Shown piece after piece: positions 1 through 64,000 of a stretch of DNA of 64,000 bases. Each line of letters begins with the position of its first letter. The first letter of the stretch is position 1. This DNA comes from Entophlyctis helioformis (lineage: Eukaryota > Chytridiomycota > Chytridiomycetes > Chytridiales > Chytriomycetaceae), in the NCBI GenBank assembly GCA_025526915.1, contig JAHLKH010000088.1, positions 39,718 through 103,717 on the forward strand, given 5' to 3'. The notes beneath the pieces were generated by a model, which saw only the letters and a program-made list of their open reading frames with translations, searched no databases and was not told the DNA's origin. Both the position numbers and the translations under genes were made by a program.

Positions 1-734
1 TGTCCGCCTCAACTACACGCAGCACGATCTCATGTCCATGGAGGGTCGCTCTGCTGGCGGTCTGCTGATGGGAGCCGTGCTCAACCTGCGTCCCGACCTT
101 GTGCACGTTGCCATTGCCGGTGTTCCGTTTGTCGATGTCATCAACACGAGTGAGTGGCTGTGTGCAGCGCGATCGGTTGATGTGGTTGCTGCTGATGCTG
201 CTGCTGCTGTTGATGATGGGCACTCGACTGACATGGCTGTGATCCCGCACAGTGATGGACGCGTCGATTCCCCTGACGACGGGCGAGTACGAGGAGTGGG
301 GCAACCCCAACGACAAGAGCTACTTTGACTACATGCTCTCCTACTCTCCGTACGAGAACGTCCCCAAGGACGCACAGTTCCCCCACCTGCTTGTCAAGGC
401 TGGTCTCAACGACCCCCGTGTTGCCTACTGGGGTGAGTTTGATCACGCTGTCTGCGCTTGATATCTGCATGCTTGGCCATGCTGGCACAGATCCCCCGCT
501 CACTCACACTGTCCATCGCCCACAGAGCCTGCCAAGTGGGTCGCCAAGCTCCGCGATCTCAACGTTGGCCGTGGCAAGACGGACATTCTGTTCGACTGCA
601 AGATGGGAGCGGGCCACTTTGGCGTGTCGGGTCGCTACGCCCGCTTTGGCGAGATTGCCGGCGACTACGCGTTCCTCGTCGACCGCATGCAGACGCAGCA
701 GATCGCCAAGGGTCTCATTGCCGCCAAGTTCTAA
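1..734 (+). CDS. Oligopeptidase B-like S9A serine peptidase, C-terminal part (5' end outside window)
   Basis: Three exons, 1-149, 253-432 and 526-734, join in frame across two GT-AG introns (150-252, 433-525). The product is the C-terminal catalytic part of a prolyl-oligopeptidase-family enzyme, closest in motif content to oligopeptidase B, which cleaves short peptides after basic residues. The nucleophile serine lies in GRSAGGLL (exon 1). The stretch [13 protein letters not shown] (exon 2) is characteristic of oligopeptidase B. The acid is in [10 protein letters not shown], and the histidine is in AGHFG (exon 3). All three catalytic residues are therefore present and only the N-terminal beta-propeller is missing, because the window starts inside the gene. 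The protein ends AAKF at the TAA at 732-734. Assignment to the S9A family is strong; oligopeptidase B rather than prolyl oligopeptidase is based on the motifs. Confidence 0.9.
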
Positions 735-968
735 ACTAGTCTTGTATCACCAGCAGCACCACAATCCCTTTGAAAATGAAGTCAAGTTGACCCATGATCG
801 TAACGCTGGTGCACAGTGCAATGCAGCAGTCGTGAGGGAAAGCTGCGACGGCCCTTCTCGAGGTGACGTCGCTGTCCGTACCACTGCTTGGCTTTATTTC
901 AAAGCTGTGGCGACGACATTTCCCAGGGCAACTTTCTGTTCAATGCATGGCAGTCTGATCGGCACCGA

Positions 969-2222
969 TCAGATGCGAAACACTTGACTGCTGGTTGTCG
1001 ACTCTTGCCCAGGATCCGGCGTTGGCAGTATGGGTGACTCTGAACGCTGCTGTGCGCTGCGAGGCGCCGTGCTAGCCGGCTGTTGTGCAGCACTCGCACC
1101 CGTGACGGACGAGATGATGAATGCAGAGCGACCTGGTCCGCCAATACCCGCGCTGCTCGCGCCGATAGACGGCCCCATGGCCGACACCCGTGCAAAGCCT
1201 GTGCCGCCCACCAGTGCGGGAGCTGTGCTACTCGCCGCATCCTGGACGCGAGACCGCTCCGTCACAATCGCGGCACGCTCGGCACGCACAATGGCTTCCA
1301 TCAGGACCGACAAGATCTGGTCCTCAAGCTCCTGGGCCGATGACCGAGCGGGGCCGATCGCGTTGGCCTGGCCACCCAGCCCTTGCCCGCGGATGCCGAC
1401 CGGCCTGAAGCGCGAAACGACGCCGGGCGGAGGCTCCGACGTGCCATTCATCAACACGGACGCGCCGAGCGAGGTTGATGACGACGACGCATCATTGGCA
1501 GGCGATCGGATGTCTGTGAAGAAACCGCCGCGGGGTGGAGATGCACCTGTTTGTTTGTTGTCGCGCCTGGGTCAGTGACGGTACTTGACAACACGATGCA
1601 TGCCAGCGAGGACAGGGCCCGCACGATGCAGGCATGCGAGGAGCGGGGGGCAGAACCCACCAGAGGCCGAAAGGGTGCGGCCGGCAGGCACGCCGGATAT
1701 GATGGAATCCAGGTTGGCAGCCGACGCGCGCTGCGGCTCGCCGCGACGCTGCTGGAGAAGCCGCTGCTGCTGGAGCACCTGCGATCGAGGCAGCCACGGC
1801 GATTGCAGGCCGTGCAGAATGTCCTCCTCGGTGCGGCGCTGGCCGGCGTACGGCAGGTCGAAGAACTGCTGCTCGCGCAGAGTGAGCGTGGACCAGACAA
1901 GCTCAATGACCGTCTCCTTGGACCGCAGCGACATGCTGTTGAGCATCAAGGTCAGAAAGTGGCTTAGATCCTCTGCCACCAGACCGCGAGCCTGGTTCAG
2001 CAAGCGATGAACAGCGGCTGGATTGGATGTCTGTGCACGGCTGGATCCCTGGGCAGGGGCAGGGGCAGGGCCTTGCCCGTGCAATGCATTGGCTGTGGTG
2101 AACGCAAGACCAACGCCGGTGCGGTAGTGATGGCGATCGCTGTGCTGCTGTTGCTGCTGTTGGTGGCCCTCGTCGTCCGAGTCGTCGTCGCCAATCAGTG
2201 CTTCTGGATAGTGCCTGCCCAT
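969..2222 (-). CDS. Uncharacterised Gln-rich protein
   Basis: Two exons, 2222-1661 and 1513-969, join across a GT-AG intron (1660-1514; donor GTGGGT, acceptor TTCACAG) to give 368 residues. I do not recognise a family. The N-terminus is acidic and Gln-rich (residues ~10-26). Residues ~70-115 form the best candidate for a folded helical segment, containing HRLLNQARGLVAEDLSHFL and an aromatic/acidic run around REQQFFDLPYAG. The C-terminal half is Gly/Ala/Ser/Pro-rich, with one helical island near EDQILSVLMEAIVRAERA. The start at 2222 is the first ATG of the frame. It is divergent from the kinase gene, with 190 bp between the two starts. The splice model keeps frame and codon character, so I think the gene is real; its function is unknown. 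Confidence 0.6.
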
Positions 2223-2285
2223 GATTGATGCGTCGTCGAGCGTGCGATGAAGGCCGGATGGCTGCCGGATGGCGAGATGACTGCC

Positions 2286-2330
2286 AGATGACCAGATGAC
2301 CAGATGACCAGATGACCAGATGACCAGATG
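2286..2330. repeat. 8-bp tandem repeat (agatgacc)n
   Basis: Five to six uninterrupted copies of agatgacc lie in the 190-bp space between the divergent starts of the Gln-rich gene and the kinase, so the repeat sits in what should be their shared promoter/5' UTR region. Confidence 0.85.
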
Positions 2331-2412
2331 GCCTTATGAGGGCCGTTGGGAGATTTCGAATTTCCCACCGCCGAGTTCGTTTGCCGACCGAAAGTGATCA
2401 TTTGGCCAAACG

Positions 2413-5400
2413 ATGGGTGCGCTCTGTTGCAGGGACGAGAAAATCGACCTCAACGCAGAAGGTGCGTGGGCCTGGTTGCCTCGCCGGGACTGGCCGCCTG
2501 GCTGGCTGCCGGCCTATCTGCCTGCCCGCCTGTCTGTCCGCCTGTCTGCCAGCCTGTCATCTGCCGTCTTCCCTCTGCCCGCCCCGCCCCGCTGGCCCTC
2601 GGCCCCGCTGGCCCTGATGCGCACCATCCATCCTGCTGCCTGTGGCCGCCTTCGCTGCCGCCCAATCGCCAGACACAAGCAGGCACAAAGCCGCCGACAG
2701 CTGCGGTCGCCCACGCCGCCACACCACCACCACCAGCAGCAGCTCCAGCAGCAGCAACAGCTCCAGCAGAAGCAGCAACTCGGCAGGCAGAAGCAGCAAC
2801 TCGGCAGGCAGCAGGCGGCCCTGCCACAGTCACAGTGAGCAGCACCCGCCCGCAGCATCCGCACACGAGCCGCTTGTGCCCGCTGCCCGCTGCCCGCTGC
2901 ACGCCACATCAGCCGCCCGGCTGCTGCATGGATGTCTTTGTCAGGCGGCGGCACCCACCAAAATGCAACCCGATGGCAGCTGCAGGCCTTGCCCGCCGTG
3001 GCTGCTGGCCGATGGGCATCCTTGAGCTGGCCACCACGGCCAGCACTGCCACCACGGCCAGCACTACCACCACGACCAGCACTACCACGACCACCACCAG
3101 CAGCAGCAGACATGCCTCCATTCGCGCCGTTGGCGAAGTGATGGCCGGCCCAGCAGCCAGATGGCGCCAGGATGCCGAGCCCGCACCAGCCAATCCTCTC
3201 GCCCCGCACAGCCAAAGCTTGTGCCGCCCCGCCATACCCTGCCATGCCCTGCCCCGCCCCCGCCCCCGCCACGAGCATGGCCCTGTGCCCCCTCTCCTCT
3301 CCTCTTCTCTCCTTCCCTCCAGCGACCCGCCACTGCAAGCAACGCCGTACTGACTTTGTCGCTGCTCTCCGTGCCTGCTCCGTTCCGTCTGTGTGCTGTC
3401 TGGCCCGTCTGCGACCTCGGCCAACGCCACGCACCACGCCGCACTGCGCTTCCATACCTTGCCGTCTTGCCGTCTTGCCGCCTTGCCGCCTTGCCGCCTT
3501 GCCGTCTCCGCTGCCTCGCCCACCAAACCACCGCATCTCGATCCTTCCGCCGCCTCATCACTTGGCTGCCATCCATCGTCATCATCATCCACCTGCTGCC
3601 TCTGCCTGCCTCTGTCCGCCTCTCGGCCTCCAACAACATCCACCACAGTCGAGCTTCAGCACTTTAACCTGTTACGGTCTGTGGGCAAAGGCGCTTTTGG
3701 CAAGGTGAGCCGGTATCTGCATCGGCTGCAAGCACCGCATATGCATCCGCACCATCAGCAGCAAACAGAGCAGCACCAGCTTATCAAGCCCATCCAAGAG
3801 CACCATCAGCAGCAACAGGCAGCAGCAGCCAAGCCATCCAAGCAGCAGCAGCAGCAGCAGATGACGATGTCGGCGATGATGATCAGACGGCACGCAGATT
3901 TGGGGATGACGGCTCAATGCAGGTGGCTAATCCATTGCACATCGGCTGGCCGTGATGCCCACACAGGTTCGGGTAGTGCAGCACAAGGGATCAAAGAAAA
4001 TCTATGCGCTCAAGTACATCAACAAGGCCAAATGTATACAGATGCGAGCCGTCGAGAACATTATCCAGGAGAGGCGTCTGCTGGAGGAGATTGAGAACAA
4101 CTTCATTTGGTAAGGAGGTGCAAGTGTCTGAACACAGCCATCCATCTTGCCACGCTTGCCGCGCCTGCCTGGCGTTTGGAACGCAGCAGCTCATGCAGCC
4201 ACGCGCACCATTGCCCCCAACAGCAACTTGAGATATGCCTTCCAAGACGACGAGAATCTCTTCATGGTCATTGATCTCATGCTCGGCGGCGACTTGCGGT
4301 TTCACCTTGACCGCATGGGCGTCTTTTCTGAGGAGATGATCAGGCTGTACACGGCCGAGATCTCGTGCGGATTGTCATACCTACACAGCAAACGGATTGT
4401 TCATAGAGATCTCAAGCCAGACAATAGTACGCTCCCCGCCTTGCTTCCTTCTCAGAGGCAGTCTCTTCTGTCGATTGCCTCGCTGGCTTAGCCACTCACA
4501 CCGTGCGCTGCTTGTCTTGCCTGTCGTGGCTTATGCAGTCCTACTCTGCGAGGCGGGCCATGCACACTTGACAGACTTCAACATTGCCGTGCGGTTCCGA
4601 GAAGACAGACCGTTGACTGCAGTGGCTGGAAGTATGGCATACATGGGTAAGTGTGTCACTCGTGCACAGCCAGACTTTGACCTGCCATTCACCTGATGCG
4701 CTGTGTGCGCTGACGCATGCCTCGATGGATGGCCGACCAACAGCACCCGAGGTTCTCAACAAAAAGGGCTACTTTGCAAGTGTCGACTGGTGGAGCTTGG
4801 GCGTCATTTTGTACGAGGTCGCTGTCGGAAAGGTAAATCTCGTCAGCGGCGAGTCCTTTCTGCGAGTGCTTTGCCAGCTTGGCAACCACGCCATTCCAAC
4901 TGACACGCGTCTTGCTTGGCAATGCTGGCCCACAGCGTCCTTTTAGAGCAAAGACGAACGAGGGCTTGACACATGCCATCATGCACGAGGACGTCATTTT
5001 TGGACCCGGGTCAGAAAACCTGAATCCGGACCTCATGGACATGATCCAACAGTTCATCACTCGCGACGTCCGGCAAAGGCTGGGAACCAAGGAATCCGGC
5101 GGCGTCGGCAGGTTGCGGGAGCATCCGTTCTTCACAGACGTCGACTGGAACCTGATTGAGAACAAAACATCTCCACCGCCCTTTGTTCCAGACGTCAGTA
5201 GCCATGCCTGCCTTTGCCTGCTTGCCTGCTTGCTTGGCGGGGGGCTCTGCCATGCACGACGCAACTGACACGATGAATGTGCCTTGGGGGGCTAGTCCAA
5301 ACGCGCCAACTTTGATGCCACGCACGAGCTCGAGGAGCTGTTGCTGGAAGACAACCCGCTCAAGGCCAAGCCCCGCAAGAAGAAGAAGGAGCATGTCGAG

Positions 5401-5652
5401 ACGGGCGAGCCCGAGACAGCACTGGCCAAGGAGATGCGCATCATGGAGGAGAAGTTTACGGTCTACGACTTTAGCAAGATCAACCGGACAGATCCGACCA
5501 AGGAGCCGTCCAGCAATCCGGCAGACACGCGGGACCTGTACGAGGGCAAAGAGCACATCATGCAGGTCGTGGACAAGACACCCGGAGAAGGGTCACAGCA
5601 ACCACAACAGCAGCAGCAACTACAACAGCAATCGCCCTATGGCCGTGGATGA
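2413..5652 (+). CDS. YANK/STK32-type AGC serine/threonine protein kinase
   Basis: Eight exons: 2413-2461, 3649-3704, 3967-4109, 4224-4426, 4539-4646, 4744-4832, 4936-5193 and 5296-5652. All joins keep frame and give 420 residues. The kinase domain spans residues ~20-290: Gly loop GKGAFGKV, catalytic Lys in YALKYINK, HRDLKPDN catalytic loop, DFN in place of DFG (as in the STK32/YANK family), APE motif, and DWWSLGVILYE. The C-terminal tail has the family pattern, with FVPD followed by NFDATHELEELLLEDNPLK and a basic run. The N-terminus MGALCC offers Gly2 for myristoylation and adjacent Cys for palmitoylation, as in animal STK32 proteins, so membrane attachment is likely (inference). Exon 1 was chosen because it supplies this N-terminus and the right phase; it requires an unusually long 1,187-nt first intron. 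Substrates are not known. Confidence 0.88.
2462..3648 (+). other. Long first intron of the YANK kinase gene
   Basis: This 1,187-nt stretch has a good GTGCGT donor and a CACCACAG acceptor. It is C-rich and low in complexity: CAG-rich tracts around 2736-2815, runs of ccaccacgg-type repeats around 3030-3105, and a cttgccgcc/cttgccgtc 9-bp repeat around 3457-3510. Frames that stay open here on both strands translate to homopolymeric or compositionally skewed sequence, and I see no gene in it. Confidence 0.6.
3457..3510. repeat. 9-bp tandem repeat (cttgccgyc)n
   Basis: About five to six tandem copies of cttgccgtc/cttgccgcc lie within the long first intron of the kinase gene. Confidence 0.75.
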
Positions 5653-6119
5653 CGGGTTCATCGCGGCCACACACTCTCTCTCTCTGCCATATTCAGCACG
5701 ATGCGCACTGCCGGCTCCGCACGTGGCCACAGCCGCGCATCCATTGTCACTCGTCTCGTTTACCGTCGCCGCCATCCATCGTCGCCTTTGCCCTCCGCCC
5801 CTGCTCGACTCCGTCTCGATCCGGCAATGCAGACCACCGCACATCCCCCCCTCTCATCGCCACCGTCATCCATCCATCCATCCATCCATCCATCCATCCA
5901 TCCATCCATCCATCCATCCATCCATCCATCCATCCATCCATCCATCCATCCATCCATCCATCCGTTCTCCCTTCCCCTGCCCAATGAACTGTATCCTGGA
6001 GCCTGGCGTTGGCCGTCTGTCTGTCTGTCTGTCTGAAACGATCGGCCACCTTCGCTTCACATTGCACATTGCACATGCCGCCCGCCACGCCGCATTCGCC
6101 GTCGCGGGGAACCCGCAGG
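5653..6119. other. Intergenic region between kinase and glycosyltransferase
   Basis: 467 bp between a stop and the next start on the same strand. It holds a long (CATC)n microsatellite, a CTGT run just upstream of the next gene (about 6016-6035), and no convincing coding exon. Confidence 0.6.
5867..5963. repeat. (CATC)n microsatellite
   Basis: About 24 perfect tandem copies of the tetranucleotide catc, intergenic and upstream of the CAP59-type glycosyltransferase. Its length makes it likely to be polymorphic. Confidence 0.97.
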
Positions 6120-8082
6120 ATGGCCAGCTTTGCCAAGATGTCCGTTGCCGGACTGCTGACTGCGCTGTCTGTGCTCATAGTGTGGGTCGCTGTGACGCAG
6201 CTGCTCCTGCCCGTCGTCGAGCTGTCTGGCAGCACGCCCCGGCAGCATGCATCAGTCGACCACCACGAAGCGCATGCCGCCACGACAAACCCGCCAGCCA
6301 GCTGGGCAGACAGTCTAGCCAAGTCGCATGGATCAGACGCCTCGGCGCTGCGGTCGGGCCTCGACAGTGTCATACGTGCCTTTCAGCAAGAGGCCCAGTT
6401 GTTGCTCGGCGGCAGCAAGCTGCAGCTGGCGACTTGCGACCGCCGCCGTCTGGATCCGTCGCTGATCAAGCATGGCTCATCGGCTCCCAAGAAGACGCCA
6501 CCAGGCGGTCCTCAAGGAACGGCAGACTGGGCATACGAGTACTGGGCACGCCGATACGCCCCTCTGCTCTCAGATCCCAGTGCACCCAGAGACCTTGCGG
6601 GCAACGGCACCTCGAATGGCACCTCGAATGGCACCACAGCCAGAAAGCGGTACTTTATCGCACTCAACTTTCACAACAGCCAAGACGTAAGCAATCCTGC
6701 GGCATGCATGCGTGCATGCATGTCGATCAGGCCATGACTGGGCCGCTCTCTGCCCAAGCACAACTGCTGGAACGCATTCTGACAACCGCTGCACAGGTGC
6801 TGCCATCGCTGCTCAGCGAGTTGCTGCGCTTGGTGGACCATCTCGGTCCCGACCGCGTCTTCGTCTCTGTCTTTGAGAACGGCTCCAAGGACCGCACCAA
6901 GAGCCTGCTGCGCGCCTTTGAAGCGGTGCTCGCGCATTTCAAGGTGCCCAACAACATCAATCTATCAGACGAGGTGTCGGACTACAAGAACAAGAACCGG
7001 ATAGATCTGCTGGCTGGATACCGTAACCGTGCCATTGAGCCCATGTTCAAGCAGTCTGTGCACTACAACTCTATCTTCTTCATCAACGATGGTCAGTTGG
7101 CTGGTCCAGCATGCGTTGCTATGATGATCATCTGCCGACTGACGGACATGGATCGATGTGCACAGTCTTTCACTGTCTGGACGACACACTCGAACTCATC
7201 CACCAGTCCGAGATGCAGCAGTCGGACATCACCTGCGGATTCGACTTTTGGCAGTACAGTTTCAGGTTCTACGACACCTGGGTCGGTAGAACTCTGAGCG
7301 GCAACACTGTGCGCGAGTTTTGGTATCAGGGCTCGTTTGTGTACGATCCAGCTGCCAGAGCGCGCTACGAGCTTGGTCTTCCTGTCCAGGTCTGTCCATG
7401 CGACGATCTGTTCGATAGACCAAGCAATTGTGTTTGCCCATCTGCCAATCCTTGTCCCGCCATGTTGTCTAACCGCTGTTGGCTCCTTGCCCAGGCGTAC
7501 TCGTGCTGGAACGGCATGGCTGTCTTGAACACTGCACCGTTCTACAAACACAATGTCCGCTTCAGACGCAGTGATCCGGCCGCAGGCGAGTGTGCGGCGT
7601 CCGAGTGCCAGCTCATCGCCAAGGACTACTGGGCAGCTGGATACGGCCGTGTGCTCATGGTTCCGCATGTGCGCGTTGTGTACGATCTGTATTTCCACCC
7701 ACAAGTGCGCTCCAAGAAGCTCGAGCTGATGAGCCTGGCCCTCAACGATCTCAAGACAGACGCGAGGTGGGTGGATCCCAAGGGCGATGCGCAGACCAGA
7801 CGCAGCCAAATGGCATCAGCGCGACACCTCACCAAGCTCGGCGGCCTGCCGCTGGACACGCCGCTTATGCAGCGGCTTGGGTCGTTGGGATGGGTGCATG
7901 AGGCGGACTGGGCGGCTGGCCAGATCAGCGAGCGCATCGACTGGATCTATCCTGGGCCAGACCGTGTGGTGTGCTACGGCATGGAGGGCAACGGCAACCC
8001 TGATGCCGACTGGGCACATCCGGTGTATGAGAAGGTTCCCTATGCGACCGTACCTGCTCAGCGTCATCCTCCTGCTTCATAA
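6120..8082 (+). CDS. CAP59-family glycosyltransferase (alpha-1,3-mannosyltransferase CMT1-like), type II membrane protein
   Basis: Four exons, 6120-6686, 6797-7091, 7166-7389 and 7495-8082, give 557 residues in frame. The start at 6120 is directly followed by a short basic segment and one hydrophobic anchor (residues ~9-32, [20 protein letters not shown]), typical of a Golgi type II enzyme. Family signatures follow in order: [47 protein letters not shown] (formed across an exon join), [18 protein letters not shown] and [10 protein letters not shown]. The known family (CAP59/CMT1) transfers mannose or related sugars onto fungal glycans; the specific acceptor here cannot be read from sequence. 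A short [11 protein letters not shown] run near residue 165 gives clustered N-glycosylation sequons. The gene ends only 42 bp before the next start. Confidence 0.85.
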
Positions 8083-8124
8083 AAACACCTCACACTTCGC
8101 CTTCGCCTTATATCGCCAACGTTC

Positions 8125-11100
8125 ATGTATCGGCCAAGGCTGCTGTTGCAGACGCTGCGACTGCCGGCGTCGCTGCAGCAGCAGACACACTGCCCTGCAT
8201 TGCATGCCCAGGCGCTGCTGCGGGCGCTTCAAACTGCAACGGCTGCATGCGGCTCGCAACCTCAACGTCACGATGCACTTGAACCAGCAAGCAGCAGCAG
8301 GAGCAGCAGAAACAGCAGCAGCGGCAAGTCATCGGCCAAGACCAGCAGCGACAGCAGCCACACCGACAACAGACAGCAGCCAAACCCCACAGACGCACTC
8401 GACGGCTTGATGACTGCCGCTGCCACCGATGCCCATGGCAGCCGTCGAGCGAGCAAGCGCCACGATCCGATACCCGATCACGGCAGTCCAGCGAGCGCTG
8501 CCATTCGCCAGCTCCAACACGAGCTGCACGCCAACATGCCAGAGCTCGGCAGTGGCGGACAGGCAAGGCCGCAGTCGTCAGCCTCAGCCGCCACTCGCAG
8601 CCGCTTCAAAGCCATCCAGGCAGCATTCCTGTCTGCAGCAACGACCGCAGCAAACACCTTGACCCAGCGGGATCGAGCATATCTGGCCGACTCGGCGCTG
8701 TGCCGGCTCGTGTCGCTGCTGCAGAACGATCGCTCGTTGCCTGCCTTGGAGCGATGCACCATTGCTCTGACAACGATTACGGCTGTCACGCACGGACTCG
8801 CTCGCCAGCGCACGGTGCCCGACAGCAGCGACCAACCCGTGGGCTCGAAGCTGCGGCGCATGCTGTCGAAACTCATTGGCACATCAACCGCCGGCGATCC
8901 CAAAGCAGCCGTCGCCGTTGCACAGCTGGCGGTCGCAGAGCACGCGGCTCTGGTCGATGGCGAGTGTTGGGCAGATGTCGCTGGACAGATGCTTGGCAAG
9001 ACGCTGCGATCTCGACAGTCTTACGTCGATCACACGGCCTTGGATGCTGCATTGGCGCTGTGCCGGATGCGTGGCTTGAGCACCAGCATCGCCATGCTTC
9101 GCGTCTATCCGCAGCTGATCAAGGCTCTCGCTTCCAAGGGTCGGCTTGCAGATGCTGAGCGTCTTTTTGCAGAAGGACGGCGGATACATAGCAATAGCAT
9201 TAGCAGCAGCAGCGCCACTCCACAGGATTCCAATCACGGCGAGCAGACCGATTGGCCAGGCCGTGTGCCACGCAGTGATTTCGTGCCGCTCATGTTCGCA
9301 GTCATGATCCATGCGCGGGTCGCGGCGAGGCAAGCCAACGAGGCATCCATGCTGTACACCGAGCTGATGCGCGAATACGGATCGAATGCATTCAGTCTGG
9401 CCGTCTACTCGCGTCTCATGAATGCCATTGGCCAGTCTGGACGAACCGAGCGGATGTTTAGCCTTTTCAAGCACATGCAGTCGTTCAACATCATGCCCGA
9501 CCGTATTGTGTACTCGACCTTGCTCACCTACTTTGCGCGTGGCAACCATACGGACGGAATGGCAGCTGTGCTCAAAGACCTGGAGACCGCGTTGGAGGCA
9601 TCTCCGCACGAGGACGGCGGGCAGGACTCGCACTTCGTGATTGACACGCAGTTTGTGAATGTGGTCATCAACGCGTATGCAAAGTTGGGCATGGCTGGCG
9701 ACGCTGAGCGGTGGTTCCAGTTTGCACATAGCCAAAGCCGTGGAGGCAACAACGACGCGACACACATTGCGCCGGATTCTGTCACCTACAACGCCATGAT
9801 TGCCGCATACACCAACGCCGGAATGATGGGCAAGGCTGAAGAGCTGCTCCAGGAGCTGATGCGAATGGCTTTCCAGCAGGGGAGCTTTGCTGCACCAGCG
9901 TCTTCCAAGCGGCTGCCGAGGTTCTCTGACTTGGACAGCGACTCGGCACCAGAGGCACGACCAGCACACCGACACTCAAGCCAGAACACGCCAGCTTTGC
10001 GGCCCGATTCAGCGACATTTGGCCAACTGTTTGCTGGATACAGCCGCACACGCGACTACAAGAGCATCAGGCGGCTGATGGGAACCATGCGGAGCATCGG
10101 CCTCACGCCGCGGAGCGCAGACTACTACTACCTCATTTGCGCTGAAGGCTCGGCAGATGCATCGCGCGTTGCACCGATCCTGGCAGAACTCAAAGCCGCG
10201 CGCGTCGAGCAGACGGAGCAGGTTTGGGAGGGCGTGCTGCGGGCATACGCGAACGCGCCGAATGCACAGCTGGACATGGTCGTCGGAGCATACACCGCAC
10301 TCGCAGATGCTGGATCGGAATCGGTGCCTAGAGCTGTGGGAATCTTGGTCGCGATGCGTGCTGTCCTCAACATTGCGACAAGGGAGTCTGCGGCAGGACC
10401 GACGGGACACGGCCAGGGCTCTGACAACAGCAAGGCAACGGCATTCGCGCATCGTCTGTTTGCAGACTACTCGTCGTGCAATCGAGCGTCGAGCAGCATC
10501 AGCCATATCGCCTCGAGTCTGTTTGTCAGCCTGGGCGACGCGAAAGGGCTGGAAGATCTCGCCGCGTTCATGGCCCGCTGCCAGTTCTTTGGAGACAGCG
10601 AGTACTACAACACTGTGCTAAAGTTCCATGCGGCGCACATGTCGCCTCTGCCGGTTGTTCGCAGGATCCGCTCGGAGATGGATCGTCGCATGGTGGCCCA
10701 CTTTGATGTGGATACACTCGAGGCACTGGTTGGGTACTTTACCAACGCCGCGTTTGCGACAGAGGGTACTGACGGTCAAGTCGACATTGCCGCCATTGAA
10801 GAAGCCCAGCGGCTGTACCACGTCATTCAAGCGACCAGGCTCGAGCCGACCACACGGACATACGAGCTGCTCATCGGCGCGTTTTCACGTGCCGTACAGT
10901 TGTGTTGTGCAGCATCCGAGTCAGCATCGGCATCTAAAGACGCAGCTACGAGCATCCGCGACTGGCTGGCGTCCGTGTCGCGCATCTACAAACACGCTGG
11001 AGCGTACGGTGTCCGACTGGCGCCATCTGCATACCACGACATTGTGTCCTGCTTCAGCGCGGTCGCCAGCCGCGCTCCATCGGCCACAGCAACCAGTTTA

Positions 11101-11379
11101 CCCACCACCGCCGACCACCCCCGCCCCACCGAGTTCATTGCGCAGGTCTTTATGGACATGCAGCGCGACAGCATCGACATCCATCGCGAGACCAGCGATC
11201 TGGTGCTGCTTGCCTTTGCGCAGGGCGGCGACTGGGACCTGACGGACATTACGCGGCGGCAACTGGCGCTCACCCATGCGGACGGCGGTGTGTCCAAGGA
11301 CACGGCCCACCGCATCGCCGCGCTGGCAGAGTCTGCCGGCGAGCAGCGGATTGCATCACATTTCCGCAAACTCTGCTGA
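8125..11379 (+). CDS. Pentatricopeptide-repeat (PPR) protein, probably mitochondrial
   Basis: A single uninterrupted exon encodes 1,084 residues. The N-terminus MYRPRLLLQTLRLPASLQQQ is basic and lacks acidic residues, as expected for a mitochondrial presequence. A Ser/Gln-rich spacer (residues ~50-110) follows. From ~residue 300 there are helical pairs with PPR character: FSLAVYSRLMNAIGQSGR, DRIVYSTLLTYFARGN, TQFVNVVINAYAKLGMAG, DSVTYNAMIAAYTNAGMMG and DSATFGQLFAGYSRTRD. More degenerate repeats follow to the end. PPR proteins bind organellar RNA and act in processing, stability or translation; the target cannot be inferred. The upstream gene ends at 8082, so the 5' UTR must be very short or overlap its 3' UTR; a later ATG is possible. 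Confidence 0.85.
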   Translation: MYRPRLLLQTLRLPASLQQQTHCPALHAQALLRALQTATAACGSQPQRHDALEPASSSRSSRNSSSGKSSAKTSSDSSHTDNRQQPNPTDALDGLMTAAATDAHGSRRASKRHDPIPDHGSPASAAIRQLQHELHANMPELGSGGQARPQSSASAATRSRFKAIQAAFLSAATTAANTLTQRDRAYLADSALCRLVSLLQNDRSLPALERCTIALTTITAVTHGLARQRTVPDSSDQPVGSKLRRMLSKLIGTSTAGDPKAAVAVAQLAVAEHAALVDGECWADVAGQMLGKTLRSRQSYVDHTALDAALALCRMRGLSTSIAMLRVYPQLIKALASKGRLADAERLFAEGRRIHSNSISSSSATPQDSNHGEQTDWPGRVPRSDFVPLMFAVMIHARVAARQANEASMLYTELMREYGSNAFSLAVYSRLMNAIGQSGRTERMFSLFKHMQSFNIMPDRIVYSTLLTYFARGNHTDGMAAVLKDLETALEASPHEDGGQDSHFVIDTQFVNVVINAYAKLGMAGDAERWFQFAHSQSRGGNNDATHIAPDSVTYNAMIAAYTNAGMMGKAEELLQELMRMAFQQGSFAAPASSKRLPRFSDLDSDSAPEARPAHRHSSQNTPALRPDSATFGQLFAGYSRTRDYKSIRRLMGTMRSIGLTPRSADYYYLICAEGSADASRVAPILAELKAARVEQTEQVWEGVLRAYANAPNAQLDMVVGAYTALADAGSESVPRAVGILVAMRAVLNIATRESAAGPTGHGQGSDNSKATAFAHRLFADYSSCNRASSSISHIASSLFVSLGDAKGLEDLAAFMARCQFFGDSEYYNTVLKFHAAHMSPLPVVRRIRSEMDRRMVAHFDVDTLEALVGYFTNAAFATEGTDGQVDIAAIEEAQRLYHVIQATRLEPTTRTYELLIGAFSRAVQLCCAASESASASKDAATSIRDWLASVSRIYKHAGAYGVRLAPSAYHDIVSCFSAVASRAPSATATSLPTTADHPRPTEFIAQVFMDMQRDSIDIHRETSDLVLLAFAQGGDWDLTDITRRQLALTHADGGVSKDTAHRIAALAESAGEQRIASHFRKLC

Positions 11380-11477
11380 CCGTACGCTAGCGCACGTCGT
11401 ATGAATAATACTGTTTCAATCGTTAAAGAATGCGTCATGTAAATAGCTCACAAGTACAAAAAGGTGTCGGTCGCAGA

Positions 11478-13113
11478 CTACCACATGGACGGTAGCGCGT
11501 CCGTGTGGTGGTAGTCGGCATCATGGTCGGCATTCGAATCGTCGTGGATGCCCGTGATATTGAGCATCACGGGCGACAGAACACGCTCGATGCGCGCTGC
11601 GGGCACGTCCGACGTGGACGTCAGGGACATGGACGCGAGGCCGTAGTCGCTCGACCCGTGCGTGGTCGGCAGTGCCGATGTGAAGCCGCTCAGCTGCGCG
11701 AGGAAGCTGTCCGAGTATCCCAGCCCAAGATCTGCATCCGCAAAGCCAGTCGACGGTGTATGGGTGGCTGGGTTGGCTGGCGCCATGAAGGCACCTGGGT
11801 ACGACAGGCCCAGAGATCCCTGGTCGGGCTCGTTCTGGTCCTGCAGATGCTGCTGGATGAGCTGCTGGTGTTGCTGTTGCTGCTGCTGCGTGTACATCGA
11901 CTGGAGCTGCTGCTGATGCTGTGTGTAAAGCGACTGCAGCTGGTGCTGCTGTTGGAGCGTCTGGATCTGCAGTTGACGGTGCTGGTACTGATGGTAAGAC
12001 AGCGATGTGCCAAGGACGGATGGCATGCTTAGGGCCGGAGGGAAACCGGCTGGCTGTGGTCGCAGCTTGGCAAACGATGTGTATCCGTATGCGTCGAGCC
12101 CACTGCCACCGTTCATCTGCTGGGAAAAGGACGCGATGGATGCATCCATGCGACTGATCCCTGGGATCTGGAACATCTGCGGCGCTGCTTGCGAATGCAG
12201 TGTCCCTTGGCTGCCGAATGCGAAATCAAAGGTGCTGGCGGTCGGTACGGTCGACTGCGGCGCGGCTGAGCCCGACACGACAGACTTGGCCGACATGGAG
12301 ACGGTGCTGGCTGCAGATGATGCTGTTGACGGCTGGTCAAACACGGTTTCTGCCGATGCTGCTGCTGCCGTTGCCTGTGTGTCTGCATGCGGCTGTGGTG
12401 CCCCTGGCAGCATGCCCAATGACGTCTGCGGAGCCACACGGCGCCGTTTGGCTTGCGTTGCTGCTGCTGCTGCTGCTGCGCTGTCAGACACGGGCAGATT
12501 GAACCTTGCAGTCGCAGACAGATCTACGTCTTTGGCGTCGGCCAAAGCTCCTTCGTCGGCGGCCGCCGCCACAGACCCAGATGCCGAAGTGACGGACCCC
12601 TTTCTGTCGCCAATCGCAGTGTGAGCGCCGGCACTGTGACGGAGGTCCACGTGCTTGCGAAGCGCCTCTTCTTTGGAAAAGCCTGTAGAGCAAATGGCGC
12701 ACTTGAACGGTCTGAAGGGGCCGTGGATCGTCCGGATATGGCGCAGCATGTCGTGGCGTCTTGCAAAGCTATGACCACAGTCTTCGCAGACGTGCGGCCT
12801 GGTGCTCATATGCACAACCAGATGCGACTTGAGTGAGTATGGCTTGGCAAAGACCTTGTCGCAGTGCGGGCACTTGACAGCGCCTTGCGAGTCGTCCATG
12901 GACAGTTGCTCAATGTCGTGGCGGGTCGATGTGATGGGCGATTCGGGTTCGGACGCCTTTGAAGCTCTTTGCCGCTTGAGGCGTCCTGCGTCTGCATCCG
13001 TCCCTGTGCCTTGCTCGTTGGCAGTGCTGTTGACGTCATCCCTGTCAGCGACATGCCTTGACGGCTGATCAAACGCGTTCTTGGTCAGGATCGGGACTGG
13101 ATGCGCGCCGTCC

Positions 13114-13170
<57 letters not shown>

Positions 13171-14679
13171 TGCTCCTGCTGAGACTCGCCCTTGATGGTC
13201 GACGCTGAAGGCTGCTCAAAGGCGTTTGCAAAAACGTTCTTCAAGCGCGAGTTGGGAAGCGATCCAGACGCAGACACGCTTGGGGCTGGGATCTGCATGC
13301 CAGCAGAATGGCTATAGTGGCTCGAGAAAGAGCCAGAAGTGCTAGCGTTGTGGAGAGGAGGGATCCCAGCGCTCATGGGCGACGAGGTTGACGGCGACTC
13401 GGCTGCTTGCTCGCGCGACAACGGGTCGTGCAGGAGCGACATGGCGCCGACGGGAACAAACTGGAATGGGCTGTACGAGTGGCTGCTGGCAGCCATCACG
13501 TGCGACTGCTGAGGGTTGATCACATTGATGGGACTTGAATGCTGCATCTGGTCGCCAAAGGGCATTGATGTGCTGGATGGGGCAAACTGCCAAGGGCGGA
13601 TTGCAGAGCCAGACAGTGTTAGCTGCTGGCACAAGACTCTGGCTGCGCATGGCCATTGCCACAGAGCCTCCACAGAACCTCCACAGAGCTGCACAATAAC
13701 GCACCTGAGTGATACCGCCAAACGGTGCAAACGCTGAAGACACGGACGACGAGAGCGCGATAGGCATCGGCTGGCTGTGAAGCTGCTGCTGTTGTTGCTG
13801 CTGGTTCAAGAGAGCATAAGTGTTTAAGCTCTGCTGGCCCTGCAGCTGCAGAACATGAAGCGACTGCATCTGTGACTGCATCTGTGACTGCATCTGTGAC
13901 TGCGAATGTGACTGCTGGATCTGCGTCTGTGCCGAGTTGGCAAAGCGCTCGAACCCCGAATCGATTGGCTGCATGGTGCTTCCGCGGCTGATCTTGCCGG
14001 TCAGATGATCGGTGATGCTGGCACCATCGGCGGCGTCTGTGTATGCTGGGGGGATACCGTTGGTCATGGACGAATAGCTCGGCCGCGGACTCGGGCAGCC
14101 CTCGACAAGGCCGGCCGCCGATGGCAGCTCAAACGCAGCCGGCAGCCCGCTTGCGTCGTCGTCGTCGTCGTCATCGTCATCACCGTCACCGTTGCCACCG
14201 TGCTTTCGGCCGTTTGGGTGATTTGCAAAGCTGCTGTCGCCGAGCAGGAAGTCGCTGATGTGGCTGTCGAGCCCAAGACTGAGTGCAGACGATGCTGATG
14301 CTGCTGATGCTGGCGGCAGTGGCAGTGGCAGTGGTGGTAGTGCTGCTGCTGCTGCCACGGCGCCACAGGGTCCCAGCACAGGCCCAGCCTGCGTATGTGA
14401 CGTGCCTGGGAGTGAGGCTTCTTGCGCTTGAGGTGCAGCAGTCGTCGATGGTACATCAGCAGACTGCAGCGCAGTGTGGGGGTCCGGCTTCGACGGCTGC
14501 GCACCGCTGCCTGCAGCGACGCTGTAGGCAGGTGCCATGCCGGTGCGTGCGGTGGACGGAAGGCCAGAGGGGAGGCCAGAGGCTTGCTGGTTGTGGAGGT
14601 TGTTGTGGAGGTTGTTGTGGTGGTTGTTGTGGTGGTGCACTTGATGCGCCTGCAGCAATTCAACGTTGTCGAACGTCAT
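11478..14679 (-). CDS. C2H2 zinc-finger transcription factor with long low-complexity regions
   Basis: Two exons, 14679-13705 and 13586-11478, join in phase 0 across a 118-nt intron (donor GTGCGT) to give 1,027 residues. Three consecutive C2H2 fingers lie at about residues 560-645: CPHCDKVFAKPYSLKSHLVVH, CEDCGHSFARRHDMLRHIRTIH and a third beginning CAICSTGFSKEEALRKH. The rest is Gln, Ser, His and Ala rich: His/Asn repeats near the N-terminus, SQMQ repeats, and a Gln tract of about 18 residues just before the fingers. An acidic run (D stretch near residue 175) could serve as an activation surface. It is presumably a nuclear DNA-binding regulator with unknown targets. The 3' ends of this gene and the upstream PPR gene converge with 98 bp between stops. 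Confidence 0.85.
13114..13169. repeat. (CTG)n trinucleotide tract encoding polyglutamine on the minus strand
   Basis: About 18 nearly perfect CTG units (CAG on the coding strand) lie inside the C2H2 factor and encode polyglutamine just N-terminal to its zinc fingers. Confidence 0.95.
13862..13908. repeat. 12-bp in-frame tandem repeat (ctgtgactgcat)n
   Basis: Three to four copies of ctgtgactgcat encode repeated SQMQ units in the C2H2 factor. The period is a multiple of three, so copy-number change would not break the frame. Confidence 0.7.
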
Positions 14680-15054
14680 CGCTGCTACTGCTGCTGCTGG
14701 CTGCTAGCTGTGTGTGCGTTGGTGGGTGTGCGTTGGTGGTTGTATCGGTGCGGATGAGGCTGCTGTATGCACCCACAGGCGGGCAGGCTTGTCTTGTTGT
14801 GTGCAACGATGTCGACCCTCGTTGCTGGATCGTGACAGGCAGCAAGTTTTCGGGTGCCCGGACGACTCTGAAACCAACCTGATAGTGCAAAGTAGTCGCA
14901 CAGACACAGCAAGCCTCAGCGCGGCCAGGCCCTCCGCATCATGACGGCATGCCCTTGAACAGAGCCACGATCCCTTCCGTGCAAAACAGAGCCGCATAGA
15001 GGCGCTGGCTCGTGGCGTGGGCAGTGGTGAACGATGCTGTGTAGCACGGCTGTT
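14680..15054. other. Intergenic region upstream of the C2H2 factor
   Basis: 375 bp between the C2H2 start and the stop of the next minus-strand gene. It contains gttggtgtgcg-type GT-rich short repeats near 14710-14745 and no supportable gene. Confidence 0.5.
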
Positions 15055-17698
15055 TTAATAGTATCCAAGTCTGGCCACAAACCCAGGATCGTCCTTGGCA
15101 AGCCCCATGCCCCGGCTGGATTCGCGCATCATGGCATCCTTCTGGCCTCTTTCAGTCAGCCCCATCAGCCGGTCCATCAGCCGCGGCTGTCGGCCATAGT
15201 ACCGCACAACGGCAGACACGAGCCCAGAAGTCGCAGTCGCCCCGCACCGCTCCATCTGCTCAAGCTGCCTCTCGGCATCCTCGACCCCTTGCCCAAGCGC
15301 TCCTCGAGCATCCATCGCGATCGCAAACGTGTCGTTGTTTGGAACGAGCCCAAACTGCGTGGTCATCTGGTCAAAGTAGTCCATCACGGCACTGTGACTG
15401 CCTGCTCGCTGCATCGCCTGGCAGATCGCATGGAAGGTCACCGCGTCTGGTCGGATGCCCTTGAGCTTCATGTCCGTGTAAAGATCCTCGACCCGGCCAA
15501 AGTCGCCAAGCGCCTCGGCAACCCACATTCGAACATTAACCGTCCGCGTCTGCTCCACAAGTCCATACGACACACCCTCGTCCAGTGCTGCTGCTGCCCG
15601 CTTGGGCAATCCCTGCCGCACATACATCGATGCCATGAGCAGCGACAAGGACGGATCCATCACCTGCCGCGGATGCCGCTTGGAATCGCTCTGGCCCACC
15701 ATCTCGCCGAGACCAGCCATATCGCCTGCATCATCATGCATCTCTGCACTCTTGCTTGTGGCCACGTCTGCCAACATTTCGCTCGACTCGGCATGCACCT
15801 TCTTGGCCTGCTCGTACAGCTTGTACGTCTGCGCCAGATCGTTCATGCGAGAGTACAGCAGCATCAACGACCCATACGTGTGCACGGTCATGGTGAATCC
15901 GCGTGCCTTTTCCTGCGCAACCACCCGCTCAATCTGCTGAACACCACGTAAATCAGGGTCGGGAACGACGCCACAATCCAATGAGACGGTTGAGCACACG
16001 ATGGACTTGGTCGGCTGGGGTCTGTGCTGCATACTGCTCGTACAGCCGGACCGCGTGCTGGACCGTCGCATACGGACGCCGATTGTGCCGACGGCGCCAC
16101 AAAAACGACAGGACAGCGTCCAGTGAAGCCGGGCTCAGAGAGCCACCAAAGATTTGCAGATGCCGCGTCGCAATCTTGACCATGCCAATGTTTTCGGCTT
16201 CTGCGCAGCAGCGGACAATAAGGTCGAGCACCTCTGTTGTCAGCGCGACTGGTGGCTGCGGTTTGAAGTTGGGATCGACCGCTGCTCTTGCGGCGGCATT
16301 CAGAGAGGTCGAAGGCATGCTGGCTCTGGCTTTGTCGGATGACAATGCTGCTTGTGCCTGATACCACCGCATGACATGCAGCGGCTTCTTGATCCACGCG
16401 GCAAGAGGAACAAGCTCGTTGAGAACGACGTGAATGCCCTGCACGCCTTGCACAGCCTCGAGTCGGTTGTAGACAAAGATCATGTTCAGAACCGTCTGCC
16501 GGTGGTGCTTGGCGGCACTGTCGAGGACCTCTTGCGGTGGCGGCTGCGAATCGATGGGTTGTGGGTATATCTTGTGCCGCAGCGCGCGCATGACCATCGC
16601 GACGGTTTCGGGATCGATGCGCATCGAGTCCGCGGTGGCATTGTCCTTGCTGCTCGAAAGAATCTGCTCGCGTCGGTAAAGCAAGAAAGCCAGTGCGTTC
16701 CGCACAAACTCGTACGCGTCCATGGCGTCGGCAAGCAGCAGACACTCGGTCATGACGTGGATTGTCCGAGACCACGTTGCGCTGCCGGCACCATCTTTGA
16801 TCCAGTTCATGTACACGACGACCTCTTCCTTGGTGGCCATCAGACCCTGCAGCCGTTGCTTGCGGGCGACCCGCGCGACAGACCTGTATGCCTGCCAGCG
16901 ATACAGGTGGTACTTGGGATCGACCGCAGTGCCGTCGGCGTGGAGATTGGCGATGAAGGTCTCGATGCGCCGTTGGAGGTCGGATATGATGGGCAGTCCG
17001 TGCACGTTGGCCGACGGGAGCGGCGCCAACAGGATCCGCGCCACGACGGGTGCATTGGGATCCAGACGCAGACGTGCATCTTCCAGATCCAGCAGCGTGT
17101 TGATGCAGGTGTCCAGCAGTGTGTTGTGATCCTGGCACTCGACGTCTGACGGCGACGGCGACGGCGACGGTGGGGCAGTGATCGCAGGCCGAGGCGGACC
17201 GAGAGCGACTGCGCAGTTGAAAATGTCGTCTGCAAGCTGTGCAAGGGCCGCTGCTGCTGTCATGGCTTTGGCTTGGGCTGTATGCGATGGAAACGGCGGT
17301 CGAAGCTGCGAGACGGATTCGAGCTGCCGTCTGGCCCTTTCCAGCAGTGGGCCGATCTGCGCCTGCATGTCGGCTGCTGATGGAGAGGGCTCTGGCAAGG
17401 GAGACAGCGGGCTGGTTGGTGCTGCTGCATGCACAGCGGACGCCGGCGTTGCATCAGGTCCAGGTGATGGCTTCCTGCCTGACTGAAGGCGTTGTTCCGT
17501 CGTCGGTTCCGCTGCGGTTGCCGGCTCGGCCGTTGGCGACGCTGCTGCTGGCGACGCTGCGTATGTCTTGATGCCGCAATGCGCATTCGGCGCAGAGTGC
17601 TGCTGCGTGCGGCATGGACGGATGCCGGCGCACCAACGCTGGAGCACAGTTCTGGGCGAGCGCGGCTGATGGCATTGCAGCAAGGCCAAGCGGAGCAT
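15055..17698 (-). CDS. PPR-type protein, probably mitochondrial
   Basis: Two exons, 17698-15998 and 15936-15055, give 860 residues if a 61-nt intron (15997-15937; donor GTGCTC, acceptor GTTCAG) is removed. This intron is the smallest change that restores frame. The N-terminus MLRLALLQCHQPRSPRTVLQ is a plausible mitochondrial presequence. An Ala/Pro/Glu-rich linker follows. The second half has paired-helix repeats with PPR features: MTVHTYGSLMLLYSRMNDLA, VNVRMWVAEALGDFGRVEDL and DAVTFHAICQAMQRAGSHSA. The likely role is organellar RNA metabolism; the target is unknown. The start lies only 32 bp downstream of the stop of the next PPR gene on the same strand. The intron has a weak donor, so an assembly error in place of an intron remains possible. 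Confidence 0.75.
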
Positions 17699-17730
17699 CC
17701 CGTTGGTTCGAAAACTAGAAACGGATTAAT

Positions 17731-19677
17731 TCATTCGTGAGGTTGGGGATCGAGATCAATGCGATGACTGACCGCATGCACCTGCAGCCTCGAGACGGTG
17801 CTGTGCATGCCCTTGCTTTTCGCCCACTCGGTGCACAGCTTGTAGAACCGCAGATCAGGCCGAAGGCCGTCCGGATCGCCTTGCTCTTGGTCAGATTGGT
17901 CCAGCACGAGCTCAATGATCCGAACGGCGTTGTGATCATCGCCAATACGCATCATCGCAGACAAAAGGATCGTGTACATCTCTATCGACGGCGAAAGCCC
18001 TCGGTCTTGCATGCGCGACATAACCGTCATGGCTGTCTGCGCCAGTTGGTGTGCACGATTGTCGCCAGAAGCCAAGTCGCCAAGCAGACCCGGCCGGGGC
18101 TGCAGATGGCTCTCACGAGGCTTGCGCAGCCGGACGACGGCGCTATGCAGTAGCATGCCATACACTTCAGCTCGAGGCTTGCCGCCAAGGTCTGCATCGG
18201 CTTCCATTTCGTCCAGCAGCTTCAGAGCCTCGCCGATATGGCCAAGACTGCAGTGCAGATGGATCAGACTCGCGTACATGGTCGCATCTTTCCGCATCTG
18301 CAAGGTCGCAAGCTCCTTCAGAAACGCCTTTGCCTCGCCAACAATCAGACCCCTGCGCAGCTCGCTATACATGGTCGCTCGAGTATTGCGCGGCCGTCCA
18401 GTCTCGAGATCCGGCTCGACTATTGTTGCGGTTGGCTGGCCGTTGCCAGACTTGAGCAGAAGCGTTTGCGTTTGTAGAAGCTTGGTGTACAGCTGCAGCA
18501 TGGCCGTGTAGGTCTTGCGAGATAGCGGCCACCATTTGTCCGACATGGCGCGAAACACTCGCCGCGCTTGATCGGCCTGTCCGGCTTGAACGTATGCCTT
18601 GAACAGAGTGAGCATGATGCTCTCGTCCGGCTCTCGATGCCAGACTTGAGCGACGTTGTCGATGAATGCCTCCGCTTGGGCAAGATCGCCTGCGAAAACT
18701 AGGCCCTGGAGCAAAGTGTCCCACAGCTGCATCGACTTTGGCAGACGCCGCTGGCATACGGCGTGGACGATCACCATGGACTCGTCGTACGAAATGTGGC
18801 CCATATTGGCGCGCGCCAGATACTCGTACTCGGCCGTCGACCAGCCTCGCTGCTTGTGCCGCATTGACAGCGACGCTGGCAGCGGCTGGGTGTCGCCGGG
18901 CAGATGCGATCGCAGCAGACGCAGGATGCCCAGAGCACGCTCGCGGTCGGTGCTGCTAACCATGTGCAGATGCCCGCTGTCTGGCTTCGTAAGAAGAATC
19001 CCCAGCAGGCCGTGCAGAGATGCACGAGTGAAGCGCGAACGGAACCGCTCATCGGCCCAGGCGTCCTGCGACAGATTGTAGATGCGGTCCTTTGCCCGTG
19101 CTGCTTGAACGCCGAGAGAGACGTCGCCATCCCGCCCAGCATCGCCGTTGGTCTCGCCTGCACCTGCTGCCTGCCTCCGATCTGGTCCAGCTGCTGGCTG
19201 AAGCCGCCGTATCAAGTCGCTGGCGCTTTCGGCTCCCACAAAGTCTGCAAGGATGGCCAGCAGAGACTGGAGCGGCCGAGTGTCGTTGGCAATGTCTGCC
19301 GAAGCGGCTGTCTGTTCGGCAAAGCTGGTTGCCGCAGAGTTTGCACGAGAGCCTGGTGCTGCTGCCTTGGGCACATGCGGCCTTGTTGCTGCTGTGCCTG
19401 CTGCCGAGTTGAGTGCCCTGGTCTGTGCAGCAAGAGCGTTGGTTGCAGCGGGCCAGAGAGGAGAGTGTACCGAGTGCGAGCTCCGGCGCTTGGATGCCTT
19501 GCTGCGAGCAGCGGCGGATGCTGCAGCCGTCGTCGCTGCGCAGGTGCATCCATACCGCAAGTCCAGCCAGCGCAGCACCAGCGCCATCTGCTGGCTCGAT
19601 CGCATCGACGATTCGTTAATGCGCGGAAAGTCGGGCTGTGCTGGCCCGCGTCGGACGCCCGAGGTTGCAGGCAACAT
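17731..19677 (-). CDS. PPR-type protein, probably mitochondrial
   Basis: A single exon encodes 648 residues. Frequent paired helices of about 35 residues, such as DESIMLTLFKAYVQAGQADQ, SRKTYTAMLQLYTKLLQ, DATMYASLIHLHCSLGHIGE and SIEMYTILLSAMMRIGDDHN, mark it as a PPR/TPR-like solenoid; the spacing and the Y/F-x-x-L/M pattern favour PPR. A start at the internal ATG (19602) would give MRSSQQMALVLRWLDLRYG, a better organellar presequence than the N-terminus beginning at 19677. Gene spacing is extreme on both sides: 32 bp to the PPR gene downstream and 43 bp to the divergent ankyrin gene (118 bp if the internal start is used). The RNA target is not predictable. Confidence 0.8.
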   Translation of the reverse strand: MLPATSGVRRGPAQPDFPRINESSMRSSQQMALVLRWLDLRYGCTCAATTAAASAAARSKASKRRSSHSVHSPLWPAATNALAAQTRALNSAAGTAATRPHVPKAAAPGSRANSAATSFAEQTAASADIANDTRPLQSLLAILADFVGAESASDLIRRLQPAAGPDRRQAAGAGETNGDAGRDGDVSLGVQAARAKDRIYNLSQDAWADERFRSRFTRASLHGLLGILLTKPDSGHLHMVSSTDRERALGILRLLRSHLPGDTQPLPASLSMRHKQRGWSTAEYEYLARANMGHISYDESMVIVHAVCQRRLPKSMQLWDTLLQGLVFAGDLAQAEAFIDNVAQVWHREPDESIMLTLFKAYVQAGQADQARRVFRAMSDKWWPLSRKTYTAMLQLYTKLLQTQTLLLKSGNGQPTATIVEPDLETGRPRNTRATMYSELRRGLIVGEAKAFLKELATLQMRKDATMYASLIHLHCSLGHIGEALKLLDEMEADADLGGKPRAEVYGMLLHSAVVRLRKPRESHLQPRPGLLGDLASGDNRAHQLAQTAMTVMSRMQDRGLSPSIEMYTILLSAMMRIGDDHNAVRIIELVLDQSDQEQGDPDGLRPDLRFYKLCTEWAKSKGMHSTVSRLQVHAVSHRIDLDPQPHE

Positions 19678-19720
19678 CCCACCAAGCCCTGCTTGACCCG
19701 CAAGCGATCAACCAACAACA

Positions 19721-22700
19721 ATGGATCCATCGGCCCAACCTGACCGGCCTGCGAGTGACCCAAACAGGACAACGTCCATGGGCAGCCTCAGCCTGCATGA
19801 CACGGCATCGCTGGCGTCGTCAATGCCCTCGCTCGCAGACCATCGTCGCTCGCAGCCTGACGCCTTGTCAGCAGACGCGTCCAACGTGGCTGCAGCCAAG
19901 TCCAAGACCGTGCCTCGCATCCTGAGCAAGCTGTCGCAAGCAGTACCGATGCTTGAGAACCCAAGCGCCTCCTCGTTTGACAGTGACGGCGTCGAGGAGA
20001 TTCCGTCGGTCAGCTCGCCACTCAACGTGTCGCATGGGTCGGTTGGGGCTGGGAGTCCCTCGCGGCGGTCCGTCTTTGGTTTCTCGTTCTCACGCCGAGG
20101 CTCGACCAAGTCAGCAACGTCGTCTTCTGTCCTCGAGAATGTCAGAGCGGCAGACGCCACGACGCACCACGGCTTGCGCAGCAGCAACGTGTCCTTGAAC
20201 GCGTCCGTCCTTAGCATGGCGTCCAACGTGTCAGACAACAATGCCAATCTCACAACGTACGCCACCGCATCGAAATCCAGCCCAGACGCACCACTGCCGC
20301 CATCTGACGACGGTCTCGGCGCGCCGCCTCTCGACGTGACGCTGCAAGAGACACGCATCGACCCTCGCAAACTCAACTCGCTGCACAAGGCTGTCTACCA
20401 CGCCAACATCAAGGCCATGCTCGACCTGCTCTTGCAGCCCAAACGAGACATTGACAAGAAAGACTCCGTCCATGGCATCACGCCTCTGCAGATGGCTGCT
20501 GAGCGCGGCCAGTTGGATGCTGTTCGGTTCCTCTTGGGTCTCGACACCAACACATCTGGCAAACGCGCCGATCCAAATCTGGCCACGGACGATGGCCGTT
20601 CGCCGTTGATTCTGGTAAGTGCATCACCCGCCCTGCGTCGATCATGCCTGCCAACTGACTCTTGATGCCTGCCACAGGCGGCGACCCGTGGGCATACCGA
20701 CTGCATGCTGATTCTCCACGAGCTCGGCGGGAACATTGACCACCGCGACACGCATGGACGCACGGCACTGCACTACGCCATCGCAGCCAACCGAATGGAC
20801 GTCATGCTTGCCCTCCTCAAAGCTGGCGCCAACATCGACTTTGTCGATCGTGTAAGCTGGCCATCGCCATTATCCATGCCTGCCAGGCTATCGTCTGACT
20901 GCTTGCCTTGACCGTCATGTAGTCGGGGCAGTCGTTGTTACACCACGCTATTCGTCTGAAGCGCGCCGACATGGCCATGAAGCTGATCAAGCACGGCCAC
21001 TCTCCCACAGTCTCAAACATTGCACAAATGCGAGTATCTATGAGCTCATGGAGTATCTGTTCGCACCATGGAGGCTGACCTTGGCATCCCTTTTGTCGTG
21101 TCGCCAGGACTCCGCTTCATTATGCAGCAAAGAAGGGCTTGACTGCCGTCGCCATATCGCTCATTAGCTTCGGCGCCGATCCAACTGCGCTGGACGACAG
21201 CGGCTGCTCGCCCCTCGACTATGTGCCGCCAGAGTATGACGATCTGGCACTGCACTTGCGAGAGCAAGCAGCCAAAGTTGCACCACTTCCGCTCCGAAAG
21301 GCATCCATCACAGCAGCCATTGCTCCAGCATCCATCTCGTCGATCACCATAAGTGCTTCCGGCACCGCCTCGGCAACGGGAACGGGAACGACAACAGCCG
21401 CTCCATCTTCATCAAACCCATCTGCGGCTGACAGCAGCCAAGAGCAGCAGCAGCAACTGCTACAAAAGCAGGACGCTGAACCAGCACCGCCGTTGCGTGC
21501 ACCTTGGGTACCAACGTCGACGCCTATCTTGGCCGAGACGATCGAGGAGTGTATCGAGGTCGAAGAGTTTGACGATGACGACGACGGCTTCGACTCCAGC
21601 TTCTATGCTCCTGTGCCTCGTATCAGCTCCATAAACCAAACGGTCGACAGCAAAGCAGGTGCCGAGTCGCACACAAACGCGCCAAACAAGCCATCAACCA
21701 TAGCCACAATGGAATCCGATACGCGCGCGGACAGGCGGCAATCTGCCATCGAGTCCATCGCGTCTTCTGCTTCTGGACACTCGGATCCGGTCGAGTTCAG
21801 CCACGACGGATCGGCCTCAATTGGCGATGGAGCCTCGCATCCATCCAGCGGCTTGTCAAGCCCGCCGGTACTCTTATCACCAGAGATCAGCAAAGCCAAC
21901 CTCGAAGACACTGGTTTGGTCACCGCGGCTCAGCCAGCGGCGATGTCTGGACAGCCAGAGACAGTGGTCGCCAGGACACTGGACGTTGGCGGCAGTGATG
22001 ACGCACCATCTGTCGATTCCTCGTCAGAGCCGATTCAGTCTCCATATCTGTCGGACGCGTCCGACGACAGCCTGCCACTGGCATTTTCGGCACCTCCTCC
22101 AAAGGATAGCAGCGATCGGCGCACAGCAGCCAGCCCAGCTGTTCCGGCAGCTGCCAAGACAACAGAGACAACAGCAAGCTCCACTGCTGGGCCAGCTGCC
22201 GACCAGCTTCAGCAGTCATCGTTCTCCAAGAGCCTTTCCAACGTGTGGCGCGGCATTGGATCTGTACTTGGCCCCGCCACGATGGTCATGGGCACGCTCC
22301 AATCAAGCCTGCAGAGCCCACGGGCATCGGTTGCCGTGAGCAGTCAGGCTGCAACCGAGCCACTACCTGGCGTTTCACAAGCGGCTGCGGCTCACGAGGA
22401 CCCTGCTGCCACGATCCAGTCTGAAAAGATCGCTCAGGAAACGCAGCTCTCAACGCAAGAGGTTCAGCATCAGCTCACGGAACGCGTTCTGTCCGAGCCA
22501 GCGTTTGCTGTCTCCGTGTCGTCTTCATCCGCCTCACTCGACGCCAAGGTTGATGCTGGATCTTTCATAGCACTCCCAGATACGCACCAGGCATCGTTGC
22601 TTCAACAACCAAGTGACACTGATGCGGGTTCAGTTCTTGAGCAGCTTGACCGCATCAAGTCGCGTCTTGGCCAAGAATCTGAGCTCAACCCGCTCCTGGC

Positions 22701-25700
22701 TGCGTTGCAAAGCGTGGCAGCTCAACAGTCTGACGCGCAAAAGCGTATCATTGCAGATCTGGCGAGCATTGACAAGACGGCATCGACGATCATCGGCATG
22801 CTGCAATCGCACGGCGTCGAAGCCTGTTCTACCGAGCATTCCATGGACGACGTACCAAGAATGGTCAGGGCATTGATTGACAGGCAGTCGGCAAATGCAA
22901 AGCCCGAAACACGCCAGGAGCCAGCAGCAACCCGCGATGTCCGCGATGCATCCAGCAGTGGACCCACCGACGTCCGCACACTTCTGATGCAAGCACAACT
23001 GCAAGACAAACAGCAGGAGGTTGAAAAACTACGTTCCGACCTCAAGCGCGTGACAGACGAACGCGATGTGTTTGAGCGCGAGGCGTTGCATCATCGCGAA
23101 TCGGTGACTGTGCGAGACAGCCAGATCAAGACACTCATGCGCCAGCTCAAAACAGCGTCCGAGTCGGCAAGGTCATCGTCGCCGTCTGTCGCCAATGTCC
23201 CGCTGCGCGTGTCTACTACGTCTGCCAGCGCAGGTAGTCTAGCAGGCGCCACAACCACACCGACATCAGCAGCCACACCTGCGTCTGCTTCCAACGCTGC
23301 CCACGACCGGCGAGCTTCACAGTCCATGTACCGTACACGCACGCTGAGCAGCGGCAGCATTGAGAGTGGCGTGAAGCGCTACGGCAGCCAGACGCCATCC
23401 CAATCGGCACCTCCGGCCGCTCGCAGCGTCTTTACGCTTCCAGAGGAAGATGCGGACGCAGCACCGGCCATCCGTCCGCAGATCATCAAGTTCTACGAGA
23501 ACGAGGTCAAGCTGCTCACGCTCCAGATCCAAGAAGAAAAGCGACTGCGGTCTATCCAGGAGGCCGAGCAGATGGGTGTCATTTCGCGTCTGACTGAGCT
23601 GCAAGGCAAGATCGCCGAGCTGGAAGCTGCTTGCGACCATGAAATGTCGGCCAGCACACAGCGCACAAAAGCACAGCTGGATGCGGCGGAGTCTGGCCAG
23701 ATGGAGCATGCGCGGCTGCAGAGCGACCTCGATGACGCAATCGCCCGCTCAAAGAAACTCGAAGCTGAAGTCGAGCAGTGCGAGTCTCAGATGGAAGCAC
23801 TCGACGACGAGTTGCAGCGGCAGGAGAAACACAACGCGGCGCTCGGCGACGAGCTCCAAGCCAAGCAAAAGTCACTCGATGCGGAGACGGCAAAGCGTCA
23901 CGAGCTTGAAGTGCTTTACGCGTCCAGTCTTGAAGAAAAAGCGGCAGCCGAGTTGAAGCTGGACAATATAGCGTCGCAGATGAGCGATCTGGTTGATGCT
24001 GTCGAGGCTGCAAAGGAGCAGATCATATCGCTCACTGCTCAACTCGACGAGAGCAGGCTGAGCGCCGAGGATCAAGCCGAGACTTTTGCGCAGCAGATTG
24101 CGACACTCGAATCGGAGAATGCCAGCCTCAAGAAGCAGCTGGCATCGTCGCACTCTGACTCAGAGACGCAGATTGCAAGTCTCAAGGCTCAGATTGCGCA
24201 GCTCGATAGCCACTCGGACACACTCGAGAACGAGATCGTGTCGCTGCAACAGGAGAATGATCGTCTGAAGGAAGCGATTGCTGCCAACACCACCAAGATC
24301 GGATCAGTTGATGGCGAGTTGCACACAGCCAAGCAGCAGGTTGCGACGCTCGAGTCGGAGAATGCCAGCCTCAAGAAACAGCTGGCATCATCGCAGTCTG
24401 ACGCCGAGACGCAGATTGCAAGTCTCAAGGCTCAGATCGCACAGCTCGACAGCCACTCGGACACACTCGAGAACGAGATCGTGTCGCTGCAACAGGAGAA
24501 TGATCGTCTGAAGGAAGCGATTGCCACCAACACCACCAAGATCGGATCAGTTGATGGCGAGTTGCACACAGCCAAGCAGCAGGTTGCGACGCTCGAGTCG
24601 GAGAATGCCAGCCTCAAGAAACAGCTGGCATCATCGCAGTCTGACGCCGAGACGCAGATTGCAAGTCTCAAGGCTCAGATCGCACAGCTCGACAGCCACT
24701 CGGACACACTCGAGAACGAGATCGTGTCGCTGCAACAGGAGAATGATCGTCTGAAGGAAGCGATTGCCACCAACACCACCAAGATCGGATCAGTTGATGG
24801 CGAGTTGCACACAGCCAAGCAGCAGGTTGCGACGCTCGAGTCGGAGAATGCCAGCCTCAAGAAACAGCTGGCATCATCGCAGTCTGACGCCGAGACGCAG
24901 ATTGCAAGTCTCAAGGCTCAGATCGCACAGCTCGATAGCCATTCGGACACGCTCGAGAACGAGATCGTGTCGCTGCAACAGGAGAATGATCGTCTGAAGG
25001 AAGCGATTGCCACCAACACCACCAAGATCGGATCAGTTGATGGCGAGTTGCGAATGGCAGCCCAAGAGATTGCGACGCTCAAGATCGAGATTGCCGAGAC
25101 GGAATCCCATTCAAAGGAGCTCAAGACAGAGGTTGTCATGCTGCAGCAAGAAAACGACGAGCTCAACAAAATGTACGACGTCGCAGGCACCCAACTGCGG
25201 CATGTAAAGGACGAATGCGCAATGCAGGTTGCAGAGCTTCGAGCGCAGATTGTGACGCTGGAAACCCACACGAGCAAGCTGGAAATGACCAAGACTCGGC
25301 TCGAGAAAGAGAGAGAGCGACTCAGCCACGCCCTGGATGTCAACGAAGCCAAGATGGCCGCAGCAAACGCCGAGCTGCAGGCGGCAAAACAGCAGATTGA
25401 GGAGATGCGCGTTCGGATGCACGAGCTGGACAACAAGCTCGAGTCCGACCAGGCCGAGTACAGTCTTTTGCAGCTCAAGCTGGCAGACAAGGAGCGTCGG
25501 TTGGCATCTGCGCTCGAGTCTATTGAAGCCTCCAGTCTTGCGCTGGCGGATCGCGAGCGAATGTACAAGCAGCAGCTCGAGTCGGCCCAGCGAGAGCTCA
25601 CCGAGGAGATTGGCAAGGCGTCCGAGGCGAGACGGCACGCAGACAAGCTGGAAGCACTCGAAGCGACATGGAGAGAGGAGTGCGAGAAGATGGCAAGCGT

Positions 25701-28700
25701 TGAGGCGTCCAACAGGGCTTTGAGGAAGCAGATTGCCGATGCCGAGTCTCAGCTGGAAGCCATGACTGCCAAGTATGGTCAGGCCGCGGCAACTTTCAAG
25801 CAGCAGTCCAAGGCCGACAAGTCTGAAAGAGACACTCTCCAGCAGGAGTTGGACCGGCTGCAGACCGAGGCTCAAGACAAGCAGACTCTCATTGCAAGTC
25901 TGACCCAATCCAAGTCGCGTCTGGAGACGGAAAAGGCAGACCTGGAGCGGCAAGCGGCTGCCGCACAAGAGCTCGCGGCATCTCTCGAATCGCGCAGCAG
26001 CAGCTTGAGCGAGGCAGCCAAGAGTACGATTGAGATGCTCGAGTCGATTGCCTTTTCATTCACCGAAGCCGAATCGTCTTGCATCGCCGCCCTTCATGAG
26101 CGGCAGATTCCCAAGCACATTCCCATCAGTGCCACAGACACATCGGCAGGGGCGCTGGCGTCTGCGTTTGCATCAGGCAAGAGCGTGTTCAGCAAAGCCA
26201 GCCAAGATCTGCAAGATCGCATCGCAGACCTTGTTGGCGACTGCCGCGGAAGCCTTTCGTCGCTTGCCGTCCTCATTGCAGAGACATCCAAGGGCAATCT
26301 CCGTTCTGACCACGCGCTCTTGGAAGCCATGCGCGCATTGCTGGGCACTGTGCGCCAGCATTTTATAGAAACAACTGGCGTGGTGACGACGATTGGGGAC
26401 TACTCCAAGGCGCTAGTGTCTCTGTCGATGCGCCACATGGATTCGGTGGCCGATGTTATCCACACGACCCACACTCGTATGCAGAGCCAGGCCGCTAAAA
26501 CGGCAGATGAGCTGCAGCAAAAGATGGCCAAGTTGCAAGCCGAGCACCACAAGCAGCAGCAGAAGTTGGAGCAGCAGACTCTGCAGCTGCAGCAGCTTCA
26601 CAAGGACAAGGGTCTTGCGGCCAAGAAGCCGCACGACACGCTGCCACCAAAGTCGAAGCGGGATGATAACGCCACGTCGCCTGTGACGTCTCAGCGTTCG
26701 GTTGGGCACCTGGCCAGCAAGCCCGCTGTGCCAAGCAAGCTCGCTCTGCATTCATCTGGGCCAGCCGACATTGGCGAAGAGCAGGAGAGCCAAAGCAGCA
26801 TGAGCGATCAGCGCAACAAGCACAGCAGGAGCATCAGCAGTGGATCATCCGAAGAGATCACCGAGCAGATGAAACTCGTGCGAGAGCGGATCGAAGAGCT
26901 CGAAAGTGCTGTTGTGGACCGCGATCGCGCATTGCAACTCCAGAAGCAGACACTGGCCGAGCTGGAAGAGTTTAGCAAAGATGTCGAGTTCAAGCTGTCT
27001 CAGTCGATGGACGAGACCCTGAGTGCCAAGACTCTCGTCGCCGATCTGCAAGAAGCGGTCGGCCAACTCAAGAGCATCAGAAAAGAGCAGGATGCCGCAA
27101 TAGAGTCGCTCACTGCTCAGACGGAGACGCTTCGTGCCCGCCATGAGCAGCTGGAGGGCGAGTTGAAGCGAGCCCATGCGACCCAGGCCCAACTGCAGCA
27201 GCAACTGGCTAGTTCACGGCGAGAGGTCCAAGACGCGCAGGGCCAGCTGATTCAGTGGCAGGTCGAGTCGACAGATCGCGCTCATCAGCAGACACTCGAG
27301 GCTGAGCAGAACGCGCAGCAGATGATCGCCAAGGCTCGGAAACAGGCACAGGAGAAGGCAGCAGTGCAGATTGAGCTGATACGCCAGCAAGAACAGGATC
27401 TGATGCAGGAGGAGGTGAAGCGTGTAGAACAGCAAGCAAACGCGCGCATCCAGACAACCAAGCAGCAGCTTCAGAAGCAGATGGACGAGCTCACGGCGCA
27501 GCACGAAGTAACAACAGCAGCATTGGAGTCGCGTCTGGCGGTGCTCGTGGCTGATAATCGGCGGCTGTCTGACCTGGCCATGTGCGAGCTGCCTCTTTCG
27601 ACACCGGCGCCTGCAACAGCCGCTCTTCACACGTCCATGGCGGCCTCTGCAACGGAGCCATCGCACACTGCTCCGCATGCATCCGATCCATTCAACCATT
27701 TGTTCACACCTGAACAGATTGCCGACCGCACTGATGGATTCCGCCGGGCAATCAATACTCTCAAGGCCGAGCATCGCCATGCCCTACAACAACGAGAGTA
27801 TGCCATGGACAGCCTTCGGCAAGAGCTCCAGGCCGAGCGAGACGCCATGTCAGCGCAGCGCGACCGGCACGCACAAGAGACTCGCGATGCGACACGAAAG
27901 CTCGAGCAAGCTGCAAGGCTGCATGCAGAAAAGGTATCGGCGATGGAGTCTCTCGTCATCAAGAACGAGCACGAGGCCGAATCGTTGCGGTCACAAGTTT
28001 CTGAGCTGGCGAGGCAGGTTAGGGTGCTTGAAGCCAAACTGCAGTCCAAGGACGTGAGCCTGAAGCAGCTTTCAGCCGAGAATGCGGCACTCCGCGACGA
28101 GCACGTGCACATGGAAACATCTCACTTGGCACTGCAGAAGGATGCACAGACAGCGACACTCGAGCGCGACCGGATTCAGCGCGAGGTGGTTTCGCTTGGG
28201 CGGCACAACCAGATGCTGGCTGATCAGGTCGCTGCGCTTGAGCAGGAGGCATCCAAGGCAGCATACATCCTGCAGGGCCGCCCTGGATCGCCAACACGGC
28301 CAGCGGATCATGTGCATGGGCATGGCACTTGGACATCAGCAGCATCGATGCCGACCAGCGGTGCCGGTGGCAGCCCGAGCCTGGAGATGGCGCATGCCAA
28401 GATCAAGATTCTCGAGACACTGGTGCGCGACGAGCGAGAGCGACGACAGACTCTCGAAGTCGAGTCGCGCGCCGTGATCCAAGAGTACGAAGTCGCCGTG
28501 GAGAGGCACCGAGTCGAGTGCCGCCAGCTCGAAGAAGAGATGTCTGCGATGCGATACAGTGCCCGCGAGCTGGACCGACGCTTTGACGCGGCGCGTGTCC
28601 AGGAAGCCCGCGATGCGAACCGGATCGGCGAGCTCGAGGACGAGATGGAGCGACTGCGCAAGGCGTTCCGCGCGTCGCAGAAGAAGGTGGCTGTGCTGCG

Positions 28701-28911
28701 AGAGCGGTACGAGAAGGTGCTGGAGCGCAAGGTGGCGCACATTGCGCACGAGTATGACATGCAGATGCAGGAGCGCGGACAGCTGGACCAGTTCAGGCTC
28801 AAGAACGAAGAGGCGCTCAAGACTGCGTACGAGAAGCAGATCGCGGTTCTCTGCGACGAAGTGTTTTGTCTGCGGCGCGAGCTGGCGAGCCTGAGTGCCA
28901 TTCGGGGCTGA
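19721..28911 (+). CDS. Giant ankyrin-repeat / coiled-coil protein (~2,992 aa)
   Basis: Four exons, 19721-20614, 20678-20851, 20923-21029 and 21108-28911, sum to 2,993 codons. The third intron (21030-21107) is read as GC-AG because only that donor gives an open join (IAQ-M-TPLHYAA). Residues ~1-210 are Ser-rich. Residues ~215-430 hold about six ankyrin repeats, for example HGITPLQMAAERGQLDAVRF, GRTALHYAIAANRMDVMLAL and TPLHYAAKKGLTAVAISLIS. A disordered Ser/Ala region follows. From ~residue 960 to the end the protein is almost entirely coiled coil, including four tandem copies of an 81-residue unit. The architecture suggests a long scaffold or tether (cytoskeletal, centrosomal or Golgi-like), but I recognise no defining family motif and no membrane anchor. 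Confidence 0.85.
21030..21107 (+). other. Probable GC-AG intron in the ankyrin/coiled-coil gene
   Basis: The donor reads GCGAGT and the acceptor CGCCAG. The nearby GT (GTATCT at 21033) would give a phase-0 exon end that cannot join the ankyrin codons TPLHYAAKKG in frame, whereas the GC donor gives a phase-2 join that keeps the whole 2,993-codon frame open. Confidence 0.6.
24097..25068 (+). repeat. 243-bp in-frame tandem repeat (4 copies) in coiled-coil coding sequence
   Basis: Four direct copies with a period of exactly 243 bp (81 codons) start near 24097, 24340, 24583 and 24826. Each encodes a unit beginning VATLESENASLKKQLASS and ending KIGSVDGELHTAK. The middle copies differ at only a few bases; the first copy and the end of the last are more diverged. 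The 81-residue period suits a coiled-coil register. Such similarity at DNA level points to recent duplication or gene conversion, and the region is also at risk of assembly collapse. Confidence 0.95.
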
Positions 28912-28957
28912 GCTGTGTTTCGTGAACGTGGCCAATGAATTTGCCCGCATTGCGAAG

Positions 28958-31900
28958 ATGATCCGTCGCGGTCGTTCCGCCCAAGCAGCAGCGGCTTTCG
29001 ACAGGCGAGCGAGTGCCGGTGGTGCAGGTGGTGCAGGTGCAGGTGCAAAGCGCCGCCACGGCAGACTGCTGCAGACGGCCGCAGGCGTGTGCGCTGTGCT
29101 GTGTCTGTGCGTGTGCGTGTGCCTGGCCTCTCTGCCCCTTGCATCGGCCGCGCAGGCCGGTCGGCGAAGCATGTCGGGCGGCAGCCAGCACGGCGGCTCA
29201 GTTGCTGCACCAACAAAGCTCCGAGAAGCAGCGCCGAGCCACCGCGGAGCTGCAGACGCCAGCACCGGGGCAGCGGCGCACACTGGCGCCTTTCTGCCCT
29301 CTGCGGGCGGCAGCCAGGCCAGCCAGCAGCAACAGCAGACGCAGCCGACGCAGCAGAAGAAGCCGCCTCAGGCATGGACAACCGACGACCTCTACCGGCA
29401 GCGCATGCAGGTTCTCACGGCGTCGCCCCCGCCGGACCAGTGCCCGCCGTGCTTCGATTGCCACTTGTCCATGTACCCTTGCTTAAACTTTGGAAACTGC
29501 TCGGATGTGACGGGCAAGTGCAACTGCCCGGCCGGCTTTGGCAGCAACGACTGCGCTCAGCCCCGTAAGTCCATGCTCCCGTGCTCCCAAACGAACCCTT
29601 GCGCTTGTCGCCAGACGGACAGTCGGTCACCTCGACTGACACTGGATCGGAAATACGCTTTGTGGCGGATGCACCGATCGAACTCGCCGGCAGTCTGTGG
29701 CCATCTGGGGCAAGCGGATCGTCCAGTGCGCGAGCCAGAGGGCAAGTGCGAGTGTCCTGGAGGCTGGGACGGCATCAACTGCAATGGTATGGCGCTTCTC
29801 GTATCTGCCAATGAGCCCTGATGTGATATCATCTGACCAATACTTGTGATCATCAAGTTTGTTCCGCGGACAGTGTCTGCGACGCCCTTGTTCCAGGCGG
29901 CCAGAACGGCACTTGCTACAACAGCATGAATCCCGTCAACACCAACCATGTTCTGTGCGACGTTACCAGTAAGCGCCGTGGTTGCATGTGCGCATGTGCG
30001 ACTTTGGCGAGCGAGCCTGCCCCTGTCGCTCACTCTCTGGCTCTTTGCAGACAAGGCAATCGTGGACCAAACCAAGGATCGCCCGCCCAAGATCTCGCTC
30101 AGCTGCGACAAGTCAAAGGCTGGGTGCGAGTTCCAGTTCTGGGCCGGCAATCTCGAGAGCTTCTATTGCAAGATGAGCGAGTGCGCGTTTACCGAAAGTG
30201 CGTTTGCCCTCATGGCCCACACTTGATCGAGCGTGTTGCTCGATGGTCTCCACACGCTGACATTCGGTGTCTAGGCCATACTGCATCGTCCAACCACACG
30301 TCGTTCACTTGCCCGCACATGCAGTGCAAGTGCTATCCTGGCCGTCTGCTCTGTGAGCACGATCGCGTGGATTTCTCCGAATGGTTCAACGACCCAGAGG
30401 AAGGTCCCAACGGTCCTGGAACGTTTGAGTGTGACGAGTCAATGGACAACGGCAGAGTCAGCCGCACCTGCAAATTCACGGGTAATGCTGCCACTTGTCG
30501 CCTTGTTGTATCCACGCTCTGCTACTGCTCACACGCGACATATGGACCCCGAACAGAGCCACACATGAACGAAGTCATCGAGTCCTTCTTTGGAGATCCT
30601 TACATCACGCTGTCGTGTCCTCTTGCTGGAGAATGTCTGCACTACACGCAAGTGCCCGGATACGAGCGGCCGGCGTTTGACGCTGGATTCTCGCCCCTCG
30701 TGATTGCACTCATGTCCGTCGGCGGTGTCGGTCTCATCCTCATCGTGCTCTTTGGCTTGGTCTGGCTGCAGCGAAAATCTGATCATGCCCAAGGCGGCTA
30801 TGTCCAGCTGGACACGGAGGAGTCTCAAACTGGCCGCGACCAGCGCGAAACTCTGATGGCAGACCATCTTCCATGCACCATCATGTTCCGAGATCTGAGC
30901 TACATGATCGAGACGGACAGGCTGATCCCCAACCCTTCGCGAAACCAGCGGCCCCAGCCAGCAAACGGTGATGCAAACGGACGCACAGCAGCCCCACCTG
31001 GCAGCGATGGTGCGAACGGAAACCTGTCTGACACGGCCCATCACTCGGACAGCGAAGCCATTGACCTGAGCCGCCAGGCCAGCACGGAGCTACCTGTTTC
31101 GGCAGGGCCGTCTTCTGGCCGGATGCGCAAGCAGAAAATGGTCGTGCTGGAAGGCGTGCAGGGCATGGTCGCTCCTGGCCAAGTGATGGCCATCATGGGC
31201 GGATCAGGTGCTGGAAAGACGACGTTCCTTGACATTCTGGCGCGCAAGAACAAGCGGGGCATCGTGTCAGGCGACATTCTTGTCAACGGCCGTTTCATGG
31301 ACAACCAGGAGTACCGTTCCATCATTGGGTATGCTGCATCTGCTTTTCTGATCTGCGTCAGCCATCCAACTGATATCGCTCATCTCGTGTGGCATGTAGT
31401 TATGTCGACCAAGAGGACACGCTCATGGACACGCTCACAGTCTATGAGACGATCTTGTATTCTGCATTGCTCCGTCTCCCCAAGACCATGCCGTACGACG
31501 CCAAAGTCAAGCGCGTGGAAGAGACGATGCTCGAGCTTGACATTCTGCCGATTGCCAACAGAAGGATCGGTAGCTCTGGAAAGCGCGGCATCTCTGGCGG
31601 CGAGAAGCGTCGCGTGTCGATTGCCTGCGAGCTTGTCACGAGCCCCAGCATTCTGTTCCTTGACGAGCCAACGTCTGGCCTGGACACCTACAACGCGTAC
31701 AATGTGATTGAGTCGCTGGTCGCGCTTGCACGCAACTACCAGCGCACGGTGATTTTCACGATCCACCAGCCGCGCTCGAACATCTATGCTCTCTTTGATC
31801 AGCTTGTTCTGCTCTCCAAGGGCAGAGTGGCGTATTCTGGCCCTGCGCAGGACGCCGTGATTGAGCACTTTGCGCAGCTTGGATTCGAGTGTCCGCTTGG

Positions 31901-33807
31901 ATTCAACATTGCCGACTATCTAGGTAAGCTTGGTTCACAAGCATGTCTGCCTTGCTTGCCATTGCTCTGGCCGTTACTGACACTGCTGCTCCGCGTATAT
32001 CTTGGACAGTCGATCTGACCATGCATGTCAGCAGCACGGGCCAGCCGAATGATGCAGATGCAGACCAGGCAGCCAGCGCGACGAGTGCAATTGCATCAAG
32101 CCAGGCAACACCGCTGCTGTCGACTCTTAGTGAGCAGTTTACATCGCCAGAGTTTTCAGGAGCACCGGCGAGCCCTGTCAACCGTCGCCGCTCAGCCATC
32201 CGCGCCTTGCAGGAAGATCAGCTGTTTTCACGCAAGCCGCATGCCGATGGCCACTCGCCGCACCGACCCAGATCGACGACAGGCGATGGACTGGCAAACG
32301 ACAGCAGCTCGACTGCGAACGGAATTACCTTGCGCGTTCCACAGGCCGCCGCTGATGGCATTCGGAGAGTCCGACCTGCTGGGGCAGCTGGCGATGAGTT
32401 GTCTTCCGGCCAGCCAGGCGTCAGCCGTGCAGGTGCCATTTCGGCGCGTCGCGAGCAAAACCGCAACGCGCCTGATCCGTTTGCGGCAGTCGTTCGGCCG
32501 CAGATGAGCGAACAGCTGTCGCAGCTCATCCAGGCATACACAGAGTCGTCTGTGGGCACATCCATCCGACAGCAGGTCGCTCAGACGATTGCAGCTGCCT
32601 ATCCGGCCGGCGCTCCACGAAGCTCGTATCTGCGCGGCTCGACAGGCCACTCTGCTGCTGCCTCGCTCTCCAACATTTCGATGCGATTAGCTGGTACATC
32701 GGTATCCGACATGGCGAATCGTATGGGTGATGCTGCCTCGAACTTTTTCGGATACAGCCAGTCGCCGGCGCAGCGAGCGCGAATCTCTGGCTGGTCGCAG
32801 TTTATGATCCTGTCAGGGCGGACGTTCAAGAACCTGTACCGCAACCCGGACTTGCTCCGCACACAGTACCTGCTGAGCGTGGTGGTCGCACTCATTTGCG
32901 GGTTCCTGTACTGGAAGGTGGACGACACGCTCGCTGGGTTCCAGAACCGGCTCGGCATCATGTTCTTTATCTGCTCGGTGTTTGGGTTCGCGTGTCTCAG
33001 CTCGATGCATGTGTTTGCGACCGAGCGCCTCATTTTTGTGCGCGAGCGTGCCAACCGGTACTATTCGCCCATCACGTACTTTATCCCCAAGGTGCGTGGC
33101 TGCTCCGTCCATAGAGAATGGGATGACTGTGGTGGGAGGCGGGGCAGACAAGGCTGGCTGTGCTGACATGCTCTGGCTGGTGACGATCGAGTAGATCCTG
33201 TTTGATGTTGTGCCCATGCGCGTTGTGCCGCCGCTCATTCTGGGCTTGATCTGCTACCACATGATTGGCCTGCGGTCCGAGGTGACGCTGTTCTTGCGGT
33301 TCCTGCTTGTGCTCGTGCTCTTCAACATGACGGCGGCGTCCGTCTGCCTTGCAATCAGCATCATCTTCAAGGACATGGGTGTGGCGTCGCTTGTGGCGAC
33401 CCTTGTGATGCTGTTTGAGATGCTGTTTGGCGGGCTGCTTCTCAACAAGTCGTCGATTCCGCCGGCGTTCCAGTGGCTGCAGCGGCTCAGTTTCTTCAAC
33501 TATGCGTTTGAGGCGCTTGTCGTCAACGAGGTCAATGGACTCACGCTTGTGGAGAAGAAGTTTGGGCTCAATATTGATGTACGTTGGTTGCCCTGCTTGT
33601 ACTGGCTTGCGTCTGGCTGTGTGGATACTGGAGCTCATACTGATGCACGGCTGGTGGTGACAGGTGCCGGGCAGTCTGGTGCTGCAAGAGTTTGGACTGA
33701 ATGCGCTCGCGTACTGGGACGACGTCAAGCTGCTCTGCATCATGACGTCTGTGTCTTTTGGCGTCGCGTTCCTCTGGCTGCAGTTCATTGTCAAGGAGCG
33801 TCGCTGA
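28958..33807 (+). CDS. ABCG-family half-transporter with EGF-like ectodomain (Adp1-type)
   Basis: Ten exons: 28958-29564, 29694-29786, 29858-29968, 30051-30197, 30275-30481, 30575-31328, 31400-31923, 32010-33091, 33195-33578 and 33664-33807. They sum to 1,351 codons. A cleavable signal sequence (hydrophobic residues ~30-55) precedes a Cys-rich ectodomain with EGF-like modules ([24 protein letters not shown]). The conserved [13 protein letters not shown] and [11 protein letters not shown] segments match yeast Adp1. One transmembrane segment (~[20 protein letters not shown]) leads to the cytosolic ATPase: Walker [10 protein letters not shown], signature [12 protein letters not shown], Walker [13 protein letters not shown]. 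After a long Ser/Ala-rich linker come about six C-terminal membrane segments, ending KERR. The substrate is unknown; Adp1-type proteins remain poorly defined. The start lies 46 bp after the preceding stop. Confidence 0.88.
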
Positions 33808-34601
33808 CGGCGGGATGGTGGGGAAGCGTCGACGAGCAATGTCCAAGCAAGGATCGAGCCAGGCCTGATGGGGATGGGCACAATACATATGATTGCACCT
33901 TGTTCACTCCGAGGCTGTGGCCGAGTGTGGTGGTGGCGTCCTGGCCAGCGTCGCGTGTGCCAGCGACTGCACCATGAGCGTGTTGGCATGGACGGCGTCA
34001 TGGCGCAGGGTATCGAGCGCAGCTTGGAGCGTGTCTGTCTGCAGCGGAGCTGTTAGCGGCGCTCGCACCAGACAGGCGGGGCATACTGCGAGACTTGCCT
34101 CGGTCTGGATGCCTGCAAGGATCGTGTTGCCTGCGTCTGTCTCTGCCACACGACGCAAGACACGACGCGAGACACGGCGTGAGACAGCGTGAGACAGCCA
34201 TGCGAGATACAACCGGATGCCAATGGCAAAGACGCACCACGCCGCGCCGTCGCCAGTGCCTCGCTGACGCTTGTCCACGCATGCATCTGGTCACCGTCCG
34301 ACGGCCCAGCCGATCGCACCAAGTGTCTCTCGCCAGCGGGTTCGGTCATTGCGTGTTCAGAGGCAAGGGGAAGGGGACGCAGTCGGACAGTCGAACAGTT
34401 GGACAATCGCTGATGAGCAGGAGTGGCAGGCCATAATGCAAGAAAGGCGAGTATGCAGTCTGCAAAAGAAAAGTGTATTGATAAGTAGTGCGGCGACGGG
34501 TCGAGTGCACGCCCATCGTGCACGGCGATACAATGTGGTGGATGATGGCAGTGGTGGACAACGACCAAGACAGCCTTTGGGCGACGGACCGCGAGATGCG
34601 A
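33808..34601. other. Convergent intergenic region
   Basis: 794 bp between the convergent stops of the ABCG and fumarase genes. It contains a cluster of imperfect gacacgacg/gagacagcg repeats at about 34144-34200. No RNA gene or conserved protein is recognisable on either strand; it probably holds both 3' UTRs. Confidence 0.55.
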
Positions 34602-35088
34602 TTAGAGCTTGGGGCCAATCATCTTCTCGGGACGCACGTACTCGTCAAACTGCGCGGGGGTGAGGAGGCCGAGGGACACGGTGGCCTCCTTGAGCGAGGT
34701 GCCCTCCTTGTGGGCCTTCTTGGCAGCCTTGGCGGCATTGTCGTAGCCGATGTAGGGGTTGAGGGCCGTCACGAGCATGAGGGACTCGTTGAGGAGCGAG
34801 GCGATGCGCTTCTCGTTGGCCTGGATGCCCACGACACAGTTCTTGGTGAACGAGACCGAGGCATCGGCAATGAGGCGCACGGACTGCAGGAGGTTGCGGA
34901 TGAGCACGGGCTTGAACACGTTGAGCTGGTTGGGGTTGCGTGCGCGTGTGTGTGCGCGTTAGTCGCGTTGTGCAGCACAAGCAGAGACGACGCGTTCAGC
35001 GTGCACAACGTACCTCAAAGTGGCCCTGGGCACCGGCAATGGTAATGGCAGTGTGGTTGCCCATAACCTGCGCGCAGACCATGGTCAT

Positions 35089-35127
<39 letters not shown>

Positions 35128-36597
35128 GGACGAGCCGGGCTCGTTCTCGGGGAGGAGGAGCTCGCCGAGACCGCAGCGCGGGCCGGAGCCAAGGAGGCGG
35201 ATGTCGTTGGCGATCTTGTTGAGCGACACGGCGAGGACGTTGAGCGCGCCGCTGGCCTCGACAATGGCGTCGTGGGCAGCAAGAGCCTCGAACTGTGCAG
35301 TGTGCAGCGTTGGCGCGCGTCAGTTGGCCATGCGGAGTCTTTGCGAGGTGAGACTTGGATGCAATGCACACATATTGCTCACCTTGTTGGGAGCGGTCTG
35401 GAAGGGAAGGCCGGTCTCCTTGGCGATCTGGTTGGCGATCTTGACATCAAAGCCAGCGCGGGTGTTGAGGCCCTGATGACGCCGAAAATGGAAAGCAGCG
35501 AGCCAAGTGGGTCGGCATGCAGTGGGATGAGACACAGCCAAAACAGCAGCAGACAAGGGGCAGGCAGACATACAGTGCCGACAGCAGTACCGCCCTGAGC
35601 GAGGAGGTAGAGGCGGGGAAGCGTGTTCTTGACGCGCTCGATGCCAAAGCGATCTGCTGGGCGTAGCCAGAGAACTCCTGGCCGAGGGTCAGGGGAGTGG
35701 CGTCCTGCAGGTGGGTGCGGCCGATCTTGATAATGTCCTTGAAGGCCTCGGACTTGGCAAGGAGAGCCGTCTCGAGGACCTGGAGGGCAGGGATGAGGCG
35801 CGAGTTGATCTCGACGGCAGCAGCAACGTGCATGGCCGTGGGGAAGCTGGGGGGCAGGAGCTGGAAGTCAGCATGGCGCGGCAGGGAGCTCATGGCCAAC
35901 CAAGAGGATGGGGGACATACGTGTCGTTGGACGACTGGCCGTTGTTGACGTGGTCGTTGGGGTGCACAAGGTTCTTGGTGCCGAGCTGGCCGCCGAGCAT
36001 CTCGATGGCGCGGTTGGCAATGACCTCGTTGGCGTTCATGTTGGACTGGGTGCCAGAGCCGGTCTGCCACACGACCAGAGGGAAGTGGTCGTTGAGCTTG
36101 CCTTGGATGACCTGCAGTCCGTGCAGGTCATGCGATGCAGCCGGGCGAGTCGAGCAGATGATGTTGTCGGATGCAAGTGGTGGCACGATCGACGGTCAGC
36201 ATGAGTCACGCGAGATCTCGTGTGCACCTCATGATGCATCAGGGCAGCATCGAGGAGGCATCGAGAGGAGGCATCGACAAGCAGCAGGCAGCAGCGACAG
36301 ACAGGCAGGCAGACAGACGCACCTCGTCAGCAGCAGCGACAATGGCGTTGCCGACCTTCTTGTCGAGGCCAGACTCCATGTTGACAATGGCCGCGGACTT
36401 CTTGATGACACCAAAGGCCTTGACGACGGGGATGGGGATGCGCTCGGTGGGGCCGCCAATGTCAAAGTTCTGGATCGAGCGCTGGGTCTGGGCGCCCCAG
36501 TATCTGTCGGCAGGCACCTCGATGTCGCCAAAGGTGTCCTTTTCCTTGCGGAAGGCGCCCTGCAGGGGGTGGATGGAAGGGAGGGTGGATGGTGGCG

Positions 36598-36632
<35 letters not shown>

Positions 36633-36754
36633 TGAACAATGCGAGATGGAAGCGTCAGCCGGCCGTGGATTGGGATGGCTGGCTGGCAGCTCACGGGAGC
36701 ACTTACAGCAACGGCGCCCGAGACAGAGAAGCTGCGGGATGAGGTCACAGTCAT
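34602..36754 (-). CDS. FUM1: Class II fumarate hydratase (one apparent 1-nt frameshift)
   Basis: Seven exons on the minus strand: 36754-36707, 36559-36323, 36111-35921, 35846-35574, 35472-35383, 35292-35014 and 34925-34602. The product is class II fumarase, which interconverts fumarate and malate in mitochondria and cytosol. Signatures: [28 protein letters not shown], the signature loop [16 protein letters not shown], and a C-terminal fumarase domain with [18 protein letters not shown] sequence. Exon 4 breaks frame near 35646-35648: AQQIAL should read [19 protein letters not shown], which needs one more T in a TTT run. With that base the coding length is 481 codons and every join is in phase, so a consensus error is more likely than decay. 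Exon 1 encodes only 16 residues ([16 protein letters not shown]), a minimal presequence. It shares a 494-bp promoter region with DPH5. Confidence 0.93.
35645..35649 (-). other. Single-base frameshift in fumarase exon 4
   Basis: The plus strand reads ccaaagc. The flanking protein (YAQQIA before, [19 protein letters not shown] after) is intact class II fumarase in two frames offset by exactly one missing base. Confidence 0.85.
36599..36632. repeat. (AGC)n trinucleotide tract in fumarase intron 1
   Basis: About 11 tandem agc units lie within intron 1 (36706-36560) of the fumarase gene, so they are spliced out rather than translated. Confidence 0.9.
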
Positions 36755-37248
36755 GAGCGGCTGCTGTGGGAGTGCAAGTGGTGGTGGTTGTTGTGGGTTG
36801 AAGGGCAGGATGGGTAAGAGTGTTCAGATGCAGCGAATGCGAGCGATTAGTCACAAGCAATCGGGCAGCTGGCTGGCTGGCTGGCCGCTGGAGAAATAGA
36901 TCCTGGCGGCAATCACGGGAGCGCAGACACATGGAGCAGCGGCCAACGGGCGGGCGAGCGCAGAGCGGGTGTGCGGCTGCACGCCACAATCGACGGGCAG
37001 CACCACCAGACGCTGCGGCAGAGTGCCGTGCACGCATGCCGGCCTCGCAGCGTCGCTGGCCAGCGTGCCCGCTTCCCGCACACACATTCGCTCCTACTCG
37101 CCTGCCCGCTGGTGTGTGCACAGCCAGCAGCCCAGTCCAACCAGCCAAGACGCACCAGCCAAGACGCACCTTTGCAGCCAGTGCGAAGCGGGCACCGAAA
37201 ATCGCAGACATTTGTCGACAAGAGGTTGGTAAAATTGCAAAAATCGCA
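36755..37248. promoter_or_regulatory. Divergent intergenic (bidirectional promoter) region, fumarase / DPH5
   Basis: 494 bp between divergent starts. It includes a ggtggtggttgttgtggg stretch immediately upstream of the fumarase ATG and Ala-rich-looking open frames that I treat as chance. An upstream exon extending the fumarase presequence could hide here, but no in-frame ATG with a good splice donor is evident. Confidence 0.5.
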
Positions 37249-38201
37249 ATGGTTCTTTTTGTCGTGGGTCTGGGCTTGGCCGACGAGAAGGACATCACCG
37301 TCAAGGGCCTCGAGGCCGTCAAGTCGTGCGAGCGCCTGTACCTCGAGGCATACACCAGCATCCTGATGGTGTCCAAGGAGCGTCTGGTGCGTGTGTTGCT
37401 CCTCTGTGTGCTGTTCCAGCTTCAGTGCCAGCGCCAGCGTCGGCGTTGGTGTCGGTGCGAGCAGTCGTTGCTGACCCGTCCATGCACCGGCGTCACCACC
37501 AGGAATCGTACTACGGCAAGACGGTCACCGTCGCCGACAGAGAGATGGTCGAGTCGGAAGCCGACACGATCCTCGACGGCGCAGATACGGGCAACGTCGG
37601 CTTCCTCGTTGTCGGCGATCCCTTTGGGTACCTATCCCATCAGCCATCACTTGCCGCCTTGATGCACAGGCATCTGACAGTCGACCCATACACACACTCT
37701 CTCTCTTGTCGCCATGAACAGCGCAACCACACACACGGACCTTGTGCTGCGCGCCAAGGAGCGCGGCATCAAGGTCGTCAGCATCCACAACGCGTCCATC
37801 ATGAACGCCATCGGCTGCTGCGGCCTCCAGCTGTACAACTACGGCCAGACCATCTCGATCGTCTTCTTTACCGACTCGTGGCGTCCCGACTCGTTCTACG
37901 ACAAGATCAAGCAGAACCGCACTCTGGGCCTGCATACGCTGTGTCTGCTCGACATCAAGGTCAAGGAGCAGAGCATGGAGAACCTTGCCCGGTGCGTGCA
38001 CAATCTGTGACGATCGGCGGCTGTGGCTGGCTGGATGTATGGGTTGACTGACGAACATGGCGACGGACTGGACGTGTGCAGTGGCCGCAAGATCTACGAG
38101 CCGCCGCGGTACATGACCGTCAACCAGGCGGTCGAGCAGCTGCTTGAGATTGAAGACAAGCGCGGCGAGAACGGTATGTCGCTATGCCGTCATGTCTCGT
38201 C

Positions 38202-38250
<49 letters not shown>

Positions 38251-38551
38251 CATCTGGTCGTGGCCAGCTGCATGCATCTGACACGCTTGGTCTTGCTCTC
38301 GCTCCATCCGGCATGGGCCGCTGCCAGTCTACTCGCCCAACACGATCGCCGTGGGCACGGCTCGCGTTGGATCCGACGACCAGTGCATCATCTCGGGCAC
38401 GCTGCAGGAGCTGCTCACCGCCGACTTTGGCGGCCCGCTGCACTCGCTCATCCTGGCCGGCAACATGCACTTTTTGGAAGCCGACATCTTGCGGACGTTT
38501 GCCGTCAACCCCGAAACCTTCAACGCCCATGCCATCATCATGGAGCACTAA
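37249..38551 (+). CDS. DPH5: Diphthine methyl ester synthase (diphthamide biosynthesis)
   Basis: Five exons, 37249-37386, 37503-37627, 37722-37991, 38082-38173 and 38328-38551, give 282 residues, the usual size of eukaryotic DPH5. It uses S-adenosylmethionine to methylate the diphthamide precursor on the histidine of elongation factor 2. Motifs: N-terminal [40 protein letters not shown] (formed across the intron 2 join), [34 protein letters not shown], and the C-terminal [17 protein letters not shown]. The start at 37249 gives the canonical N-terminus with no extension. Intron 4 contains a (CA)n microsatellite. The stop at 38549-38551 is 135 bp from the convergent sterol acyltransferase stop. 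Confidence 0.95.
38207..38243. repeat. (CA)n microsatellite in DPH5 intron 4
   Basis: About 18 CA dinucleotides lie inside the fourth intron of DPH5, between the 38173 donor and the 38328 exon start. Confidence 0.93.
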
Positions 38552-38686
38552 ACCAGCCACTTTATTCCGTGTTTTGCCCCTTTTGTCCCGGCTCCTTTCC
38601 TCTTGACCAGTCGGTACGGTGGTTGCCGGCATTGGCGGCCGTTGACTGGCTTTGGTACGGGCTGGTGTGCACCTGTCGCCTGCCCA

Positions 38687-41531
38687 TCACGCAGCATGCT
38701 TGATGTTGAAGATGTGGCGCCAGGCGTACGACGTGACAAACTGTTTCCAGTACGTCGCGTCCTGCATCCCACAAGCGAGTCGGCAAGTCGTCGAGTCAGC
38801 GAGTCAGAACGCCAGACCAGTTGGCCAACTCGTGCCGCACAGAGCAGATGACGGCAGACATACCAGCTGCTCGCGCGGCTCGAGATACAGCTGCCGGAAG
38901 TAGTACTCGCGCGAGTAGAGCGTGATGAGCAGACCGCACCCGACAAGCAACATGGCCCACACAAACACGTTCTGGTCCTTGCGCTGGTACCGTGTACGCA
39001 CGGCAGCGTCGAGCATGCACACGTTAGCCAACGCATCCCACTGACGACAACATCCAACCAACGCATCGCTGCGCACCTTGCGAGTGAAATGGGTGAACAC
39101 GACGCCAGGACCGCCAAACATGAGCATAAGGACCTGCACACATACAAAGACATGTTTAGCTGCGCGCTCGCAGGCCCGCCAACGACACACGCGCGCAGTC
39201 ACTGACTGACTCACAGGAAAGAAGAATCCCAGCGCACAGGCCAGGATATACTCGTGGATAACAGCCTGCACGCAAGCATGCACACACCATGAGCATACCA
39301 GCCAACAGCCATACTCTATACACACAACCGACTTACAGACGCCTCGATAACAAACAGCGCAGCAAGTGCCCGCGACGTCATGGCCGAAAACCGCCGCTTC
39401 TCAAGGAACAGCACCGCGTCCGAGTACACGTACGTGTACAGCCAGTCGTACACGACGCCGTTCCATTTGCGGTAGTACTCGGCAAACGATAGCGAGTTCC
39501 ACCAGTCCCTAACCCGCCATCCACCCTCGCCTTGTCAGCTCGCCCCTTCCAGACACACACACACACACACACACACGTACCGGTAAAACTCGCGGTCGGC
39601 AAACTGCAGCACCTCGGCCCACAGATTGAGCCACGAGTGTAAGAAGCCAAAGAAGCCAAACACGAAAATGATCATGCTGGGCACCATGGTGTTGAGAGCC
39701 ATGAGCGTGAATTCCCACAGGTTGTTGTGCTGCGCATTCACCGACGGCGGCACGCGGATGACCGGAAACAGGAAGCGCGAAAAGATAATGTACGCGTACA
39801 GCACCACAAAGAACGTCTCGAGGGCCGTGACGAGCACACGCGACCACCGGACAATCGGCGTGCGCGGGTACGACGTTCTGTTGGGGGCAGCCGGTCGTTC
39901 AGTCTTAGGTGTTAGTGTGGCACGCGGTGCACAGCCCGCGCCACGGCTGCATTCAAGTCTTGCCTGTAAAGAAGCGATGGGCAGAACATAAAGTACTGCG
40001 GAAAGCAAAGACACGAGCCCATGTCAGCAGCAAGCCAGGTCAGTCCAGTCCATGCCAGACACGCGACGGCCGTATCGCAGTCCTGTCCCTGACCCACCAT
40101 GTACTCGGAGAACCCGCCTTCGTCAAGCCGGCCACCGTGCAGCCTCTCGTACACCACGTCGGGAGCCACATTGTCCGTCGGCAGGTGGGTCCGGAAGAAC
40201 GAGTGGATCTTCATCGAGAACCGTGTCTGCTCGCACATCACAATGAGCCCCGACGCTGCACATCCATCGTCTGTCAGCCACGGTCTGGACGCCATGCAGA
40301 CATGTAGACATGTACGCAGCCCTGCCAGCCACCTACCGGGTGGAAGGCGGAACGCCAGCGTCACGTATCCAGCAAACAGCGCGAGTGCCGCTTGGCACGC
40401 GATGTAGACCGTGACCAGCAGCCCAAACGGCACCCGGCCGTTGACGTACTTCCACCCATACGACGCCGTCGCGATGCCCAGCATGGCCGTCCACGCCGCC
40501 GCGACCACATGCAGCTTGCCAAACGCGTAGGTGAGCAGCGACATGTCCATCACCTGCCCGCTCTCGGCGTACGTCTGCAGCGTGAGACTGATGCCGAGGA
40601 TTGGCAGCACCGCCACAAAGATGTTGTACACGGTCGAAAAGTCCTTGACGTGGAGCATCACCGACAGCCGCGAGTCGCGTGGAAGGAACTGCTTGGGTCG
40701 CAGGGTCTGGCTCGACGCGTCAGACGAAGACGAAGACGTCGGAGCGGCAGTGGACGCGGCTGGGTTGGTGCTCGCTGGCGGTGCGGCGGCGTGAGCGCGG
40801 CCCTCGAACCTGGCGATGCATGCGCTGGTGGCGTGCTTGACCACATCCAGCTCATACGTGATGCGCTCCAGCTCCTTGGAGACTGTGCCAGTCGGTCAGC
40901 GGGTCGGTCAGCTGGTCGGCCGGATGACATGGCAAGCATGCGCGTGTTGGCGGCTCTCGTGCCGACATACCGTTGCTGCTCATCAGCTTGGCCGTGATCT
41001 GCAGCTGCTCGAGCGTGGACAACTGGTGTCGGTTGGCCCGAGCCATGGATGTGAGATCGGCGACACACAGGATCGATCGGCTGCCACTGGGCGAGATGGA
41101 GGAGCACTGCAGGCTCGTACCTGTTCATACAGCGACCGCTGCAGCTCGGCCTTGTCTGATACTGCCACGTCCAGTTGCTTCGCCAACGACGTGTGGCTCA
41201 GTCGCAGCTGCTGTTGCGACATGGGCTCGCTGGCGGGTGTCGGCATGATCGGTGCGGTTGTTGCTGGTGGTGACACAGCTGGCGACACAGCTGGCGGCAT
41301 GGATGCTTGCTGCTGCTGCTGGCCGTGTCTGGCAGCATTGCCTGCGACCGACGGGGCCGGCAGTGGAGGCATGCTGGCCGAGCTGCCTGCTCCCTTTGGC
41401 ATGACGTTGCGCTGACGGAGCTGGCTGACGGGGCTCTCTGGGCCACTGCCGCTCGTTGCTGCTTGCTCTGCTGGAGGCGGAGCGCTGGCTGCGGCAGACG
41501 GCCTGCTCGTAAAGTACCACATGTTGGACAT
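38687..41531 (-). CDS. Sterol O-acyltransferase (ACAT/ARE-type MBOAT enzyme)
   Basis: Eleven exons on the minus strand: 41531-41121, 41022-40971, 40882-40337, 40255-40098, 39996-39965, 39877-39581, 39508-39337, 39265-39215, 39133-39077, 38983-38864 and 38761-38687. They sum to 657 codons. A disordered Ser/Pro/Ala N-terminus and a short coiled coil precede the multi-pass MBOAT core. Family motifs: [34 protein letters not shown] (across a GC-AG intron), [19 protein letters not shown] with the FYxDWWN acyl-CoA signature, and [16 protein letters not shown] with the catalytic histidine. The enzyme esterifies sterols with fatty acyl-CoA at the ER for storage in lipid droplets. Sequence around SYPRTP and DWWN favours sterol acyltransferase over DGAT1, but a DGAT role is not excluded. 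Exon 5 is a 32-nt micro-exon. Confidence 0.9.
39553..39576. repeat. (CA)n microsatellite beside a splice donor
   Basis: About 12 CA units lie just inside the intron that follows exon 6 of the sterol acyltransferase gene, a few bases from its GTACGT donor. Confidence 0.9.
39878..39964 (-). other. GC-AG intron in the sterol acyltransferase gene
   Basis: The donor on the minus strand is AG|GCAAGA and the acceptor is CCAACAG. Splicing here yields [11 protein letters not shown], matching the conserved YR-x-SYPR motif of ACAT enzymes. No GT donor nearby preserves it. Confidence 0.85.
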
Positions 41532-41670
41532 GGCGCCGATCGCTGTGGGCCGAGTGGGGAAAGCCGAGAAATGGGTGTGGATTCGTATGGATTTATTGCA
41601 AGTTATCGGGACCTGGATGTGAGCATGCAGAGAGGATGGGATGGTGGGTATGACGCGGCCGATCGCCGCG

Positions 41671-43687
41671 TTAAGCGACGTTGTTGGTGAGCTCGGAGCC
41701 CTTCTTGCCGTCCAGGAACTGCGTCACGTTGAGCAGAGTGGTCTGTGCAATCGCCTGCAGAGCCTCTTCCGTCAAGAACGCCTGATGGCTGGTAATGATG
41801 ACATTGTTGAACGTCATGAGCCGCGCAAGCTTGTCGTCGCTCATGATGGTGCCGGACAGATCCTCGAAAAAGTACGCGCTCTCCTCCTCGTACACGTCGA
41901 GTCCGGCCGACCCGACCTGGCCAGACTTGAGGGCGGCAATCAGGTCGATCGTGTTGATGAGCGGGCCGCGCGACGTATTGATGATCATGACGCCGGGCTG
42001 CATCTTGGCCATGGACTCGGCGTTGATAATGTACTTTGTCGTGGGCAGAAGCGGCAAGTGCAGCGAGATGACCTTGGACTTGGCATACAGCTCGTCCAGC
42101 GAGTCGACATAGCGCACGTTGGCCCATGTGGCGACCTCGTCGCTGCGGTACACGTCGTAGCACAGGACGTTGCAGCCAAAGCCCAGCATGATCTTGATGA
42201 AGCACTGGCCAATCTTGCCCGTTCCGAGCACGCCGACCGTCTTGCCGTGGAGGTCAAAGCCAACGAGGTTGTTGAGCGAGAAGTTGCCCTGCTTGACGCG
42301 GCTGTAGGCGTGGACAATCTTTCTGTTGAGCGACAGAATCAGGGCCGTCGCATGCTCTGCAACGGCGTAGGGCGAGTAGGCAGGGACGCGGACAACCTCG
42401 AGGCCGAGGGCATGGGCCGCCTTGAGATCGACATTGTTGAATCCAGCGCAGCGGAGGGCGATGCACTTGACGCCGAGCGCCGCGAGTCTGGTCAGAATGT
42501 CGGCGTTTGCGACATCGTTGACAAAGATGCAGACCACCTGTTGGTGCACGAATGGCAGAGGTTTGGTTGGCGGGTCAGCGGATCAACGTCAGATCGCATT
42601 GCAATGCAATGCACTAAGGATGCAGCACAAGGCACCGACCTGGCAGCCAGCAGCCAGCGTCACGGTCTCGGCCGAAAGCTTGAACGGCAGATAGCGCACA
42701 TCAATGGCACGCGTCTGTTGGAAGACGGAGACGGCGTGCTCAAACGAGACCTTTTCGTGCTGCTTAAAGTCAAAGACACACATGGAGACTTCGCTCTTGG
42801 TGGCGTCGCCGAGCGCGCGGCCGAGCGACGTGCGGAACTTGCGCAGTTCCTTGGAGAGGGATCTGAAGAGGGCGTTTGTGAGGGACTCGTTGTTGTGGAG
42901 GAGCTCGCGGAAGGCCGGGTTTGAGATGCGTAAGGCGCGGGTCTTGTCCGAGTCTGCGATGAGGGTGCCGTTGAGCGGCTCGTTTTCAAACTGGCGATGG
43001 GCAGCGCAACAAGATCAGCGTGTGAGCAGACAGCCAGGGATGGGAAAGGGGACTCACGAGTGTGGACTCGCCGGCCACGTCGCCGGGCAGGAGAGTGATG
43101 AGCTTGACGAGCTCGATCTTTGGGCCAGGGCTGGAGGAGCGGTCCGAGTGGGGGTCGTCGGGATTGACGCGCTTCTCGACGTTCTTGTAGACGCTTGCAG
43201 AGCCCTCGATGATGATGAAGAAGCGGCCGTCGCGCTCGCCCTCGTTGAAGATGACGTCGCTCTTGTTGAACTCGACCGTCTCCATCTTGCTTGTGATGGA
43301 GTGGATGTCGGCCTCGGACAGCTCCGGGAAGAGCTGCTTGACGACCGAGGCGGACTGGAGCGAGGCAGATGAGGAGGACGAGGTGGTGGCTGCTGCGGGA
43401 GGGAAGTGCGTGGGGCCGAAGCGGGTGAGGCGAAAGGCACGGCATTGCGGGGGGACGTTGAGAGGGAGATGCCGAAGGGGGAGATGCCGAAGGGGGAGAT
43501 GCCGAAGGGGGAGATGCCGAAGGGGGAGATGCCGAAGGGGGAGATGCCGAAGGGGGAGATGGAGCGAGATGGGCAGACGGTGGCACAGCGGCGAGGCGAG
43601 GCGAGGCCGCGGCGGCAGCAGCAGCAGCAGCAGCAACGGAAGCCGCAGCAGCAAGCGGGGCGGGGCATGGCATTGGGCGAGGGGCAT
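41671..43687 (-). CDS. Cyclic-nucleotide-binding-like domain fused to D-lactate dehydrogenase
   Basis: Three exons, 43687-43058, 42990-42640 and 42537-41671, give 615 residues. Residues ~80-240 form a CNB fold: VVKQLFPELSEADIHSI, FNKSDVIFNEGERDGRFFII, and the cassette PGDVAGESTLFENEPLNGT (across intron 1). The family's phosphate-binding Arg is absent. A helix LFRSLSKELRKFRTSLGRAL leads, inside the same exon 2 without any splice site, into a full D-LDH: SMCVFDFKQHEKVSFEHA, CAGFNNVDLKAAHALGLEVV, NAD loop VGVLGTGKIG, catalytic Arg in NTSRGPLINT, Glu in DVYEEE, and His in ITSHQAFLTEEAL. The likely reaction is NAD-dependent pyruvate/D-lactate interconversion, possibly under allosteric control. The N-terminal ~60 residues come from a 15-bp repeat (HLPLR units) and are doubtful; no later in-frame ATG precedes the CNB domain. 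Confidence 0.88.
43462..43562. repeat. 15-bp tandem repeat (gggggagatgccgaa)n
   Basis: About seven nearly perfect copies of a 15-bp unit. If the CNB-D-LDH gene starts at 43687 they are translated in frame as HLPLR repeats; they could instead be 5' UTR. Confidence 0.93.
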
Positions 43688-44299
43688 GTGGCGAGCGGGC
43701 GAGAGTGAGTCAGAGGGTGCACGGCCAGAGGGTCAGCCAGAGGGCCAGAGCTCAACAGCCAGCCAGGCAGGCAGGCAGCACAAGTCAGAAGGACAGCACG
43801 CACATGTCATGCTGAGTTGGCGTGCGAGTGGCAGTGTGTGACCGAGAGTGGCAGAGAGAGCAAGCGTGACCAAGAGAGTGGCCGAGAGAGTGACCAAGAG
43901 TGGCCGATGCAGATGCCGAGTGACCAGCAGCGGACCAGCAGCGGCAGCGTCCTCTTATAGGCCGCGTATCGCAGCAGCCGTGACTCACGCCCCGTCATGC
44001 ATCGAGTGATTGACTCGCTGATCCATCCATTGTTTGGCTGGCTGGCCCGCTGGCTGGCTGGCTCGCTGCACCTCACGCCCCGTCAGCCGGGCGGCCATCT
44101 GCCCCGATCGGCCATCGCTGCGATCGCTGCCATCTCTGCCATCTCTGCCATCTCCTCTCCTCCATCTCCTTGGCTCTCCTCCTCCAAGGACAGATCCCTT
44201 CCAGAGATCCCTTCCAGAGATCCCTTCTCCAAAGATCTCCCGCCAGTCTTGTTCTTTTTTCCACTCGACCGCACAACATCCCCATCAGCAACAACAGCC
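43688..44299. promoter_or_regulatory. Divergent intergenic region, CNB-D-LDH / ZPR1
   Basis: 612 bp between divergent starts. It contains repeated gagagtggc/gtgaccaagag motifs (about 43838-43912), a ctggctggctggctggct-type run near 44036-44068, runs of tctgccatc (about 44128-44158), and a ttccagagatccc repeat close to the ZPR1 start. I see no coding exon. Confidence 0.55.
44191..44239. repeat. ttccagagatccc direct repeats upstream of ZPR1
   Basis: Two exact copies and flanking partial copies of ttccagagatccc lie 60-110 bp before the ZPR1 start, in the probable 5' UTR. A similar element recurs just after the ZPR1 stop. Confidence 0.75.
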
Positions 44300-46133
44300 A
44301 TGCCGGCCGACCAGCAGCCCGACCAGCAGCCCGACCAGCAGCCCGCCGCCGTCAGCGAGACGCCGCTGACCGACGACAACAAGATGTTCGAGAACCTCGA
44401 CGGCGAGCAGCGGGTCACCGAGATCGAGTCGCTGTGCATGAACTGCCACGAGGATGCAAGTGTTGCCCTTGGCTTGGCTGTTGCCCTTGGCTGTCCATCC
44501 TGCTGCCGCCCTTCCTGCTGGCTGTGCATGCGGCCGCTGCTGGACCTGCTGCTGCCCTCTCGATCCTCCTCCCTGAATCCTCCGCTGACTCGGCCTGCTC
44601 GGCTGCGCACCTCCTCCTGCAGGGCACGACTCGCCTCCTCCTGACCGTCATCCCTCACTTCCGCGAGGTCGTGCTCATGGCCTTCGAGTGCCGCACTGCG
44701 GCTTCAAGAACAACGAAATCCAGCCCGCCGCCTCCGTCTCCGACTTTGGCATGGTGCAGAGCGTCAAGGTCGAGTCCAAGGCAGACCTCAACCGCCAGCT
44801 CGTAAAGTCAGAGTACGCCTCGGTCCGCTTCGACGAGCTCGACTTTGAGATCCCGTCCACCACTCAGCGAGGCGTCCTCTCCACCATCGAGGGCATCGTC
44901 GAGCGTGCCATCGAGGGTCTGTCGCAAGAGCAGCCCGTGCGCAAGGTCATGCAGCCCGACCTGCACGACAAGATCGTCGACATCATCGCCACGCTCCAGC
45001 AGTACATGGACGGCTCCCAGCCGTTCACCGTCACCGTCGACGATCCGTCTGGAAACAGCTACATCGAGAGCCTCTGTGCACCCAACCCCGACCCCAAGAT
45101 CACCGTCAAAAAGTACAGACGCAACCGCGAGCAGACCGAGGCCATGGGCTTCGAGTACAACGAAGAGCTGGAGCAGGCTGCCGACGATCAGCTCGCCTTT
45201 AACGAGCAGGTCCACTCGTTCCCGGGCATCTGCTCGAGCTGCTTTGCCCCGTCCGACACCAAGATGCACGTGCTGGGTACGCCATGGACTTGCGCATCTC
45301 TTGCATCTCTTGCGTCTCTTGCATCGCCTGTGTCATGCCCAGTCTGACCCCCTCTCTCCCTCTCTCTGTCATCGGACAGACATCCCGCACTTCAAGGAAG
45401 TCATTATCATGGCTACCCACTGCGATGCATGTGGATACAAGAGCAACGAGGTCAAGGCCGGCGGTGCCATTGCAGACAAGGGCAAGATCATCAAGCTGCT
45501 CATGACCGACATTGACGACATGAGCCGCGACATTCTCAAGGTGTGTGTGTGTATGCGGGCATCCTCCTTGCATGGCCAGACATGAGCAATGCCTCTGACC
45601 TCTTCCCTCCTTGGCTCCACATTGCCTGGCACAACCAGTCCGAGACCTGTGGCCTGCGGATACCCGAGATCGATCTGGAGCTGGCACCGGGCACGCTGGG
45701 CGGCCGCTTCACCACGATCGAGGGTCTGCTCCGCCAAGTGTACGAAGAGCTCGAGACGCGCTCGCAGTTTGCGGCGGGCGACTCGGCGTCGTCGTCGACC
45801 AAGGGCCGGTTCCAGAACTTCCTTGCCAACCTCGACAAGGTGCTCAAGATGGAGCTGGGCGAGGTGACGCTCATCCTCGACGACCCGCTCGCCAACTCGT
45901 ACGTGCAGAACCCGTACGCACCCGATGCCGACCCCAACATGACGATCGAGATCTACGAGCGCACGTGGGAGCAGAACGAGGCGTACGGCATCAACGACAT
46001 GAAGCTCGAGGGGTACACGAGCCATGACGATGAGGATGCTGCTGCCGCTGCTGCTGCCAGCGGTGTTGCGGATGCGATTGCCGAGGAGGCTGAGGAGGAG
46101 GCCGTCAACGACGAGGACGTCAAGGACGAATAA
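44300..46133 (+). CDS. ZPR1: Zinc-finger protein ZPR1 (one apparent 1-nt frameshift)
   Basis: Four exons, 44300-44455, 44623-45276, 45380-45540 and 45639-46133, give 488 residues once one base is allowed for in exon 2. ZPR1 binds and helps fold translation elongation factor 1A. It has the duplicated architecture of the family. The first C4 finger opens [20 protein letters not shown], followed by an alpha/beta domain with [19 protein letters not shown]. The second opens [20 protein letters not shown] and closes [13 protein letters not shown], followed by [19 protein letters not shown]. The first finger's closing half reads FEC then PHCGFKNNE one frame away: the gap at 44690-44692 needs one more C. 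Because everything else is intact, a consensus error is likely. Intron 1 uses a GCAAGT donor. The C-terminus is acidic. Confidence 0.95.
44456..44622 (+). other. GC-AG intron in ZPR1
   Basis: Donor GAT|GCAAGT, acceptor CTCCTGCAG. Splicing yields [19 protein letters not shown], the invariant ZPR1 sequence. The donor matches the strong GC consensus. Confidence 0.92.
44689..44693 (+). other. Single-base frameshift in ZPR1 exon 2
   Basis: The sequence gagtgccgcactgc encodes FEC in one frame and PHCGF in the next. The expected gagtgcccgcactgc differs by one C. The frameshift falls in the first zinc finger of an otherwise intact gene. Confidence 0.85.
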
Positions 46134-46146
46134 AGCGCATGCGTTT

Positions 46147-46189
46147 TTACAGAGATCCTCTTACAGAGATCCCCTTACAGAGATCCCCG
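46147..46189. repeat. ttacagagatcccc direct repeats after ZPR1
   Basis: Three tandem copies of ttacagagatcc(cc/tc) begin about 13 bp after the ZPR1 stop, resembling the ttccagagatccc repeats in front of the same gene. Confidence 0.85.
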
Positions 46190-46369
46190 CGTATTCCCGC
46201 TTTGGCTATGCGGGGAAGCTGCCTGCAGCGAGTGCCAGCAGTGCCAGCGTGCTCTTCCTGCCGCAAGGTGGTTGTGCAGCAGCACGCTCCCAACAGCCAT
46301 GGCGCACGCAGGTGACCAGACGACCCACTTTCAACTCGAGCCAAAAACACCTGCCTCTTCAACGAACCC

Positions 46370-47369
46370 ATGGCCTCCAGATCGTTTGCTCTCTTGGCGG
46401 CGTCGTGCCTGCAGCAGCGCTCGGTGGTGCAAGCACAGCGGACCGTGCCCGTGCGGCCAGCGGCCATGCGCTCTGCAGCCGCCAACAGCTTGGCTGCGTT
46501 CAAGAGCCTGCACACATCGCCAGGTAACGCACCGGCCCATGCCGAATGCAGCCGCCGAGCAGCCGTCCTTTATCCGTCAGCTGACGATTCGTGTGCTCCT
46601 TGTGCTGCCAGTGTCGCTGCACGGACCGGTCGGCCGTCCCGAGCCTGGCAAGGGGTGAGTGCATGCGTCTGTGTGCGTCTGTGTGTGTCTGTGTGCTGCT
46701 GATGCTGATACAACTGCCTGGCATCGGTGCAGGCTCAAGGTCACATACATCACACCGCAGGATGGCCCAATCACTGTTGAAGCCAAAGAGGGCACCAACC
46801 TGCTCGACCTGGCGCACTACAAGAACATTGACCTTGAAGGTCAGTCGGCCAGCGCAGACGCTCTCGCATCCATGGACTGCACCTGCGATCCTCCGCATCG
46901 GCTGCATGTGTCGCATCTGTCGCATCGTAGCGCATCGTGGAGCATCTGCGACTGTGAACGCACGGCGACGCTGACTGACTCGACTTGGATATGGACACCA
47001 ACCAACAACCAACCAACACCTGACAGGTGCCTGCGAGGGATCGCTGGCGTGCTCAACGTGCCATGTGATTGTCGACCCAGAGTTCTACAGCAAGCTCGAG
47101 GAGCCGTCGGACGAAGAGAACGACATGCTCGATCTCGCTTTTGGACTCACAGACACGTACGGCAACTCGCTTGCTTGGTGGTGGTGGTGGTGGTGGTGGG
47201 GCGGCTCGGCCCATGTCTCGGCTGGTGATGCTAACACTGCCGGGGGTGCCGTGACTCGCACAGATCGAGACTAGGCTGCCAGATCATCATGCGCAAAGAC
47301 CTGGACGGCATTGTCGTGCGGATCCCGAGCGCCACGCGCAACGTGCAGCAGGCCAAGCTCAAAAAGTAA
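46370..47369 (+). CDS. YAH1: Mitochondrial [2Fe-2S] ferredoxin (adrenodoxin / Yah1-type)
   Basis: Five exons, 46370-46523, 46612-46654, 46733-46839, 47027-47156 and 47264-47369, give 179 residues. It carries electrons for mitochondrial Fe-S cluster assembly, and in related proteins for heme A or ubiquinone synthesis. The N-terminus [20 protein letters not shown] and the following Arg/Ala/Ser-rich stretch form a presequence of about 50 residues. The mature domain starts near [20 protein letters not shown]. Cluster ligands are seen in [15 protein letters not shown] (C-x5-C-x2-C) plus the distal Cys in [31 protein letters not shown] is the acidic partner-binding helix of the adrenodoxin type. 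Exon 2 is only 43 nt. A (TGG)n tract lies in intron 4. Confidence 0.95.
47175..47200. repeat. (TGG)n tract in ferredoxin intron 4
   Basis: About eight tandem tgg units lie shortly after the donor of the last intron of the ferredoxin gene. Confidence 0.9.
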
Positions 47370-47690
47370 CGGGTGCACTCGGTGTGCAGTCGGCTGTTTT
47401 AACTCTATCGGTTCGTTGCGCTGGCAGTGGCAGTGGCAGTGGCGACAGCGGCAGCAGCGGCCTCGGTCACTCTTCTCTCTCTTTGTCCTCCACGCTCCAC
47501 TCGTGACACACTGTTTTCTACACGCATCATCAGGCCCCTTGTAGACCTGCCCGCACCTCGCCCATCACGCAAAAATAAGAATAAGTTCACATACCGATGC
47601 CATTTATCCAGCGACAACAAGAGACATAAAAAGGGGGAGGTGGTGGACCGCGACGTGGCGTGATGCGATGTGACGCGACGCGTGCTCAAG
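47370..47690. other. Convergent intergenic region, ferredoxin / EF-Ts
   Basis: 321 bp between convergent stops. It has a short tggcag repeat (about 47422-47441) and an A-rich stretch (47570-47640). No gene is evident; it probably holds both 3' UTRs. Confidence 0.55.
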
Positions 47691-48920
47691 TTAGGCTGTG
47701 CCGCCCGCCTGCTTCATGACCTCTTCCACAAAGTTGTCCTTTTTCTTCTCGATGCCCTCGCCGCAAGCGTACCGCACATAGTCGGCCACCGTGACCTTGG
47801 CGCCGAGCTCCGCCGACAGGGCGTCGAGCGCCTGCGACACGGACCCGCCGCCAAACAAAAAGTCTTGCGTCAACAGCGCCTCGTCCGGCGCGACGGCCGA
47901 CTCGCCGGCAGACGACGCATGGAGCGCTTTGGGTGCGAACCCGGTCACATGCTGGGCCACCTTGCCGGCAAACGCAGCGACCTTGGCGCGCGTGTCGGCC
48001 GACACGGCTGAACCGGGCTGATCGACAGCGAGCGCGACCACCGAGGCAAAGGTGCCAAGACCCGGCGCGAGGGCATTACCGCCGGCATGGGCATACACGC
48101 CAAACACGGTAGCAGGCGACGCAGCCACAGCGGCCGGTGATGCCGTCGTCGCAGTCGTCACGAGTGCACGACGGAGCCGCAGGTTCTCGCCGAGCTTGCC
48201 AATCGTCTCTGTAAACGATGCGCGCACAGTCATGTCGCCCACGACGCCGCTGTCGCCCACGACGGCCGCGTCCAACACGGCCTCGCTGTCCATGGCGACC
48301 AGAACGCCAGATGCCGATGCCGATGTCGATGTCGATGTCGATCCCGCTCCGGATCCCGCCAGCGCCGACGCCGTGCGAGCAGCGCTCGACACCAGCTGTC
48401 CAAACAGCGCGCTCTTGGCCACAAAGTCGGTTTCCGAGTTGACTTCGACCATGGCCGCAGCCGACGCCGAGGCATTGACATGCACGCCCACGAGGCCCTC
48501 GGCCGTGACGCGGTCGGCGACCTTGGCCGCCTTCTTGGCACCGGCAGCTGCCAGGTCGTTGCGCAGCCATTCGAGGGCGGCGGCGTAGACAGCATCGGGC
48601 GTCGTCGACGAGGACGACGATGATGATGCAACGGCTTGCAGCGCTTCCTTGGCCTTGGCGATGGTGCACTGCGACTCTTTGCGGAGCCGGGCGATCATGG
48701 CCACGTCGAGTTTGGCCGGAGGTGCGGCGGTCGCATAGTAGCGGAGTGCGGCGTGCGTGAGAGTGTGCGTGTGCGTGTGGGTGTGCGTGTGGGCCGCTGC
48801 GAGGACGGCCGAGACAAGCGGCGTGCGGCATGCAGACGGAGCATGGACGGCACTGCCCGACACAGCGGCGCTGGTTGGACGGACGGCGACCGCCAAGCGG
48901 CGTACCAACAGTGATCTCAT
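47691..48920 (-). CDS. TSFM: Mitochondrial elongation factor Ts
   Basis: A single exon of 409 residues. EF-Ts is the guanine-nucleotide exchange factor of mitochondrial EF-Tu. The start MRSLLVRRLAVAVRPTSAAV is a clear Arg-rich mitochondrial presequence. An odd His-Thr repeat (about residues 44-55), from a GT-rich microsatellite, separates it from the UBA-like N-domain (IARLRKESQCTIAKAKEALQ). The core signature follows: EGLVGVHVNASASAAAMVEV then NSETDFVAKSALFGQLV. The C-terminal part is Ala/Val/Ser-rich and ends with a coiled-coil-like EKKKDNFVEEVMKQAGG. A Ser/Thr/Ala repeat (TSTSTSASAS) near residue 190 comes from a gatgtc/gatgcc microsatellite. The stop of the next minus-strand gene is 68 bp away. 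Confidence 0.93.
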   Translation of the reverse strand: MRSLLVRRLAVAVRPTSAAVSGSAVHAPSACRTPLVSAVLAAAHTHTHTHTHTLTHAALRYYATAAPPAKLDVAMIARLRKESQCTIAKAKEALQAVASSSSSSSTTPDAVYAAALEWLRNDLAAAGAKKAAKVADRVTAEGLVGVHVNASASAAAMVEVNSETDFVAKSALFGQLVSSAARTASALAGSGAGSTSTSTSASASGVLVAMDSEAVLDAAVVGDSGVVGDMTVRASFTETIGKLGENLRLRRALVTTATTASPAAVAASPATVFGVYAHAGGNALAPGLGTFASVVALAVDQPGSAVSADTRAKVAAFAGKVAQHVTGFAPKALHASSAGESAVAPDEALLTQDFLFGGGSVSQALDALSAELGAKVTVADYVRYACGEGIEKKKDNFVEEVMKQAGGTA

Positions 48921-48988
48921 GGCGCAAAAACGCAGCTTGGGAAAACAACCGATTGTATTTGTAGCAGCAGTAACATCGACCGAGGTGA

Positions 48989-51761
48989 TCACCCAAGGAC
49001 AGACTCGTCGTCGTTGTTGCCTTGGCCAAGGGCTCGCGGAGGAGCGTAGAACGAGCCCGACGACATCCGCTGCCGCACCTCGCGTCCGTTCGCCGGTGCA
49101 GCGTCGTACGGATCGTCGAGATACGGCATGGGCGGCGCTGGGGCTGGCGCAGGCTCTGGCGTCATCGTCGCCAAGGACCGCTGCCGTTGCAGCGCCGTCG
49201 CAGAGTGGCTCAGCGGCAGGTGGTAGAACATGCCCGATCCAGCAGACACGTCTGGAAAAACAAACAAACAAACAAACACCGTGGCTGGCGGTCAGTCGAC
49301 GGTTCGCGCGCGGGCCGGCAAACGACAAACGCCGAGTGCAAGTGCACTCACCCATCTCGTCATCGTCTTCGTCTTCATCGTCTTGCTTTGCTGCAGCTGA
49401 AGCAGCAGCGCTCAACGGCCCAGCGACGCGGACGACGGCTGCTTCTTTGGAGAGGCCAAGGCAGACGTGGACGCCATGGCGCGCTGGCCGTCGGACAACA
49501 GCGACTGCACCATGCTGCAGAGCCGGTCCATTGCCTTTTCATCGGCATGCTGGGCAGCAGCAGACTGCCCAGGCAGTGGCAGTGGCTCTGCCAGCGGATC
49601 GATAAATGTGGACGACAGCGGGCTTTGTGGCTCGGTGGGGCTGTCCAGTGCCTGTCAGATGGAAACCAGCGCAGGCCGCGTTAGTCCACGCCAGCACGTG
49701 CCCGAGCAGCAGGCCGGGCCAGAACGCACGCTGAGCTGGCTGGAAATATCCGTAATGTCGTTGAGCGTCTGCTCGCCAAGCGACTGATTAAAGAACCTCG
49801 TAAGCTGCCGCTTGAGCTTCTGGATCACGACCGACTGTTGGCGCACCGTGCGCTCAAGCGACGAGTTGACCGACAGCAGCGACGTGTTTGCAATCTCGAG
49901 GTCCATGATCTGTGTCCATGCCAGCCAGCCAGACGAGTTAGACATGGGATGCATGACGGCATGACGGCATGCATGGCTCGACGTATGCCACACAGGCGGA
50001 CACGCACCTTGCGCAGAGCCCTGTCGTGCGATTGTGCCGACGGGTGAGCGGCGGACCTGCCGCTGCCACCTGCTGTCCGGATGACGGTGGGTGCTGTCGA
50101 CGACGACGAGGCCGACAGCGCCGATCCTGCGTGTCCGGGGACGTACGGCGACTGGGACTGGGAAAAGGGAACAGAGAGCGGTCTAGAAGGAGCTGGGGCG
50201 GACGCGACGGACGAGGAAGGTGTCGACGCAGCGGACGAAGGGGGTATAGAGCGGCTGTAGGTGCCGCTGTTGTAGGCGTTGATGGTGTTGTGTGTGGCAC
50301 TGGCGCCTGCACCGGCGATTGCGTTGCTGTACTGGCCTGCAGCATGAACGGCAGATGCAGAGCGCGACGACATGGCCGACGGTGCAGATGGAGGGGATGT
50401 GGAGTAGGGCGGCAACGACCCAGCCATGCCGCCAGGCGATCCATTGCCTGCAGTGGCATGGCCTTGGCTGCTGCTGCTGCGATACGCGCCGTTTGACCGC
50501 GACGTGCCGCTGCTGTTGCTCACCACGCTGCCACCATTCCCGGCATAGCTGTTGCCAAAGTTGTTGTAGTTGTTGTTGTAGTTGCTCTGGCTGGAGCCGC
50601 CGTTGCTGTAGCTGCTGCTGTAGCTGTTGGCGCTGTTGGCGCTGTTGGCGCTGTTGCTGCTTGCGTTGGTCGAGTTGGAGCCGTGCGATGTGGGGCGGGA
50701 GTGCGGCACAGCGTTGCGGCGCGAGGACGTTGACGACACCACCGACGACGACGATATCCGCAGCGGCGACGATGCAGACGTGGACGAGACGGTCGACTGT
50801 TGGCGGCAGGGAGCGTGCAGCATGTCAGCAACAGGCAAGTGTGGGGACGTCTGCGATGTGTCTGGGCTGTCTGGCTGTCTGTCTGGCTGGCGGCTGGGCT
50901 GGAATGCCAGCGGCGATGGCAGCGTGGCTGCACAGGCAAGCTCCGCTATCGCACGCAACGGCTGCGCACACAACGGCTGAGCACTCTACAGCACGCTGCG
51001 GGCCAGCATCTGTTGATGCGACTCTGCCACATTGATGTCCGCGGGTCGCGCAGGTCACGATGAGTGCTTTGCGGCGGACGGGGCCGACGTTGTTGATTCG
51101 AGGCGATGCGATGGCGCCGATTGAGGTGCAGCGGGAGTGCAGGGATGGTGCCAGCGCCGTTGCACCACCACAGCCACCAGCAGTAGAGCAGTAGGAGCAG
51201 CAGCAGTTGGAGCCAGTAGGAGCAGCACATGCTTGGGCCACCAAGGGCAGCCCGCACAGGCAATCCCGTGTGCAGGCAGCAGCCGGACAGCCAAGCAGGC
51301 AGCAGCGGCCAGCGCAAAACTTGCCTTTGGCCTTGACGGGGGCGACGACGACGACGAGAAGGATGCGGGCGGCGACGGGGGCGGCGCATACTGCGAGCTG
51401 GAGCGGGCAGCGCCACGCACGAGCGGGACGGCGTCGCCGGCAGCATTCACAATCTGCACCGAGCCCAGCGACGATGCGCGGCTGGCAGTGATGCCTCGGG
51501 GCGGGCTTTCTGCTGCTGCTGGTTGCTGGCGGGCTGCTGGCGGCTGTTGGACGGCGACGCCATGGCGGCCGGCCCACTGGACAGCGGCCGCCGGGCCGAC
51601 AGCGGCACGGGCGCCATCAGCGGCGAGGACGGGGCCGACGGGAGCGGCGACGACGGCGACGACGGCGGCGGCTGGCTGCGCACGGGCGGCTGATTGCCCG
51701 TCTGGATGGCCTTGACTCGGGCCTTGGCTGCCGACGCCCGCACGCCTTCGCTGTTGAGCAT
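48989..51761 (-). CDS. Ser/Asn-rich protein with a conserved coiled-coil segment (two apparent 1-nt frameshifts)
   Basis: Five exons on the minus strand: 51761-51325, 50796-50008, 49909-49730, 49651-49352 and 49251-48989. They total 657 codons only if one base is missing in each of two AAA/TTT runs (51507-51509 and 49446-49448); with those, every splice phase closes. I do not recognise a named family. Residues ~150-410 are Ser-, Asn-, Tyr- and Gly-rich and surely disordered. Exon 3 encodes a well-formed amphipathic coiled coil (IMDLEIANTSLLSVNSSLER, then VVIQKLKRQLTRF) that looks like the conserved core. Exon 4 has another helix (AMDRLCSMVQSLLSDGQRAM). The C-terminus is acidic, then Pro/Ala-rich, ending DDESVLG. 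Intron 1 is a GC-AG intron of 528 nt. It is divergent from CIA2. Function unknown. Confidence 0.65.
49445..49449 (-). other. Probable single-base frameshift in the Ser-rich gene, exon 4
   Basis: Reading on gives a stop soon after SASLGR (49412-49414). One extra base in the AAA run instead gives AAVVRVAGPLSAAASAAA, continuing through an acidic stretch to a strong GTGAGT donor at 49351. Confidence 0.65.
50797..51324 (-). other. Probable GC-AG intron in the Ser-rich gene
   Basis: Donor AAG|GCAAGT, acceptor CGCCAACAG, 528 nt, phase 0. It joins SRPK to STVSSTSASS. The intron itself is rich in CTG/CAG and shows no convincing codons. Confidence 0.65.
51506..51510 (-). other. Probable single-base frameshift in the Ser-rich gene, exon 1
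   Basis: The exon starts MLNSEGVRASAAKARVKAIQ but the later part, SPPRGITASRASSLGSVQIV, is one frame away. One missing base in the cagaaagcc run reconciles them and also makes the exon length compatible with its phase-0 donor. Confidence 0.6.
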
Positions 51762-51915
51762 CTTCAGGCGTAATCGGCCGACTCTCGATTGCCGATTTTG
51801 GCTTTGTCTGCAAAATTGCAATCCAACAATTGCCATCCAACAATTGCCATCCAAACAATTGCCATCCAAACAATTCCAATCCATCGATTCCAACAATTCC
51901 AAAACTCCAACCACG
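51762..51915. promoter_or_regulatory. Divergent promoter region with aacaattgccatccaa repeats
   Basis: 154 bp between divergent starts. About four direct copies of a 15-16-bp aacaattgccatccaa-type unit (51816-51885) fill the half nearest the CIA2 start. They may lie in the 5' UTR. Confidence 0.65.
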
Positions 51916-52757
51916 ATGGCAACGCTCATCAACGCCAACCCAGTCGTCTACGAGACCGAGCACAGACACAAGCACAAGCACAGGCGCACAGACTCGGCGG
52001 TCGATGCAGAGTTTGACGACTCGGTGCAGGACGCCATCGATGCGTCGGAAATCTTTGGTTTGTCTCGGCGCTGCGCTGCCCGCCCATGGCTCGTGGACTG
52101 ACTGCTGTTGTTGCTGCTGGCCTGCCGTGACAGAGCTCATTCGGAACATCAACGACCCAGAGCATCCTGTGCGTACGGGCATGCGCTTGCCGTCTCTGGC
52201 TCTGGCTCTGGCTCTGGCTCTGGCTCTGCCCCTGCCTGACTGACTGACACGCCGCTGTTCCCTCGCTGCGCAGCTCACACTCGAGCAGCTCAACGTCGCC
52301 CAAGAAAGCCTGATATCCGTGTCGACCGAGACCAACTCGATCATGGTGCGGTTCACTCCAACGATCCCGCACTGCTCCATGGCAACGCTCATTGGCCTGT
52401 GCATCCGTGTGCGGCTCCTGCGATCGCTGCCTGCGAGGTTCAAGGTCGACATCAAGGTGACCGAGGGAACACACCAGTCCGAGCATGCAGGTACCGCCTC
52501 TCTTGACCAGATTGCCGAGGGATGGCATGGCAGACTGACACGCTGCCGACAGTCAACAAGCAGCTCAATGACAAGGAGCGTGTGGCTGCAGCACTCGAGA
52601 ACAAGCACTTGCTCGAGGTCGTCAACCAGGCAAGCCCGCTCGTGAAGCATCCTCCCCCTTTTGGCTGCCCTGTATGGCCCGACTGACTGACTGACTTTGG
52701 GGTCACCATCTGCAGTGTCTCAAGAAAGCCATCGACATGGCGGCAGAATCGCAGTGA
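51916..52757 (+). CDS. CIA2: Cytosolic Fe-S cluster targeting factor CIA2 (MIP18/FAM96B family)
   Basis: Five exons, 51916-52057, 52134-52168, 52274-52490, 52553-52629 and 52716-52757, give 170 residues. CIA2 works with CIA1 and MMS19 to deliver Fe-S clusters to cytosolic and nuclear apoproteins. Signature stretches: [10 protein letters not shown] at the N-terminus, [40 protein letters not shown] (with the conserved Cys), [20 protein letters not shown], and [20 protein letters not shown]. Splicing uses two very short exons (35 and 42 nt) and a GC-AG intron before the last exon, which the conserved VVNQ-CL junction requires. A (CTGGCT)n repeat lies in intron 2. Spacing to the convergent PCMT stop is 152 bp. 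Confidence 0.95.
52194..52227. repeat. 6-bp (ctctgg)n repeat in CIA2 intron 2
   Basis: Five to six tandem copies of ctctgg lie in the intron between the 35-nt exon and exon 3 of CIA2. Confidence 0.9.
52630..52715 (+). other. GC-AG intron in CIA2
   Basis: Donor CAG|GCAAGC, acceptor ATCTGCAG, phase 0. It joins LLEVVNQ to CLKKAI; the family has VVNQCL uninterrupted, so the join is well supported. Confidence 0.92.
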
Positions 52758-52909
52758 CTGGATGCGGACTGGATCGGACTGGATGGCAGATGAAATGAAT
52801 GGCACATACCGACTGTAGTCGCAGAGCTGCATTCATATGCAAGAGGACGCTCGCTGCAAAAGATCGCAGAATCGTGCAAGTGCGATGCGGATGGCAACAG
52901 ACGCGACGA

Positions 52910-53940
52910 TCAACGCACTTGGCGAGAGGCTTCGGTGAGCGGCACGTACATGACGCCCATCAGCTCCCGCTGCGTGATGCGGCCAGTCGAGTCCTTGTCA
53001 AGCTGGAGCAGATACTGCTCGCCGCGCTCTGCGCCGACCGGGATGATCATGCGGCCTGGAGACGCGAGCTGGTCGACCAGTGTCTGCGGCAGAGTCGGAG
53101 CAGCCGCGCCAACGTGGATGGCGTCAAACTTGGGAACGGCGTCTGTCGTGAAAATGTCATGGCGGCCGTCGCCACAGAGCAGGCTGACGTGTCCTTTGCT
53201 CTGCAGATCGGGCGAGTATCTCTTCAGATTGCTGCGCGCCATGTCCACCAGCCCTGGGATGTGGTCGACTCCCACGACGGCGCCATTCTCGCCGACCATG
53301 TGTGCCTGTCGCAGTCAGACGTGGAGTGAGACGGAGCACAGTGCCCCAATCCACGGATGCAGACGGGTCGCATGGTGGCATCTACCATGCACGCAGTCAG
53401 GTATCCAGAGCCGCTGCCAATATCGAGCGCATGCTTTCCAGGCCTGAGAAACGGCTCCAGCGCCTCGAGAGCGTATGCGTGCATGTGCGGCGCCGAAATG
53501 GTCGCATTGAAGCCAATCTGTGGACACGTCATTGGGATGCCGCCGCCCAAGCCATCCCATCCCAGCCATCCCCATCCCATGTCAGAAAGTCTGTCAGGCG
53601 GTGCGAGCCGCGATCACGGGCCAGGGTGCAGAACGCACCGGAACAGGGTTGTCGGCGTACGGCCCATTGCTCGTAAAGAAGCCTCGGTCCACCTGCAGCC
53701 ATGGCCAGGTCAGCTGCTGCTGTGCCACCACCCAATTCGCAGCATCGCAGCCGTGCAAGCCAAGACCCACCGCCCGCATCGCCTCCTCGACTCGCTTGGA
53801 CGTGATGATGCCCGATCCTGCCATCGCATCACAGCCATCGTCAGTCTGCGGCCCCACGCCTGCCACCCCCTTGGAGCCCGCTCACGTATCAGGTTGTTCA
53901 CCAGCTCGCTGTTCGACGCTCCGCTGCACCTCCACGCCAT
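52910..53940 (-). CDS. PCMT1: Protein-L-isoaspartate (D-aspartate) O-methyltransferase
   Basis: Five exons, 53940-53886, 53817-53771, 53692-53639, 53517-53386 and 53305-52910, give exactly 227 residues, the usual length of eukaryotic PCMT. It methylates isoaspartyl residues in aged proteins using S-adenosylmethionine, starting their repair. Motifs in order: [40 protein letters not shown] (joined across an intron), [23 protein letters not shown]-binding [47 protein letters not shown] and GRMIIPVG. Exons 1-3 are all under 60 nt, but every splice site is canonical. It is divergent from RRP5, with 438 bp between starts. Confidence 0.96.
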
Positions 53941-54378
53941 TTTCTGGTCTGTGTGGCATGCCATGGCCAAAGAGTCAGCAGGAACAGCACACGCATACAC
54001 ACCATGTGCGACCCACAAGTATGTGACTGTTGAGGCCGATCAGGATGACCCCAGATCCAGCCAATCGACGTCGGGAATGCCAAGATGGAATGCGGATCAC
54101 GTGGAAGACACGTGACTGGATGGCACGAAGCAGAGCCGTGACGCATACTCCCAGCGTGGCTTGAACCTGGCCGCCTGGCAAGTGCGGCAAGTTGAGCAGA
54201 GCCTGGATCTGGCATGCCACGATCATCTGGGCCACCAGCGAGTGCCGGCATCTCGCAAGGACCCGCTCAAGCCAGCCAGCCAGCGCCAGACTCTCAAGAT
54301 CGGCCAATCAGCGCCCGACTCTCAAGGGCAGTGGAATGAATGGAGCAGCGCAACATTTTGTTTTGCACAACAACAACA
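53941..54378. promoter_or_regulatory. Divergent promoter region, PCMT / RRP5
   Basis: 438 bp between the two ATGs. There is a short CAACAACAACAA tract just before the RRP5 start, and no other feature that I can support. Confidence 0.5.
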
Positions 54379-57300
54379 ATGCCCAAGTCGGCCACATCTG
54401 CGCCGAAGAAGCCGCACAAGGTCGCTGCTTCAACAGCGTCCACACCCGCGGCGCCTGCAAAGCCAGCCGCTGCGCACAAGGCACCTGCTGCTGCCGCCGC
54501 CGCTTCGGCTGCACCCGCTGCCTCTGCGCCAAAGGCTGCTGGCCATCAGGACTTTCCCCGTGGTGGTGCTTCCGAATTGACACCGCTCGAGTACCGCGAG
54601 ATCAGCGACAAGGTCAAGGAGGATGTCCTCTTTAGCGTATGTCGTCCTCTTCGCAGTCCTCGTGATCGCTGCATGGCTTGCTGTGGATCGCTGCCGTCCT
54701 TGGCCGTCTCTGCTCCGCCCTGTCAGTTTGCATGCTGCTGGCTTGCATGTGCGACCAACCGGCTGACGCTCTTGGCAACATTCGTCGGTCCAAAAAAAAA
54801 AATAATCAAACCCAGGAGGCTGCCGCCGCCGAAACGGCTGCTGCCACTGCTGCTGCTGCTGCCGCCGACGACTCGAGCGCCAACAAGAAAAAGTCCAAGA
54901 AGCGTGCCGCTGCCGCTGCCGCAGAGGAGGCCGCAGAGGCATCCAAGAAGTCCAAGCTCGACAAGCCCGCCATGATCACTCTGCTGAACCACAAGGTACG
55001 CACAGAGCGCACCAGTGCATCGATGGCTCTGATCTGCGCTGACCGTCTGCATTGGACTCGACCGGCATGCATCGGTGTGCGCAGCGTCTCAATGTCGGCA
55101 TGTCGCTCATTGGTGTCATCAAGGAGATCAACCAGCTGGACATGGTCGTCTCGCTGCCCAACCAGCTCACCGGATTCGTCTCCATCACGGAGATCTCGGA
55201 CCACATCTCACAGCTCGTCGAGCTTGCCGTCGCCGATGACGACGAGGACGACGCCGAGAACGCCAAGACAACAGACGTTGACGATGCCCTGCCGTCGCTC
55301 GACAAGTACTTTTCCATTGGCCAGCCGGTGCTCTGCCGCATCCTGTCGTTGGAAACAACAACAACCCCCGAGAAGGGCCCCGAGACCAAGAAGAAGCGCA
55401 TCGATCTGTCGCTCAAGCCCGAGCAGATCAACGCCGAGCTCAACGCCAGCGACCTTGCGCCCGGCATGATCGTGCCCGCAACCGTCTCCAGTCGCGAAGA
55501 CCACGGCTACATTGTCTCCATCGGCATCGGGTCCGTGTCTGGGTTCCTGCGCAACGACCAGGTCGGACCGTACCTTGCCGCCCAGGGAATCTCTGAGCTT
55601 GCGATCGGCTCTGTTGTCGCCTGCTCGGTCTTGAACGTCGACGCGAGCGGCCGCACTGTCGCTCTCTCGATCGATCCCAAGCGCATCGCATCGGCCACCA
55701 TGACGGCTCGCGACGACGTGCAGCTGTCCCACATCCGTCCTGGCTGTCTCGTGACGGCCAAGGTCGACGAGATCATGTCCAATGGCATCTCTGCGTCCAT
55801 TTTCAAGTTCTTCAAGGCCCACGCCGACTGGTTCCACCTGTCCGACTCCCCAATTGCAGACACGGACCAGATCGGCACGCTCTTCAAGGAAGGCCAGAAG
55901 ATCAAGGCACGCGTGCTCTACGTCGACCTCAAGAAAAAGGTCATCAGCCTGACGCTGCTGCCCAACCTCATCGCCTGGTCCAACACCTCCTTTGACGGCC
56001 TCGAGATTGGCGCCATGGCGGACGACGTCTCCATTATCCGCGTCGATCCTGGCGTTGGTGTTCTTGCCAAGTTCCCCGGCGACCGTCTCAGCTACGTGCA
56101 CATTTCGCGCATGGCCGATACCCATCTCACCAAGATCGACAAGTCCTACCGCCCAGGCACCACCCACCGCGGCAGAATCATTGCTTTCGACTACTGCGAT
56201 GGCATTGCCGTGCTTTCCTTTGAGCCCAAGGTGCTCAACCAGCCGTTCCTGCGTCTCGCAGACATCAAGGCCGGCATGATCATCAAGGGCGAGATCCAGC
56301 GCCTCATCCCTGTCGGCGTGGTCGTCTCGGTCACGGACTCGATCCGCGGTCTCTGCCCCAAGCTGCACTTTTCAGACGCCACCATCAACAAGCCCGAGCG
56401 CATGTTCCGCGACGGCATCACGATGAAGTTCCAGGTCCTGTCGGTCGATGCCGCCAGCAAGCGTCTGATCTTGACCCACAAGCAGAGCCTCATGACCAGC
56501 AAGCTCGAGCCTCTGCTGTCGTACTCGTCGGCAGTCGTTGACCAGCTCACCATGGGCATCATCACGGCTGTCAAGTCGTTTGGCTGCATTGTCACTTTCT
56601 ACAACGAGGTTCGCGCCATCGTGCCTCTTTCCGAGCTTGGGTATGTGCCGCTGCCTGCGATCCCCTGTTGATCTCGCTTCACCGAATGTGCTAACATGCA
56701 TCTGCTCCCCAGTGAGACGTTTGTCCAGACGCCCTCGGATCTGTTCACGGTCGGCCAGGCCGTCAAGTGCCGCATCTTGTCAGTGGATCCCGCCAAAGAG
56801 AAGATGCGCGTCAGCTTCAAGCTCACTCCCACGGCCAAGCCTGCCAAGAATGCTGCTGCTGCCGCTGCCGCTATCAAGGCACCTGCCGTCGGAGAGATCC
56901 TCAACGGCACGGTTGTCTCCAAGACGACCGTGGGCGTGGTCGTCCAGGTCGATGGATTCGACAATATCACGATTGCAAAGGCTCACCTGAGCGACTTTCC
57001 TGCACACACGGACAAGCTGTTCGAGTCGCTCGACACGGGCGACAAGGTGTCCAACATCCTCGTTCTCAACGTCGATGCCCGCAAGAGAGTCACTGCCACC
57101 CTGAAGCAGTCGCTCGTTGCCCAGGTCCGTCGCGACAACGGCGTCCGCCAGTTCAAGGATCTGGCCGAGGGCGACATGATTGCCGGCTTCGTGCGCCACT
57201 CGACCGACAAGAGCTGCTTCGTCGAGTTCGCTGGCGGCCTCGTCGGTGTTGCGTCGCTGCACAACGTCTCGGACTCGTTTGTGTCCAACATCGCCGACCA

Positions 57301-60300
57301 CGTGCAGACGGGCCAGTCGGTCATTGCATTCATCAGCAAGCTCGAGTCCGACACGACGCGTATCTTTGTGTCGCTCAAGGCATCCAGCCTTTCCACGTCT
57401 GCCTCGCTCCGTACATTCGAGCTGGAGCGTCTCACCGCTCTGCTTGCCGAGCGCTCGTCGTTTGCCATCTCCAACATCCCCAAGTTTGTCAAGACGTACA
57501 CGCTCGGCCAGGTTGTGGAGGCGACTGTCGAAAAGAAGATCCCGTACGGCTACCTTGCCAAGATCGACGGCACAATGTCGGGCCTGATCTCCAACTCGAA
57601 GCGCGAGCTCAAGGTCAACGAAACCGTCAAGTGCACTGTCCTCGACTACGACCAAGAGACTCGCATTGTCGACCTCGCCATCGTCGATGCCAACGTGTCC
57701 TCCTCTGCCTCGTCGGCACTCAGGGAGCAGCTCAAGGCTGCCCAGGCTGCCCTCAAGTCGGACCAGAAGGTCGATGCCACTGTCGAGCTCATCAAGGACC
57801 AGTTTGCCATTGTGTCGCTGTCCAAGCTCAAGGGAGCCGTCGCGTTCTGTCTCGCTCGTGCTGTCAACTCGGTTGCCGGTCCCTTTGTGCGGTTCAAGGT
57901 CGGCGACCAGATCCAGGTCCAGCTCGGTGCCGTGCCTGCTTGGGCTGCCGAGCAGACGTCGCTCATGAGCCAGCGCATCCTTGCTACGCCTGTCAAGAGC
58001 GACGCGGTTGCACCCAAGTCGCTCGAGGCTAAGCGCGCCGTCACAAACGCCGTCGACCCGGCCATCAAGAGCATCGACGACGTCAAGATTGGCTACGTCA
58101 CCAAGGCCGTTGTCCGCTCGGTCAAGGAGACCCAGATCAACCTCCGTCTTGGCGACAACCTCAACGGACGCATCCATGCCACGGAGATCTACGACTCGCT
58201 GGACGACATTGCCGACCTCAAGCACCCGCTCCGCCAGTTCAAGAGTGGCGAGACGATTACCGGCAAGGTGTTTGGCTTCCACGACACCAAGACACACGCG
58301 TTCCTGCCCATCAGCCACCGCAACTCGACCAGCCAGACGTCGGTCGAGCTGACGCTCCGTCCCAGCGACCTTGCTCGCCCACAATACGAGCTGGTCGAGG
58401 ACCCTGCGCGTCGCCCCACGTTCGAGACGCTTGTCGTGGGCTCTGAGCGCATTGGCATTGTGCACCAGGTCGACGTTAGCCATCTGCGTGTCCAGATCTC
58501 GGTCAACCTCATTGGCGCCGTGTCTGCCTTTGATGCCTCGACCGATCCCAGCGTGTGTGCCGACCTGACCGCGCACTTTACTGTCGGCCAGGCCGTGCGC
58601 GCTTTTGTCATGGGCAAGAACACGGAGAAGAAGCAGATCGATCTGTCGCTCGTGACCGCCACTCCTCTTACCGCCTCTGCCCTCTCGGTCGGCCAGATTG
58701 TTGCTGGCCGTGTCTCCAAGATCGACGCTGCCAAGGGCATGGTCATCAACCTCAGCAAGCGTCTCACGGCCCGTGTGCATCTCACCGACCTTGAGGATGT
58801 CTTTACTGCCGACCCGACATCCAAGTATGTCGAAGGCCAGTTTGTCCGCGCCGTCATTGTGTCCCTCGATCCCGCCAACTCCCACATTGATTGCAGTCTC
58901 GCGCCGTCGGCGCTCAAGCAGGCCGCCGCGTCTGCTGGCGCTGACAGCAACGAGAACGATGATGGCGATGCGGACATGGTCGACGCAATGGCCGAGGACG
59001 ATGCTGCTGGCAAGGCCGCGTCTGCTTCGCTGCACCCGACCAGGCTCGAGGACATTACGCCTGGCCAGATTGTCGCTGGCTACGTGCACGCCATCACGGA
59101 AAAGGGCTGCTTCGTGTCCCTGCGTCGCAACATCTCTGCGCGTGTCAAGATCGCCGAGCTGTCCGACGCGTTCATCAAGGACTGGAAGGCAGCCTTCAAG
59201 TCGGGCCAGCTCGTCAAGGGCAAGGTCCTCTCGGTGGATCTCGCCAAGAAGCAGCTCGAGCTCACCCTCAAGCTGTCTGCGGTTGATCCCGAGGGTGCGC
59301 TTGCCAAGGCTGCCGGCCATGATGCGGACAAGGGTCTGCGCTTTGCGGACCTCAAGGTCGGCCTCAAGATCAAGGGCACCGTCAAGCGCATCGAGACCTA
59401 CGGCCTGTTCATCCAGCTGCAGAACAGCCACCTGACCGGTCTCTGCCACTCGTCCGAGGTATGTGGTGCTTTTGATGGATCTGATTGTGCGCTCAATGGC
59501 GGCTGACATACAAGTGCCTGCATAGGTGGCCGACAAGCCTGTCAAGGACCTCGAGCGTCTGTACTCTGTTGGCGACTCGGTCAAGGCCATCATCCTGCGT
59601 CTGAACACTGAAAAGAAGCGCATCTCGCTCGGCCTCAAGTCCAAGTACTTTGAGGACGCTGATGCCGAGGATGCCGACGACTCTGACGAAGACGAGGACA
59701 ACGATGAGGATGTCGTGATGGCGGCCGGCTCTGATGACGACGGCGAGGAAGACGGCGAGGATGACGACGAGGACGGTGACGAGATCGAGTTTGGCGCACC
59801 CGAGGGTCTCATGGACAATGACTCGGACGATGGCGAGGAGGAGGACGACGATGAGGAGGGCGACTTTGTCGAAATGGACGAGGACGAGGACGACGATGCC
59901 GAGGACGATGATGCCGAGGACGATGATGACGAGGACGATGATGACGAGGACGACGATGACGACGATATGCCTGCTGCTGCATCCAACGCACTGGCTACGC
60001 CGCTTGCCATCCAGGGCTTCTCATGGGACGCTGAAGGTGCCATCAAGGACAGCGATGCCGAGGACAATGACGACGACGACAACCAGGAGAGCGATGACTC
60101 GGACTCTGACCAGGACGACGCCAATGCTGGCAAGCGGAGCCGCCGTGCCAAGAAGCGCGCCAAGGCCGAGGAAGAGAAGCGCGTCGCGCAAGAGGAAATG
60201 GCGCTTGTGGATGGCGAGACCGCACCCGAGTCTGCCGACGACTTTGAGCGTCTCCTCCTTGGATCGCCCAACAACTCGTTCCTGTGGATCAAGTACATGG

Positions 60301-61194
60301 TGTTCCATTTGCAGATGGCCGAGGTCGAAAAGGCACGCCAGGTCGGCGACCGTGCACTCAAGACCATCAACTTCCGCGAGGAGCAGGAGCGTCTCAACGT
60401 CTGGATCGCCTACCTCAACCTCGAGAACACCTACGGCACTCCCGAGTCGCTCGCCAAGGTGTTTGAGCGCGCTGCGCAGATGAACGACGCCAAGACCATC
60501 CACCTCCGACTTGCGCAGATCTACGAGCGCACCGACAAGGAGGATGTGAGTATTGCCTTTGCATGTCCACTAGCATGCATGGCTGCGACTGCGCTCTTCT
60601 AACCACCGCGCGTTGTGTGTGTGCCGTCCGAGCAGGCATGCATCAAGCTGTTTACGGTCATGTGCAAGAAGTTCAAGGAGAGTGCACAGGTCTGGACGGG
60701 ATACGCACAGTTCCTGATGAGACGCGGCAAGCTCGATGCGGCCCGCCAGCTCCTCTCGCGCTGCCTAAAGAGTCTCCCCAAGCGCAAGCGTACGTGGGCT
60801 GGTTGTTTCGCCAGGGATGTCTCGGTCTTGGACCGCGCGCATGACTAACATGGCGGCTTTTCCCCTCCCGACAGACATTGACACGACAAGCAGCTTTGCG
60901 CAGATGGAGTTCAAGATGGGCGAGCCGGAACGTGGCCGCACGATTTTCGAAGGGCTCATGGCGACATGCCCCAAGCGTGCGGATCTGTGGTCCGTGTACA
61001 TTGACATGGAGATCCGCACCGGCGATGTCGCGGTCACACGACGCCTCTTTGAGCGCGTGCTGGAGCACAAGTGGTCCACAAAGAAGATGAAGTTCTTCTT
61101 CAAGCGGTTCCTGGATTACGAGAAGAAGCATGGCGACAGCAAGGGCGTCGAGCATGTCAAGGCGGCTGCCATGCGCTATGTCGAGTCGCTATAA
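54379..61194 (+). CDS. RRP5: rRNA biogenesis protein RRP5 (S1 repeats plus HAT repeats)
   Basis: Seven exons, 54379-54636, 54816-54995, 55085-56640, 56713-59458, 59526-60545, 60636-60789 and 60875-61194, give 2,077 residues. RRP5 is a nucleolar factor needed for processing of both 18S and 5.8S/25S rRNA precursors. The N-terminus is Ala/Lys/Pro-rich, with nuclear-localisation-like KKKSKK. From ~residue 150 to ~1,640 come about a dozen S1 RNA-binding domains, e.g. [60 protein letters not shown] and [21 protein letters not shown] very acidic linker (~1,650-1,790) follows. The C-terminus has HAT repeats: [60 protein letters not shown] and [20 protein letters not shown]. The C-terminal layout ([13 protein letters not shown] entry) is standard for RRP5/PDCD11. 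Confidence 0.96.
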
Positions 61195-63789
61195 TGCTAT
61201 TGAAGAGAAATGAACGGATGCAAGACAACCAACAAAGGTGTTTATAGATTCGATGCTTCGCAACCAACAAGATGGAGATCGGGCTCGAGAGCCAGTGCCA
61301 CTGCCCTCGGACGCAACCGCTTTTTTGTCGTTTTTGGTGTCGGGAAGACTCCATTATGGACGACTGAGACTGGCGGCTCAGACAGTGTGGGACTCTTCGT
61401 GTATCACCACGACATACCCACTGAGAAACCCCGGCTGCTCTGTGCATGCGCGATCGCCCACGCCCACCAGATCGTCGCATGTGCACATTTTGGTGGCCAC
61501 CATCCAACCCGCAGCAGCAGCAGCAGCATGAATGCCCTCAGATCCCCTCGAGCCAGCATCGCACATTGCATGCACAGCAAAACATGCAATCCTCTCCAGC
61601 ATCAGCTGACAATCAAGGAAGGCGAGAACAACACCTCATGGCAGCCAGAGGACGTGGACAGGATCAAGAGACGCGCGCACACAGGCATTCCCACCAGAAA
61701 GCAGACCCACAAGACCAACCAGCTGCAGAGCATGCTGAGCCGTCTCATTCAAAACCGCTACAGCCACCCCCAACAGACCGGCTCTGCATGCTATGAGCAG
61801 CCAGTGTGAGTCTGCATGCTTGCCAACACCAGCCGATGCACGTCACGTCTCGTCCCTCCACGCCTCGGCCACATCACGCCATGTCGTCTCACCAACCTGG
61901 TGATCGTCTTCTGTGCTGCATTGCCCACAGTCGCCAGCATCCCAAACCGTCAATTCCAAGAGATGCACACGGAAGCAGAGACAGGCATCAAGCCAAGCAG
62001 ACAGGCATGCAGACAAGCAAAGGGTAAAGGCGAAAGCACCAACAGAAAGTGAACAGTCTTACAGATATCCCAAAGACAGCGTGCAGCTGAGCAACATGAC
62101 CAAGCTCGGTCAAATGGCAACGTGTCAGTCGAATCTGTCCATGTTGGAAGCATTCAGGACGTACCAGATGGATGTGTTTGTTTGCTTGCTTGACTTGGCG
62201 ACAGAGGTCAGTGCGTCTGGTCCATGCACACAAGAGAGACACCGGTGCTGAAGTACCCATGGCTGTGCACACTCTCAGTATTGAACCATACATGCTCCAA
62301 CACGCTCACCACGATCAATGGTCAGTCCGAGTACAACAATAGCAAGCAGGGCACAGCCCGTTGCGGCACGCACCATTATGCCCTGTGATCTGCAAGTCGT
62401 TGAATGCCAACGAATGGCTGCCTCCCCACCTCCCACTTGCCATTCGCCGCCATCAGATCGTTCTTTGACCGCCGTGCGACTTGATCTTCCTGCTTCCTGA
62501 CCACTTGCATTCAATCGCCTACTGCTTGCTCTTCACCTCACACTTGTCGTCTTGCGTCGCCTCTATCTTGTCCGTGCTTGCCTGCTTGCTTGCACTGCTT
62601 GCTTGACATTGCCTTTCGTCTTGGATCCGTTCATTGACTTGCTCTTGCAGTTCACCGTCTGGTTCTCAATCCTCTCTCACTCACTCACAATGCACTTGAT
62701 CGTCCATCGGATGCAGAGGCGGTCACAAGTGTCAGCGTGAGCAAGCAGAACGAGACCACAGGCGATGCATGCGAGTGTGCAGCATTGCCTTCTCACTCAG
62801 CCATCCATCCATCCACGAGATGCTTCTGCAAGCAGCCAGCCGCGTGCCAGTTGGTCGTGAGAGTCAGCGTCCAACAGACAGACAGCAGACAGACGGCTTG
62901 CCAAGCATGCAGCCACATCCACCAGCCTACTCCTGATCGAGTGCAGGCACTGGCACTCACGCCAGCCCTCACACTCGACGCTCGCCTCCAAGCGCCACCA
63001 GCCGATCTTGCCCCTTGACCGACGAAACGGCTTCACGCGACACTGTTCATCTGCTGGCGCTGCCTTGAGCTTGTTGGATCCTGCGCCAGGTGTTCGCTTC
63101 GCCTTGGCTCTGCAGCTGCTGTGCATGTGGGCAGGCGGCCAGGCTGTCAGCCGCCATACAGACTCGCAGCAACAGGCCGTGCCAGCCGCTTGCCCCTTGC
63201 CCGTTCATGCTGCGCCGATGCTCCTCTTGCAGCCCAGTCGTCGACCTCTCACGACAGCCCGCCCCACACAGCAGCTGCCACACTCAGCAACCAAGACCCA
63301 TGCAGTGCCATCTGCTGCACACTCCAGAAGCCCGCCAACCAACCAGCCAGTCAGCCGGTTAGCCAGTCAGTCAAGCAAGCAAGCAAGCCAAGGCACCGCC
63401 AGCCGCCGTCGCTGTGCAGCCGCTGTTCCTCTTGGCGACCCACGGCCCTGCGGTGTCTGTCGAGGCGGTCGTGCCCTCGCTGTGCTGCTCGCAGACACCG
63501 CAGACACCGCAGCGTCATCAAGCGTGCCTGTGTCGACCGCCTGCAGAGCATCCATGGCTGCCGGCTTGGACCCACGAGTCTGCCTGCGGATCGGCGTGCG
63601 GCTTGCCGATGGATGCTGCGTGGGATGCGCCGTCGAGTCGAGCAGCCAAGAGGGCGGATTCGGTTGCATGGAACGAGGAAGAGGCGTCGGTCAGTCATGG
63701 CAGGGGAGGCTTGGCCAGCCACATCAGCGCCACAAGCAGAGTGTCTCCATCATCACATCGTCGCATCGTGGCTGCCGGTAGATGCTGCC
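61195..63789. other. 2.6-kb stretch without a supportable gene
   Basis: After the RRP5 stop the codon character disappears. Several frames stay open for 60-200 codons on both strands, but they encode Ser/His/Gln-rich sequence with no recognisable motif and no good splice signals. The stretch 62500-62650 is pyrimidine-rich (ttgcttgcttg-type repeats) and 63360-63395 has agtcagtcaagcaagcaagc-type repeats. The second half could be promoter and 5' leader of a gene starting near 63790. Confidence 0.5.
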
Positions 63790-64000
63790 ATGGCCACGCA
63801 CACGTCATCGCCGCTGCCGCGCCATCTCCACGTCGCGACCGCGTCACTGGAAGCGAGCGGATCCAACGCGACTCACGGCTGGCGACTGCGCGAGCCGTCT
63901 GCAGGCACGCACTCGCTGGAAACGCTGCTGCCGTGCTGCGATAGGCGGCATGCCAGCCACGGCAAGTCGGCCATGCAGACGGACGGCGTGCGGCACGCAG
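63790..64000 (+). CDS. Possible start of a gene running off the window
   Basis: An ATG at 63790 (context gctgccATGG, close to a good initiation context) opens a frame that stays open to the end of the window (70 codons). It starts MATHTSSPLPRHLHVATASL and has the GC-rich third positions seen in genes of this window. No family is recognisable from this short piece, and chance cannot be excluded. Confidence 0.3.
   Translation, partial: MATHTSSPLPRHLHVATASLEASGSNATHGWRLREPSAGTHSLETLLPCCDRRHASHGKSAMQTDGVRHA

Follow-up and report, generated by a model that had tools for sequence, protein, structure and literature searches.

A cyclic-nucleotide-binding-like domain joined to a complete D-lactate dehydrogenase in Entophlyctis helioformis and other chytrids

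The window analysed here (the whole stretch of 64,000 nucleotides from Entophlyctis helioformis, to which all coordinates refer) contains one three-exon gene on the minus strand (43687-41671), whose 615-residue product, read in a single frame, carries a cyclic-nucleotide-binding (CNB) domain followed by a complete D-lactate dehydrogenase (D-LDH). The presence of both parts in one protein, claimed in the original prediction, was borne out by Pfam matches and by homologues: two database searches found the same domain order in 17 further proteins, 16 of which come from 15 named chytrids. Judged from these sequences, the fusion is not unique to the E. helioformis genome. The reading that we favour, to which we give about an even chance, is that of a single-chain fermentative D-LDH that would be allosterically gated by a ligand other than cAMP or cGMP.

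Exon 1 (43058..43687, minus strand; residues 1-210) ends at a GTGAGT donor. Intron 1 (42991..43057, minus strand; 67 nt, GT..AG) interrupts the phosphate-binding cassette between GESTL and FENE. Exon 2 (42640..42990, minus strand; residues 211-327) encodes the end of the CNB beta-roll, helices aB and aC, the linker and the D-LDH start; intron 2 (42538..42639, minus strand; 102 nt, GT..AG) lies within the D-LDH part; and exon 3 (41671..42537, minus strand; residues 328-615 and the stop) encodes the remaining D-LDH, with the NAD-binding domain, Arg517, Glu546 and His578. Read-through of either intron leads to stops. The CNB/D-LDH junction is located inside exon 2 in an uninterrupted frame, and the gene model thus agrees with the earlier claim that the fusion lies within a single exon. 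Profile searches with the cNMP_binding and 2-Hacid_dh families placed all the domains above their cut-offs: cNMP_binding (residues 138-244, E 6.1e-12, 45.8 bits against a cut-off of 27.5), 2-Hacid_dh (residues 295-606, E 7.6e-30) and 2-Hacid_dh_C (residues 392-580, E 1.4e-51). The onset of the CNB fold is at about residue 113, the Pfam match starting at 138 (43276). An exon-by-exon six-frame search of the whole genome with both families led to the same locus; the CNB match was weak in this search (E 8.7e-4) because its exons were scored separately. The Batrachochytrium salamandrivorans protein (P0001) aligns with the 615-residue protein gap-free across both splice junctions and the join, which contradicts, as far as sequence goes, the two cases that the original prediction had named against itself (exon 2 split between two genes, or a stop hidden at 42800-42830).

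Residues 1 to about 104 of the model are doubtful. In the long model a 15-bp tandem repeat (43464-43561, minus strand; 6.5 perfect copies) is translated as (LPLRH)n, and 118 residues precede the L119 column (the CNB start), compared with 8-31 in 13 of the 17 database fusions, 51 in P0003, 60 in P0005 and 271 in P0004 (P0007 begins within the CNB); the N-terminal part may therefore be UTR or intron. Judged by eye, an AG-ending pyrimidine-rich stretch directly precedes an alanine run near residue 98, which leaves room for an upstream exon carrying a separate start.

The catalytic residues of the window protein, located by alignment, are R517, E546 and H578, whose roles we take to be those assigned from the L. 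bulgaricus enzyme. The same three catalytic residues, together with the NAD-type Asp at the end of the second strand, are present in 18 of the 19 rows aligned (17 chytrid-type database fusions and 2 metagenome fusions), the remaining row being a partial record with a gap; the statement that the D-LDH catalytic residues are intact was confirmed. The nearest solved structures carry the name D-LDH, and the Foldseek and VIA-align matches listed were all to the D-LDH part, none of them informative on the CNB. This part of the protein is, by its residues, a complete NAD-type D-LDH, and D-lactate formation is predicted.

Among 7994 scored candidates, the search with residues 108-360 as query found 159 proteins at E <= 0.001, the top 13 of the 120 listed having the CNB-D-LDH order. 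Twelve of these 13 bear the precomputed PF00027 label; P0005 (Batrachochytrium dendrobatidis), the one without it, aligns over this stretch all the same. With the Chytriomyces confervae protein at its centre, a second search found 24 proteins out of 4227 candidates and added four fusions (Rhizoclosmatium, Physocladia, Cladochytrium, Chytridiales JEL 0842). Among the 17 records, P0002 comes without an organism name and P0003 is a partial sequence. The three genera looked up fall into three orders: Rhizophydiales (Batrachochytrium), Cladochytriales (Cladochytrium) and Chytridiales (Rhizoclosmatium). The nearest homologue of the window protein is P0001, with 48.6% identity over 148 CNB positions and 76.6% over 337 D-LDH positions.

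A quick D-LDH tree was built from 56 parts, a selection of the available rows that included 17 fusions (including the window, omitting the partial P0003), P0017-P0020, the even-numbered short rows P0022 to P0044, and 19 bacterial rows (odd-numbered loci passing a length and motif filter). This tree unites the 17 fusions with three short chytrid models in a single set (SH-aLRT 100), within which the window groups with P0001, P0002 and P0005 (support 98). A quick CNB tree groups all 18 fusions together at 91 (not starred); the long branches flagged in it belong to the remaining rows. We infer that the fusion arose once, long ago, in chytrids. P0005 has a degenerate CNB (32.1% identity to the window, branch 1.49) and a D-LDH that is still 75.1% identical; in the B. 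dendrobatidis lineage the sensor may be decaying.

Two metagenome fusions, P0021 (497 aa) and P0129 (489 aa; JGI), keep the cassette Arg and have lost the Glu. In either tree the two fall outside the chytrid set, on long branches that make their placement unsure, and they were therefore treated as a separate fusion, a second type of CNB-D-LDH that is perhaps bacterial. A prokaryotic origin of the fusion was considered and rejected: scanning genome contigs with P0021 gave 59 loci, and none of the 42 that were frame-resolved by motif looked long enough for a CNB (74-180 codons from the last stop to RxxGxN, compared with 231 residues before this motif in P0021; judged by length, not by CNB match). 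Two further metagenome proteins, P0016 (818 aa) and P0071 (677 aa), contain by eye two tandem D-LDH-like units.

The N-terminal domain has the features of a CNB fold: the cNMP_binding match over the cut-off, and a roll with aA, aB and aC in the models of two homologues. A CNB profile built from 13 fusions (the window and 12 of the 17 database ones) matched PKG (E 3e-39) and PKA RI-alpha (2.6e-24) better than the best CRP-like chain (8.5e-18), among the best 60 of 199 matches. The phosphate-binding cassette is encoded in two parts on the minus strand (43072-43058, residues 206-210; 42955..42990, residues 211-222). Its Gly-Glu...Pro-Leu spacing in the window equals, gap-free, that of the PKA Gly-Glu...Pro-Arg motif, taken here as the reference, and Leu216 stands at the position of the Arg that binds the cyclic phosphate. 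This Arg is replaced in all 18 fusions (I 8, L 7, M 1, F 1, C 1). The other cassette residues are Gly (18/18), Glu (17/18, the other being Asp), Ser (17/18), Ala (16/18, the window itself having Gly) and Thr (17/18), and Gly-Glu-Ser and Ala-Thr rank high in CNB column conservation across the 18 fusions; we take the Glu to be the ligand of the ribose 2'-OH in cyclic-nucleotide receptors. Cassette position 4, where the trypanosome PKA-R has its nucleoside-binding Glu, is T in 5, L in 2, P in 2, A in 1 and a gap in 8. Lys168, F262 and Arg263 are invariant (18/18), the last two being in aC. As a control within the same genome, a cassette pattern was applied to 12 loci of the 26 CNB exon hits (the window's own among the 26); it demanded the terminal Ala-Thr, so it covers part of the sites. 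The three clear sites all have Arg: one PKA-R-like (GELALMYNAPRAAT) and two in a CNB array on contig C7. The pattern also matched a doubtful site with Arg (L013) and a plainly false one that lacks it (L007).

According to PMC9417419, this Arg binds the cyclic phosphate and is conserved in all CNBs. The trypanosome PKA-R lacks it and cAMP is inactive there up to 5 mM, inserting the Arg was part of restoring the cyclic-nucleotide response, and its loss can accompany nucleosides as ligands, all according to PMC10959531. Since the phosphate-binding Arg is gone in 18/18 fusions, cAMP and cGMP are unlikely ligands. A nucleoside ligand by analogy with the trypanosome protein was first considered and then downgraded, as the second Glu is absent: none of the 18 fusions has Glu at the PKA A202 position (the trypanosome nucleoside Glu), so no known ligand class is indicated. 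By its residues, the pocket matches neither the cyclic-nucleotide nor the trypanosome nucleoside type.

Switching of the enzyme by a small molecule, as proposed in the original prediction, is plausible. In the proposed mechanism the CNB pocket would take a small molecule other than cAMP or cGMP, because the ribose-binding Glu is kept and the charge-neutralising Arg lost. Ligand binding would close the cassette and shift aB/aC as in other CNBs; the signal would pass via the linker or via CNB-CNB contacts in an oligomer; the closure or the subunit state of the D-LDH would be altered; and the flux from pyruvate to D-lactate would track a nucleotide- or metabolite-borne energy signal. Counting against gating are the degenerate B. 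dendrobatidis CNB, three CNB-less chytrid records within the fusion clade, the absence of the trypanosome nucleoside Glu and the variable length and low model confidence of the linker.

The main competing explanation, less probable than the gated enzyme but to be taken seriously, is that the CNB is ligand-free: a structural or oligomerising module whose pocket is occupied by apolar side chains or locked in a single state, the enzyme being constitutively set. The aliphatic or aromatic residues at the Arg position in 17 of the 18 fusions (Cys in one) would pack the pocket, PKG I becomes constitutively active when this Arg is mutated in its CNB-A (PMC9417419), and the degenerate B. dendrobatidis domain fits as well; on the other hand, Gly-Glu-Ser and Ala-Thr are among the better conserved CNB columns, which is unexpected for an empty scaffold. 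It is improbable that the CNB still binds cAMP or cGMP through another basic residue, making the enzyme a cyclic-nucleotide effector. The genome does encode nucleotide cyclase domains (19 exon hits) and the PKA-R-like CNB, and the invariant Lys168 and Arg263 could in principle substitute; against this stand the absence of Arg at the site in every fusion (0/18), its conservation in all CNBs as the cyclic-phosphate ligand (PMC9417419) and the inactivity of cAMP on the Arg-less trypanosome PKA-R (PMC10959531).

For the gated enzyme, the connection between both domains constrains the coupling. AlphaFold2 models of P0001 (mean pLDDT 83.4, pTM 0.69) and P0010 (mean pLDDT 83.3, pTM 0.61) both have the roll, aB, a 29-residue aC and then the first D-LDH strand, and the end of aC with the linker falls below pLDDT 50 (residues 165-171 in P0001, 152-166 in P0010). 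The linker of the window protein (42784..42831, minus strand; residues 264-279) has 16 residues, as in 4/4 members of its clade, and 22-46 residues in the other 14 fusions. Given this variable length a rigid lever cannot be general, and the longer linkers outside the window's clade imply that the mechanism must tolerate a flexible link there. The linkers of four of the 18 fusions (P0004, P0006, P0007, P0126; not the window) contain RRDS[LV], which we take to fit the PKA site pattern RRxS-hydrophobic and which suggests a second, cAMP-dependent control in some chytrids.

The D-LDH part begins at Met280 (ATG at 42781..42783, minus strand), and a Met occupies this position in the window and in 15 of the 17 database fusions (I and L in one each). 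The short chytrid records P0014, P0015 and P0128 (from Chytridium lagenaria, Zopfochytrium and Chytriomyces cf. hyalinus, in no stated order), which have no CNB, begin exactly at this Met; they are spread over three positions within the fusion clade, so that the fusion label needs 4 changes on the D-LDH tree, and would be either truncated gene models or secondary losses. We think it quite improbable that the gene yields both the long fusion and, from Met280, a plain D-LDH, with the CNB regulating only part of the pool. The Met conserved in 16/18 fusions, the starts of the three short records and the 99% identity that one of them, from Chytriomyces cf. hyalinus, shows to the fusion P0010 across their common part all fit such an arrangement, but the short records could stem from truncated gene models, the Met may be the old D-LDH start retained after fusion, and it is absent in 2/18. 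An artefact (an adjacent gene pair or an assembly join), for which only the doubtful start codon and N-terminus could speak, is refuted for practical purposes by the homologues with identical order and by the position of the join within an exon, and we give it almost no weight.

Around the fusion gene, a ZPR1 gene exon lies upstream and divergent (about 44589-45347, plus strand; jr-ZPR1, E 2.6e-44), and a 433-residue stop-free frame antisense to the D-LDH exons (41623-42924, plus strand) is probably a by-product of codon composition. Elsewhere in the genome, contig C2 of G000 has four nucleotide-cyclase exon hits of near-equal score at 42770-56427, spaced by ~4.2-4.9 kb, perhaps a tandem array of cyclase genes.

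Through the fusion, a terminal enzyme of fermentation is tied directly to a signalling fold, in a class of fungi with amphibian pathogens and freshwater saprobes among its members. It is a natural case in which the cyclic-phosphate residue is gone across the whole set and other cassette residues are kept, and its ligand can be searched for directly. A 1971 work by LeJohn, 'D(-)-lactate dehydrogenases in fungi', reportedly deals, by its title alone, with allosteric inhibition by GTP; this title on GTP-inhibited fungal D-LDHs is a lead, and the fusion offers a concrete protein for testing the fifty-year-old report. In a bolder version of the gated reading, which we regard as doubtful though worth stating, a cyclic-nucleotide receptor would have turned into a built-in sensor of a different molecule (e.g. 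GTP, another nucleotide or an apolar metabolite) directly switching D-lactate fermentation; it would be the basis of the allosteric fungal D-LDHs of that title and would represent a new class of CNB ligand.

The fusion sequences are public in NCBI/UniRef as 'hypothetical' or 'cyclic nucleotide-bind...' proteins. No description of a CNB-D-LDH was found in the literature searched by title and abstract opening, a coverage outside which most subscription journals lie, consistent with the earlier statement that no such enzyme had been described; the sequences are already on record and, as far as searched, a protein of this kind has no description. The NAD-dependent fermentative D-LDHs (Pseudomonas aeruginosa 5z20/6abj, F. 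nucleatum, E. coli, Dictyostelium 7wn9, Chlamydomonas 4zgs) share with the fusion the whole enzyme, including the catalytic Arg/Glu/His and the NAD-type Asp; unlike it, their chains of ~330-390 residues are too short for a CNB. Three bacterial ones are described as allosteric, an added domain not being mentioned in the abstract (PMC4230899). A fungal D-LDH is also encoded by the single-copy gene ldhD of the gut fungus Pecoramyces ruminantium, whose knock-down lowers D-LDH activity and D-lactate; at 996 bp, unlike the fusion, the gene has no room for a CNB (PMC5796279). The CNBs of PKA regulatory subunits and PKG share the profile match and the cassette Gly-Glu and Ala-Thr, but they work in kinase systems, whereas the CNB of the fusion sits on a metabolic dehydrogenase and has lost the phosphate Arg. 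The trypanosomatid PKAR shares with the fusions an Arg-less CNB and the first cassette Glu; its second Glu, which contacts the ribose 3' and 5' OH (PMC10959531), has no counterpart in the fusions (0/18). SerA/PGDH with ACT/ASB domains belongs to the same dehydrogenase superfamily and also carries an extra ligand domain ('cNMP' and 'cyclic nucleotide' have 0 occurrences in the main text of PMC6303947); according to that source, its extra domains follow the enzyme and ACT binds serine, whereas the CNB of the fusion precedes the enzyme.
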